Shown here: in pieces, positions 1-64,000 of the stretch
Layout: every line of letters begins with the position of its first letter
How positions within the stretch are numbered: the first letter of the stretch is position 1
Origin: Eutypa lata
Lineage: Eukaryota; Ascomycota; Sordariomycetes; Xylariales; Diatrypaceae
DNA length: 64,000 bases
Direction of reading: 5' to 3'
Assembly (NCBI GenBank): GCA_022661535.1
Contig: JAKULF010000009.1
Span: forward strand, 2,108,001 to 2,172,000
The notes under the pieces: model-generated
Databases searched by the model: none
Told to the model about the DNA's origin: nothing
What the model saw: the letters and a program-made list of their open reading frames with translations, nothing else
Made by a program: the position numbers and the translations under genes

Positions 1-833
1 CGTCTCCAGAAACGATTCGAGACTTGGCGTAGAATAGGGGCCCGGAACACTAAAAGTTTCCTAAACACAATAGATATAAGACTATTACATGCAGAGATGG
101 GTCAATTGACTCCAAATCTTAAGCCATGATGAATCTTCTCACCTAGGGGGTAGTTGCATTGCCATTCTTTGAGCACTACTGCTGTGGAGCACTACAACAG
201 GTAGGCAGTTATGGCTTTTACATTTTCGTGAGCTGGAGGTTCCCCCCCCCCACTCTTTAGACCTGATTCAGTCATAGATCAACCTCAGCTCGTGGAGTGT
301 CTGTTAACGCAATGCCTGCGTTGGTCTTGTCGGGGTCTAGTTCTTCTGCTTACGCACTTACCCTGGTCGTCCTTGATCTCACATACATAGAGGCTTAGGT
401 TTTGCGGTTCTTCATGGGGCGAGGTATCAACTACCCGGCAACTATTACGAGGTTCAGATATTATATAATATGTCCCACCAGACTGAAGGACTTCTTAGCT
501 AGCAGCTCAAGAGCAGAAACGAGATAAAGATTCAAACACTCCCATGGTGTTCCTTAACATTTCAACCCAATGTATCTACCTATATGCATAAGCACTATAA
601 CACATGATTTGATACCTGATGACTTGAGATTACAACCATGATTGCACAAGAACAGCAGACAGACAGACAGACAGACAGAGACACAGACAGGTGGTAGCTA
701 GGCAGTAAAACAAGCAAGCAAGCAGACATTTGCGCCCTGACGGACAGGTAAACCAACAGATAATAGCTTCCCCCCCCCTTCTTTTCTTGCTTGACTGCAT
801 CTCCCATCTCTTTCTGTTCATGCATCCAACCAT
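1..833. other. Intergenic, no gene recognised
   Basis: No open frame here has a recognisable domain. The stretch contains a short C-run near 243 and tetranucleotide repeats around 655-725. The part next to 834 is probably the 3' UTR and terminator region of the minus-strand gene that ends there. Confidence 0.5.
655..690. repeat. (CAGA)n microsatellite
   Basis: About eight copies of a CAGA tetranucleotide, followed by a short CAAG repeat near 711-725. Small Cys/Ser-rich open frames across it are products of the repeat, not genes. Confidence 0.9.
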
Positions 834-3384
834 TTAGTCAACGAGCTCAGCAGTAGTCTCGGCACCGCTCTCAACCACCGGCGGAGCAACCGCAACCGCA
901 GGTGCACCAGCGCCACCGGCACCAGCACCAGCAGACTTCTTCCCCGCGCCCGTCTTTTTCTTGCGCTTGCCCGACCCAGTCCCAGAACTAGTAGGCGCCT
1001 CTCGGACCCACCGAGCAACGGCCTCAGCCCTCTCGGTCAAGATGGGGTACTCGCGGCCCTCGACGACAGCCCAGCGCTTAGGGGTAGCAGCGCTACTAGC
1101 TGCTGCTGCTGCCGTCGTGGGGCTCGGCGCGCCGCTCCCATTTCCGCTGCTGTTATTGCCGTTTCCGTTCGTCGACGCGGCCCCCGCCGCCACGATGGCG
1201 TTGGTAGCAGCAGTAGCGGCGTTGTTCGCGGCGTAGTCGGCCTCGGCCCTGCGCTGGCGCGCCAGGATGGCGGCCTTGAAGCTGGCTTCGTCATTGACGC
1301 GCTCGTCTTCGAGGGCTTCGAGGATGGCTTGGTGGCGCATGCGCTCTTTGCGCTGGTCTTCGGTTTCGGCCCCTCCTCCTCCTCCACTGCCACCGCTACC
1401 CTTAACAATACCACCACTACCACCAACACCGCCACCACCGCCGTACGTAAGGGCCATAGCATTAGCGTTAGCAGCAGCAGCCGACAAGGTCCCGCTGCTG
1501 CTACCGCCGCTTCCGTTGCTGCTCCCCGGCGGCGACGCCAGGGTAGGCAAGGGCGCGGGCGCGCACAGGGTCTCCCAGCTGGCCGAGAGCTCGATCCAGT
1601 TCTCGGCGCGGCGGAGGACCTCGATCCAGTCGGCGCGGGCGGGGGAGCGGCTCGCCTGGAACACGGGGTAGCCGTCGGCGAGGCGGGCGAGGCGTGCCAC
1701 CATGTACGCGTGGCGCTGCAGCTCCTTGGCCGAGGTCTGGATGAGGGTGTGGCACATGAGGAGGGAGTGGAGCGCGTCGATCAGGAGCGGGTGGTACGTC
1801 ACTACTTCTGTGGTCATCTGCTGTTGCTCTGGCAAGGCTGAAGAAGCGGACACGAGGTCCGTCGACGGGTACGCCGGGAGGTCGGCGGGCGGGCTGGCAG
1901 AGAAGAGCGTCGCGAGCGGGTACACGGTGTGGCCGGCTGAGCTGCCGGTTGGGCTCGTCGAGTCTTGCGATGCCATGCGTGATTGTTGGTTGTAGTATCG
2001 CTTCGTCCGGTTAGTAGCCTGGTTGACCTGGCGAGTGAAATCATCTGATATCTCTATGGGCAGGTTGGGAGAATAGTGGAAATGCTTGAAATATTCCATA
2101 TAGTCTCGCAAAGCACGTTTCGCATAGAGTCGCACTATCTTGCGCCGCTCAAGCTGCTTCTTGGTCGGCCCTTTCTCCTCAGGGGCGACACCAGGATCAT
2201 CTCCGACAGGGTCTTGACTTGAAGCGTCGCCGTTAACAACCCCGTTTCCTGCTCCATTCGTAGTCCCATTAGGTGAACTTCGATTCAGCAAAGCACCTTC
2301 CACATGGTCGCAAGCGAGAGTTAAATAACAACCCGCACGCTGAAATAACAGCTGTACCTCGGTGCTGCTCGGTTGATCCCGCTCTTCAAGGGGTGGATTA
2401 TCTCGACGTCTCCAGGTCCTACGCTCGAGTTGCATTGCATCGCCCGGGGGCTGCTGGTGCATCGGGCGCTGCATTCGGTAGACATTGAGCGCTGTCGTCA
2501 GATCATGAACAGCGCCTTCAAAGTCCTCCTTGAACATGCGAACAATAGCCCGAGTTCTCAAAGGCTCACAGTCAGAAGGGCGCTGGTTGATGATGTGATT
2601 CAAGGCATCCAGGTCTGTACATTCCGCAAGTTGTCTACTCGGGATCTTCTCGTGAAAGAAATGAACGTATTTTGCGTCCGGATCATCGGGCGCTCTTTGC
2701 AACACAAGTCCCGCCACGTTTTCCAGTGTCGAAGTAGACTGCATTGTAGCGACGCTCGAGGCGATTTCGTCGAGATGATAGGCGCGGGACAATTTCTGCG
2801 TGGCCTGCTCGCGCATTCGGAATCTCCTCTCGGGACTAAGTTTGGCGCCTCCATTATTGCCAAAGCCAAGTCCTAAGGCCTGCATGTGATGCGCCGCTCC
2901 CCCGGCAAGCGAATTGGATAGCGAAGAGGAGGTAACTCCATTAGCAGCGCGAACGGCGAGGTCGGTAGCTCCGTCTACCAGTTGTCGGATTTTCACCAGA
3001 TCGTAGAAGACGGAGGGGTCGACGGGACGAGGGAGGGGCATATAGTAGTTCGCATTCGCAAGGGTCTCGAGCACTTCGAGGGGCAGTTGAAGCCAGGGTC
3101 CATGGAACGACGAGATATAGCGCCAATGCCTGCATAGTAGAGTCAGTATTGGCTAATAAGCAAAAGAGGGAGGGGGGACTCGAACGAATTTGCATATTTG
3201 TGTTTATGAGTGCGTGTATGTATGTATTTATATGAATTTCGCTAGGATTTCACCATTGTTGCATGGTGTACAGCATAGAAGATAGCAGCTTACTTGTTGC
3301 GACATATAACCAGCGCCGATGAAGACGAAGAGGATGACATTGGTGCCGGCGAGACGGGTTTTGTCTTCTTTCCGTTCGAAGTCA

Positions 3385-3415
<31 letters not shown>

Positions 3416-3523
3416 CGGGGTAGTTGATGGCATAGGAGACACAGGTGCAGGCGCATCGAGGATATTAGCAGTACTCGATGCGTCTTTAGCTGAGGACTTC
3501 TTGTTCTTCTTGTTATTACCCAT
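834..3523 (-). CDS. Conserved fungal TPR-like protein of unknown function
   Basis: Two exons (3523-3294 and 3129-834) flank a 164-base intron with a GTAAGC donor and a GCAG acceptor; the joined frame gives 841 residues. I chose the ATG at 3523 (MGNNKKNKK); an in-frame ATG lies 10 codons upstream. The N-terminus is Lys/Thr/Ser-rich and includes a Thr run. A globular part starts at HWRYISSF. A helical segment around the PSDCEPLRTRAIVRMFKEDF motif looks like tetratricopeptide-type pairs (acquisition of residues plus an ED-F-GAV-DL pattern). Further helical segments surround YHPLLIDALHSLLMCH. The last 200 residues are low complexity (Gly, Ala, Asn runs) and end in a Lys-rich then Ala/Val-rich tail. 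The layout is typical of conserved filamentous-fungal hypothetical proteins. No catalytic motif was seen and I assign no function. Confidence is high for the gene and low for the role. Confidence 0.85.
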
Positions 3524-4125
3524 TGAGTTTCTTCTGTCCAATTGAGACAGCAAATATGTACAAGCGCCTAAGTGTTAAACATTGGTGAATGTCGAGACGA
3601 AGGAAATCCTTATCAGATCATATGCATGAGGTAGTATTATACATATATGTAACCTACCTTCATATATGTATTGAGGTACTACCTACCTAAAGTATGCCCA
3701 CCACTTTAAAGGTGTATGTAGCTACATATCTACACTACCTAGTTAGGTAGTTAATTAGAGCATTGATCCTTTAATTCTTATCACTATTTATTTTGTTATC
3801 GGCACGTGATAGGCTGGTGATTTACACTGTTTACATTTAACTACCAGTGTTAGGGAACCAGGGAACTTAGGGCCCCTTGCTGGCTCAAATGATTTGGATT
3901 GAATCACTTAATAATGAGACATTCCATGGTGTCCTCTTTAATGCAATGATATGTAGGAATGTCTTATGACGAAACCTTTGAGACACAATCAAAAGCTGCT
4001 GTGTTTGTGTACGGTGAATACAAGAAGTACATAACCAACCAACTTCACCCCACAACAATCAAATTTGGCTCAATCGATATATCTAAGTGCAAATATGTAT
4101 GCAAGCAAGTATTAATTTCCAAAAT
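3524..4125. other. Intergenic between tail-to-head minus-strand genes
   Basis: AT-rich DNA with many TACCTA / TAGGTA microrepeats. It should hold the promoter of the gene ending at 834 and the 3' end of the M20 gene. No coding sequence recognised. Confidence 0.5.
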
Positions 4126-5597
4126 TTATTGTTTCTTCCCCTTAACATCTCTTTTCCATTCCTCCTTTACTTTCTCCAGCAGGCCATCCTCAGTGAGGAC
4201 CTCCACCGCCACGCCCGCCATGGCCTTCGCTGCCCGCAAACACCGGTTAAAAGCCACCCTGGTCCCGGCCGCGTCGGCGAACTCCGGGTTGTGGGGACCA
4301 TTCCCACCGGGACCGGGCGGGATCGCAAACCCCGGGTGCAAGCTCGGCAATGCGTAGCTGATATCGCCCTGGTCCGTGCTCGCCATCGTGCGACCCACGA
4401 TCTCCGCGAGCTCGTCGTTCTCCGGTATGAGGTTAGGCGGGGATAGGGAATTCCAATAGCGTCGGTATACATGGCCCAGGATCTTATTGGGGACGTGATC
4501 GGCGTAGGACTGCGTGGTGGTCATCTTGAGCGTAGCGCTCGTAGCCAGCGCGCCGGCCTCGAAGCAGGCGTCGGCCTTCTTCTTCAGAACTTTCAGGCGC
4601 TCCTGCGTGTCGGCGCGGACGACGAAGTTACCCGCGGCGTAGGCATGGATGATGTTGGGACGTACGCCGCCGTGCGAGATTTTGCCCTGGATGACGTCGC
4701 CCGGCATCGTCTGCTGGCGCAGCACCGACAGCCCGTTGTACGCGGTGATCAGCGCGTCCAGTGCATTAATGCCGAGCCATGGGTTCGCTGCCGCGTGCGC
4801 CTCCCGCCCAAAGTACTCCACCCGGAACGCCTCGAACGCCGCCGTCCGCATGAGCGCGCTGTCGCTAACGATCCCCGGGTGCGATATCAGGCTAATGTCC
4901 ACCTTGTTGTCCCTGTAGGCTCCTGCCTCTAGGAGCTTGATCTTGCCGCCTCCGCCTACGTGATACTAATTCAGCATGCCAAATAGATATGTAAATAAGA
5001 CAATAACAGACCTTCTTCTGCTGGTGTTCCGAACATAACTACCTTGCCTCCTAGACCACGCTGCTTTGCAATCTCAGCCGTAGCTAATCCTCCAGCAACT
5101 GATGCCGTGGCTATGAGGTTGTGACCGCAGGCATGACCGATTCCCTGTAGCGCATCTAAGAAACCACTTTAGCATCACATCAGAGCGCATCGTCTTTTCG
5201 TGAATGCCTACATACCCATCTCTACATTATACGAAACAACAGGACCTTTCTTTCCTGTGTCGAATACGGCCACCCACGCAGTCGCCATACCGTACGCAGA
5301 GGGCGTTACTTTCCATCCCGGCCTGCTCTTCATGAATGTAGTAAGGGTCTCATGGGCAATAAATTCTTTGAAACCCGTCTCTGGATTGTCGTGGATCTTC
5401 TTGTTCACTGGCCATAAAACGTCGGTGAGATTATCCACTGCCAAGCTGATGTCATCCAAGCTTGACGGTGGCGCATCATCGGTCACCTCATAAGTATCCT
5501 CGTGATTGATAATCACAAAGTCGTCAATGATTCCGTCCATATTTAAACTATGAGTTACATGCAAATTGATATGTACAGGGGAAATAGATGTATCCAA
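4126..5597 (-). CDS. M20 family amidohydrolase/dipeptidase, PM20D2-like
   Basis: Three exons (5597-5216, 5155-5012, 4955-4126) with introns of 60 and 56 bases join in frame to 451 residues. A later in-frame ATG at 5540 is an alternative start. The family signatures are clear: NVEMDALQGIGHACGHN spans intron 1, TPAEEGGGGK spans intron 2, GREAHAAANPWLGINALDAL marks the dimerisation domain, then SVLRQQ, GGVRPNIIHAY, and a C-terminal STDQGDISYALPSLHP followed by HNPEFADAAG. This is the order found in peptidase M20 domain-containing protein 2, which in animals hydrolyses beta-alanyl-lysine and similar dipeptides (metabolite clearance). The His, Glu-Glu and C-terminal His positions expected for the metal site are present, so the enzyme looks intact. 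It has no signal peptide, so it is probably cytosolic. The exact substrate is not predictable. Confidence 0.92.
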
Positions 5598-7303
5598 CGG
5601 CTAACACAGGTGAGAAGTGCAGACCAAGCTACCGACTTGGGTATGTATCTCCGATTTCCGGACGCCCGGGGTCTATCTACCTAGAGCGGTAGGGGTCCGA
5701 TGAACCCCCACTTAGCATCCGATAAGTTGCATGGGATGACCGCCAACCTCCAGCCTCCTCGTTGGTTTCCTTTTCGATCCGTGACTTGTGGTCGCGGTCA
5801 ACGTGCTACAGATATATCAATCTGTTTGAACACATGCCATCTTGTTGGTTTCTCTGGAAACCAGTTTGATTTATCAGCAATATGAAACACCAATAGAGTT
5901 AAAGTTAAGGTCTTCATGTTTAATTGGCCTAATCGTACAATATAAAGCACGAAAGACAAGACTAAAAAAGTTTGAGATCTCAAATATGTTGGATGGGACG
6001 AGGAGAACGCGCCGACGCGATTCGCCAACTGCGTAAGTAGTTAGCAAATTGTCATAATATAAGTTTCTAAACCCGAAATCTTCATAAGTAGTTACTTAGA
6101 CTGGGTAACTCTGAAGTTATTAGCTGTCTTACGACCGTCCCGGCTAGGTTTTAACTAACTTATAAGTCCCGCACATGACGGTGCACTTAGGATATTGTTA
6201 AGAGCGCAATTGGATGGCTAAGATCTCATGGTTCGTGGTTATATCGCCATTGATTTGGCGTGTTTAAGAATCAAGTATGTAGTTTCGATTAGTGATCTTT
6301 TGCGGAAATAATGAGGATAGGGTATATTTAAGGAGAAGGGTTTATTATCAAGGAGATGCATATATTGTGCATCATTTCTCAGTGAATATGCTTCTAAGTA
6401 TAAGCATTTGTTATAGGTCTAAAGGCATGCAATATTCATGATTACCGGCCAGGAGGTAACCCATAATTGTGGTACAAATACACGATAGTAATACGATACG
6501 TTAACGTTTAGTTTTATTCTATTTATAATGTTGTTGATGCTTTAATTACGAAGTCAGTCACGTGGTATCCGTCAAGCCAATATATCAGTATAATGCTTAC
6601 AGACTCGACTGGTTTTCATAAAAGCACTGGATGTACCCGTCTTCGTGCTAGAGAGGTCTATTGTTTATGCTGTCATCTCCATAGTCTTTATGTATTCTCT
6701 AGCATATATACTTTATTCTGTCCTAGCATACATATCATTTCATGCCTATAACATCGTGGGAGTATTCAATACGAAATATATGTTACGATTATAGATTCCA
6801 AAATCAAGCTAACCAGTTGCAAGTGACATGCTGTCAGGCTAAGGTATTAAGCACCTGGAAGAATAATATTCCAAGAATACATCAATGGTTGATACGTAGT
6901 AATCTAGAAGAAAGACGATAAGATAAACAGAGCGTATAAAAGGGGTTGCTATGTAACTGCAACACTTGCCAAGACGGGATTGCATATAATAAATACACAA
7001 CTTAAACGCTTGGGCAAGTTTACATACATCAGCTTAAAGTTCATTTACCCGAATTTATCCCAACACTAGGTTTCTATAATTGGTTTCACGGGTGATTCAC
7101 GGCCGTTTCCCTTACTTTAGGCCTTATTACGCGTTCACCACCTATATCGGCGATACAGGCAGATCATTGAACGAAAAGAATGTTTAAAGGAACGTGCTTG
7201 CAGTCGACCGCCAAGCTTCGCACAGACAACATGGCGTCTAATCGATTTACTTGCAACATTAACTTGCCTCTACCCCTAATATTGCACCTCGACAGCGACG
7301 TTC
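5598..7303. other. AT-rich gene-free stretch
   Basis: About 1.7 kb of AT-rich DNA without a credible open frame or recognisable transposon. The distal part probably contains the promoter of the 7304 gene and, near 5600-5700, that of the M20 gene. Confidence 0.5.
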
Positions 7304-8485
7304 ATGAAAGGGCCATACAAGACCGTGTCGTGTGATGACACCACCGAGTCTGATTTGTCTTCCAAGACAGCAAAAGAAGATGAAGAGGAGGATGAAGACG
7401 AAGAAAAAGAAGAATATGAGGAGGAGTGGGAGGAAGACCAGGACACTAGCCCTAGCAACCCTGCTCTAGGGCACCTGTTCGCCCGACTACCCGCAGAGGT
7501 AAAGATCGAGATCTGGTCTGAGATTCTACTAGTCGACGAACGGCCCATCCAGTACGAAGTGATATTCCGCCTGCCGCAGCGGGGAGGCGCGTCCGTCCGG
7601 CCGCTCATACCCGAAGACCAGGACAAAGTGCGGAGGAAGAGGGTCCGGGAGATAGCTGTCCTTACCTACGAGTCTTACACGGCAGTTCGTGGCACCTACG
7701 TTTCGTTGCCTCGCCACAGCGGCCAGGGGTATCCCGCTAATAATAGATGGCTGTGTAGCAGATATAGCACTTTGGCGTGTCCGAAGATCGACAGGTTCAC
7801 CTGGGTCATGTCCGACGACGAAGTGCTGCTCTCCCGAGCTCCGGTGAGGTGGCCAGGGCTCACATACCCGCCGATACAGGACTTCCTGCGCTGCCTTTCA
7901 ATGCCGGATTTTCAGGACCACCCCATGTATGGCTGGGCTGGAGACATGAGATTGTACCGGAGATTTGGAGAGCAGAGCCTCCTCATCTTCAACACCATCC
8001 ACCACTTAGAGCTGCCGCTCCCCGCCTTGTCGGGCCAGATAGTGCACGATATGGAGGAGGGCCTGCGTGCTTTTCGCAACCTATGGACCATCACCATGTC
8101 GACGAGGGTGCCGAAGCCCGGCAGGACCTGGGGGTCGAATTCCTGCGTGCTAGGGCCGATAGCCCATCATGCCTGGAGGAGGTATGTGGCTCAAAACGAT
8201 GCTATGGTGAAGGCGATCCTCTCCGTGGAGCTGCGCCAGCGATGGGCTGGCCTGGGCCCGGTAATCCCTGCTGACTGGTGTCGTATATCGGTACGGGACT
8301 TCGGGGTTTCCTTCCTACGCATACACGTGTGGAGCGCCGTGATTGAAGCAGAGGATCTGTACGAGATGGGAGAAATGGAATGGAGGCATTTCTTCAAACT
8401 TTACGACATGTTGGTGAGGCGCAATGTTGAGGTCTCCATAGTGTCAGGGCACCATACCGATTGGATGGTGCTTAGTAGATGGTAA
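7304..8485 (+). CDS. 2EXR domain-containing hypothetical protein
   Basis: Single-exon gene of 393 residues. Residues about 20-50 form a strongly acidic Glu/Asp tract. This is followed by FARLPAEVKIEIWSEIL, the F-x-x-LP-E-(I/V)-x-x-x-IW pattern of the fungal 2EXR (F-box-like) domain, and then by a mixed alpha/beta region with several Trp residues. Proteins of this family are very numerous in Pezizomycotina, usually single-copy orphans in accessory DNA, with no known biochemical role. The coding region is more GC-rich than its flanks. There is no signal peptide or membrane segment. Confidence 0.8.
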   Translation: MKGPYKTVSCDDTTESDLSSKTAKEDEEEDEDEEKEEYEEEWEEDQDTSPSNPALGHLFARLPAEVKIEIWSEILLVDERPIQYEVIFRLPQRGGASVRPLIPEDQDKVRRKRVREIAVLTYESYTAVRGTYVSLPRHSGQGYPANNRWLCSRYSTLACPKIDRFTWVMSDDEVLLSRAPVRWPGLTYPPIQDFLRCLSMPDFQDHPMYGWAGDMRLYRRFGEQSLLIFNTIHHLELPLPALSGQIVHDMEEGLRAFRNLWTITMSTRVPKPGRTWGSNSCVLGPIAHHAWRRYVAQNDAMVKAILSVELRQRWAGLGPVIPADWCRISVRDFGVSFLRIHVWSAVIEAEDLYEMGEMEWRHFFKLYDMLVRRNVEVSIVSGHHTDWMVLSRW

Positions 8486-9357
8486 TAAAATGATACCCCA
8501 TAACTCAGGTACCCAAACGGGATGCGTGAATGATCGTAGAGTGTGAGTAGATTTGTGCACTTATTCATTGTGTATGAGGAAAAGACAAGCATGGGAACGG
8601 CATTTGTGGAAGTTTTGACATAGAGATTGTGAAATGTACCTACACTAGAGTAAAATATTTGTATGCCCTGTTCTATTTATAGTATTAAGATTAAGTAATG
8701 GGTCAACGCCCAATGATGTTGGTAATAGCTATTGGCAGCAAGTAGCCAAGGACTGATTTGATTGAACTTATGGCATGTCTAAGCCCTAGTTAATAATTGC
8801 AAGATTAAAAGGGGTTGAAAGGGGGCCGACATGAAGAGCTATTGAAGAATTGCACTAGCTACAAATATCATCGATTCAGGTTCAATAAAGCAATTAAGGA
8901 TGATACGCATATCTTTTTGAACGCCTATCTAATACCTAAACTCACTCATTGCCGTAAAGTCACTTTTTCTCCCCATGTAACAAACAAGCCTATGTTCTCT
9001 AGGATGTCGAAACCCCATCCACCTGTACATATAATTACACCCTCTCGTACGCAAGGTATTATTATCCAATCCTTAAGTCATAAACCATACTAAGTACCTT
9101 TCTCTATTCCAAAATTACCCATTAGTTTCCCCCTCTTGACCCAATCCGTTTACTCAGCTAAGGGGTATATATAAGGTGTGCCCGGATAAAAAAAGGGGGG
9201 AAACTCCGACTAGCTAACCTTCTAAAGGAACCCAAACCTATCTATTGAACACCAATTAAATGCATCACTTCGATCTGCTATGCTCCGTGCTATGCATGCA
9301 TCTAACGACTACCATCCCCTCCCTCCTTCCCATTACTCCTCAAGATGCTCTTCTAAG
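8486..9357. other. Intergenic between convergent genes
   Basis: The 3' flanks of the 2EXR gene and the flippase gene. A 92-codon open frame (8815-9093) shows no domain and has AT-rich, non-coding-like composition. Nothing else recognised. Confidence 0.5.
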
Positions 9358-12300
9358 TCAGTAATACCTAACACCCCCCTCCTCCTCAATAGTGTCATTT
9401 CCATCCCTCTCCCCATCTGCATCGGCACCCCCCATAAACCCCCTCTCCTCATCCTCCAAGATCCTCCTAAGGCGCTCGCGCACAACGGGATCCTTCTCGA
9501 GCTCCTGCCAGAGCTCCAGGTGCCACTCCTCGACATTACCATTACCTTCGTCATCAAAGTCCTCCTCCTGCCCCCTGTTCACGATGCGGTTCCACGGCGC
9601 CGTCACCGCTCGGGGAAGACGCCAGAAGCCCGCGACGACGAGACGGCGCTTGATGGCCTTGTAGCTCGTCTCGATAACGATGAGGACGAAGACGATCGCG
9701 AGCGCCGTCAGCCACCAGAGCGGGTCGCGGCCGAAGGTGACGGTGAACCCGTCGCGCGCCGCGTACGGGCTCGGCTGCCGCGCGTACGAGCCGTCTAGGA
9801 ACGCCTGCCAGGCGAACCAGCCGGCGATGGTGATGAGGAAGGCGCCCATCACGACGGAGGTCTTGTGGTGCGTCTCGATGATCCTGTTATAAGAGATCAG
9901 CACGTTTTAGTTTATTACATGTGGGTATGTAATGCGATAATGTGATATGATGACGGAGTTGGTGGAGGGATTGGTGAGAGGGGGAAGGGAGAGGGACGGT
10001 GGGGTCGATACTTACATGAGCTTGTAATTGATCCATATAATGCAAATCGTGAACGCGAGGTCCCCTATTGCGAAAAGCCCATTATCCCTCGGCAGTCCGA
10101 AGACGCTATACGAAGCCCACACGCCGAGCCAGACGAGGACGCCCTCGGCAGCAGCGGCGATCATCCAGCGAAGGAACCTTAGAACATTGAGCTCGCAGTT
10201 GCGCTGGCCATAAACATAGAGCTCAGGCACGGCAAGCAAGGTCTCGGCAGCGAGGTCCTGCTCCCAGACACCCATACATATCGTACACAAACTGGTAAAG
10301 AGGAAGTTCAGCACCGTCAGACTCCACATCTCGTAGAGACTCGTGCCGCTGTACCCGTTATAGCGCTGGTACATGGCGGTGGGGACGTAAAAGAAGACCT
10401 CCTTCCAGAAGGTAGCGAGATAAAAACGCGCAGTGCGGACGTAGTTCCAGCGACCGTGGACGAGCAGCAGGCGCTGCAGGAAGCGGAACTGGGCGACGGA
10501 GTAGTCGGCGACGCGGGCAGCCTGCAAGCCCTCCTTCCCCGAGATGCCGACGCCGACGTGCGACGCCGAGATCATAGCCAGGTCGTTCGCGCCGTCGCCG
10601 ACGGCGAGGGTCAGGGCCCGCGGCACGCGGTTGCGGATCGCCTGCACGATCAGCGACTTCTGCGCCGGCGACGCGCGGCAGCAGATCACGGCGTCGATCT
10701 TGGGGATCAGCGTGTAGAAGAGGTCCTCGAGTGCCGGCGACTGCTCCACGGCCGACAGTGTCTGCCCGTCGATCACGGCTACGCTGTGCACGCACCCGGT
10801 CTTGATGTCCTCGAGGACGCCGTGGATCTGGGTCTCGAGGTTGCCCTTGGTGGAGTCGAGGATGAAGATGTCGGACGCCGGCTGGCAGATGCGGGCCGAG
10901 TGGGCGATGTTGATCGCGGTTTCGCGCTTATCGCCGGTTAGCATCCAGATCTTGATGTTGGCGCGCCGTAGCTTATCGATGGTCTCTGGGACGCCGGCTT
11001 GAAGTTTGTCTTCGATCGCGGTCGCCCCAACTAGGTCGAAACATTGTTCGATCATTTCACCTGCGGCTTCGATCATATCTTGACGATTTACTAGACTGGT
11101 CGTCGCTTCGTTGTAGATCTTCCTCCATGCCTTGTACTCCGTTTCGGAGATGAACTTCCGAGCTATGACCAGGGTTCGCAAACCCTCGGTGGCAAAATCA
11201 TCGAGGTGCTTGAAACATCGACTGAAGACAGTTGCCTCATCAAGGATAGAAGGATCATCGAGAAAATTAAATTTAGCATGAGCCATATTTACTACCGGTG
11301 GCATTAGCGACGGGCTCGGCAATGGCGATGTTTTTAATAAGCTCAGGGTGACAGTCCGGGCACCTAAGGATGGGCGTGGTTCATCTTCGGAAGGTCTGCC
11401 ATTCTTCATAGCCCCCACTGACCTACTTCTCTCTGTGTTTGGCCGCACAGATAACCTACTCGGTTCCCTTACCTCGACACCACCCTGAGGCCCGCCCATA
11501 CTCCTTCGCAAGGTGAGACTGGGACGACCTCCGAAGCTGTTCCGCTTCTCCATCTGCTCGCTCCTTCGATGCATTTCGCGTTCGAGGTCGGCACTTTTAC
11601 GAACCTCCGTAACCTTCTGTGAGGCTAGCGAGGCTAACTTAAGCCTGGGAAGGATTGCGGAATCTGCCCCCTTGCAGATGAGGAATATCCGTCCGTCAGG
11701 GAAACGCACCACGATTGACATCCGCTTCCGCTTACTGCTAAACTCGATCACGTCAAGAATTTGGTAGACCTCATCCTTCCGTCCACCGTTCGGTGTAGTG
11801 ATCCTTAAGGTAACGGTTTGGGAAGATCTTTGGATCACAACATAGCCTAACTCTTGTGCTGCTCGCACTAACGCAAGTTCATCAGGGGACGAGGCCTGGA
11901 AGTCTATCACTCCATCTTGAACTTCAGGTAAGCAGGTGTGACAAAGGGCCATGCATAGAATATAGTCTTGTGCGCGCCTTGCAAAAGATGACGCAGGCCT
12001 TAGCCTAATGTATTCCAGCAAATCCTTGGTGGTCAAGTCGGGTTGGATGTGATCCGGGCGGGCCGTTGATCTCCATTGCGACGAAGACCTTCTCGGTGAT
12101 GGCGAAGGAGGCATGGGTGAGGGGAGAGGTGACGCATGCGTAGATGGAGGGAAAAGTTCAATATTATCAAACGGGTTCCCGCATTCCACCGTTTCAGCCT
12201 TCGATTCTATAGTCTCTGATCGATGAAAGTGAGCTTGTCTAGGACCTGTGGACACCTTAGACGGAACTCGCGATGCCGGCGTCTCCTCAGGTTCCATATC

Positions 12301-13818
12301 CGCTTCATGCAACCAAGCGGTTCCAGCAATGCTCATCTTGCGAAATTTCATGACGTTCTCTGTGAGTGTACCAGTCTTATCAGAGAATATGTAGCTGACT
12401 TGGCCGAGATTCTCTAAGATGGTATTGGTGTTGCACTGTGCTGGCGTGTCGCTGGCTTCGTCGTACATTCCCAAGTCCCCATTCAACATAAGCATCTGTA
12501 TGATTCTTACGATCTCTAATGTGATGTAAAGCGCGAGCGGAATATTGTTGTTGTACATGATTGCGTAGCCGATGACAATCTGGTCGTAAAGTACGTCCGC
12601 TCCATCAAGGTACGGCGAGTTCCGTTCGGTAGACACCTGCCAGTTCTTGTAGCCTCTGGAACATCCAATTGTCAGGCAGATGACATATACGACGAGTATT
12701 ATGACAATCCTGTTCGATATCTTTTCAAGAGCCGGCTTCTTCGCATCAGGATGCTGATTAGCATTCAGTCGAATCTTGCATTCTTCTCCCGTATTAATAA
12801 CCATGCCGATAGCACGTTCCGTATTTCTCAGTGTACTACCGCGATAGACAACTTCATTAGACGTTAGAGGCAGCCGCTTTTCATTCACAGCCACTTGCCC
12901 ATCGAATTGGTAGAGGTCGGCATTCGGGTCTTCCAGAACAAAATCGGCGTGGCAAGTGCGAATGCCGGCAATAGTACCACAAACTTTGAAGTCTGGTGGG
13001 GGCTCTTTTGTTTTCAAGTTTGTTTCACCATCCAAATCCATAGTGTCGAAGTAAGCCACCCCTTCTTCGCCACTAGCATGGAGTAGAACCATATCTGCTG
13101 GAACGTGCTCATCGCGAGACAGCTTCACGATGTCGCCAACTCCTATGTCCCTCCATTTGATTCGCTTCCAACTGTATTCGCTGTCCGTCTCCTCGTCCTC
13201 GTCATGAAGTTCAATATTTATTTCAATGTCTGAATATCTGGAAGAAAACCACTTCCAGGACGACACAGGGGGCCTAGCACTCCAAGACTTCTGGCGAATC
13301 ACCGTAGCAGGGTTCGCATTTTCGACTGTATCAAGCCGGTGTCGCTTAAAATCGTCATATCCTTCTTTTACAATCGTTAGAAGAACGAAGAACAATAGTG
13401 GAAGGATGGTGGTGAAGTTTCCAGTAGTGCTGACCCCAGGAATCGTCTGCGGAATGCCCACACATAGGAAGTAGAAATTGGCCAGTCTCGTAAACTGGAA
13501 GATCAACTGCTTGGGGACGAAGTCATATACAGTATATCGAGAGGTTCGAATCGCGTTCGTAATGTACGGTTGTCCCCGTCGCTCATCGATGAGAGCAGGA
13601 TCGTGTTCGACTCCCAATGGTATTTGGCGACCACGTTCCGAAGGTTTCAGAGGCTTCTGTCGTAGTACCAACTCGATGAAGTATTTTCTATAACATCTAA
13701 GTGCCTCATCGTGAGTCGCGACACGAAATTCATCCCATCTTTTTCGGTATTGCATGATAGCGCTGGGGGCTGCCGTTATCTCCTTGTCTTTGAACCCATC
13801 GTCACGGTCCTTGGCCAT
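9358..13818 (-). CDS. P4-type ATPase, phospholipid flippase of the Dnf3 type
   Basis: Two exons (13818-10016 and 9883-9358) with a 132-base intron (GTAAGT donor, AACAG acceptor) give 1442 residues. The N-lobe reads VYDFVPKQLIFQFTRLANFYFL, with membrane pairs at about 101-150 and 370-440. DGETNLK (about 263-269) is the actuator loop. NNIPLALYITLEIVR stands in for the PISLY motif of transmembrane segment 4. DKTGTLT (Asp480 is the phosphorylated residue) is followed by a long low-complexity insert, then MLTGDKRETAINIAHS, VGDGANDLAMI, and about six C-terminal membrane segments. DKTGTLTENVMKFRK and the long insert fit the Dnf3 subgroup. Such enzymes move aminophospholipids or phosphatidylcholine from the lumenal to the cytosolic leaflet of late Golgi or plasma membrane, with a CDC50-type partner (not in this window). 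All catalytic residues are present. Confidence 0.93.
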
Positions 13819-15860
13819 TCCAGATATTCAATGCGTTGTCAAATGAACGTGTTTGCATCGCAGAACCGTGAAAAGTCCGAAGCTTCCGGTGGTGCCGGCG
13901 ACCGGTCTTTCGGTTCAAAGCCCGTTCAGTAAATGTCGAGATTGTCTAACTAACGTCAGGCCGGGAGTCGCTACGAAACCGAACAAAGCTCTAACGATTC
14001 GAGTTCGCTCGGGGCAATTATGTCGCAGAGACAATATATAACGAGCGAAAAAGAACGATGCGATGGTGATGGAGACAACGGATTCGAATAACGAAGTAAT
14101 GACGAAGCGGGACAATCCCTGTTTTCTTAAAAGGCCGCTAATACATGGGCTTGCATACATAAGTGGGCGCCATTGCACCGCGGCGCAATGCGGCATTGGC
14201 GGAATCCAGGGCTGCCAGGTTTAGGATTAATAAGACCGAACCAGGGGGTAAATATCGTTGAATTAATCCCTGCCAATGTTTTCGGGCCTTGGCGCATTAC
14301 TCGTAGGTATGTCGTATGTGAAACATAAACGATTGATATCATCCAAATATGTACGTACTTAAGTAAGCATAGTAAACAATTCGTGTATGTAGGAATGAGA
14401 AATACCTTCTTTATAATGAGGTATGGAATATAATATACTTAGGATTTTTTGATCATTATAACAAGTGATGATTAACCCCGAACAAGCTGAACATCCTCGT
14501 AAGAAATGCCTGTTAGATGCATACATTTCAAAGGTATTTAAAAGGCTTTGAGTCATCCCCCCTATTCACTTAAAGATTCCTTTCTGTTGTTTAAACCAAA
14601 CATCACCGTGTTATATGTGCCGTCATCGTAGCGTTTGCATCAAGAGCTGGTTTTATGGAGGCCGTAAAAGCTAATGTTTGAATATACTGTATACCCGCGC
14701 CAAGAGGTCTTGGAACTTTTGAACGTTATCTTCGTATGCTAATATTTCGGCTACGTCCTTTAGCGACGACTACGCCAGGGTCTCACGGTGCCTTCGTCTT
14801 CACTGCTTATGCCCCAAGTGGCAGCTCTATGCGACGGCGTCGAAAACCTGCAAGTGAAACTACGCCGTCAGGAAACCGGAGTGGAAGTCGTACAGACGTG
14901 CCCAGGTCGGAGCTTTGCAATGCAGTCACCATGTGTCCCCCTAAGCACCCAGCCTACCACCCGTCCGAGCTCCAACAGAGCCCCGTCGATTACAAATATG
15001 CAGCGCAAGGAATGAGAGGATAATGGAGTGTGTCGACTATGTAGTGGTAATCACCAAGTTAAAGCTTGTTAGCTCAAGCCCTTCGAGTTACCCCAGACAT
15101 GGAGTCCTTGGCAGGTCTGTTGTGGAGGATTCGGAGACCCCAGAGTTTTAGAGCGGTGACATCGGCCTAGTTTTAACGGTCGAGGACTTGAAAATGTATC
15201 TGTACAGCTCCGGGACGAGGCTTGTTTGAAAAGGGGGTGATGTTACAGTCTATCTTCGGTGCTATGTACAGATCAGGACAATGAGAAGGCATTCACAATG
15301 GAGCGAGTGGATGCCTGGTTGTCATAATTGATCTTTGAGGGATCCGTACTCTACCCATTTATAAACAATTTCCTAAAGCCGGTACTTTTTGCTTGCTTTT
15401 TTTTAAATAAAAAAAACCTCCATAAACAGTAGAGACAAATAGAAGTTTGCACTGATCACTTGAAGTCAAGCCTTCCATACACTTCTAAAATAAGGAACCA
15501 GGTTTTGGCTTTTATTCTCATTATATACTTCCTCCTCCTCCACCCCCTGAATTTCCACCATTTTTATTGCCATCCCCTTTCTTCTTATCACCTTTCTTAG
15601 AACGAAGGGAATTATAAGTACACGCATCAACGTGTCGTGAGCGGACATCTGTCTAAGTCTAACCATTTCTATCAACCCAATGCCGGAAGGTAGTTAACAG
15701 TGATGTGGTGTCTCAATGCACCTTGTTCAACTATGCTAGAAGAATATGTCGAAGTCCTGTTCTACATGAGGTGTAAGGTAATATCTCTATGAGAAACTTA
15801 GGATCAACTTGTTTATCATATTATTTTAGAGGTTAAATTGCACGTTAATTATATTAGTAT

Positions 15861-15932
15861 GCTAATATATGCATATTAATACGTGCTAATATATGCATAT
15901 TAATACGTGCTAATATATGCATATTAATACGT
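15861..15932. repeat. Three perfect tandem copies of a 24-base AT-rich unit
   Basis: The unit GCTAATATATGCATATTAAT plus ACGT is repeated exactly three times without mismatch. Each copy contains the palindrome ATATGCATAT and a further inverted AT stretch. The preceding bases (about 15845-15860) look like a decayed fourth copy. Confidence 0.95.
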
Positions 15933-16523
15933 CAAATTTGCCAATGCACGGCTTAATGTCCAGAGTCAGTTGACAAACGAGCTAATCTTAAACAGAGTGA
16001 ATACCGCACTACAGCAGCATATGCATAGCTTAATAGCCCATGCTTATGGGGATCTTGGGTTTGGAAATGACGTACCCGGCCTTGGAGGTAAAGACGGTAG
16101 TGTGCATCATCCGGGACTCGTACTCCATGGAAATTAATCACAGCATGGTCAAGAACAGGGGGGCGAATTAAACGTTGTATTAGACTAGAGTGAGGATTAA
16201 GAGAAAATATATAATATGTAAGTGAGCCAAATAGAAGTTCCGAACAATTTCGTGTTGTTGATCCTGTTCCATATTCAATCTTCAATCGCACACATGCCTC
16301 TATATATAATCTAACCTTTCGTGGGTCATGGTCTATCGTATAATCGAGATGACCTCTCGCGGGGTTCCCGTTTCTTTGTTCTTCACCGTGAGTTTCCAAC
16401 AGTTAGTGAGTGCTCGCCTCCAGCATTATATCTTGCCAAAACAGAATACAACCAACAGTGTCCCTATAGTTGGCTTTGTGCTTGTATGTAGGTTGTTATT
16501 TCACCCTACCATAGGAAGGTCCT

Positions 16524-16544
16524 ATGATCTCTTAAAGAGATCAT
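16524..16544. repeat. Short perfect hairpin
   Basis: ATGATCTCT, a 3-base loop, then AGAGATCAT: a nine-base-pair perfect inverted repeat. A second shorter inverted repeat (CATAGG / CCTATG) overlaps its left side. No T-run follows, so it is not an obvious terminator. Confidence 0.6.
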
Positions 16545-17686
16545 CCCTATGAGGAATATCTTGTTCGAGATAGTTCCATACAGTCCCCAACGAAGTGTTG
16601 TAAGACGAAGCTGTGTTGGTTGATCAAACAGCTAACGAGTCTCTGGTTATCACACGATCATAGATTACTTGAGCCATGAGTTCTGTTGCAGTTGCAAACA
16701 TAACACTTTGGGGTTACATGGATAGAGAAAATAGTTGCGGTAGCTCAGAGGTGATCCCTCTAGGGGTATTGTGAGTCGTACTGCTTAACTAGAAGGACAT
16801 CCGACATATTTTCCTCCGTTATACCCATGCTTCTTGAAAGCGAGGATCGACGAACAAAAACGGTGGGCAGACGATGATTTGTTTGTTAGAGAGTCGTGTT
16901 GCTCGTGTTTGGAATGTTTTCTTGGCTAACTAATGGAAGGCGTATTAACACATTTAGACAGACCAGCATCTACATACATGCATGCCGCTGGCCTTTGAAC
17001 CCATCCACCTGAAGTATTTGGTGAAGTACCCTACTGCATATTGATTCAGAGTATAAATACGTGGGATATCTATTTTTAATACTTTACCCAACGCCCAGAC
17101 CTTGACACAACTAGAAATGAACGCCGCAGTAACCAATACGCTGCAAAATTCGGCGAACCAACATAAGTACAAACTGGTTCGATCGACAGACGTGCAATCT
17201 CGAGTGTTATATCCGGCCCCTATTCCCACTTCCCATTGGCTGCTTGGACTTGATAAAGGGGGGAATGCTGGGCGCACCTGATCAACGTTTAGATTCACCC
17301 TTGCCAGCAGCTAAGTATGAATCCGCAAACGGTAGAATTTCAACTACTAGTATTATCATACTAGTTAGAGCTGTGCCTCTCTGTGGGGTGCTGGACAAGG
17401 AAGATGAGCATGTTGGTTGTTACCTACCTTGGGGTATTCGCGGCTTACATTCCAACTTAGTTGTTAGTACCTACCTTAGGTATGTTGACCATAGGGTGCA
17501 CCTCCAAGAAGGCACAGCCGTAGAGATCACGTGAGAGACTTTCCAAGCATAAACTCGACAGTTCCGTCCCTCGTGTCCCGATTTCCTATCTTCTCTACAG
17601 CTGAGTTTACGTTCTTATCCTCCCCCGTTAATTTTACAACCTTCACTGTTCTATTTCTGGACTTTTACCATTCACTTCAAGTCACG

Positions 17687-19183
17687 ATGACCAGACGCTT
17701 TGAAACTAATGACATCCCGTGCGAAAATATTGAAGATTATCGATCAGGCGGTTTCCATCCTGTCAATCTTGAGGATAGATTCCATGATGGCCGATATGAA
17801 GTTCTCAGAAAAGTCGGCTACAGCACTGGAGCGACAGTTTGGCTAGCAAGGGACTCGCAGTATGTACGCATCCTTGACCTCATGTTCGGACTTGTTTAAT
17901 GCAGATTTAGATCGAGAACTCATCCTTATGTCGCTTTAAAGATTAATGTTTCCAGAAACAAGTGTGTGGATCGGGGCACTAACTATTACACATACTTTTC
18001 CCGTAAACCCTCTTTTATCCTTGAGCTTCTGGACTCTTTCATTCACCATGGCCCGAACGGAGAACATATCTGCCAGGTGATGGGGCCTAGTGTATCGGAT
18101 ACGATACATATCCCTGCCTTACGTTCTCCCAAAATTGGGCGTTTGATATCGCTGGGACTATACCCCTTGCCAATAGTAAAATGGATATTACGCGACACCC
18201 TTCGTGGGCTTAGGCAAATGCATTCTGCTGGCCTCGTGCATGCCGACCTACACCTGCGAAATATTTTATTTACCCCAAACTTTATCCAAAGATATTCCGT
18301 TAAGGTACTTACAAATGTGCACAACAAAGGATATATATTAAACCAAAAAGATCCAGGAGATATCGAAAGGTACCCGAAATATCTCTATCCCCCAAATCCT
18401 TTATACAGTTTTACAACTATCTGGATTGATGTTTCTCCGCGCGTTATGCTTGCCGACCTAGGGTTTGGTAAGAAAGATCCCCGCTCACGACATCCGCCGA
18501 TACGATTGTTAACATGGATCTCAGCCTTTCAGGTAGACCGTCCTTGTGATGCACGGTCGGGTGTCCCAGCATTCCTCAGGGCCCCGGAGGAGGTACTATG
18601 CCGTCCCTTGGGTACAGGAATTGATATCTGGGCGTTTGGCTGTCTTATCTACGAGCTTGTCGCCTCCCAGCAGTTATTTTGTGTTGAGCAGCTTGAAGGT
18701 GGGTCGTTGGATGAGATGACCAACGACGACCATTTAATGCAAATGAATGAAATTCTCGGATTTATGCCACCAAGCTTGACTTCCCAATGGCGAAGGGCAA
18801 GTAGTTATTATGATAAAGAGGGCTGCTTGCGTGTTGGTACGGGCCCGCGACCCCTGAACGCCGATGGATTTAACTATGATCAGTCGTCTCGCAGCAATGG
18901 AGACGAATCCGAGTTCAGCGACAGTATTGAAAGCTGTTTGGAATCTGGTGATTCTGGCGATAACGGGAGGGAGGCACCATTAGCGAGATCACGACCTTTT
19001 GACTCACTTGAGGAATCATTTCAGAATATTAAACGTGACGATATAGAGGAGGATGAAAAAAGAGAGGTTATCCGATTAATTCGGAAATGCCTTCAGTACG
19101 ATCCTGCTAATCGTCCATCTGCTTCCATGTTGTTGTCAGAGGAACCCTGGTTTCACTCAGCTGATGAATGCAACATAGATTGA
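17687..19183 (+). CDS. SRPK-like serine/threonine protein kinase
   Basis: Two exons (17687-17859 and 17905-19183) with a very short 45-base intron (GTATGT donor, TGCAG acceptor) give 483 residues. I chose the ATG at 17687; the frame stays open upstream through a pyrimidine-rich leader. The N-terminus (Y-R-SGGFHPVNLEDRFHDGRYEVLRKVG) is the classic start of fungal SRPK-like kinases. The Gly loop is YSTGATVWLARD, the ATP lysine is in YVALKI (Lys70), the catalytic loop is HADLHLRN (Asp172), the DFG equivalent is DLG (Asp242), and the APE motif is RAPEE. The usual catalytic-loop Lys is His here, as can be seen in other expanded fungal SRPK-like families. SRPK proteins phosphorylate SR-type RNA-binding proteins; these expanded fungal copies have unknown substrates. 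The acidic C-terminal insert before the last helix is low complexity. Confidence 0.88.
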
Positions 19184-20082
19184 ATTAAATCTCTAAATCT
19201 AAATCTCTCTCGTTTTACGGAGAAAATACGCGCGGAGGTTAGGTCCGCGGAATGGGGATCAACAGCTCCTGGTTTCCATTAAATCTAATCGAGTCCTTTT
19301 TCGGCTATTATTGAGGGAAACAAGACTATCTATTATTGAACCCACCCAGGACAGGAATTTGGGGCCTTTGAAGAACGCGGAATCGGTCATGGTTGGAATG
19401 TTACTCTAACTAGATAGGAATTGATTATGAACTCTCTTTACTACGCTTTTCTATATATCCCTTTCAACAAACTCTAAAGTTCTGCTAAATATGTCGATTT
19501 CCTAAACATCACGATTTCTGCATCATTAAGTAACTGATAGCTAGAAATCCAGGCGTTTCATAGAAGTCGTGTCTCTTTTCTAGAAGCGATGGGCTAATAG
19601 CAAAATGCTAGGTGCCAGAAGTGCGGACCTATATGTAGCAAGTTTCAATTTTCTCTGAGTAAGCTCTGTGACTAACCGTAGGCAATGCACGGGGCTTGCT
19701 TAATTATGAATGCCTACAGTGTTGCCCTTTCAGTTTGTCGTCTTCGCTGATTGCTCCCGGGATGTCACACCAGACGCCTATCTAGCTTCTTCATCCCCTA
19801 TCGAGGTATCATAAATACTTCATACCTACCTTCCACGTGCTCTTTCTGGAAATTTCTACCATGCCGCGCTCCGAGTAGCTTGCCACAGATGACTGTCAAC
19901 ATGGAGCTCCCGAACATTCCTGACTTAGTAAGCGTTGAGACCAGTCATGGGGTCGTCCCAAGAGCCCTGATTACCGACAAGTTCCCGAAAACTTCACGGA
20001 ACTGAAGTCCGTCTTTTTAACTTTCCATTTTTCGATGATAGGTCAAGTTCGAGACTCTTTCTCGGTGGTGCCATCCGCAAAG
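19184..20082. other. Intergenic between convergent kinase genes
   Basis: AT-rich DNA forming the 3' flanks of the SRPK-like and protease-kinase genes. Small frames near 19751 show no domain. Confidence 0.5.
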
Positions 20083-23000
20083 CTACTTGTTCTCAGGCTG
20101 TACTCGACCAGATGTTGTACCGCGATCAAAATCAGGAGTGGCGTTGAACGAATCGAACCACTTCGGATTCCATAAATATTCATTATCCGAGCGTGCCCTC
20201 GTTATAATGCGAGACATGGTGTCAGATAACTCGCTAGCGCCTGCGCGACCTACTTTAGTTGAGAGGATTGGATTCACTTTGATAACAAGAAGCCGCTCAT
20301 GAATAAGCTTAAGCACATCTCTAATCGCTGAGTCGGGTGGTAGGTTGTGGGACATTTTGCTGATCCAATCTTCAATGAAATATCGGACTCGGAACTTCTT
20401 CTTTGAGGATTCCCAATATGGTCCGAAATTGCCGGCCTCAGTGAATTCGTTTAATCCCCTCTTACCATAAAGCAACCATATTGAGAATTCCAGGAAAACA
20501 CAACCCATCGACCAGACGTCAGACGCTCGCGACGGAGGTCTAACCAAGATGTATTGGCCAGCCTCCGGAGGCTTATGTTGAGGGGTCCAAGGGTTTGCAC
20601 CAATCGCAGACAACCTTCCTCGAATAGACCGGTCTGGAGTAGATTGTCCCTCAAGTAAAATAGCGCTCATATTTGCAATGGTCAAAACTCCACGACCCCG
20701 CCCAGCCGCGAACCGAAGAATGTTACCTGGCTTTATATCGCAATGCCGAAAGTGGTTCTCGTGGAGTGTCTTGAGTCCATCAGCCAGTCCGCTCATCTGC
20801 TCAAGGGCCCAAGAAACTAATTCTGGGCTTGATGCTGGCTCATCTTGCCTGTACCAAAAATCTTGAAGACTACCCCCATCAGCCCAAGGGAAGACGAAAA
20901 ACACAGATTCAGCTTTTCTATACATAGAAATAGCTTTATTAATATGTGGATGGTTGATCTCGCCGATTCCTAGAAGATTTATTGGATCTATGGAACTGGG
21001 AAGTAATTCCTCAATAGTAACCTGGAGGTTACTACCATCGTCCTGAAATCTGTCAGTAAATTCCACATAGCTCTTATGACGTTCTTACCGGTTTTCGTAG
21101 TTTTTGGTGTGCGTTATGAAGCTCGGTGTGGTGTATGGATCGGTTTCGACTGAAGATTCGCTTTTCTGGTCGGAGGAAAGGTAAAGGGCAATTCCTGCCC
21201 AGATCGTACCAGAACGTATCGTAACTGAGTACTGGTGCCAGTAAGAGCCACTGGTTATCTATAAATTCATTGATGTGTGATAAATTCCAGGTTTCAAAGA
21301 TAGGCCAGTGTGACGAAGTCGTTTCGCTGGAAATTTGTTTCAACGAGCCCACGACCCAACGAGACCCTCCTTCGTAATTGTATTTTTCCCTTAATTGAAC
21401 AGGAAGTCCTCTATCATCGATGCCATCTTTGAGTAGCTCCTCAATAGTTTGTATATTTTCAATCCACACAAGAGTAAAGAAGATTTTAGCTGCTTTCTTC
21501 AATATGGTGTCAACGAGCCATTCATCTGGAGTGAGACCTCCCGCCTCTAGCTCAAGCTCAATGGTCCTCTTCGTCAGAAGATCGTTCGCCTTATCTTCAG
21601 GAAGGAATCGCTGACCAGGAAACCCTTCGTCACTGAAAATAAGTACTTCTTCCATCTTTCCCTTCAGGGATTGTGCCGTTACAGACCGTCTATCGTCATT
21701 CGAGTCTGCCATTTCGACTGATGTATGAACATCGCTACTGGAGGTGTCTGAAATAGCAGCAATAATATCTGATTCCAGAAGGAGGCTTTGATGCAATGGT
21801 GATCGCGAGTTATTTGCGGATGAGATGGAATTGTCTTTAAGAGGCGCAATGCTCGGTTTCATCCCGGTTTGGCGTTCCACGTCTTTCCATATATCCTCTA
21901 TTCGTAGAAAATATGCTTCACTCAATGATGGGCAAGCGCCTATTAACATCCCTAAGACATTTTCATTGCCAGGCTGAAGCAGCCATGATCCAGAATCTCC
22001 CATATCAAATGTCTCGTCGACCTTGACAGTGAGTACTGGCTGCGGGCTTGATCCAGCCGGTAGACCAAAAACCGCATCTTCCAGAAAGCGGCCGCTCAGA
22101 TCAGATAAAGAACGCGAGATTATCACGGTTTCTAGGCTAGAGTATCTGATCCATTCTCCGTTTACACCCCGCTCATTTCGGGAAGATATGGCGAGATGCT
22201 CAAGACTAATGAGCGCCCAGTCAAGGTTAGGCATGTCTTTCATTGCGTCATCTTTGAGGTTTGAGATATGGATCAAATGCCCAATCAGAATTCTACCTCC
22301 ACCCGTTGGTGTAGGCTCTGAAAGAGATAATTTATTCAACATCTCGCCACTGGATGAGGAGAGAAAACCTGTGGTGGGACTGCTGCACTTCCAGTCATCA
22401 TCCTCGGAATCTTCGTCGTCGTCATCACTAACAGCTTCAAAGCTATTCTTCTCGAGACACACAAAATCTGATTTGGTGCCGGATCGAAAAAATCCTAGCT
22501 CAGACTCGTCAATCACGAAAGGCTCTGGTTCCTGAGATTGAGTGGAACAGAACGCATGGGCAACAGTCAAGGCGAAGACTTGCCCCCCAACATCCACTAC
22601 CCCACCAATAGTGGCGGAACCGATGTATTCGTCATCTTTCCATATTTCTATTGAGATAGCATTCAAGTGTTCGGGTACCGTCTCCCCTGGAACAAAAACC
22701 TTATACTGGCCTATCTCTCCACTGAGTATGGAAGAAGGCTGGGGCATCGTGAGAGTGATAACATTGTACGGTAGCCTAAAGCAGTACCAGCGACCAGGGA
22801 GTATATTGCTGTCGATGATTATCGTTCTCAGGCTCTGGCTGAATTTTTCGTCGCTACATAAAGCCACGACATGCGGTGCAGCGCGAGATTTCTTGCAGCC
22901 CAGGAGATAACAGCGGATTGCGTAGTGTTTGATAGGCGTCTGCAAGTCTTGAAGCTTTTGCCTAATGAGATCTAAAACCGTCTTTTGTATATTTGTCACG

Positions 23001-23356
23001 GTATGAGCAAGATGGCCGGTGATGCTCCATCCAATGATTGTACCAAAACTAGCAGAATATGTAAAAGCCTCATGTCCGAAACAGACAGTATAATCAGGGT
23101 GGGTTTTCTGAAGCCGTTGACGAATTACACGCTTTTCATTATCTAAAGCTAAGAACGGCTTCTGAAATTCCGGTGGCGTGGTCGTCGGTGGTAAAGCCGC
23201 CATCAAGGTTAACATCTGAAGACATAGGATGGATGCCGGAGGGCGGCCCTCGATTTGGGTATACAAAATGCAAAGGGGAAAAGAGGGGAATGTTTTTACC
23301 TGGAGGAAAGCTGGGCAGGCTTGAATATTCTGCCTACGAGCTGTACAGGCAGTCAT
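20083..23356 (-). CDS. Trypsin-like protease fused to a degenerate protein kinase
   Basis: The first exon (23356-21089) encodes a unique N-terminal region and a chymotrypsin-fold protease. The His is in ALTVAHAF (about 267), the Asp in NLDWALISLE (about 379) and the Ser in GDSGSW (about 455), so the triad is complete. An acidic stretch sits between His and Asp. The C-terminal third continues into LPFLRPEKRIFSRN, where a kinase Gly loop would normally be. A 46-base GT-AG intron (21088-21043; GTAAGA donor, CTGAC branch, TTTCAG acceptor) joins in frame to the second exon (21042-20083), giving 1075 residues. That exon carries HPHI, FFVFPWADGGSLQDFW, a catalytic loop HCDIKPGNIL, an activation segment ending PPEA, and DVWSMGCVFLEF. 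The beta-3 lysine is not identifiable and the DFG Asp is replaced (TIANMSAI), so the kinase is probably inactive. The start is uncertain: ATGs at 23215 and 23203 are as likely, and CAG-GTAAAA upstream could be a donor. If the intron is not used, the gene carries a frameshift at about 21070. Confidence 0.75.
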
Positions 23357-23643
23357 TAGCCACTTGCGACCCTACCATTGAGTAGGATAGCTTTGTATGC
23401 AAAGTTGCATTGGATCTAAGCCCCCCGGGAGTCTCCCAGTCGGTCGCTTTGTGAGGCATTGCCTGGAGCTGTTATATGCTGGTTAAGTACCCAACAGAAT
23501 GTAAGGCTCTTTCCCAACGTATCTTGTTAAAATGTCGCAGAGAACATAGCGTTACTGCCACTATTTAGAGCAATACCGGTTTCGTATTCATACTGCGAAA
23601 TAACCTATAACCTAACATTCTTAGGAAATGATATATGTTCTAG
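23357..23643. promoter_or_regulatory. Shared upstream region of two divergent genes
   Basis: About 290 bases lie between the start of the protease-kinase gene (minus) and the first codons of the membrane-anchored gene (plus). If both are expressed they must share this region. No specific operator was recognised. Confidence 0.35.
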
Positions 23644-24707
23644 TCTCATTTCAAGACAACCATAGACGCAAACAATTACCTTCTTACACAATTTTTCTCG
23701 GATGATGTTGTAATTCCCCAAGTCAAGCAAAGATTTGTCGATGAATTGTGGCAGATACCATCGCAATCAGGTAGTCAAGTAAAGATTGACGCTTACTTCG
23801 GTCTCGTTCGTAGCGAAAGTGACCCGATGTTCGCACAAGACCATGCTATTGGCAATTATGAGGATGTTATCTATATCGTTGGCATAGTGAGGGATAATCC
23901 TACTTTACCATTCACACAGATCATAGATCTAGTTGAAAATAGACCGGCTCTCAATACCCATCCATCGGAAATTTCATTTTCGATTGAGCTTGCAGTCCGT
24001 CTCTGGCTAATGTCCAACATCCGGAACCGCATGACTTCGAACCAGTCCCTACTTCAGACGTCAATTCCGTGGACAGACGGTGAAAGTCTACGTTCCGTCA
24101 TCGCAAATTACGTGAAGAAGCAACCAGTGACTGCCAACGAGGAATTTTCGGAGTACATGAATGTCCATGATATGAGGAAGATAGCTGGCTTTCGTTTCAA
24201 ATGGACAAATGACCTCAATACGCACCTGATGTTAAGGAGCTCAACCATTTATATCTTTCACAATGTTTCAGTACTGAAACGAATGAAAGAGTCATCAAAG
24301 TAATATTTCCAGGGTACACCTTTCCCACCCTTAGCTTCCCGCTTCCCTCAGACTATATCGAGGAGACCCTAGCGACAATTGATCTTCTCTTGCCCATCAC
24401 CAAGGCAAGCTGCAACAGCTGGCTTAAAGAAGAAATCAGACTGGAAGAACTTGACGATGATGTCTTCTACCGCGTCTCTCCAACCTTAAACAGGGCACGC
24501 TATGAATATTGGCAAGAGAGGCTTGTGGTTCTAGCCGAAGCTTTCGACAGAGCGAGACCCCGCAGCCTTCCTCAGTGGCTATACGACAAAAGGGACATGG
24601 AACGTTGGTGGGGGTTTTGGCTACTTGCGGCTGGCATCTTTCTGACTGTTGTTTTTGGACTCATCCAGTCGATTACTGGAATCATGCAAGTCACCAAACC
24701 CGGCTGA
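23644..24707 (+). pseudogene. Fungal protein with C-terminal membrane anchor, probably broken
   Basis: The frame is open from 23644 (just after a stop) to 24302 without any in-frame ATG at the expected N-terminus, so the 5' end is missing or lies in an unseen exon. The body contains YEDVIYIVGIVRDNP, SIELAVRLWLM, LWQIPS, FRFKWTNDLNTHLML and IYIFHNVSVLKR. The reading frame then shifts at about 24300 and resumes as FPLPSDYIEETLATIDLLLP, LNRARYEYWQERL and a C-terminal membrane segment WWGFWLLAAGIFLTVVFGLI. This is the pattern of a very common fungal family of unknown function with a single C-terminal transmembrane helix. A 35-base GT-AG segment (24300-24334) would restore the frame exactly, but is shorter than usual fungal introns. 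It is divergent from the protease-kinase gene. It is either a pseudogene or a gene with unusual splicing. Confidence 0.65.
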
Positions 24708-25917
24708 GAGGAACGGGTACAGAGCGAATAAGAGTATCATTGAAAGGCTCTTCTGACTGGACTAGGACGAACTAGAATCTCATGGGAACTTCTATCTATT
24801 CTCTTTCCATGCATAAGTTAGTAACTAAATATGCATTGGCATCAAGTTGCATTATGAATAGGTATTTGAATTGAAAAGGGGTTTGCTTATCTGTTCGGTA
24901 TTTTTGAAGACTGCGATCCTGTTCAGGGAACTTTTGAAGTGCATAAGTCCAAACGAAGTTGGGTCTACAGCGATTACCCCTGCATCTCGGGCCGCACCGT
25001 AGCGAGATTCATGATCTTGACATTTTACTATCAAGGTAGTTATAGTTATATAGGAAGGTAAATATAGCTTAGCGGAGAATCTCTACGCATACGAAGTAAC
25101 TAGAGCTACTCAGAAAAAAACAATTCAATGTCGGTTAAGTATTCCCTCCGCTTAAGATCAGCCCGTTCGTCAGCTTACTTCGTACGCTAAGTTAACTAGT
25201 AGACTCTAGGTGAGAGTATTTCAGCTGCTAGAGCTAGGTAGATAATTGGTTTACTAAATCGTATAGCTACATATCTAGATATACATACCTAGTACTGACA
25301 TATATATGTACTTGAGTGGAGGTATAACTACATGTAACGTCAGTACGAGTTGCATATCCTAGCTGAATATAGAATTGCTACGACCATTATAAGAACACAG
25401 CGTTCAGCTATAACCCCTCCCAATAAGGCAGTTAGGGGCGTTAAAGCCGATAGAACGCGGCGAAACCGACTTGTCGAACTGCAAAGATAGGAATGAGAGA
25501 TATGCAGGAGCACGTCATTATAGCAAGCAGCCGAGAAGGATGTCGGTTGTTCGCTTACAGTAGTGTAAGGTCTGCAGGCCAAGGCGGACAAGAAGAATTC
25601 GGCTATCAGACGGAGCCCATTTGTAATGCAACTTTGGACTTTCGGGATCTCGACATCCCGGTGGCTCCCTTGTCCACTATTACCCACCTGCCCACCTTAC
25701 CCCAGAATAGTATTCGTACGAAGTGATGAAATCGAATCGCCTGCAGGCTCGCAGGATGGACTGGATAGAAACGAAACAACCCGCGGGGCACCTAATAAGT
25801 TTAGGGCGCTTCCTTAAAAAAAGTATTTAAAACGTCGCTATTCCAAATGGCGGTGCGTTCCCTGCTGCCTCGTTTCCTTCCTCCGCCCGTGGCTGCTGGC
25901 ATCCAATATCGACGACT
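24708..25917. other. AT-rich intergenic
   Basis: No gene recognised. The last 100 bases are GC-richer and probably form the leader of the P450 gene. Several small frames in 25340-25820 overlap each other on both strands and show no domain. Confidence 0.5.
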
Positions 25918-27516
25918 ATGTTGGACCTAGAAGAGCTATGGAATCGGCCGGCCATACTGGCGCCGACCGTCTTCATCCTCGCCTTCATCTTATATCAATT
26001 TATTCGACCCTCTAAGCTACCCGACCTCCCCATCCTCGGCGCGAAACCGGGCGAGTGGTTCCCGCTGCAGCGGGCAAAATGGCGCAACACCAAAGACATG
26101 AAGACCGCCACCGAGATTGCCTACAGTCAATATAGGGATCATGCTTGCATATTTCCAGTAGCCGGTGCCCACAGCTTCGTGATGCTCCCCTTTAAAGAGC
26201 TCCAGTGGCTCGTCGAACAGCCCGATAGCGATGTTAGCATGCACGAGCAGACCAACGATGCGCTGCAGCTCGATTATACCGTTACGGACCCGAGGCTGGT
26301 TCATGTGCCTGTCCACGTCAATCTCGTCTCTGGCCTCTTGACGAGAGAGACAGGCAACCTCGTTCCCGACTTACTCGATGAGATCCAGTACAGCGTTGAA
26401 GGACTGTGGGGTACAGACGCAGATAATTTCAAGACAATATGTGTGTATGACGTGATGCGGCGCATCATCGGGCAGGCAACGAACCGGGTCTTCATTGGTC
26501 TCCCAATGTGTCGCGATGCTGCCCTGCTCGACGTGGGGATGTCCTTCGCGCAGGACATACCCCTAGTGTCCACTGTGCTGCGGTTTATTTGGAAGCCTCT
26601 ACGCCCTCTCGCGGCATTGTTCCTCACCATCCCGAACCGCATCCACACCAACCAGTTTTACAAGATACTACGCCCGGAGATCCAGAAGCGGCTGACGGAG
26701 TATGACGCGCGGCGCGCGGACCCAGAAACCAAGGCAGCCGACCAGGAACCCAACGACTTCCTGCAGTGGTCGATCAAGCAAGCCAAGACACTCGATGACC
26801 CGTACTTTAGCAAGGTGGACACGCTGGCCGGGAGAGTCCTGCTGCTCAACTTCGCGTCGATCCACACGTCGTCGTTCGCCATCACGCACGTGATTCTGGA
26901 CCTGGCATCGTCGAAGCAGGAGTACGTCGAGGAGCTGCGGGAGGAGATCAACACCGTTCTGGCCGAGCACGGCGGGAAGTGGAACAAACGAGCCCTCGCG
27001 GCGATGCCGAAGCTCGACAGCGTCATGCGCGAGTCGCAGCGCGTCAACTCGTTCGTCACGGTGGCGACGAACCGGACCGTTGTCAACCCCAAGGGGGTGA
27101 CCACGCCCTCGGGCATTCACCTCGCCCAGGGCACCACTGTCTGCACGCCCTCTTACCCCGTCTTCCACGACCCGAATATCTACCCGGAGCCGGAAGTCTT
27201 CAAGCCGTTCCGGTTCGCGGAGAAGCGCGCCGAAAACGCAGCAGCGGAGGGCGGTGACAACAATGCCTCTTATATCCAGAGGGCCCGACAGGCCTTCGCT
27301 ACCACGAGCCCGGAGTACACGGCGTTCGGGCACGGCAGGCATGCGTGCCCGGGTCGGTTCTTCGCCTCGAGCGAGCTGAAGCTCATGCTCGCCTACATCG
27401 TCTTGAACTACGACTTCGAGATTCAGGAGAAGCGGCCGGAGAACTTCTGGTTCGGGATGAATAGAGTTCCGCCTATGAAAGCGACTATCAACATTAAGAG
27501 GAGGACTACTGAATAG
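25918..27516 (+). CDS. Cytochrome P450 monooxygenase
   Basis: A single uninterrupted exon of 532 residues. An N-terminal membrane anchor (about 13-29: ILAPTVFILAFILYQF) is followed by a Pro-rich hinge (KLPDLPILGAKPGEW). The I-helix region reads NFASIHTSSFAITHVILDLA, the ExxR motif is ESQR, the PERF-like motif is KPFRF, and the heme loop is FGHGRHACPG with Cys477 as the heme ligand. All P450 signatures are present, so an active ER-bound enzyme is expected. The IHTSS I-helix and the short YxxFG loop resemble fungal secondary-metabolism P450s related to the ent-kaurene oxidase group, but the substrate is unknown. No backbone synthase or tailoring genes adjoin it; its neighbours are AT-rich DNA and VPS9. 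Absence of introns is unusual for a fungal P450. It is GC-rich relative to its flanks. Confidence 0.95.
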   Translation: MLDLEELWNRPAILAPTVFILAFILYQFIRPSKLPDLPILGAKPGEWFPLQRAKWRNTKDMKTATEIAYSQYRDHACIFPVAGAHSFVMLPFKELQWLVEQPDSDVSMHEQTNDALQLDYTVTDPRLVHVPVHVNLVSGLLTRETGNLVPDLLDEIQYSVEGLWGTDADNFKTICVYDVMRRIIGQATNRVFIGLPMCRDAALLDVGMSFAQDIPLVSTVLRFIWKPLRPLAALFLTIPNRIHTNQFYKILRPEIQKRLTEYDARRADPETKAADQEPNDFLQWSIKQAKTLDDPYFSKVDTLAGRVLLLNFASIHTSSFAITHVILDLASSKQEYVEELREEINTVLAEHGGKWNKRALAAMPKLDSVMRESQRVNSFVTVATNRTVVNPKGVTTPSGIHLAQGTTVCTPSYPVFHDPNIYPEPEVFKPFRFAEKRAENAAAEGGDNNASYIQRARQAFATTSPEYTAFGHGRHACPGRFFASSELKLMLAYIVLNYDFEIQEKRPENFWFGMNRVPPMKATINIKRRTTE

Positions 27517-28411
27517 GTATCTAGGCTAAGATAAGATGCTGAAGTGTACTGCTGATTTGGAAAGTTTTGGGACGTTGGAAGTGGTGGTTTCTTCTATATA
27601 CAGTCGCTACATACAAGACACTATCATACATAATACCGATACCCATGTTCATGTTTTGTACGGATTGTATGAATTTGATAGGAGGTACCCATTCAGCCCA
27701 TTGAAGGCTGACAGACAGTACATAGCACTCATGAAATTGTGAAAATAAATAGCAATGCATTGATCAACGATGTAAGCTGCCTATTCTAAACCAACATAAA
27801 AAGTAGCGCCGCTTCCTTCCTCCTAGTAGGATTCGATCATCCAAGTCTTTTTCATAGGAGGCCGTACGTATATACGATACTGACTCAAATATTTTATATA
27901 TATATAGCCTGTCAACCCAGGCGGAACACAGGCAGCAGGGAAACTGCCTACATCTGTCCTGAAGATACTGCAACTGATTATGACGTATTGAAATCTTACC
28001 TATGTGTAACTGCGCCTTGAGCTAGTGGGGTTGGGAGCTGTGGCTTGGCACCAAACCCCACCTTAGGATTTGAGCCAGGCAAAACAGGTAGTGCAGCTGT
28101 GCAGTACAAATTTATGCAGCGCTTGACTTAACTAACGGTGACAAGTATTACGTATCACCGACACTTTAGGCGCTCCGAGCTCTAAATTTGGACCCCTAAA
28201 GGCAGTTATGCCGTAGTGTAATCCTACCTACCAGCCTACATATGTAGGTAGTAGCAACAAAACAATAACTACATACATACGTACCTACTGAACCTCGACT
28301 GCCTCTTGATTCTTTTATACCTTTCTCACAAACTGAAACTACCATCCTTCATTTTGGCACGCGACACATTAACAATATTCGACTCGACGCTGTGTTTGAG
28401 ACTTTTCATGT
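27517..28411. other. Intergenic upstream of VPS9
   Basis: AT-rich DNA between the P450 stop and the VPS9 start, with TACCTA-type microrepeats. The last 200 bases are the likely VPS9 promoter and leader. No gene recognised. Confidence 0.5.
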
Positions 28412-31192
28412 ATGCCTCCTCCCGACCGCTTCGAACCATCGCTCTCGAATCTCTCTCCAAAAGATCACGAGGTTCAGGCGGCAGCTGATCATGACCCCGC
28501 CATGAGTGACCCTCAGCAGTTGGGTCAACTGAATAAAGAGACCACAACAGAGTCTTCTGCCCAAGATGTAACCCAAGTCGATACCACGGTGAAAGATGGT
28601 GGTGGTGGTAGTGGTAGTAGTGGCGGTGGTGCCGGTACTGGTGCTGATGATGGCGGTGGAGAAGAACAGGCGGTCCTCTCGAACCCTAGTGCTTCAGACC
28701 GCTTAGAGAAGCCCGACAGTGCTGTTAATACCAACGATATTTCCATATCCACAGAACAGTCCAGGTCACAGGGCATAGAGAAGGAGACCATAAAAGTCGC
28801 AGATGTCGATGAACCTATCAATAACCCGTCCGACATTACTCCGCCAGCTGAACCAATGGAGTCTTCTGTCGCAACGCTGAAACCATCGAAACCACAATAC
28901 CTCACTATTCAACCTCCACCTTACGTTGACCCGACGCCTCCCACTCCCTCTGGCTCCCAGCCTCCGTCCAGAACCAGTTCTACTCGCAGGTCTGATGGAT
29001 ATGGTCCTGAGCCATCCCCTACGCGGTCTGATATAGGGTATGACGAGAAGAGGTTTGCTAGCGATGATGAGAACGAGGGCAACTCCCGTTCAGAAATAGA
29101 CACTATTATGGGACAGTTTCCGGAGGGTGGTGGTGGCCCAGGTGAAGATGAAGTCATGAGCCCACGACTCGAGATCACATCGCCGCTTCTTGCTAGCCCG
29201 CCTATTCAACACCCACCGAGAAAGTCAAGTTTAGAGCCTCTTACACCGAGTATCGCTCAGCAACTCAATGGCCTCACGTTGTCGAACGCATCGAGCACGA
29301 CTGTCGCGTCCAAGGAGAAGGGTCGTGATCTTGACGATTTGGGACCACCCGTGCCTCCAAAAGATGGTCCTTCAGATGAAAAGCTGACACCGGCCGAGTC
29401 TGTTCAAAGTATCCCACTACACCGACCGCCGCCCCCGGAGCCGGAACCCGAACCGGCACTCCCTTTTGATTTCCACCGTTTCTTAGAACAGCTCAAGCAT
29501 AAGAAAGCCGACCCTGTCGCAAGGTATCTAAAGTCGTTCTTGTCCGAGTTCGCGAAAAGGCAGTGGATGGTCCACGAGCAGGTGAAGATCATCAGCGACT
29601 TCCTCGCCTTTATCGCCAACAAGATGGCACAATGTGAGGTATGGGCTGATGTATCGGATGCTGAGTTCGACAATGCGCGTGAGGGCATGGAGAAACTAGT
29701 CATGAACCGGTTGTATACGCAGACATTCTCGCCGGCCATTGCCCCTCCTCAACCAATTCCTGGGGCAAAACCCAGACGACGCGGAGGTGAACGGCCCATG
29801 GGCCCAGGTAGGCGAGGTCAGCATCAAGAGGATGTTGAGAGGGATGAGGTTCTTGCTCAAAGGATAAGTATCTACGGCTGGGTCCGAGAGGAACATCTAG
29901 ACATCCCGCCTGTTAGTGAAAGCGGGAGGCGATTCCTTACCCTGGCTCAACAAGGTAAGCAAGTCGTGTAGAAACTGAAGTTTATCCGAAGGATTGTGGT
30001 TGACTAACTTGAACAGAGCTCTTAAAGATCAAGTCTTACAGAGCACCTCGAGATAAAATCATTTGCGTCTTAAATTGCTGCAAAGTGATATTCGGTAAGG
30101 CTTCTTCGCTCCTCAAACAATATGAACGTCAGTTTATTAACATTTTAAGGGCTTCTCAAACATAACAAGTCGGACTCCTCGGCTGACTCGTTCATGCCTC
30201 TATTGATTTACGTCGTTTTACGAGGAAATCCCGACCACCTAGTCTCCAATGTCCAGTATATTCTCCGGTTCCGCAACCAAGAGAAACTTGGTGGAGAGGC
30301 TGGTTATTATCTTTCATCATTAGTGAGTTCGAGGCCTAGACTGCGGTACCGTACGGGAAAGACAACTCTAATCACAAACGTAGATGGGTGCCGTGCAGTT
30401 CATCGAGAACATGGACCGCACTAGCCTCACGATTACGGATGAAGATTTTGAGAAGAACGTCGAGGCCGCCGTGTCAGCTATTGCTGAGAAGCACAGGGCC
30501 GAAGAGCAGACCACCGCGGCGCAACAGAGCAGCATACAGGAGAAGCCAAGTCTACACTCATCGGGGCCTTCCTCGGCCCGCCCATCCCTCGATGTAGATG
30601 GCGGCTCCCGGACCCCGCGACGGTCTGTCTCGAATGACGGAAATGATCCCAGCAACGACGACGGGGCCTTCCCTGGCCTACTGCGGACGATCCAGAAACC
30701 GCTATCTACGATCGGTCGCATATTCTCCGACGAACCGAGCGGTGCAGCAGGCCCTAGTACGGGTACCCCATCACGAAACCCCCAACCACCCGAGCTCATC
30801 CCCATCCCTACGTCCGGCCGGCCGAGCCCACGACCAAGCATGGAAGGCGGGCAACCACCACCACCACCAATGCACATGCGGCAGCAGCTCTCGGCCCAGG
30901 AGGCTGCGGCCAGGCAGGCTAGCGCCGAGTCCGCCGAGGCTCAGCGCATCCAGCGCGCTGAGCATAACAATGTCGTCGAGACGCTCGCTGGCATGTTCCC
31001 GGATCTCGATAGGGATATTATTAGTGATGTTGTTTATCAGAAGGAAGGGAGGTTAGTTTTGTCTCTCCTTTTTCTAACCAATTTTCGGCTCTGTTACTTT
31101 TTTGGTGCCAGTCAGTCGGTCACAATTTGCTAATTTTCTCTGTCATTAGGGTCGGCTTAGCTGTAGATGCTTGTCTTGCGCTCAGCGCATGA
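28412..31192 (+). CDS. VPS9, Rab5-type guanine nucleotide exchange factor
   Basis: Five exons: 28412-29954, 30017-30094, 30150-30322, 30384-31051 and 31150-31192. All have GT-AG borders and join in frame to 834 residues. A later ATG at 28502 is possible. The first 330 residues are disordered (Gly, Ser, Pro, Thr). The helical bundle and VPS9 domain begin at DFHRFLEQLKHKKADPVARYLKSFL. The core runs through SFMPLLIYVVLRGNP, LVSNVQYILRF and EAGYYLSSLMGAVQFIENMD, where the domain ends. A second disordered linker precedes a C-terminal CUE domain (NVVETLAGMFPDLDRDIISDVVYQKEGRVGL) that ends at the stop. VPS9 plus CUE is the architecture of yeast Vps9. It activates Rab5 (Vps21/Ypt51) on early endosomes, and its CUE domain binds monoubiquitin. 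It is a core gene and looks intact. Confidence 0.95.
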
Positions 31193-32349
31193 AGGGAACA
31201 ACGCCCTGGTTGATGCCCAATACCCAGCTCGCGCATAATGTACCCGCAAGAGCACGCATTCTCGTAATACCGTATCATTTAACAGAAGTCATTTTCGAAG
31301 TCTCCCCTTATCAGCGTGTATTAGTGCAGTGAGGGATTTCCGCTAGCTAGCGGTGTATTAGATCACTTTTTCATCGGGTGGAAGGCAGGAGGGGAGGAAA
31401 GGAGGGCAGAGCTTTGGTTCATTCAGGAACAAGACACAGCAGAGTATGATATTTTCTCCCTCCAACAAGCGCCCCTTGCCACCATCGTCGGCAGCGGTTT
31501 TCGGTTTCTTGTTACGTTGGGCGATCTAATACCCCATATTGATATAATGATGATTACCTACCTCCCTTACCTAACCTAACCTAGTCTTCTGAGTAAGCGT
31601 TATGCGTGTTCTGCGTTTATTATCATGTGGGGGACATCGCCGGTGGGACATTTGTTTGCTTTGAGGCGGTATCCATCTGTTATCCTTACCTACCTACTTA
31701 ACTATTGGGCGTCGGTGTTTAGGTACTTACTCACTCTTATGGATTTAAGTCGATTGTAGTTTGATCAGGTGGTTTATACTATACCTACATTTAAGTTTGA
31801 TATGAATTATCATCGAGGTTCCATGTAGCAAACACGATGTGATTCGCATGTTTCCGGCTTACGCTTTACCACACTATTGATTGCATGGGTACTTAAGTAG
31901 TTAAATACTATAGGAAGGGTTATTCACATGATTGATTTCCCTGTTCATCCCAACAATGATATCAGCTTTTTTTCTCGCTTTTTTAAGACAAGCAAACGAG
32001 GGTTGACTACATCCATCATGATTCACAGCCTATTGCTGTAGCATACACAATCACCGCGGAATTCGACATTGTCGCATTCACACACAACCCTTCCTATCCT
32101 CGACTTCGACCCTCTTCATCATGGAATGGAGGATACTATAAATCATAGGTTAGAAAATAATGTGACTTGTTATATATATAGTCATTGCTATAAATATATC
32201 TCCTCCCCTAACCACGGCCATCGCCACCGCTGACACAAACTACCATCAGCCTCTACATCTCATCTTGCAAGCACCTATAGCTACTCACGTATATTCGCGC
32301 AATCCACCCTCTACCAATAAGCAATAACTAGAGCCAACAACAACAAAAC
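31193..32349. other. Intergenic between VPS9 and a small gene
   Basis: AT-rich DNA with TACCTAACC-type microrepeats near 31560. No gene recognised. The last 150 bases (about 32200-32349) are a CA-rich leader of the 32350 gene. Confidence 0.5.
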
Positions 32350-32901
32350 ATGACTACCAACATTCACCACCAAGGCCGTGCTCGTCGCAGTGTATCAATA
32401 CCCCGCCTAACACGACGGCAGCAGACGACGACTACCACCACCACTACCCCCAACAAACAGAAAGACATCATCATCACTACCACCGTAACCACAACTAGGG
32501 CGCCATCAACGACGAATCTATCCCTAGCACCCTCTTCATCCGCATCATTTTCGTCCTGCTTCCAGTCCAACTCCCTAACATCTCTGCCACCAAAATCACC
32601 CCCCTCGCCTCGTCCTTCGCTTCCGTCTCCGTCTCCGCCTTCGGCCTCGCCATCGTCCGTCTCGCCCCCGTCCTCGCCCTCTTCCTCGTCCTCCTCATCC
32701 ACCTACCATGACGCAGCCGAACCCACCACAACAACACACGAGTTCCTCCGGGAAGCCCAGGACCTCTTAGATGAGGCGATGCGCAGTTCTGCTCGATATG
32801 CGGCCACGTGCCCCAGCGCTACGAGGGGCTGGGGCTTCGCGGCTAAGCAGACTCGCGTTGATGCGTATCTGAGGGGTCCTACTATCGCTGCTTTGAGGTG
32901 A
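32350..32901 (+). CDS. Small low-complexity hypothetical protein
   Basis: Single exon of 183 residues with a favourable context at the ATG (AAAACATG). The first 120 residues are composed almost entirely of Thr, Pro and Ser, with a run of Thr and long Pro-Ser tracts; this may be disordered. Only the last 45 residues look folded, with a helix EFLREAQDLLDEAMRSSARYAATCP followed by GWGFAAKQTRVDAYLRGPTIAAL. Similar short Ser/Pro-rich proteins with a conserved C-terminal tail occur in many Pezizomycotina, but I cannot name a family. I assign no function. Composition bias could also produce an open frame by chance, so I am moderately sure that it is a gene. Confidence 0.5.
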   Translation: MTTNIHHQGRARRSVSIPRLTRRQQTTTTTTTTPNKQKDIIITTTVTTTRAPSTTNLSLAPSSSASFSSCFQSNSLTSLPPKSPPSPRPSLPSPSPPSASPSSVSPPSSPSSSSSSSTYHDAAEPTTTTHEFLREAQDLLDEAMRSSARYAATCPSATRGWGFAAKQTRVDAYLRGPTIAALR

Positions 32902-34310
32902 GGTGAGGGGAGGGGAGGTGACTTGTACTCGCTCACTTAATATTGAGAGGTTCAAGGGGTTTTATGGTTCAGAGAAGGAGTGGCTTTAGATGGGAATGGG
33001 GTATGGGCATATGAATGGATGGATGGATGGATGGATTTGGGGGTGTCTCTTGAGATCCTCCTATTTCATTTCATTCTTCTCCATTCTTGCGTTTTGGGGT
33101 GAGCGCGTTGATAACTTATAACTTGGGTTTCAAGGCAGGCTCAATTGAGGTCATGCTTTAGATCTCACAGGGGGGAGATTGAGAAGACGCCTCCTTATTT
33201 GGTTTCTTCTAGCTACGCTGGCTCGTCGCTTTGGAAACCTTTAAGATGCGAGGCGAGGAGATTTATGGTTTGGACGCAATGGGACGATATGGACGCGGGA
33301 ATTCCGTTCATTTGGCGTTGCGCTTGGTCATTGGGGAACAAAAATTTCGGGTTTTAAGGGCTGGTGCTCTCGTAAATCTCGGCCTGCTGGAATGGTTAAA
33401 GGAGTTAAGATACCATTTTAGGGGGCGTTTTTCACATATATCTTGAACAAGAATTGGCGTTGGCTTATCGTGTTTCTCGCCAGTTGCTTCGTGGGAATTT
33501 TTTTAAGGCCTTAAGCTCAGTTATACTATATTAAATAAATAAAATTAAGCTTCCATGCCGAAAGATAACCATGCCGAAAGATAACTCATCATGATCGGTT
33601 ACATTATCATTTACGCTTCTTTAAATTATTTTGCTAAAACCTTAAGTGAAGATGATAGGACCATGATGATAACATCAGGAGAACTTAACGTAATACTTAT
33701 TGTATTAAATAAGTTGAAAAAGAATATATCAAAAGAAAATCTCACGGTAATTTGGTGAGGCCTTAAAAAGCATAAGCTTAACCGATATATATACTGTTTG
33801 TATTAACCCCTTCAATATTATGGCCATCAACGTACTAATTTGGTCATATAATTCATTGAAATAGGGGTGATGATAAATTTAATCCGCATATAGGGGTGAT
33901 GGCGGATTAGGTTAAGTTGATTTGAACCCTGGTTGTCGAATAAACACACAGTCTATTACGTTTCATATGGTTGTAGGATAAGGTCTCGATAGTTGTCAAA
34001 GAGTAGTAGATGGGAATTCCGGCACAAATTCATTATGACGTTGACAAGTGATCGTGTTATGCACTCTACAGCTATGTCTGTGTATTGAAACTATGTAGGA
34101 AGCCATAGATTCAAGCGAAGAGAATAGAGCATTATAGCTGATGTAAAATTCAATGTTCTTTAAGTGGTGGCTAAATATATTAATCCGAGTTTCATTTATT
34201 TTCCTATAAGCCTAAAACTTAAAGCCTATATGCACGCTCATGATCCCAGTTTATTTTTGTCCTCCACCGCGTTTACTAGCTACGCTAGAAATAAATAAAA
34301 ACCCAAGTAC
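32902..34310. other. AT-rich intergenic with short repeats
   Basis: Contains a (GGAT)n microsatellite at about 33016-33036 and a 16-base tandem duplication at 33553-33584. A GC-richer patch at about 33145-33360 has frames on two strands without domains. Otherwise AT-rich; nothing else recognised. Confidence 0.5.
33553..33584. repeat. Two tandem copies of a 16-base unit
   Basis: CCATGCCGAAAGATAA occurs twice directly in tandem without mismatch inside AT-rich DNA. Confidence 0.9.
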
Positions 34311-35966
34311 TTATGTCCCGGCAGCGTAGGTGCTCCTACTTCTCAGCGAAGGGCCGAAGAACCAGAGAAAAAAAGGCGCTGGCACCCCGATGGCTAATGC
34401 TACCAGCGCCAGCACCGTATTGCCCCAGCCGAAATGTAGACTCTGATACAAGTAGGGGGCAAAGAGCGGGAAGGCAAAACCCGCCAACGATCTGACAAAC
34501 ATGGATGCGGCGCTAGCTGATGCAGCGTACGTTGGGTAGACATCGAGTGCGTAGAGCTGTGTGCATTGGAGCGCGAACTTGACGCCCGCGCCGAATATGG
34601 CTATCCCTATATCGGGCATGATCCAGTGCAAATGATTCTGGGCGCTCCAGCCATACCAGAAGAGCCCGATCGGAACCATCAGGGCTCCCGGGAGAAGAAG
34701 AGGAAGACGGTATTCCGGAATCCCGATCCCGTTGCCCCTTGTCTCCTTAAGGCGTTTATATACAACATCTATCAGTCTTGTGCAAACCTGGGTACCAATA
34801 ATGTACCCAATAGCTAGAGCAAGATAGTTTAGACCTGCAATGCTGATTGATAATCCATATTGAGTCGTCCAAAGGATAGGAAATGTTGACAGTGCCAAAT
34901 ATGTCAAGCCGAACACATACGCGATGTACATAGCAAGGACCTGGAGAATCGGCTGAGCGGTCAAAAGGAGGAATGGTCGCACCAGCGCGGCAAAGGCAAT
35001 CTTAGTAAATGTTCTGTCGGGTCTCTCCCATTTTGTGTGCAGTGCAGGATTGCCGGTTTCCTTCCGCAACCTCGCAGCTTTCCGCCCTAGAAGTACTAGT
35101 GCAAAGGTCTCCCGAAAGAAGATGGTTGCCGCGACCTGGATGACCCCATTCGCGATGCTGATAGCCCAGAACGTCCACCTCCAAGAGCTATACTGGGTGA
35201 TGAAACCACCGCAGAGTGGGCCGAGTGTCGGGCCAAGCAGCTTGCCCAGGGTATAAATGCTGATCGACAATCCTCGCTCTTCGGTCCTCCAAACATCTCC
35301 CAGTATGCCGGCTCCTATTACAATAGCTGCGCTGCCAAGACATGCGTTAGCAAAAAGATGCTACGCTAGAAGTCGGGAGAGAACGTGCTAATCATATACA
35401 CACCTTCCACCGAAGCCAGCGAAAAATCGGCACACGATCAACTGGGTCGACGACGTTGCGAAGCCGCACGCAGTGTTGAAAAACAGGTAAAACAAGTTGA
35501 AAAGCTGCAGCACAGGGCGCCTTCCATAGATTTCAGATAGGGGTCCGGCGAGGAAAGGGCCGAAGGCTGATGCCAGGATGAAGATGGAAAGACTAAGGAA
35601 GCGCTCGAATTCCTGCTCCATGTGGAGGTCTTCGCCTATTGCCCCTAATGCGGGAGCCGTCATGGATGTTGAGACAGGAGAGATGAAGCTGAAAGCAGAT
35701 GCGATGGCAGTCAACCGCCATCGAGCAGCACACGGCCAGTTCTTCGGATTTGCAGCATCATCAGGCCCATCCCAGGTAACCTATGAGTAGAGCGGAATAT
35801 AATTAGCAAATATACCCTCTCTATGCCGGGAATTGTACCATACCAGGTGATCATCGGCTACTTCTTCTGGCTTCGGGATAGGTGTTTGAGATTCTGGGGT
35901 TTGAGCTTCAAGGTCGACACTCTTTTCCTGGACGGCCTGCACGGCCTTTTCCGTAATAACGTTCAT
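34311..35966 (-). CDS. MFS multidrug-type transporter (DHA1)
   Basis: Three exons (35966-35844, 35780-35404, 35331-34311) with introns of 63 and 72 bases join in frame to 506 residues. A cytosolic N-terminus (about 50 residues, with the typical VTWDGPDDAANPKNWP) precedes 12 predicted membrane helices in two halves. Signatures are GPLSEIYGRRPVL between helices 2 and 3, CRFFAGFGGS, and AAIVIGAGILGDVW (antiporter motif C of proton-drug antiporters). It belongs to the fungal DHA1 group, which exports toxic compounds, polyamines or small metabolites. The nearest neighbour upstream is the decayed siderophore synthetase, so export of that product is one possibility, but nothing in the protein proves it. 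It appears intact. Confidence 0.92.
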
Positions 35967-38596
35967 ATTATAGATTAAACTATACCGATGAAGTTATCAT
36001 TATAGTAAAACTTATTTGAGATAGGTAATATGATCGAGGTGGAACTAAAGAGAAAATAACCCCAGCAACTTATAAATCGGCACTAAAGACGGCAACGGGG
36101 AGTATGTCTATCTCCGGTGCGGCACTGAGAAATTCCCAGCCCGGGAATACGGTCTGTTACAAATATGACTTCCACATGTTGGTTTAGGAAAGTGGGGGAG
36201 GTGTTGTATGGATTGGACCTAATAGCATCACCCCTATCTACGCACTGCAACGGTGATATTCTCCAGCTTGATGTTCAAGCTTATAATGTGGTTGTCTATA
36301 ATACGGAACCTTGGCATGGCGTTCCTAGGGCTGAAAGGCTGGAAGGCGAGCAGTTAGTAACTACGGAGCTGTACCGGCCAATATATTATATCGAGAACAT
36401 TGATTCCAACGTCAGCATAAAACTACTAACATAGTGAGTAATTTAAGTCTACGCTCTAACATCATAACTGTAGTTACTGCAACACAGATTTTCATCTCCT
36501 ATTCGTGTAGGGCTAGTTGGAGGCAGTGTAGGTTTGAATTGCCATCTGATCAAGTCCTTGCGTGGTATGAAGTGTGGGGTTTCCCTACGGTAGGATATTG
36601 CCTTATAAGGCTTTCGTTGATTACATGTATTGGGATCTTCACGTGGTGCTTTTGTCATCTACGCGTATTCGACGAAGATAGAAACTGGCCTCGCAACACA
36701 TTCGATTCGCTGCTAAAAACGCCGTCGGGATTGACACGCCCCGAATAAGCGTTTCTGTTAGATAAACCAAACTATCCACAGAAACATTATGCGAATTACA
36801 GACAGAGATCTCTTAAAGTGTTATTTCCCCTTTGAAGCAATACTTAGAGCATAATGCAGGGAGAAGGTGATGCATAAGCCGTCTTGAAAATTCTTGGCAA
36901 TCCTAGCCAACCCTCCAATCAATAGGTGGGCGATATACCAAAGCGGGAAGATATATATCGATATACTCAACCTAGATCCGTCTCAAATTGCCCTCATCTA
37001 AGCTTGGCGACTATACTACGTCTCCCCGACTGCGTAGTTGGACTTTATCTACCGAAGTCTATTATTCAGTGTTGGTTAGTTCTTTAATTGTTGAGTCGTA
37101 ATTCTGCTTGCGTGTCTGTTCTTTAGTCTCGCGAAGGCAACAGCCGGCTCTATGAGAAGAAGGGCCATTAGAGTTGACTTAATTATCTCCTGGATAACTG
37201 TCAAGATCTCCAATATCAAGCTGGCAGACAAGTGAAGGTGTCTTGGACGCTGGTTCCTTTTTTGTGTCCCTATCAACTTATTCAGACCATCTTCATCAAA
37301 ATCGTAGAACTTATCCAGAGCCGCACAGATAAGCAGAATAACAGAAATTACGTACTAGACCGATCGCCGTTGAATGCCGGGCCTAACTAGTCACGTTGTT
37401 AGTAGTGACAAAGAATCCCGAAACCTAATGGTGGTGCCCCTCCTTTTCGCTGACAGAAAGAACGTCTACGAAGCAACCTATGACGTCGAGCACTGTATTC
37501 ATCGGGTCGCCGATGTGATAAGTAGGTATAAACTAGCGATGACGTGCAGCCACGAGGCGGCCTTTAATTTAACTGCCGGCCGACCGGTCTAAGAGGAAAA
37601 AGGCTGACTCTGTTGCCGCTTCAAGTGAAGTGACTGCAATATCATTTCCACTTCTCACAATGACATATGTAAGAAACAAAGAGGTTACGCTTATTACATT
37701 TCGGGATTCAATTATATTGACTTCCACCTAAGAACAAATATCAAACAAGTGTTTGAAACTTCAACCTGGCCCACACTTTGAGTGACAACGCAGGAATATA
37801 GCATACTATCTGCAGATGTTGCTACCCTATGATTTCTTAAATTGAATCGAGTTGTTGGTGACATTATTCTCCAGTTTTTTAGTCCTATGGAATATGAACG
37901 GATATACCAGTGATGGGAAAAGTCCATCATGGAAAAGAAAAGGGGTAAAACTACGGACCCACAGAACAATAAAACTGCAATAGGAAACGTTGAGGCAAGA
38001 AACCAACCTTAAAGAGGGATAAGCACCTATCTAATAGACATACAATACATAATTTCCTAATCATTGTACCATAGCTCTAAGTCTTATCTCCTATATTTTT
38101 AGCAATTGTCATCTCCGCCCATGCCACGCCGGGAGAGTCCAAGTCTATATCCCTTACCAACTTACGGCCTAAGACGTACTACACTCCTCTACCATTTCCT
38201 CTTCTTATCGTAGTCATACACTAGTCTCGCAGCATTGTAGGTTGGGTTGGCAAGGCAAGGGATGCGACATGACGAACTACGAATATTATGTGGTGAAAAC
38301 GGAAGAGTGCTCTACTACTAGACCCATACAAAATGGCACGGAAACGGAGGATGGGACCCGGAGCAGGAGTTTATGCCATGGTAATATCTGCTGGCACCTA
38401 GTCATGCTCGACTACGATTATAACTACGACTACAACTACACTTTATTCAAAGAGACATCTTTAAAATATCGCTAAAACGGACCAGAGGGAGGTGAAGAAA
38501 GGAGGTCCTTTTGAAGAGATATTACCGCTATCAACGATTCCTTCATACTTCAGATCCACCCTCATCCCCCAAATTTTGAACATCCCTCTATCGATC
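35967..38596. other. AT-rich gene-free stretch
   Basis: About 2.6 kb without a recognisable gene. Frames at 36165-36748 and 37374-37592 show no domains. The first 200 bases are likely the transporter promoter. The last 100 bases are CT-rich and resemble a leader for the pseudogene that follows. Confidence 0.5.
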
Positions 38597-40741
38597 ATGG
38601 CTATCCTCAAACCATCTAGTGCTAGCGTTGGATCGGAGGTGAGCAAAGAGCTCGCTGTCGTCCTAGCCCAACGCGGATCCCTTGCGCGGATCGTAGCCCT
38701 GGTAGCCAACGAGCGGTTACTGCACATCGTGTACAAGCCCACGGAGAAGCTGTACTACATCTCGCCACTCGGCAGCTCCTCCTCTCCAGAACGTGCCAAG
38801 AGCGAGCGCTTCATCCTCTCAGGCACGCCCCCATTCCTGACCCTCGAGGTCGACGTCGACGGCAACCTGGTTCCAGACCTGATGCACGAGTAGGACTTCC
38901 TAATCGGCACATGGCTGTACCAGCAACAGCTGTACTCGCACTGGGTGGACGCCGACCCGAGCGTGACGGCGGGCCGGTTCGTCAACGTCCTCCGCGACTG
39001 GATGGGCTGGGATGCGGACCTGACGGCGTCATTCGCCGAGCAAATCTGTTGCTCGGCGCGGTACCTGGCTGACGCGTACGCGGAGAACCGGGCCTTCCCC
39101 GCGCGCGAGGACACCGACTACATCACGTGGGAGCAGAGCATCGTCGAGGCAACGGCCATCCTTTGCACAAGAGTCGCATGCCCGTCGACCCCTACACGCA
39201 GTTGTCCAGTGGCTTCGACTTCAAGCGCCACGTCCTGGAGGTCAGAGGGCCACTCGAGGCCGAACTGGCGCCTCTGATGGCTGTCGCCGGCATCGATGGC
39301 GCTGCGTCTGCTGTTGGCAACTCCGAGATCGTCATCCCCGTCCACAAGTTCCCGGTCAAGTTCCTACTATCCCGCCCTGGGCCTGAGGGCAACCTCCGTT
39401 GTGAGTAACTTTCGCAGTTATTTTCTGCTCTTTATGGCTAGTTCTACTCTAGTACTTGAAGTTATTGAAAAGGGGTACATATATTCGGGAGCAAAAACTC
39501 ACAATCCCCACACCTCGCTGGGATACCAATAAAGAAGTAATTGCTAGTCCCAGATGTTGCAGTGCTCCCGCAGGAAGTCCCGGCCCTAGCCCAGGCCTCG
39601 ACGCGGTCTATGACGGTTCCTTCACTGCCAGGGCTAGGCGTCAAGGTTGCCCTCTCTCCTGTGGTTGGCGACACCCCCAGGATCCTAAAGACAAGCCTAG
39701 CGTACAGCGCCATGCGGTACTAGGAGGGTGGTCCACTCGACCCTAATTATGTTGTTGGCCTACGAGTGCCCTAGAAATTCTACCTGACGTTGCTTAAGCC
39801 ACAGGCATAGGCGACCACCTCGGTGGCATAATCCGTTACGACCCTTACCACTCTTCGCGCGCGCCCGTGTATAAATACGTCGCGTACGCAATCACTGGTG
39901 GTCTTAGCGAGCCTGCTGTCACCGGAAATAGCGAGTGTGTCGCTGAGTCGGTGTTCGAGCTAACCAGTGTTAGCAAGAAGATAGATTTTCTTCGGGAGTA
40001 AGTCCAAAAACCGGTTTGCTATCGTTTACACTAGGAAGGGAAAACAAAATAGGGCCACGATAGCTAACCCGCTACTTTCCAACAGCCCAACAGATATGTC
40101 AAGCTTTACTTCGAGTGCTTCTTCCACCCGCTCTTCGACAACGGTCTCCTGATCGACGGGCACGGACAGAACGCCGTCCTGCGATTCTCGCGATCGTCAG
40201 GCCGACTCCTCGGGTTCTCAGCGTGCGACATGAGCGACGCGCGCTTCAACCGTTCGCACTTGGAGGCCACGACGGGGATCCAGCTCGAAGGGCGCATGGA
40301 CAACCATCACCTAGAGGTTCCGGATTTCATGGACCGCGCCTTCCCCCATCATCTTCTTCGCCTAGCTATTGCCTTTCATCGTCGCCCTCGGTCTGCACCG
40401 CTACAAGTCCGCGAGCTTTACGGCCTCACAGCCGCCGACAAGGAGGTCGCTGGTCTCGTTAGGGCAACGGCTAGGCCGTCGTGGCCCGCGAGGTCCACGA
40501 GGCGCTCGCCCGGTACGAGGCCGTCCAGGGTGATGGTGCTGTGGCGGTTGCGTCGAGAGAGCTCGCCGACGCTGCCCGCAAGATCTGGTCCGCGCCTACT
40601 TGGCCCCTGCAGTGCTTCGTTTCGCAGCGCATGCGCGCTAACTGGGCGTATCGTGACAAGAGCGTAAGCTTTATGGTTCCCAACCCCTCCTCTTCTTCCT
40701 TTAAAATGTCAAATTTATATAATTATGCAGTCGGAAAATAA
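38597..40741 (+). pseudogene. Decayed IucA/IucC-family siderophore synthetase (NIS type)
   Basis: Family motifs appear in the correct order but in different frames. They are: a start at 38597; HWVDADPSVTAGRFVNVL; WEQSIVE then GHPLHKSR (ATP site region); IVIPVHKFP; ASTRSMTVPSLPGLGVKVAL; GDHLGGIIRYDP; FHPLFDNGLLIDGHGQNAVLRF; GRLLGFSACDMSDAR; and a helical C-terminus ending at 40741. Lesions include an in-frame TAG at 38891, a frameshift at about 39150, a TAG at 39721, and further shifts. Intron-like GT-AG borders remain (about 39403 and 39998-40084), so the gene was once spliced. The family condenses citrate or related carboxylates with amines or alcohols to make siderophores without NRPS, as in bacterial aerobactin and fungal rhizoferrin synthesis. 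GC-rich coding relics in AT-rich surroundings suggest recent loss. Confidence 0.82.
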
Positions 40742-41177
40742 TAATTCTTTCTTATTAGGACAAACTCACTCATATCTCAGTTTCAAACCTAATAGTTACA
40801 AACGAGCAAGAATTAATTAGGTTTTGTCAACGTTCATATCCAGGATTTCAATGATTTGGGGACCTGCAGATAATATCTTCCCTCAAGGAAATATAGGTTG
40901 GGAGTTATTAAGCACATGTATACATCGTTCTAGGTAATATACGGCTTTTTGGTTACATCCTTACAACATATAGTCATGAACTACATAGTCTGTAGCTTGA
41001 TAGTTAGTCTTCTAGTACTAGAACGAATGGATGTCTATTCCACAGTCTTGATAACTTCATTGAAAGAATAGTTCTAAGTAGCATATAATTGGATAGCATA
41101 GAAGACTGCTTACTAAACATGGTGTTGGGAATCCCACGAATCACTAAAATGCTTCGGTACAAACTAGAAGGAATTAC
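40742..41177. other. Intergenic, AT-rich
   Basis: The 3' flanks of the pseudogene and of the lectin gene. No gene seen. Confidence 0.5.
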
Positions 41178-41915
41178 TTATTCCCCGATCGCACTCCACG
41201 AGACCCCACAGGAGTAAATCTGTGTGTCATACCAACTACTAGCATAGATGGTAAACCCCTTCGAACTGATGTCGGTGGCGTAGACCTTGATCCTCAAGTT
41301 CTGACTCCGCGATGCGTCCAGAGAGCATATACTTGTGGTTACGGCCGGGGGGAATCGGAATTTTCTTAAGAACGTGATCCGTCCCTTGGTCGACTGCTCT
41401 GGCTTTTGCCAAGGCCGAACGTCCATCGTATTCCACGTCCCTGTTTCAACCACGAGCTCACGGGCGGCTCTTTGGGCGGAGAGGTGCTCGACCTTTCTTA
41501 ACAGCTCAACGACCTGGGCTTCTAGAAGAGGGACGGGCGTCACGTGGCCGACAGCGCCGACGCCGACGCCGACGCCGCCTCCGCCTGGAATATTGACGTT
41601 ACCGCCGATTCCTGATCCTCCCTCGCCGGAACCCGACCCCCCACTGCCCCCTACACTTGAACCTGAACCCCCCATACTGGACCCGCCAGTACTGAGCACA
41701 TTGACAATCACCTGAGGGCGGACAGGCGTGCCCCTCTTCCCACAACTTTGGCATTCCGGGGCGGGGAAAATGTTATCAGAATCGTCGCACTCCTGATCTG
41801 CCGTGCTAGACTGATCATCTCGCTCTCCAGTGCCGTCGGGCCAAAGTAAGCGAAGTTGTTGTATGGGACCCTGCGGTGTCATGTTCTGCGATGATTTATG
41901 AGAAAAGAAGGCCAT
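41178..41915 (-). CDS. H-type lectin domain protein with glycine-rich linker
   Basis: Single exon of 245 residues; an ATG at residue 12 is an alternative start. Residues 1-60 are polar and end in a CxxC pair (CQSCGK). Residues about 76-124 form a Gly/Ser/Val tract (GGSGGSGSGEGGSGIGG and similar). Residues about 128-155 are a predicted coiled coil (LEAQVVELLRKVEHLSAQR). Residues about 158-245 match the H-type lectin fold: ETGTWN, ITFLRKFRFPPAV, LDASRSQNLRIKVYATDI, GFTIYASSWYDTQIYS and VSWSAIG at the end. H-type lectins (discoidin I, snail agglutinin, some fungal proteins) bind N-acetylgalactosamine-type sugars as trimers, and the coiled coil would fit trimer formation. There is no signal peptide, so it is cytosolic or non-classically released. 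It is the first of four Gly-rich genes here. Confidence 0.88.
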   Translation of the reverse strand: MAFFSHKSSQNMTPQGPIQQLRLLWPDGTGERDDQSSTADQECDDSDNIFPAPECQSCGKRGTPVRPQVIVNVLSTGGSSMGGSGSSVGGSGGSGSGEGGSGIGGNVNIPGGGGVGVGVGAVGHVTPVPLLEAQVVELLRKVEHLSAQRAARELVVETGTWNTMDVRPWQKPEQSTKGRITFLRKFRFPPAVTTSICSLDASRSQNLRIKVYATDISSKGFTIYASSWYDTQIYSCGVSWSAIGE

Positions 41916-43339
41916 ATTTGCTTTTCACACAACGAAACTGAAATTTCGAATGCAGCCATTCTCACTACATGCGGGACTTCAACGTAAGTACTTCTATTTG
42001 AATCCTGTCTGATTAACAAATAGGTGTAGTTAATACCTATGACAATACCAATGCCCAACTTGGAGAAGATCCATAAGCTGAAATCCTGCATCAATAAATG
42101 TTGATCAACTTCTAGACTAGTACATTTAAAGCTATGGATTTTCAGTCTCGTTATAACCACCGGGACTTTTGCTTATGTACCGGTATCTAAACCATATTTG
42201 GAAGCCTCGGCTTCTTTACCGCCATTAATAATAAACTGCATGTTTACCATAATTATCGTTTATATCGTTCAAATACGGTTAGATACCAATGCATATAAGC
42301 AAAATACCCGGTGGTTATAACAAAACCGATACATTTTCATTTCTTAAGTGATTTGGGCATCAAGACCTTAATGCATTCCTGATGTTGTGAAATGTGATAG
42401 GCAGTGATTAAAGTTATTACTAGTTCGTGAAATGCCCCATGATATTCTGTAATAATAATTGATTGGTTGGTTTGATGGAAAGGTTCGAAAAGGTGCTGCT
42501 CTTTAATGCTTCAAGGCTTTTAAAAGGCTTGATAGGGCTTGGAGTATGGTAATATCATGAATCCCTGCCTATGTAGTACTTCAATTATAACCGGGAGGAA
42601 AAAACAAAGCACTAATAAGATATACACTGTACGGCTCGTGCCGTTAACCGACCCCACAGAGCAAGGGCCCTCCCTCAACTGCAGTAAGCTACTTGATAAT
42701 AACTAGATGCTATTAGAGCTTGATAGAGGTCTAGTTAGTGGAAATATTTACATATCTATATACACAACATGCGTGGGCAACCATCCCCCTATTCAGAACG
42801 TGACCATGCATTATAGGGCTCGCCTAATCAACACAAGCATCGTAATTCACCTAGCACTGGATTGACACTTACTGTTGCGTCTAAAGGAACTGAACTTGAG
42901 CATGTGCTCATTTTTATATATGGAGGCTGTGTGTGGGCAAGGACTCGGGATCGGCTTAGCCTATGGGACATTGCAAGGCAGATTGCCAATATATTAGGTG
43001 ATATTTTATTACATGTTCTCTCTTCTTCTTTCCTCGGCCTAATTAAGTAAACAATATTCTGCCTCGTCAACTTTCACGATAAGGCTCAATACAGGGAGGG
43101 GTACGAGACCATAACAAAACTATTGAAATCGGAGTATTTATAAAGCCCAATGTCATCAGCGCATTAACGGGTCCAGTCTTTTGCCACACCAAAAAGACAT
43201 CCTCACGAAAGAAATACACAAAATTAGAAGGGAAAAAAAAAATACGCGCTCTCCCCAAAACCAACAAAGCACTTCTTTTTGAACGACCACCCCTGCTAGA
43301 GAAGCCCACACCACCTTTCGAGCCCAGATAAAGCCCGAA
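41916..43339. other. AT-rich intergenic in the Gly-rich cluster
   Basis: About 1.4 kb without a credible gene. The region near 42000 probably carries the lectin promoter, and 43150-43339 is the likely leader of the next gene. Short frames at 42828-43070 have no domain. Confidence 0.5.
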
Positions 43340-43765
43340 GTGACAATGACAAATCTATCTGCCTCAGATATAACCGGGATCGTTGTCGGTGCTGTCTCCG
43401 GACTGCTGACCTCAATTGGGCTGATAATAACGTTCTGTGCATGGAAGTACCCGAGGACACCGGCCGGGCGGCTGGGCGCCCGAATTGGCAAGCAGCTCTC
43501 CCTCAAGGGCGGCCACGCCCGCGGCGGGGATGCAACTGGTACCGTAGCCAGCGGAGGGTGTGCTAGGGGCGGAGATATCTTCACAGGGAGAGAAGGGTGC
43601 CACGACAACGAGACCACTGTGAGAAGCGAATGGCAGAACAGTGGTGATGGCTTCAACCGCACCAATAGCGGCTTTTGGGGTGGAGATGCTCGCGGGGGAG
43701 ATGCTGTCGGTTCCTCCAATGCTATAGGTGGAAGCGCTTCTGGCGGGGGAGTGTCATTTGTTTGA
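43340..43765 (+). CDS. One-pass membrane protein with Gly-rich tail
   Basis: Single exon of 141 residues. A short N-terminus is followed by one membrane helix at about 11-34 (ITGIVVGAVSGLLTSIGLII) with small-residue spacing (G-x-x-x-A-x-x-G). A basic stretch follows (KYPRTPAGRLGARIGK). The rest is Gly-rich, with ARGGDA appearing twice and related GGD, GGCARGGD and GGSASGGG units. No known domain was recognised. After the stop (43763), another frame reads NVRGNTGDASNDGNTAGG, so the Gly-rich tail may once have continued, by frameshift or an unseen intron. The positively charged segment after the helix suggests that the Gly-rich tail faces the cytosol. Function unknown; part of the cluster of four Gly-rich genes. 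Confidence 0.65.
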   Translation: MTMTNLSASDITGIVVGAVSGLLTSIGLIITFCAWKYPRTPAGRLGARIGKQLSLKGGHARGGDATGTVASGGCARGGDIFTGREGCHDNETTVRSEWQNSGDGFNRTNSGFWGGDARGGDAVGSSNAIGGSASGGGVSFV

Positions 43766-44356
43766 GCGTACCCTTCTTAATTGTCAATGTGAGAGGTAAT
43801 ACCGGAGATGCTTCAAACGACGGGAATACGGCGGGCGGGTGCTTGGTACCTAGCCCCACCAGGAAAGGTCCTACGGAATCGTAGGTACGTCAATACACCC
43901 GTGAATCTGCCCTGCCTCCCCCTCCTGTACATCATATCTGCCCCCAAGGCAGTTTCTTTCTGGCATCAAATGGGTACGGTACCCTGCCTAATATTATCGG
44001 CGGCAGCGCCTAGGCCCTAGGTGCCTTTCTAGGTGATAATTATCACCAGGTTACTAATAGATAGCATCAGACTCAATGTGTTTTTACTTTCTTACTTTCA
44101 TAGGTAGTAATATCGTGCGCCCATATAAAGTCGGTGTACCTTGTAATAACATGCCAATATATTACTTTTTAGGTCTGACGTTGGTATTGAGAACACGGCG
44201 GTGCTTAGAAAGGTGTTGATCTAGACGTAGAATTTCGTACATGTTTGGGACAACCTTTTTATGTCAATGTCCTCGTAATATACAAAAGAAGAGGCTCTGC
44301 AAGCGGCCCGGTGCAGGGTTCAAGGTTATGCGAACGGCGCTATACTATGGCGTGCA
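43766..44356. other. Intergenic between convergent Gly-rich genes
   Basis: The first 120 bases contain a Gly-rich relic in another frame (see the neighbouring gene). The remainder is AT-rich with no gene recognised. Confidence 0.45.
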
Positions 44357-44963
44357 TCATCGTGTTTGTCTTACAGCCGATGGGCCCTCGCGGCGAATGA
44401 AATTTCCGCCAGCACCCCTTCCAGCACGCACCGGCCCGGCGAGGGCGGTCGCCGCCGTCCCGCCATATCCGCACCCAGCACTCCCGGTTGTCCCCAGTCC
44501 ATCTCCACCCAGGCCTCTGCCCCCCCTGAACATCCCGCCCTGGTAGTTCCCGCCTGTGCCGTAGCCGCCTTTCGCGGTGGCTAGTCCCCCGTTCCCGGAT
44601 TGCGCGTGGGCACCCATGCCGACTCCTCCGCTCGCGACGGCGACGCTCTTGTCGGTGGAGATCACCAGGGCGTCGCCTGGCCGCAAGACATCGCTCAGCT
44701 TGGCCATCAGGTTGGTCAGGTTTTTGCCTTTGTGGAAGAAAGTCAAAGCGCCTTCGAGTTGGTGCTTGGCTTGGATATAAGCACGGAATTCCTTGAGCGT
44801 GAGGTCACTCTCCTCATCTTTCACGTCTTCTTCGATGTCGTGTTCATCTAAAGTTTTTTGTTAATCGTACGGAGGAGGTTATGGGAGGCATATAGGGAAA
44901 GAGCCTACCTGTGATTCGAATGGTGCAATGGAAACTAATGTAAAGCGAAGCATGAGAAGACAT
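44357..44963 (-). CDS. Ubiquitin-like domain with glycine-rich tail
   Basis: Two exons (44963-44909 and 44847-44357) with a 61-base intron (GTAGGC donor, TTTAG acceptor) join in frame to 181 residues, starting MSSHASLYISFHCTIRITD. Residues about 1-85 look like a beta-grasp fold of the ubiquitin type: two N-terminal strands, a helix around LKEFRAYIQAKHQL, then LTFFHKGKNL, a KLSDV-LRPGD turn and a last strand ALVIST. The order and spacing match ubiquitin's IFAGKQL...LSDYNI...LHLV region. Residues about 90-168 are Gly-rich (GGYGTGGNYQGGMFRGGRGLGGDG and similar units). No C-terminal GG processing site is evident at the end of the domain (KSVAVASGG follows). Function is unknown; an adaptor role with the neighbouring Gly-rich proteins is inference. 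Confidence 0.72.
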
Positions 44964-45914
44964 GGTTCCGAGAGGCCGCGCAGCGAGTTAAAGTGATGTG
45001 TGGGGTTGGAGTTTGCAGTAAGAGCATGGATGCATTAGTTATCATAGAGTATTCTGTCTGACAGCCCTCGTAAGACTGTTAAATAGTACGAACAAACCAT
45101 CTTCCCCAAGGCTATCAGAGATAGCCTGCTTCGATACACCCAGCAGCCGTAAGTTCCAAGTCGCTAGGCGTGACATCGGCCAACAAATGAAATTAAGGGT
45201 GGTAATCACACGTAGCTTTCAAGCTGACATATATGGCCGGATTCCCTGCTTTCCGGCACTGAGCGTATGCCAACGAGGCTAGGATCTTCACACATTTCTG
45301 CCTAACCTTGGTGCAACCTTCAACAACGTGAGTCATTCAAGATGGCGAAGTATAATTGGCATTTCCGGCACCCTACGGGTACCGCAGCCATCGAAACATA
45401 TAGTTCAGGTCTCGGTACATCCTTCAATAACCAATGGTGGGTGGCGTAAGCTAGCCGAAGTGACAACACAATTTGAAGCGTGGCATGCCAGGGCAGTCAG
45501 GCAGCCTACTATTCACAATACTATCGAAACACATCATCCCTATCTTAGGACGTGGTTGGTTTAACTACCAGTCACGGTCAGGATTAGGGCTGCCAGCCTG
45601 GGAACATGTTGTTCACCGCAGCAGCCTGAACTGGACCTTTCCAGTATGTTTGCTGCCCAAGATTCACTAGCCTTGTAAACTCGAGATATTGATGCGCCAG
45701 CGAGTCCAGTTTAACTCTGTCATCTAGTAAAGCATATCGAGCTGAGTATAACCCTATAAATAAGTTTAATATTCTCATATTACATTGGAAGCTGGTATCA
45801 ACCAAGCAATACGCATCCGAACGAGCTACTATCGATTCAAGGACCTCCTACCCCTGAAAACCACCTAAAATCTCACCTCTACTTTCAACATCACTTGATA
45901 CCTCCTTGGTCACC
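44964..45914. other. Intergenic between divergent Gly-rich genes
   Basis: About 950 bases separating divergent small genes. It probably contains both promoters; no specific site was recognised and no other gene seen. Confidence 0.5.
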
Positions 45915-46184
45915 ATGTGCCGTTCCAGTAGCACAAGCCAAAAGATCAAATTTGACGGCTCGGGCACAGGGGGAAATGCTAGTTCTCACGCCGCAGGGCT
46001 ACGCATATTTCATGGGAAGGTCACTGGCGGTGATGGCCGCGCTGGCAACGCCAAATTGGGCGCACACAAGAACTTCTCTGACGCAGACATCAAATTGACG
46101 GGCACAGGGGGTGATGCGACCACGAACCGTGGTGGCGACACACAAGGTGGTCTTGGTCAAGGTGGTTCTTTTACTCTCGAGTAA
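45915..46184 (+). CDS. Small glycine-rich protein
   Basis: Single exon of 89 residues; the ATG at 45915 has a good context (TCACCATG), and an upstream in-frame ATG at 45906 is less likely. The protein is MCRSSSTSQK followed by repeated Gly-Gly-Asp/Asn units: GTGGNASSHAAG, TGGDGRAGNAKLGAH, TGTGGDATTNRGGDTQ and GGLGQGGSF, with the acidic end TLE. Between the units are short polar strands (KIKFDGS, LRIFHGKV, DADIKL). GGDA/GGDT/GGNA units are shared with the tail of the membrane protein at 43340. No known domain. It may be a minimal self-assembly unit, but this is inference. Confidence 0.6.
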   Translation: MCRSSSTSQKIKFDGSGTGGNASSHAAGLRIFHGKVTGGDGRAGNAKLGAHKNFSDADIKLTGTGGDATTNRGGDTQGGLGQGGSFTLE

Positions 46185-48033
46185 ACAATGCCCCTAAATG
46201 GCATGCGAAGTAAGTCATGAATCTCTTGTCTTTTATTGGCGATGCAGATGATCCCTCAAAACCCCGGTACCAGGTGGAGTTGCCATAATCCATCGTACAA
46301 CTTATGCCCAAAGGGGCGTTCCGCACCCCTTAAAATAGTCTCCGTCCCTTCCTCCTTATTCTACAACAAGGTCCTTTAGCCTACATACATAGTTTTCAGT
46401 ACCACGGCACTCAATGCAGATATGGACTGACAGACCACAATAGACACGATAGTGCTAGTAAATCTAACCAGATACTAAATGGATGGGAGTGGGGATGTGG
46501 TAGACATGGAGAAAACGTGTCTTTATGAGACGCAGTTGGTCAGAAACTGTCGTTCCATTCATTTAATTCGTTGCTGATAGGGAGGGTAACAAGGTAGCCA
46601 GCTGGGGTAGGAAAATCCGAAAATATGTGCTTGCACATGTTTCCACCAATCAAGTTTTCAAGGACAGTCATCGTTCACGTTGTCGTAGGCTAATATACAA
46701 TCAGTAATAATCTTAAACATGCCAATTCCTGACCACAATAAAAGCAAATCCCACGTGTTAATGTTTATATTGTTTAACATCCAAAGTGAGCATGAATATT
46801 TCAGGACCCAGTATTCACTATTAGATCTTAGCTGTGGCTTATTCTAGCACATTTCGACGGCCGAATATTTATAGAAAGATCAAATTGTTCACGGAGAGAT
46901 ATACTTACCGCCACTGAAAAGCATATACAACATAGAAGGGCTACCTGTTGACTAGCATTTCTTCATATCTATCTATATAAAATTCCCGTCCGAATCAGTG
47001 TATAGAATGACGCCAACCCCCTGATGCACCACGTATCGATATAAATTAGTAACTGCAAACGGGAAGTTGCGTCACGAAATTATCGGAACCTTTGTAACAA
47101 TTCCACATAGAATGAAATACTCAAATAGAGGTAACTAGGTGGGCTTGAGGTTGAAATCCCAGGTTGAAAGCCCAGACAGAACTTCAGGCAACTAGGCAAA
47201 AAGGAAGTTTCAAGCAAGTGAGACTTGAACCTACGCAGATTACTCTGCTAAGAAATTGCTTGTTAAGGTAGCCTCAACCTGTCAGACAGACACAAGTGTG
47301 CTGTGTAAGTCTAGGACGAGGGCACACGTTCCGCGTACTACATATTCTCCCATATGAGATTACTAGTATTAACTACATGATATTCACTATCTGGCCACCA
47401 TTATGTGACACCCTACCTAACATCTCCGATACGCTGCATTATCTTGTCGCCAATCCAATACCCTCTGCTTACTACCCTTGCAAAGGCGCATTTCGCTCCG
47501 CCATATTATCAGTGATTCTGAAAACTCGTGCACTAACCGTGTGACTAAGGATCAACATTTAAATATATACTACGAAGTCTTTTTGGCAAGTTGGTTGGCA
47601 AGAAGTAAAAACGGCTGTCTTTTTACATTGTACCAATAATACAAGAAAATAAATGTATACCTACATACATATAAAAATACATTTTTGTTTATTAATTAAT
47701 TTAAGACCAATATTATACATTAAAAATAAACCAATTGCACAATCACTCCCCGTTTTAATTTAGTAGTAGTAATAGCAGTATTATTTGGCGCCAGGGGAAA
47801 GCTGAGAAGCAGCTCTCAACCATGACCTCCCTTGGGGTACTTCGGGCGTGCTAGGATAGGAATAGTTACACTATAATACATAGCAACCCATCTAACAAAT
47901 CACGCCCGAGGACGCGTCACCTTTGATAGGTGGTTCTAGCTGTGTCTCCCTCGTGGCCGGTTGGAGGACAGTATCAGCCTGTTCGTTTTACTTTAGTTAC
48001 ACCTTCTTGCGTAATATATGACAGCAAACCCCA
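46185..48033. other. AT-rich intergenic
   Basis: No gene recognised. A 52-base tRNA-like fold remnant lies at 47211-47262. The last 300 bases are the 3' flank of the viperin gene. Confidence 0.5.
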
Positions 48034-49101
48034 TCACCACTCCAACCCTTTCTTACTACCATCCCCACTACAACCACTCTGTAGCATATCGGAACTGCGC
48101 CAATCGTAAATGCCACCTCGTTCCACAAACGATTTCTTATCCCAAACAACCTGCTTCATAGCCTCCTTGACGCCGACTTGCAAGATCGACTCGCTCTTGG
48201 TCATCATACCCTCGCCCTTGTCTAGGAAGCACATGTACTCATCTAGAAGCAGGTAGCTGCTCTCCATCGACTTGTTATCCTCCGGAACATAGCATGGGAG
48301 ATGCTTGTGGCGGTCACAGAACGTTCGCCATTGTTCATCAGTCACCAGGAAGGCCCTCGCGTCTCGCTTTCTCGTCTCGTCGTCGTTCTCGCCTGCGACG
48401 ATGAGACACTGGAATACTTTCCAGCGGAACGGTGCCAGCTGTTCGATATTGGCGGTCATATCTTCGTCCCAGTTATATATGTTGACGACGGTATTTAGCT
48501 TGAACTTGATTCCGTATTGTCCGCACCACTCCGCAATACGAAACAGCCGGTCCACATTCCCTCCATCGTCGCCACGGCCAATCCTTTTATTGGTCTCCGC
48601 ATTAAACGAGTCGCAAGACACGGCCAGGATATCCAACCACTGGCAATTTTCTCGCATCCACTTTTCCCGGATCTTGCTGCCGTTGCTCACGATGCTGATG
48701 CTCTCGACGCCCAGCTCTTCCTTGCAATAGCAAAGCAGTTCGGTGAGGAGACGAGGATACAGGAAGGGTTCTCCGCCCGCGATGTTGAGTTTGCGCATGC
48801 CGGCCTCTTTTAGCAGCCGCAGACCACGTTTCGCCTCATCGATAGGAAGGACGTAAGAAGAGGTCTCGGTGTGGAAACAGAAGCCGCAGGTGTAGTTGCA
48901 TTTCCGAGATGGGAAGTAATTCACGGAAACTGGGGCGTCCGGTTCCTTTGATGGGTCCCTGGGTGTCTTGTTGTTGGCGTTCAGTTTGAAGAGTTTCTTG
49001 GTTACAATGGAATTAGAAACAGCGTAGAGGGCAATGATTAAGAGACATGAGACAGCCAGTCCATTCGTCAGAAGAGAGATAATAGCCATGATCAGGTACA
49101 C
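48034..49101 (-). CDS. Viperin (RSAD2) homologue, radical SAM nucleotide dehydratase
   Basis: Single exon of 355 residues; ATGs at 49101 and 49089 are both possible. An N-terminal hydrophobic helix (about 5-28) should anchor it to the ER or lipid droplets, as in animal viperin. The radical SAM cluster motif is CNYTCGFC (Cys68, Cys72, Cys75), followed by the GGEPFLYP SAM-binding element (AGGEPF). Further viperin-specific strings are LDILAVSCDSFN, IGRG, FKLNTVVN, RWKVFQCL and SYLLLDEYMCFLD, then ERGGIYDW, and a C-terminal LEW whose Trp355 matches the terminal Trp of animal viperin needed for CIAO1-dependent cluster loading. Viperin turns CTP into ddhCTP, an RNA chain terminator; prokaryotic relatives use CTP, UTP or GTP. 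It is head-to-head with an NMP kinase. Identity is secure; nucleotide preference is not known. Confidence 0.95.
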   Translation of the reverse strand: MYLIMAIISLLTNGLAVSCLLIIALYAVSNSIVTKKLFKLNANNKTPRDPSKEPDAPVSVNYFPSRKCNYTCGFCFHTETSSYVLPIDEAKRGLRLLKEAGMRKLNIAGGEPFLYPRLLTELLCYCKEELGVESISIVSNGSKIREKWMRENCQWLDILAVSCDSFNAETNKRIGRGDDGGNVDRLFRIAEWCGQYGIKFKLNTVVNIYNWDEDMTANIEQLAPFRWKVFQCLIVAGENDDETRKRDARAFLVTDEQWRTFCDRHKHLPCYVPEDNKSMESSYLLLDEYMCFLDKGEGMMTKSESILQVGVKEAMKQVVWDKKSFVERGGIYDWRSSDMLQSGCSGDGSKKGLEW

Positions 49102-49514
49102 ACCCCAATTAGGTATACGCCAGAAAGTTCCTAAACAGTAGGTGTTAAGTTGGTTTCTTCAGCCAAGCGATGGAATTTGGGGACGTGAGCAGTATTTATT
49201 GGCATACGAACAGTCTGACATACAAACAGTCTGACCTAAGAAGTAGCAACATGGAAATACCTAATATTTGATTGGTTTAGATACGTGCACGTGCCTACAA
49301 CAATCTTAGACAGAGTATAAGATCTACCGCTTGCGCTTCCGTCATTCGTGACTTAGTGCGCGTCTAAGAAAACAAAAACATTTTGGGTTTGTAAAGCTAG
49401 GTTTTTTTGTTTATAGAGCTAGTGCTACGATAAAAAGCCATCACTCTTGCCTCACTATCTGCACCGAATCGATCAGAGTAGTATAGACCTCACCGCCTAC
49501 TACTAGGTAACACC
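49102..49514. promoter_or_regulatory. Shared bidirectional promoter of viperin and NMP kinase
   Basis: Only 413 bases separate the two divergent starts, so the genes probably share control elements and could be co-induced. Apart from a short tandem-like GAACAGTCTGAC / AAACAGTCTGAC pair near 49207-49230, no regulatory motif was recognised. Confidence 0.55.
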
Positions 49515-50338
49515 ATGCAGACTACCCCTAATATCCCCACTCCCCGCAACTTTGCGGTCATTTTCGTCCTTGGTACGTATCCTTAGACCCTCCAGTCTAT
49601 CTACCTCAGCCCTGTTCTACTAACTTTTTAGGACCTCCTGGTGCCGGAAAAGGGACGCTCTGCACCCATCTAGCACAAAAACACAACTTGACGCACTATT
49701 CCGTCGGTGATAGCCTCCGAAGTTGGATGCGCGAAAACCGTGCCACATCACTTGGAGCCCGGATCCAAGACAAGCTCGATAATCAGGGATTTCTTACCTC
49801 GGAGGATTTGAACCCATTTATTCGCTGCGCGATAAAAGACGCCATCTACCAAGATGAACCAAAATACCAAGGCATTCTAGTCGATGGATTTCCGCGATGC
49901 ACAGAGCAGCTAGAATCCTTTGACACATGGCCGTTCCAGGACGAATTGCCACTTGCCCCGAGCCGTGGCGGTTGGGCGGGAGCAAATGCCAAACCGGATA
50001 TTGTGCTATCTCTCGGTGTTACCAAGCAAAATGCGAAGGCGAGATATGTAGCCCGGGCGCGAGATAGCAATGACAGCCGGGAGAAGTTCGAGAGGCGTTT
50101 CGTAGAATATGAAGCGGAGACTGTGGAAGTTGAGGAAGTGTATCGGCAGCGTGCCGTTTTGATTGATGTGGGTATCAAACAATCTACGTAAGGAAGAGTG
50201 GGATACTAATGTGTGTAGGTTGATGCAAATGGAACGAAGGAGGAGAACGTCAACACGATGACAAAGAAGCTTGAAGACAGTGAGCTATGGCAAAAGGTCG
50301 TCGTTCAAGGAAGTACAGGGGCACATTTTCTTGTGTAA
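49515..50338 (+). CDS. Nucleoside monophosphate kinase (UMP-CMP/adenylate kinase family)
   Basis: Three exons (49515-49572, 49632-50167, 50219-50338) with introns of 59 and 51 bases join in frame to 237 residues. The second intron uses a GTGGGT donor and has a TACTAAT branch site before TGTAG. The P-loop GPPGAGKGT (about 20-28) spans intron 1. HYSVGDSLR and RIQDKLDNQGFL form the NMP-binding region, DGFPRCTEQ follows, and the LID segment contains RARDSNDSREKFERRFVEYE (one D-x-x-D-like pair, EKFERR). VLID-VDANGT spans the second splice. The length fits UMP-CMP kinase (about 200) with an insert of about 25 residues (GGWAGANAK). In vertebrates CMPK2 adjoins RSAD2, and prokaryotic viperins also occur with NMP kinases; here the kinase is divergent from viperin, so it may supply nucleotide substrate. 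Confidence 0.9.
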
Positions 50339-51425
50339 GGGACATGAGAAATGGAAACATTGCTGGAAGTGTATTGCTGCCTCACGTTTGCATGGGCGCC
50401 CGGTTCGCTTAAGGTTTCACGGAGAGTTTAGAACCAAAGGTCGGCAATTTTTGTGCAACGTAATGAGGTAACTGTGAATAAAGGTTGTCCTAACAATATT
50501 GAATATCCTTTAGTTATTTAGCCGCATAATATTTTATTTTATTTTAATGGAAATGATGGATAGTATGATAGTGGAAAATTACCTACAATATATACAAATG
50601 TCCTTATTGTTTCTTTCTTGTAGTTAGCATGCAGTCATTTCAGAGGCAGCTCTTGCCTTTGAGTTATCACAGCAAGATAAACCAGTATCTAACAGTGCTG
50701 TCAGAATGCAGGTGGAGGTCAGGCATTGCCAGGAAGCTTGGTTCTGTATTCGTAACTAGGTCAGAAATCCAAGGTTTCATGTAGATATAGCCTGCTACAG
50801 CTTGCTGCTGCCTTGCCATTGGTGCCTCAGCTCCTTAGAGCTCTTTTGACCCCTTTAACCCCCTTTGAGCCTTTCAGGAAACCTTGCAACCACTTTGACA
50901 ATACATCCTATCATCCTGGCTGCTGACAAGTACTTAGTATTGAAAATTACAACGTATTGTACTAAGCTTCTGCAATTAGATATCACAACTAATCAATAAG
51001 ACAATATGAAGGAGGGTTCTTGTTTATATACCCCTTCTCTCACTCTTCCAACTAAAATACCCCTAAATGATTATTATGCTTTAACTATAACTCTATACTA
51101 GCATATTTCCTCGGCATACGCTTTTATTCGTTTAGCAAGGATGGTGCCACTCAGGCTACAGGCAGCTACGAAGTACAGTACTTAAGTACTTGGCTCACTA
51201 CATGTAGGTAGGACCCACCAAAGCTTCCCCCACGTTGAAGGATAAGCTTATCGTTTGAAGCCTGGCATCCTGTAGCTATACTAACGTTAAGTAGATACAC
51301 ACTCAACAACCGTCCCATCTTCATTACGAATACTTAGTATTCCACCACAAACTTCCCATTCTCATAGACCACTTTCTAGAGCAATTCCCATTACTATCCC
51401 ATACGGTAACAGAATCCGGCCGAAG
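50339..51425. other. Intergenic with a dispersed repeat copy
   Basis: Contains a 207-base repeat copy (50699-50905) and AT-rich DNA. The last 120 bases form the CSN4 leader. No gene recognised. Confidence 0.5.
50699..50905 (+). repeat. Dispersed repeat copy 1, LTR-like
   Basis: Starts TGTCAGAATG and ends TTTGACAATACA, giving short inverted TGTCA/TGACA-like termini. It is homologous over its length, in reverse orientation, to 58986-59183 (shared blocks include CTTGCCATTG, CTGCTGCCTTGCC, CAGGAAGCT and CCACTTTGACAATAC). Substitutions between copies are consistent with C-to-T/G-to-A decay. No target duplication was seen. Confidence 0.75.
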
Positions 51426-52826
51426 ATGGCCTCCAGCAAAGTGAGACAGGCCCTCTCGCAGGTCCAAGAAGCCCAGGACCAAGCCGCCGCCTTCGACACC
51501 CTCCTCTCGAACCTCCAAGCCCTCTCGACCCCGGAAACGATCGGCGAAGACCTCAAAGCGATCATCGATGCCGTGTTCTCGGGAAACAACTCATCGCTCG
51601 GCATCGTCGGGCAGCGGTCCGTCGTGGCGAGCTTCACCGCGGCGCTCAAAGCGACCGACGACCCGGCGCTCTGGATGGAAGTCGGGAAGCACGCGCTGGA
51701 GATTCTAGCGGGCGGGGGCCAGCAGACCACCCTGACCACGTTCGTCGACCAGGCCGTGGCGCTGCGGGAGCTCGCCGCCGACGGCCACGAGGCGACCGAG
51801 GACTACCTGGGGGCGGCGCGGGCGCTCGCCGAGATCCCGCTCGACGCGTCGCAGCGCCGCGTGACCGACGCCGACCGCGCCCGCGTCTGGGTGCGCATCG
51901 TGCGGTGCTACCTGGAGGTGGACGACACGACGACGGCGGAGACGTACCTGAACAAGCTGAAGGGGGTGATGCACGCCGTGACGGCGGCGGAGACGCCCGA
52001 CCACGCGATCCTGCACCTGCACTTCCGGCTCTCGCAGGCGCGGATCCGCGACGCCAAGCGCGAGTTCCTGGCCGCGAGCCAGGCGTACCACGACATCAGC
52101 CTGTCGGCGGCCATCGCGGAGGAGGAGCGGCTGCACACGCTCGGCATGGCGATCAAGTGCGCGATCCTGGCGCCGGCGGGCCCGCTGCGGAGCCGGGCGC
52201 TCGGCCGCCTCTTCAAGGACGAGCGCGCGCTCGGCCTCGAGGAGTTCGGCATGCTCGAGAAGATGTTCTTCGACCGCCTGCTGTCGCCCGCCGAGGTGGC
52301 CAAGTTCGCCCAGGGCCTCGCGCCCCACCAGCTCGCCACCACGTCCGACGGGTCCACCGTCCTGGCCAAGGCCGTCGTCGAGCACAACCTCCTCGGCGCC
52401 TCGCGGCTGTACAGCAACATCCGGTTCGAGGCGCTGGGCGCGCTGCTCGGCCTCGACGCCGACAAGGCGGAGGACACCACCGCGCGGATGATCGAGCAGG
52501 GCCGCCTCGTGGGCAGGATAGATCAGATCGAGGAGATCATCTATTTCGAGGGCGGCGAGGCGTCCGGCGAGAAGGGCAGCGGCCGGGCGGAGGGCACCGT
52601 GGGCAAGGAGATGCGTCGTTGGGATGCCAATGTGCAGGACCTGGCCGAGGAGGTCGAAAATGTCACCAATGCATTGCAGCGAGAGTTCCCTGTGAGTTCT
52701 ACTGACGTTACTATTTTCTTTTTGTGCTTTTTTATTATTCTTTTCTTTTTCTTTTGTCTTAAAACAGAACGAAGCTAACAACACCATCCACAACAGGACT
52801 TCGTGGCCGCGAACTTGGTAGTGTAG
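51426..52826 (+). CDS. COP9 signalosome subunit 4
   Basis: Two exons (51426-52691 and 52797-52826) with a 105-base intron (CCT-GTGAGT donor, CACAACAG acceptor). The joined protein has 431 residues and ends FPDFVAANLVV, the usual C-terminus of fungal CSN4. An alternative acceptor at AAAACAG gives a less likely tail. The N-terminal three quarters are TPR-like helical repeats (ALWMEVGKHALEIL, RARVWVRIVRCYLE, AETYLNKLKG, EFLAASQAYHDI). A PCI winged-helix domain lies near the end (VVEHNLLGASRLYSNIRFEALGALLGL, ARMIEQGRLVGRIDQIEEIIYFE). CSN4 is part of the eight-subunit COP9 complex that removes Nedd8 from cullins; in Aspergillus nidulans its loss affects development and light response. The exon is strikingly GC-rich compared with its surroundings. 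Core gene, intact. Confidence 0.95.
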
Positions 52827-53193
52827 TGAAGATAAACGGATGGTTACGAGGGTCATGCATGCATTTCAAGAAGCCTGGCGTTACGAGGGTTAATAGGGGA
52901 ACGGGAAGGGTTTGGTATTATGATAGTATGGCAAAAGAAAAAGAATCATCATTACATAGATATGCATTGGAGTTTTGTTTGCAGAGAGGGTATTATCATA
53001 TCATTATGCTTCAACTCCGCGAAGTCAATATCTAGACGGACAGGCCAAGTAACAATAACAACAAGAACAATAGATAAAACCAAGACCATAAAGGGTAGGA
53101 AAGTCAAAAGACCATGCATGCATGCTTGCAACGTCCATCATTGAGTCCCATCAAATTTCAAATGCAATCAATCGGTTCCGTTAAACCCATCCA
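52827..53193. other. Intergenic between convergent genes
   Basis: The 3' flanks of CSN4 and the SGNH hydrolase gene. No gene seen. Confidence 0.6.
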
Positions 53194-54336
53194 TCAGTCC
53201 AGGTCGGCCTTCCGGACGAAGATGTAGCCCTGGCTCAGCAGCTTGGGGTCCCCCCTCTCCTCCTCGAAGATCAGCTGCTCGATGGCCCGCCGCTGGCGCG
53301 CGTCGCCGTCGCCGACGAGGTTGCTGATCTCGGTCTCCTGGGCCTCGGCCAGCCGTATGATGCGCGTCAGCGCCTCGGCGATCTTCTCCCCCATGTAGTC
53401 GTAGCCCGCCTCGGTGAGGTGCACGCCGTCGTCCTCCCAGATGCGCGAGCGCTTCGCCGGCGGCATGTCGAGGTACGGCAGGGCGGAGTGAAGGTCGAAG
53501 TAGAAGCTATAAGTAGTAGGGAGGGGAAGGCTGTTAGCAAGTCGGGTTCCGCGGTAGCAGGACTAGTAATAAGAGTCGGTGTTTATTGCCGATTTAACGG
53601 GAGGCGGGAACAAAAAGGAGGGGGCGAAAGAAGGGATACAGATGTAGCGGAAGGAGGGGGCGAGGACTCACAAATTTGGTCTCTTGTATTCCCGGATAGC
53701 CTCGTTGATATCGTCTCGTGCCTCGTCCACCTGGGGGAAATACCCCACGCCCACCTCGGGTATCGTGAGCGCGAGGACCTTACCTCCACGTGACAACGGG
53801 ATGCCCCAGGTCCGACGCAGGCCATCGACGACGTCATTCGGGGACACCTTCCAGGCGAGGTCGTTGGTACCACCTAACACAATCGTCCAATCGTACTTCG
53901 GTCGGCTTCGGGCGTCTTCGCTATCGGTCGCACTCGACGACGGTGGTCCTGCTGTCTGTTCTTCAGCGCCTCCTCCCTCTCGTTCTCTCTCTTGTTCTCG
54001 TGATTGTTGGTTCTGTTGTTGGTGGTGATGGTGGTGGGTATCATTACTGTTACTGCTGCTATTGCTACCGATGCTGCTACGATAGCTAGCGCTGCCGCTT
54101 CCACTACTACTCGTGCTGTTGCTGCGCCGCTGCCACGCCCGCTCCATGCGTTTCCGGTACGAGCCGTGCGCTACCCTGTTGCCCGGGACGCCGTCGACTT
54201 CGCAGATGGGTTGGAGGTGCGGCAGGGCGGCCTCGAGCTTCTCCTCCAGCTTGCCGGCATAGGGGTGTGCTGAGGGCCAGCCCGCCGTTAGGGAATCGCC
54301 GAAGCAGAGGATCCGGAGCAGGGGTTTCGACATCAC
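53194..54336 (-). CDS. SGNH/GDSL-family hydrolase
   Basis: Two exons (54336-53672 and 53506-53194) with a 165-base intron (GTGAGT donor, TATAG acceptor) join in frame to 325 residues; ATGs at 54336 and 54333 are adjacent. The catalytic blocks are complete: block I ILCFGDSLTAGW with the nucleophile Ser (about 15), block III GGTNDLAW, and block V WEDDGVHLTEAGYDYMG with the Asp-x-x-His pair. A low-complexity insert of about 65 residues (Ser/Asn/His/Gln/Glu runs) sits between blocks I and III and is not typical. There is no signal peptide, so it is probably intracellular, resembling fungal GDSL esterases/lipases of unknown substrate. The exon after the intron carries the block V residues, so correct splicing is essential. 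Confidence 0.9.
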
Positions 54337-55164
54337 TTTTCCTTTCCCCTCCCCAGGTTCCGTTTAGCTCAAGAAAGAGAGTTTCGGTGAGGCGGGGGCG
54401 AAGGATGAATAGAGAAACGATAAGATAGTATAGGATAGGATAGATAGAGGAACTAACAAAACGAATATGATGGGTGAGCGAGGAAATGCACACTACTAGT
54501 TAGGAGGAATGGTTGATGTGAAAAAGGCAGACAAAGGGAAGCTACCTAAGGTAGGTTAGGTTAGGCGGCAGGCGTGTAGTGTCTGGTGGTTGAGTTACGT
54601 AGGGCTGAGAATAAGCTCCCGACCGTGTGGGACCTCAAAGTGGGTGGGGGAATGGGGCTCCATGTGGGGTAAGTCACAGGTATTAGTCAGTAATCTCGGA
54701 GCCGCCCGAGAGCCTCTACGACCTCATCTCATCTGTGAAGTTTTGGGGGGGGGAAATGGAGTAGGCAGGTGCAGGGGAAGGGCGGGTATCTCAACAAGAT
54801 ACCGTTAATAAATGGCATTGTGAGATAATTTAGGTAACTCTAGGTCCGGTTGGTAAAGGGCTTAGTTAGTGACGATCCTGAACGCCGCTAATAACAAATT
54901 TTCATCTTACTGGCAGATATTTGCGACTTATTCTGCAATTTTAGGACATCTAGGCGTAGGTATGAGATAATTTTCACGGTAATAGTTAAGGTTTTGTTTC
55001 GTTCATCAGGTATCGTTACAAGGGTATAGTATAGCATAGTTCCGTTCCTTTCCGGTTTTCTTAAACACCTTCAGGCAAGTAAAGACAGGTGATGATATGC
55101 CAGTGTTTTCTACCACAAATTTTCAACAACAAGCAGCAACTCCCCCGTCTCCTCGCTAGCAGCT
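54337..55164. other. Intergenic
   Basis: The SGNH gene promoter region with TAGGTTAGG microrepeats near 54548-54563, then AT-rich DNA. No gene recognised. Confidence 0.5.
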
Positions 55165-56169
55165 TCAGTTCTTCTCCTCTGTGGCGGCCTTCTTCTCCAC
55201 GGCAACAACCTTCACCTCCTCGGTGGCATCCTTCTTCACCTCCTCAGAAGCAACCTTCTCGCCCACAGCGCCTTTCTGCTTCGTCTTCTCCTCTCCTTCA
55301 TTGGTCGTCTGGGCCACCTCCGCAAACTCCTTGAAGAAGTCGATGATTCTCTGCTCCCGCTTGGCCGCTTCCTCCTCTAGAGACATTTTCTCGATCCCGT
55401 GTCTGGCCTCCTGAACGCCGACCTTCATTCTCTTCTCGCTGTGGTAATGCGCGGCTTCCACGTTCTCTGCCTCCCTCTCAATGCTCGACATGTCGATCGT
55501 GCGCTTCTTTGAGGATGTCTGTTGTTGTTGTTGTTCTTGCTCGCTGCATATATAGTCCGCCGTAACCTTGGCATCATTAATCGGGACTCCATTGCATTCG
55601 TCCGATTCGTCGATGGCCGCGTCCGGGTATTTATTGACATCGCAGAGATATTCGAGCCACTTATCGAGCTGTGCAATGTAGGACGGGGTCTGGAATCTGT
55701 TGTTCTCGAGGCCTACATTGCGGGTGCCGCGCGCACGCGCCTCTGACAGCGACTCGACGAAGTACGATAGGTCGTCAGCGCGTAGATCCGGTGTGCCTGC
55801 CTCCACGTCGACCCACGGGAGAGCAACTAACACGTGTTCCCAGAAGTCGTCCCAGCTCTCCTTGGCGATGACGGGTATCTTCTCCAACATGATGCACAAG
55901 AGCTCGTAGATGCGCGTATCGACCTGGTCCCGGACCGGTCTCCCTATCGTCTTTTCCAAGCGGGCCTGAGCTCTCGACTTGATACCATAGGTCAGCACCC
56001 GGGAGAGGACAATCGCTGTGTCACAATCGTCGAGCACTATGCCATGCTTGAAGTTTGAACCGCCCCATTTCAGGATTGTGGACAAGGGCACAACTCTCCC
56101 CTTCCGTTGATGGGGTGACATTGTCGAAATATCTGAATTGGAGTGATGTTTTGGATTGATATGATGCAA
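55165..56169 (-). CDS. Unknown fungal protein with charged coiled-coil C-terminus
   Basis: Single exon of 334 residues; an ATG 16 codons downstream (56121, MSPHQRKGR) is an alternative start. The N-terminal part (about 25-190) is globular with patterns such as KWGGSNFKHGIVLDDCDTAIVL, RPVRDQVDTRIYELLCIM, SWDDFWEHVLVALPWVD and YIAQLDKWLEYLCDV. It resembles no family I can name. A Gln run (about 217-221) follows. The C-terminal 110 residues are rich in Glu, Lys and Ala and predicted coiled coil. No catalytic motif, signal peptide or membrane segment was seen. Confidence 0.7.
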   Translation of the reverse strand: MHHINPKHHSNSDISTMSPHQRKGRVVPLSTILKWGGSNFKHGIVLDDCDTAIVLSRVLTYGIKSRAQARLEKTIGRPVRDQVDTRIYELLCIMLEKIPVIAKESWDDFWEHVLVALPWVDVEAGTPDLRADDLSYFVESLSEARARGTRNVGLENNRFQTPSYIAQLDKWLEYLCDVNKYPDAAIDESDECNGVPINDAKVTADYICSEQEQQQQQTSSKKRTIDMSSIEREAENVEAAHYHSEKRMKVGVQEARHGIEKMSLEEEAAKREQRIIDFFKEFAEVAQTTNEGEEKTKQKGAVGEKVASEEVKKDATEEVKVVAVEKKAATEEKN

Positions 56170-57129
56170 AACTTATACTAAAAGATTGAGATTGGTACAG
56201 GCTGTTCCAGTGAAGAATGTATTAGGTATTGAAAAGCTGCATAGCTGAGGTTGGTGCTGGAAAAGTTCGATGAGTACAAGTATGAATTGCGATTTGTACA
56301 AATCCTGCAAGTTTTAGTAGTAGAATTTGAAAACAGTAGGTGATTGTAAAGTGAACGTCTGCAAGTGCTTTAGGAGTTTAAGGTCAGAAGGTTGTAATCA
56401 AGTTCATACATACGTCTATTTTGTATCAGCCTGATTGTTCTTCATGTATTGGTTATCAAGTAAACAGATGGTAGTAACGAGACGGTTGAAAACTTGAAAA
56501 ATGTCAAACTAGTACAAGTGGACGTACATGATGTCCCAAAAAGACCAAAAAGTTGCCATAGCTACAATACGTGAAAAGTTACAAAAAAACATAACACAAG
56601 CCTTTAATATATCTCATTTTGGGTGTTGGGTTATCATCATTTTGATAAATAAGGGCATAAATTTGGTGCAACAGACCGGCGTAAGCTTAATACACAAATA
56701 CACAGAGATAGGTAGCACGTAAGTCAAATAAGAACGAAGAATTCAGAGGTACCAAAACAATTGCTTCGAACCACCAGCTTGCACTAGGCTACAATATTGG
56801 ATTAGAAAAAGGCAATGATTAGTTGCATGACCTCAATGTTGTAGGTAGATAGATACTTTCTCATGGCATCAGCCCTAAGGCATCCATCCGTATCTCCAAG
56901 GTGATACGTTCCTATTGTACAGACATCACAGGCACTTGCATGACCAGATAAGAAAAGAAGAAGGAAAAGGTGTATGACTTCAAAGATAAGTACCTAGGTA
57001 ACTAACTACAAGTGCTAAGCCGGAGAAATCCCATTGGTACGGAATATGGGTGCCTGATTGAAGACATATAAGTCATAATAAAGTAATAAGTTTTCAATAT
57101 CCCAGGACGTGGTAGTATGTATGGTAGAC

Positions 57130-57250
57130 CGGTGGCCGACATTACGGTACTGTCATCACTCTGCCTAACATACTAAACCTTAGGGTTCGATTCTAACAAA
57201 GGGTCCTGGGTCCCAATTCGAGCCTTGTGGGTTCGAATCCCATACTTTTT
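57130..57250 (+). other. tRNA-like remnant (two T-arm-like boxes)
   Basis: GGTTCGATTCTAA (57184 region) and GGGTTCGAATCCCAT (57230 region) look like tRNA T-arms / pol III B boxes, the second followed by a T-run. A GTGGCCGA block upstream resembles a Ser/Leu D-arm. No pairing acceptor stem was found, so it is not a functional tRNA; it may be a tRNA-derived element. Confidence 0.3.
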
Positions 57251-57650
57251 GTCAATTATTTTTTTAATTCCGTTTTTCTCTCTTTCTTCTTTTTGCATCA
57301 CTGCGCATCTTTTTGGTTTTCTTTTTATTGTTTAAATACCTTATTAATCATTATAAATATCAATATGTTTATTATTATCATTTGATACCTTCCCTTGCTG
57401 CTTACCTACTCTCTTATCCCTAAAACCTTGACAGACGAGATGAGGTCGTCAAGAAAACGGAAAAATAACGTGTAAGACGAATATATCAGAAGTTCTATTG
57501 TATAAGAAACTGCCTGAAGGACAGGTATCAGAAGGGAAAAGGATGTAGGTCCTATCCTGGGTTTTACATATAAAAAAAAAGGACATCTTTCTTTCTTAAC
57601 AAAACGGAACTATATTATACTTTTACAAATATACCCAAATTAATAGAATA

Positions 57651-58228
57651 ATGTTATTTACACCTTAGTTTTTTAAACTTCCACACCTTACTTTTTGATG
57701 CCAGGTGGCAACCGGGCCGTCGCGAGATTGACGGCCCGCTTACCACTTATTTACGTATATAGTTATCACCACCGAGCTGCCATCACTTTAAGTAGCTATT
57801 ACCACTCAATTATAATATTCTATTAAATAATCTACCTATAAGCCATATATTTAGATACGTGGTAGCTAGGTAATGGTAACTACCTAGGTAGGTAATGGCA
57901 GTTAAGTAAGTGGCAACTAGGTGATAGTCCATTGCAATTTAATAAGCTACCTACTTATGCAATCAAGCTCTACCTTTAATAGTTTAATTTCACTTATACG
58001 TATTTCTGCTAAAAAAAATCGAAAAAGTTATTACTTTATAAATATATATCTATAAAATTTAATATAATATTCGCGTTAATTTTTAATAAATAATAAAAAC
58101 GATTAGATTTATTATAATTATTAATCTTTAAGCATAAAGAGAAAACGGCATAGGTATAACGGCCCGGTTGCCACTTGGCATCAAAAAGTAAAGTATGGAA
58201 GTTTAAAAAACTAAGGTATAAATAACAT
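57651..58228. mobile_element. MITE-like element with 70-base terminal inverted repeats
   Basis: The left end (57651-57720) and the right end (58159-58228) are inverted copies of about 70 bases with only a few mismatches. They share ATGTTATTTA at the tip, then ACCTTAGTTTTTTAAACTTCC, then TTACTTTTTGATGCCA and GTGGCAACCGGGCCGT. The 438-base interior is AT-rich without an open frame and contains repeated GGCAAC/TAGGTA motifs. No clear target-site duplication was seen. This fits a non-autonomous DNA transposon. Confidence 0.85.
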
Positions 58229-58985
58229 CACTTAATTAATAATACACAATATAAAATACTAAAGACCATTATTAAATTGATTATCACCCGGGCCTGCCAT
58301 TACCTAGATTGCCTCATAGTGCTACTTGTTTATGGGATGGATATTGTTAAGATGCAGTAATAAGAAGGTCCAGGTTAATATCTTAAGATGCCCCTTTTAA
58401 TTTAGAACAATTATCCCCTTACTGCCACTGTTGGACACCATCAAGTGCGCATCACCTATCGACGGTTTTCAACAAACTAATTGCACCGCCAAATTTTGTA
58501 GTCACTTGCTGAAACAAAGTGGACTTCATAGCCACTTATAGGCAGAGTGACATTGTAACATGATGAAACCCTAGATCCACTTGCTGCCGGACTAAATGGT
58601 ATTACAATAAGATAACCAAAGTCTGAATTATCTATGTTTAGATGGCAATAAACAATCCGCAATTATTCCATCTAAAATATCCTCTAAGTCGTATTAATAT
58701 AATAACTTTCTTCAAAATTATATTTCATCTTTCATAGGATAAGCGGAGCTGTAGTAGCTACTGTTGTATTAAAGGCAGATGGCAATGATTCTAATGATGA
58801 CGTCGATATTAGTATAACTGACGTTGATACAGATTTCTAGTTGAATAAATGCTAGCATCAACAAGTAGTTTGCTCAACGAATTTCCTGTGTTCTCGAGGC
58901 TAATGCCTCGAAATGTCCCAGCAGTGGCGCCTTGAATTCCCTGTACGTTCATTTCAATCATTATCAACACCTAGGATTTCAGAAC

Positions 58986-59183
58986 GTATTGTCAAAGTGG
59001 TTAAGTAGTTACATACCCCTTGAAGGAGTCTGAATGAGTCAAAGGGGCTCTAAGGACCTAAGGTATCAATGGCAAGGCAGCAGCAAGGTGTACCAGGCTA
59101 TATCTAGCCGACGATTCCTAATCTGGATACAAATATAAAACTGAGCTTCCTGGCAATACCTGACATACCCCTATCTTCTGACA
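58986..59183 (-). repeat. Dispersed repeat copy 2, LTR-like
   Basis: Reverse-oriented homologue of 50699-50905. Shared blocks include TATTGTCAAAGTGGTT, CTCTAAGGA, CAATGGCAAGGCAGCAGCAAG, CAGGCTATATCTA and CTTCCTGGCAATACCTGAC, ending TCTGACA. The central part is more diverged. Confidence 0.72.
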
Positions 59184-60106
59184 ATTGCACCCGAATTCTT
59201 CAATGGTGGCTATACTATATCAAGTTTTTATTTTTATTTGAGGCTGCGAACTTAGGCCATTGGTGAATGAATAAACCACTAGAAATGGGTATATACGTAG
59301 AGATGGACTAGTAGACGAGGGTGCATGGAAAGAGTCATTCTTGGATCTAAAGTCTGATGAACATGCAAAAAACCAGCCACTCGTTCCAGTAAGGTTAGCT
59401 AATGGAGATAAAGCTGCTCATCTGTACTATATACACCAGCTGAAAAGAATTAATTTAAGATTAACTATCAGTTAAGTCAATATTGGAGATTGGTAAGGTA
59501 TATATATTCCTAGCATATTGATGAGGCTGGGAATTACGTTTAATCTATGGATCTAGACGGAGTATTCAGATATAAAGGGACATCATAATGACAACTTTGT
59601 AATTAAACCACCGTGGTTGTAAGATTTGATGGTTACTGGCAAATCGGCATACGATCAACTTCATTTGCACTTAAAAACTGGGGAGCTAGAACAACACAAC
59701 TTTCATCAAGACCATTTACGGCTTAACGATCACTCACCCGTAAATGGGCAACGACAACAGCAGAATGAAATAACTAGATCGTTGGACTAATAGCTAGCAA
59801 CTTTCAGGACCTCACAAAAAAGCCAGTGACAAGGGATCAAAAATCCACTTCTTTGAATGAATTGCTACTTTATTACTTGCGATCAAGCAAGCAAGAAAAA
59901 TATTCTCTCTACAATTCCATGCTATGATGATTTGAATCCAACAATCTCCCCTCTCTTTACACACAGGGCGTTCGTTTGTTGAATTACTCAAATTAATACT
60001 AAGAAAGACAACTTGAAGTATAATAAAATAACAATGATAACAAGAAAAAAATACTGACGTCGGTGTCGCAATGCTACTCAATGCCATGCAATAATATGTC
60101 TTCACA

Positions 60107-60107
60107 C

Positions 60108-60138
<31 letters not shown>
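60107..60138. repeat. (GAT)n microsatellite
   Basis: About ten copies of a GAT trinucleotide, next to the 3' side of CAF120. Confidence 0.9.
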
Positions 60139-60440
60139 CCTCCGCAAAACTTGGAGGGGGTGTATACAAGTAGGAAAACCCAGGCCGTTTCGACTATTCC
60201 TCGGCCGTGTTCATATGCAAAAGCCGGCAGCTATTTTTAGGGGGATTCAAAACCCGTATCCATATGCCCATGACGCCTCTCTTGATGCTTAACGCCGGTA
60301 CAACTACGCAAAAGGAAGATACAAGACTCGAAACTAGGAGAGAAAAAAGGAAATCCTCAAGGGCGACGAGGGATCTTGTGTGTTTTTTTGGATTTATTTG
60401 ATTTGATGTAAAGGAGATATGCCTAGCCCTCAGCCATGAA

Positions 60441-63400
60441 CTAGAATGCGTGGCCTTGATAGTAACCGCCCCCTTGCCCATAAGATCCCGGTTGGTAGTT
60501 TTGCTGCGGAGGGCTATGTGGTGGCGGGGAAGGGGCGAACTGGCTGCCCGCTGGTGGCGAAATGGCTTGTCCCGGAGGGAAGCGAGGATCAAATCCACCC
60601 CCTTGAGGTGAAGGATAACCTGGAGCTGGCGATGACCAGCCAGCTGGCTCTTGGGCCCGTGCCCCGGGTTGAGCGAAGTTCTGGGGCATCCCATATCTCT
60701 GCGGCCCTGGAGACTGAGGTCCTCGAGTCATATTTGAGTACATACCAGAAGGAGGTGGCATTCCAGGTGACATGGGTGGTTGTTGGTATTGGTTGAACGC
60801 TTGCTGGTGTTGTCGTTGGTTAATGGCATGTTGAGCAGCCTGACTACTCCACCCTTGCCTCATCTGTTCCTTTTCACGTTCTCTCGCATCAATTGCACCC
60901 ACCAGTCCTCCCCCGATGGAAGGAAGATTCTTATTTCCCGCCATATTTATCAACGGAGAGCCGGTGACACGGGCTACGTGCTCTTGCTCGCGAGCTGATA
61001 AATGGGAGTCCATGCCACTTTGCCCGCCAAGCACGGCACCGGCACCTCGCGATCCAGGGCGCTGGAGTAGTTCACCGGCCCCACGGGAGCCTGGTCGTTG
61101 TTGTAAAAGATCTTGAGAACTGTTTCGAGAATGTGCGGTACCAATGTAATCCCCAGATATGGGCTGATTCAATGGAGGAGTTGGAGTACCGGCCCGGTAT
61201 CCGCTGAGCGAGTTGCTGGATGGCTGTCGTTGGTGTGCGTATAATGGTGTAGCAGCAGCGGCAGCTCTCTGTTGAACGAATTGTTCGGGAGATATACCGT
61301 TGTGACCACCCATATTGGCAGGGGGTGAAGCCGGGTGCCAAATCATACTTCTACGAACGGTTTCCTCGGATTCCTGACGATTGTGACCCACATCAAAACC
61401 TGGTCCTGGTGATCGTCTTGCTCCCGGCATGGCAGCGGGAGACTGCGACCGAGGGGCAGGGGAGAACGATCTCGGTGGTGGTGCCATGTTAGCTGTGGGG
61501 GTTTTCGACCGTGGCATATTTGCATAATTCATGGTAGGGCCAAAATCAACACTGGGTATATCAAACGACCCGGCCGAATGTGGTGACGCATCTTCATTTC
61601 CGACCGTGCGAAGAACTCCAGCTCTTGGGCGCTCGACTGACGATGCCGTCTCAGTCGAGGGACGACTGCTCGCATAATCGGGACTGTCAGTTGACGCACT
61701 GTCATCGTAACGACTGCTTGATTGACTTTGGAATGTATTTTGACGTCGTACTGCTGACCGCGGAGAGCTATTCCCGGAGGAACCGTGTGGTCGAATTTGA
61801 TTTAGAACGTTGGAGTCTATGCTGGCTGCCGTAAAACTCCCGTTACTAGTAGATGGAGTGTCGGGGATGCCACCATTTTGCCGTTGTCGGTTCTGAAGGC
61901 TATCACCACGTGCTGGAATGGGCTTTCTATGAATAGGAGGTGATGTATTAAGAGGAGGTAGAGGCCCACGGTTTGGAGGGGGAGATCGTGGTCCTGGGCC
62001 ACCACGACCCGGTGGGCCTGGAAGAGGACCCTGAGGAGGACCCTGAGGAGGCCCTTGGGGAGGGCCTCGGTACATGTTAGGCGGATAATTCGGATTGCCC
62101 CGACCAGGAGGCATATTGTGTGGAGGCATTCTCTGGGGGAAGCCACCGGGTGGAGGACCACCACGTCCTGGAGGAGGCTGGTTTCCCGGGGTTGTGGGCC
62201 GGGAATTGGGCTTTCGCATATCTGGGGTGCCGGTGCGTGGGGGACCTCGGGGTCCAGGAGGTGGGCCCATGTTTTGGTTCAATGGGGATCTTGAACGCTG
62301 GTTTGCCAGGTTGTGTTGAGGTGGGGGCAGCCCAGGGGAGCGTGGAAAGTGACTATCCGCTAGAGCTTCACGAGGTCTGGCATTAGCAGACATTCCATCG
62401 TTTTTGGCGTTGGCGTGAACAAGTACCGGTGGTGGACCACGTGGGTCACGCTGTTGAGGGGGCGGTCCAGAACGCTCCTCATTTGCAAATTCGTTCGAGT
62501 AAACGTCATCGCCGACGGGGACGCCACCTGCTTTGGCCAGCTGTGCAAGCGTGGTACTGGAAAGACGACTGGTGGCACGGCGCAACTCAGGCGCATGGTA
62601 AGGCCGGTTGGTAGGCTTCTGGCCTGGAGTATGAGAGAAATCCGGCGGCCGAGAGACTGGTTCAGGAGTTCCCATGTTTAAACGCAAAGCCCCAACCTCA
62701 GGAATCGGTGTAGGTTCTGAGTCTGAACTGGTGCGTTCGGGCGTAGAAGCTAGGTCATTCACAAAATTCTGGGCAGGATTAGGTCCACGACCGGAAAGTG
62801 GGCTCCTGGCGTAGAGATTGTCCTGGTGAGGGGGTGGTTGCGGTGGTAGGGCAGGGTCCGACGCATTCCTACTGTGACGGGAACCAGCCAGGGGAGAAGG
62901 TACATGTTGGCCGGAAGGGGACTCATCTGTTGGAGGAGGGCGGCTGTTGAGAGAAAAGGAGCGGGATGTCCTAGTGGCCGGTGGTGGTGCGTCAGCAAAA
63001 CCAACTCGACCCTTCGCGGCACCGGGAGTCCCTGCTCCGAAGCTGAGTCTCTTGGAGCGGCTGTCCCTACGGCTAGGAGGGGTGCTGCTTCCGCCTTCAT
63101 CGACCGAGTTCATACGAGAGCCCGTCAACTCCTTCAATTTCTTCCTCCATTCTCGTTCACTCCAGCTCGAGCTGCCTTCTGTGAGGATGAGGCTTGAAAC
63201 ATCTAGGATTTCTAGATAGCCATAGCGCTTAGACTTAGGCATAGCGAACATTAGAGATCGTGCATCTAGCACACTTGCAACGAGCTTCCCTGGACGACCA
63301 TACAACCCGAAAGTATCCCACGTAGGAAACAAATACTTCAGCATCATGCCAAAACCACTGAGAGCCGGAGCCACTTCGGGCATTATAAACACGAATCCTT

Positions 63401-64000
63401 CGGTAGAGGACGGCGGATCTGCGTGTATCGTAATGTCTCCCTCGATTTTGATGAGCGTAGAGGTGTCGATGAGCGACTTGGCTTGAGGATACAAGGCATA
63501 CGCGGAGTACGAGTCGGTGATGGTGGCTATCGGCAGCATCTTCTTGTGCTTCTTCCCTTCTTTCTTCTGGTCGTAGAACTTGATGTCACCTTTCAGGATA
63601 GGCGCATGAGAGCGGTCGTACGGGGACTTCTTTTTCATCTCTTTCTGCATCTTCATGTACTCTTTCTCATCCGGGGGGGAAATAACACACCAGCAGCGCT
63701 TCCAAGGCATACCGGCACCAAATCTTACTCTGACCCACAGCTCCACGGGGACGCGGGTTCTCTCCATGATGACACCAATGTTGGGTAGCGTCTTACCCTT
63801 ACCAGCTATCAAAGCGCCGGTATAGGCCTCCTGAAGCGAAGAATACTCGAACATGGCGAGCCGAATACCAGCGGTCCATTGAATTAGGGAATGGCGGGAA
63901 TTGAAATGCAGTAGATACCGATTTCGGCCTGCGGTTGAGATACTTAAAATATTCTGAAGCGGTTGTTCCTCATTAGACCTCGTTGGCAGGGAATCAATCT
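60441..64000 (-). CDS. CAF120-like CCR4-NOT complex protein, 5' end outside window
   Basis: The frame is open from the stop at 60441 to the right edge (at least 1186 residues), so the start lies beyond 64000. The N-terminal part reads LQNILSISTAGRNRYLLHFNS, HSLIQWTAGIRLAMFE and LQEAYTGALIAGKGK (PH-like). It continues into a second PH-like region beginning VRVRFGAGMPWKRCWCVISPP, with YDRSHAPILKGDIKFYDQKKEGKK and YALYPQAKSLIDTSTLIKIEGDI. This matches yeast Caf120 and Skg3. The remaining 800 residues are Pro, Gln, Gly, Ser-rich and probably disordered, with many PPG repeats around 62000. Caf120 associates with the CCR4-NOT complex in mRNA turnover. Core gene; looks intact within the window. Confidence 0.92.
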   Translation of the reverse strand, partial: IDSLPTRSNEEQPLQNILSISTAGRNRYLLHFNSRHSLIQWTAGIRLAMFEYSSLQEAYTGALIAGKGKTLPNIGVIMERTRVPVELWVRVRFGAGMPWKRCWCVISPPDEKEYMKMQKEMKKKSPYDRSHAPILKGDIKFYDQKKEGKKHKKMLPIATITDSYSAYALYPQAKSLIDTSTLIKIEGDITIHADPPSSTEGFVFIMPEVAPALSGFGMMLKYLFPTWDTFGLYGRPGKLVASVLDARSLMFAMPKSKRYGYLEILDVSSLILTEGSSSWSEREWRKKLKELTGSRMNSVDEGGSSTPPSRRDSRSKRLSFGAGTPGAAKGRVGFADAPPPATRTSRSFSLNSRPPPTDESPSGQHVPSPLAGSRHSRNASDPALPPQPPPHQDNLYARSPLSGRGPNPAQNFVNDLASTPERTSSDSEPTPIPEVGALRLNMGTPEPVSRPPDFSHTPGQKPTNRPYHAPELRRATSRLSSTTLAQLAKAGGVPVGDDVYSNEFANEERSGPPPQQRDPRGPPPVLVHANAKNDGMSANARPREALADSHFPRSPGLPPPQHNLANQRSRSPLNQNMGPPPGPRGPPRTGTPDMRKPNSRPTTPGNQPPPGRGGPPPGGFPQRMPPHNMPPGRGNPNYPPNMYRGPPQGPPQGPPQGPLPGPPGRGGPGPRSPPPNRGPLPPLNTSPPIHRKPIPARGDSLQNRQRQNGGIPDTPSTSNGSFTAASIDSNVLNQIRPHGSSGNSSPRSAVRRQNTFQSQSSSRYDDSASTDSPDYASSRPSTETASSVERPRAGVLRTVGNEDASPHSAGSFDIPSVDFGPTMNYANMPRSKTPTANMAPPPRSFSPAPRSQSPAAMPGARRSPGPGFDVGHNRQESEETVRRSMIWHPASPPANMGGHNGISPEQFVQQRAAAAATPLYAHQRQPSSNSLSGYRAGTPTPPLNQPISGDYIGTAHSRNSSQDLLQQRPGSRGAGELLQRPGSRGAGAVLGGQSGMDSHLSAREQEHVARVTGSPLINMAGNKNLPSIGGGLVGAIDAREREKEQMRQGWSSQAAQHAINQRQHQQAFNQYQQPPMSPGMPPPSGMYSNMTRGPQSPGPQRYGMPQNFAQPGARAQEPAGWSSPAPGYPSPQGGGFDPRFPPGQAISPPAGSQFAPSPPPHSPPQQNYQPGSYGQGGGYYQGHAF

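Follow-up and report, generated by a model that had tools for sequence, protein, structure and literature searches.

A viperin gene and a diverged ADK-family nucleotide kinase gene arranged head to head in the ascomycete Eutypa lata

The DNA analysed here, called the window, is a stretch of 64,000 nucleotides from the ascomycete Eutypa lata (GCA_022661535.1, contig JAKULF010000009.1, positions 2,108,001 to 2,172,000 of the forward strand). It carries two intact genes in head-to-head orientation, one for a viperin and one for a nucleoside monophosphate (NMP) kinase, as the initial annotation had proposed; the spacing given there, 413 bases, is corrected to 425 bp, measured from ATG to ATG. The gene structures, protein families, catalytic motifs and predicted fold are established here, and the features of the locus are collected in Table 1. 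Fungal viperins are already known, with structures solved and enzymes assayed, and the window enzyme is of this known kind. Viperins are described as ancient in eukaryotes, with most eukaryotic viperins falling in one clade (excerpt of PMC10732462).

Table 1. Features of the viperin and kinase genes and of the region between them, in window positions.
Feature	Position	Strand	Description and basis
Viperin gene (predicted radical-SAM ddh-nucleotide synthase)	48034..49089	-	single exon, 351 aa + stop; ORF, profiles, predicted fold
CNYTCGFC [4Fe-4S]-binding motif, viperin residues 64-71	48877..48900	-	sequence motif
Phe59 codon of viperin (His in most others read)	48913..48915	-	alignment, reading by eye, PDB sequences
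Putative N-terminal hydrophobic membrane-anchor helix, viperin residues 3-36	48982..49083	-	hydropathy and predicted model
Divergent intergenic region between viperin and kinase	49090..49514		425 bp, GC 0.42
Two tandem copies of a 16-bp unit (CATACAAACAGTCTGA)	49203..49235		intergenic; doubled form once in genome
Kinase gene	49515..50338	+	intact, three exons, 237 aa
Kinase exon 1	49515..49572	+	GT-AG splicing, chosen by eye
Kinase exon 2: P-loop, NMP-binding region, GFPR, LID	49632..50167	+	splicing by eye; Pfam; alignment
Kinase exon 3, ending in TAA	50219..50338	+	splicing by eye

The viperin frame is intronless and intact from ATG to stop, and by profile and predicted fold the protein is certainly a viperin, as first annotated. 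The viperin model TIGR04278 gives 397.3 bits (under the model's exception cut-off of 450), and its E-value of 5e-119 rules out a chance open reading frame; the match to NF038283 (246.3 bits over residues 54-325) passes that model's cut-off of 180. All the landmarks noted at the outset are present: the cluster motif, the strings AVSCDSF and RWKVFQCL, a hydrophobic N-terminus and a C-terminal Trp. The three cluster Cys, together with Lys197, Lys224, Tyr279 and Arg324, are invariant in 14 of 14 aligned sequences. When an AlphaFold2 model of the protein, built with 11 prokaryotic relatives (pLDDT 79, pTM 0.76), was searched against the PDB, ranks 1-30 were all viperin chains (TMt 0.88-0.95), and the first non-viperin was SuiB, with an E-value of 3e-11.

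By sequence, the two viperin-like enzymes of Trichoderma virens (55-56% identity) are among the closest relatives of known structure, and the mouse and Nematostella viperins come next. The first T. virens enzyme (6b4c, 7n7i, 9dgw) is 56.0% identical over 291 aa and shares the cluster motif and the C-terminal Trp; the second (9dfn, with its F40H variant 9dfu) is 55.6% identical over 293 aa and superposes with a TMt of 0.95. Whereas T. virens has two viperins, judging from PDB titles, a search of the 54.5 Mb E. lata genome at E 0.001 matched only the window gene and found no second copy. At the N-terminus, residues 3-21 have a mean Kyte-Doolittle hydropathy of 2.36, and the helix in Table 1 is modelled at low confidence; this putative segment resembles a membrane-spanning anchor more than the amphipathic helix by which animal viperins bind membranes (PMC9279394).

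The window viperin departs from most of its relatives at residue 59, where the context is SVNYFPSRKCN, with Phe in place of the His after the VNY motif. That column is His in all 18 prokaryotic viperins read (13 of 13 in one alignment and five of five by eye), a set that covers 18 of our 33 prokaryotic loci, the other 15 lying outside it, and in which 15 sequences pass the NF038283 cut-off, two truncated ones fail and one (L028) is unscored. His also occupies the position in the mouse viperin and, in a difference from the window enzyme, in the first T. virens viperin; Nematostella lay outside the comparison. The second T. virens enzyme has Phe like the window viperin, and its structure 9dfn is, by title, a complex with CTP and SAM. 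The entry 9dfu is titled as an F40H variant, likewise crystallised with CTP, and the printed 9dfn and 9dfu sequences differ at precisely this position; others thus seem to have probed it structurally already, and no literature on the outcome for the F40H variant was found. Because the second T. virens enzyme also carries Phe, the His after VNY is, on the sequences compared, not a defining feature of viperins, and at least two fungi seem to carry the Phe form naturally. With 64.5% identity, the T. virens pair are closer to each other than either is to the window viperin, so that Phe in both lineages would have arisen twice or else be the ancestral state, followed by a reversion to His.

One reading of this substitution is that the enzyme has a shifted nucleotide preference or little activity, in which case the classic ddhCTP or ddhUTP product would be wrong. 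The uniformity of His elsewhere is consistent with this, since among the sequences seen only the second T. virens enzyme shares the Phe, and the crystallisation of F40H with CTP looks like a test of selectivity. However, the natural Phe enzyme was itself crystallised with CTP and SAM, going by the title, so that Phe does not abolish CTP binding, and we consider this reading unlikely. Lachowicz et al. (2021) reportedly described a fungal viperin using UTP. Conversion of CTP and UTP by fungal viperins is in print (excerpts of PMC9642334 and PMC8124187), docking and simulation work on a fungal viperin is reviewed in an excerpt of PMC8124187, and an excerpt of PMC11249213 describes the viperins of eukaryotes as confined to derivatives of CTP or UTP.

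The kinase gene has two GT-AG introns of 59 and 51 nt, positioned by eye, and its product carries GPPGAGKG and GFPR. Its match to Pfam ADK (PF00406; 78.1 bits over residues 18-194, cut-off 26.8) has an E-value of 1e-21, which rules out a chance open reading frame. The protein shares fold family, P-loop and GFPR with Ura6-type UMP-CMP kinases and adenylate kinases but differs from both, and falls under both NCBIfam cut-offs: 83.1 against 207.6 for UMP-CMP kinase (TIGR01359) and 95.6 against 168 for adenylate kinase (TIGR01351). In an alignment with AK1 and the genome's own Ura6-like protein, the P-loop, GFPR and the Arg of S-x-G-D-x-x-R are all conserved in the window kinase. Compared with both, however, its LID lacks three residues, the G-R-S/V within SGR-DD, and an 18-residue insertion follows the GFPR helix. 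The initial annotation called it a complete NMP kinase: the reading frame is indeed complete, but the LID and the insertion qualify the description, and with such a LID the activity may be weak or of another kind.

As to substrate, the variable residue of S-x-G-D, which we take to help separate AMP kinases from UMP/CMP kinases, is Val in the window kinase, Thr in AK1 and Ala in the Ura6-like protein. Together with the Gln of GFPRxxxQ (here GFPRCTEQ), this Val points weakly to a pyrimidine rather than adenine nucleotide; the Gln is common to AK1 and the Ura6-like protein, so AMP is still a possible substrate. Eight genes of NMP-kinase families were seen in the genome, the window kinase included: five ADK, one TMK and two GK. 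They include the Ura6-like protein, which passes the TIGR01359 cut-off, long-LID adenylate kinases of Adk1 and Adk2 type (types assigned by eye), a thymidylate kinase and two guanylate-kinase genes (by matches). Since Ura6-, Adk1- and Adk2-like genes are found elsewhere, the window kinase is an extra one. Another diverged paralog of the ADK family, extended by a long stretch at its N-terminus, lies at C10:6479495-6479977 on the minus strand (L006).

Two accounts of the pair deserve to be set against each other. The kinase may be a dedicated partner of the viperin; or the viperin may be a working ddh-synthase and the kinase a diverged ADK paralog with no functional tie to it, placed head to head by accident. 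The diverged paralog on C10 fits the latter, for such kinases evidently occur elsewhere in a genome whose sole viperin match is the one in the window, and so does the difference in GC3 between the two genes (0.64 for the viperin and 0.51 for the kinase). Against accident stands the chance of finding an NMP-kinase gene as one of two neighbours, about 0.001-0.002 for eight such genes in an assumed 10,000-18,000; this makes the adjacency improbable by chance. The figure is suggestive, but the case is single and post hoc, and the gene number is assumed.

The intergenic region offers one further feature, the tandem pair of 16-bp units, which is a possible regulatory or duplicated element. A count of the CATACAAACAGTCTGA unit within the window gave two, and the idea of a genome-wide motif was dropped, as the doubled form occurs once in the genome. 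There were no Rfam matches in the window at gathering cut-offs.

Pairing of a viperin with a nucleotide kinase has precedents. In vertebrates RSAD2 adjoins CMPK2, and CMPK2 is a thymidylate-kinase-family enzyme. The parallel with CMPK2 drawn in the initial annotation holds for position, a kinase lying beside a viperin in both, but not for family: the fungal kinase belongs to ADK, and at E 0.001 it matches ADK, AAA_17 and AAA_18 and has no match to Thymidylate_kin (PF02223). The parallel is therefore at most functional. The prokaryotic pairing of viperin with a VakA-type kinase (PADLOC PDLC02904/PDLC02911) likewise places a P-loop nucleotide kinase next to viperin; the PADLOC VakA model touches the fungal kinase at E 0.009 over residues 20-50 only (31 residues). 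Homology of the kinase to the CMPK2 family or to VakA was accordingly rejected, and the fungal pair is likened to the known viperin-kinase pairs by analogy only.

How common such pairing is in prokaryotes was assessed in 33 loci from bacterial and archaeal contigs, recovered with a three-sequence alignment query; a single-sequence viperin query of the same contigs gave no match. Seventeen viperin ORFs were scored among these loci, 15 of them passing the NF038283 cut-off, and all open frames of at least 100 aa around the 15 were scanned for P-loop patterns. A small P-loop kinase stands beside viperin at two of the 15, 12 bases after the viperin stop at L015 and 345 bases after it at L023, and none was found near the other 13, counts to be read with flanks that are short at some loci (minimum 582 bases on one side) and with other P-loop forms that escape the scan. 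The remaining patterns lay in the viperin's own frame, in frames longer than 1,100 aa, or were chance-like; a scan of 23 loci confined to the first 90 residues of ORFs returned the same two kinases. Both are of the Thymidylate_kin family, in which they differ from the ADK-type fungal kinase, and that of L023 is a clear VakA (229.8 bits, PADLOC). This locus (L023:5932-7791) holds a Vibrio fujianensis viperin whose ORF includes a short X stretch. Large P-loop proteins of more than 1,100 aa, perhaps STAND- or AAA-type ATPases, also lie near two bacterial viperins (L033:2273-5644, at 339 bases; L015:3-3383, at 2606 bases).

The claim that prokaryotic viperins are often linked to NMP kinases thus needs tempering: the linkage exists, but it is modest, both in our loci and in a review that puts it at 15% of prokaryotic viperins (excerpt of PMC11249213). 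The scarcity of kinases among these loci, and the membership of those found in a family unlike that of the fungal one, again suit an accidental neighbour. So does the PADLOC result for the fungal viperin, which is labelled pVip and for which, of the three pVip models, the kinase-unassociated one scores best (228.7 bits vs 210.7 for the kinase-associated one), both models being prokaryotic. No viperin relatives were found in viral contigs or, by tblastn, in phage records. Among predicted viral structures there were 62 matches to the viperin at E 0.001 or better; the best 50 of these show at most 20% identity, and the named ones are generic radical-SAM or Fe-S proteins.

The surroundings were scanned through 18 ORFs of the window. 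On one side, the nearest of them with a Pfam match are a COP9 subunit 4-like gene (from ~51426) and a GDSL lipase; on the other, it is an H-type lectin ORF (41181-41924). Between the kinase and the COP9 gene lies a dispersed repeat of about 230 bp (~50699-50929), possibly a SINE- or MITE-like element. It matches other parts of the genome in at least 42 rows, at 69-86% identity; a few of these rows are pieces of one copy, and one row falls in the window itself, at ~58961-59183. Just downstream of the viperin, ~47761-47983 has four partial matches elsewhere in the genome (75-85% identity).

These surroundings bear on a further reading, that the viperin's product is a nucleotide natural product, secreted or stored, or that the enzyme alters the fungus's own metabolism, with the kinase handling or detoxifying ddh-nucleotides and viruses not being the target. 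The hypothesis that a fungal viperin makes antiviral natural products has been put forward, and roles beyond antiviral defence have been argued (PMC9642334); the window also holds a P450 gene (25834-27513) and an MFS transporter gene (34314-35360), 14-22 kb from the pair. However, no biosynthetic genes were recognised beside the pair among the 18 ORFs scanned, a scan that short or intron-split genes escape, and we regard a natural-product role as quite improbable.

Elsewhere in the genome, Piwi-domain (Argonaute-type) matches occur at four places (C6:4010321, C11:1368443, C6:192104 and C7:307479), two of which are split into two pieces and have stops within a piece, which may reflect introns. 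These domain matches make it probable that the fungus has an RNA-silencing defence alongside the viperin.

Eukaryotic viperins have reportedly been linked to nucleotide kinases by Shomar et al. (2024), and a fungal linkage may therefore already be in print. No viperin-kinase pairing in fungi was found in the titles and abstract openings among the literature matches listed, with subscription papers mostly outside their range. Nucleotide kinases do recur as viperin partners in other lineages, and viperin activity is said to depend on CMPK2 (excerpt of PMC11249213), a recurrence that speaks against accident. Accident is nonetheless a serious prospect for a single locus in one genome, and we give it a substantial probability that stops short of an even chance.

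As the best explanation, held tentatively because its chances also fall a little below even, we propose that the two genes form a divergent unit making ddh-nucleotides against viral RNA synthesis. A viperin of the Trichoderma/Thielavia type, held at a membrane by its N-terminal helix, would, with SAM and its [4Fe-4S] cluster, turn a pyrimidine NTP (CTP and/or UTP) into the ddh form by dehydration, as family biochemistry suggests; the ddh-nucleotide would then terminate the RNA chains of viral polymerases. The divergent ADK-family kinase, extra and diverged, would be transcribed from a promoter region common with the viperin, and would raise the local substrate supply by converting NMP to NDP (UMP or CMP most likely) or re-phosphorylate ddh-nucleotides. 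That the kinase is additional to the Ura6-, Adk1- and Adk2-like genes, and that its S-x-G-D motif has Val, speaks for such a role, whereas its altered LID speaks against it. In this proposal the kinase substrate, the partnership with viperin, the co-regulation and the antiviral role are what we infer, from one locus only. We further speculate, as a rather doubtful extension, that fungi recruited a kinase of the ADK/UMP-CMP family, independently of the thymidylate-kinase-type partners in animals and bacteria, to serve a Phe-type viperin of altered nucleotide preference as its dedicated partner, the two forming a divergent pair on one promoter. That would be the third time that a substrate supply for viperin evolved independently.

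Should the pairing prove real and conserved, it would provide a genetically tractable fungal system for the role of viperin against RNA mycoviruses, and the reason for the repeated linkage of viperins and kinases would become testable. For nucleotide selectivity, the Phe/His position offers a specific candidate that can be assayed. A real and conserved pairing would also mean that unrelated kinase families have been recruited to the same task.
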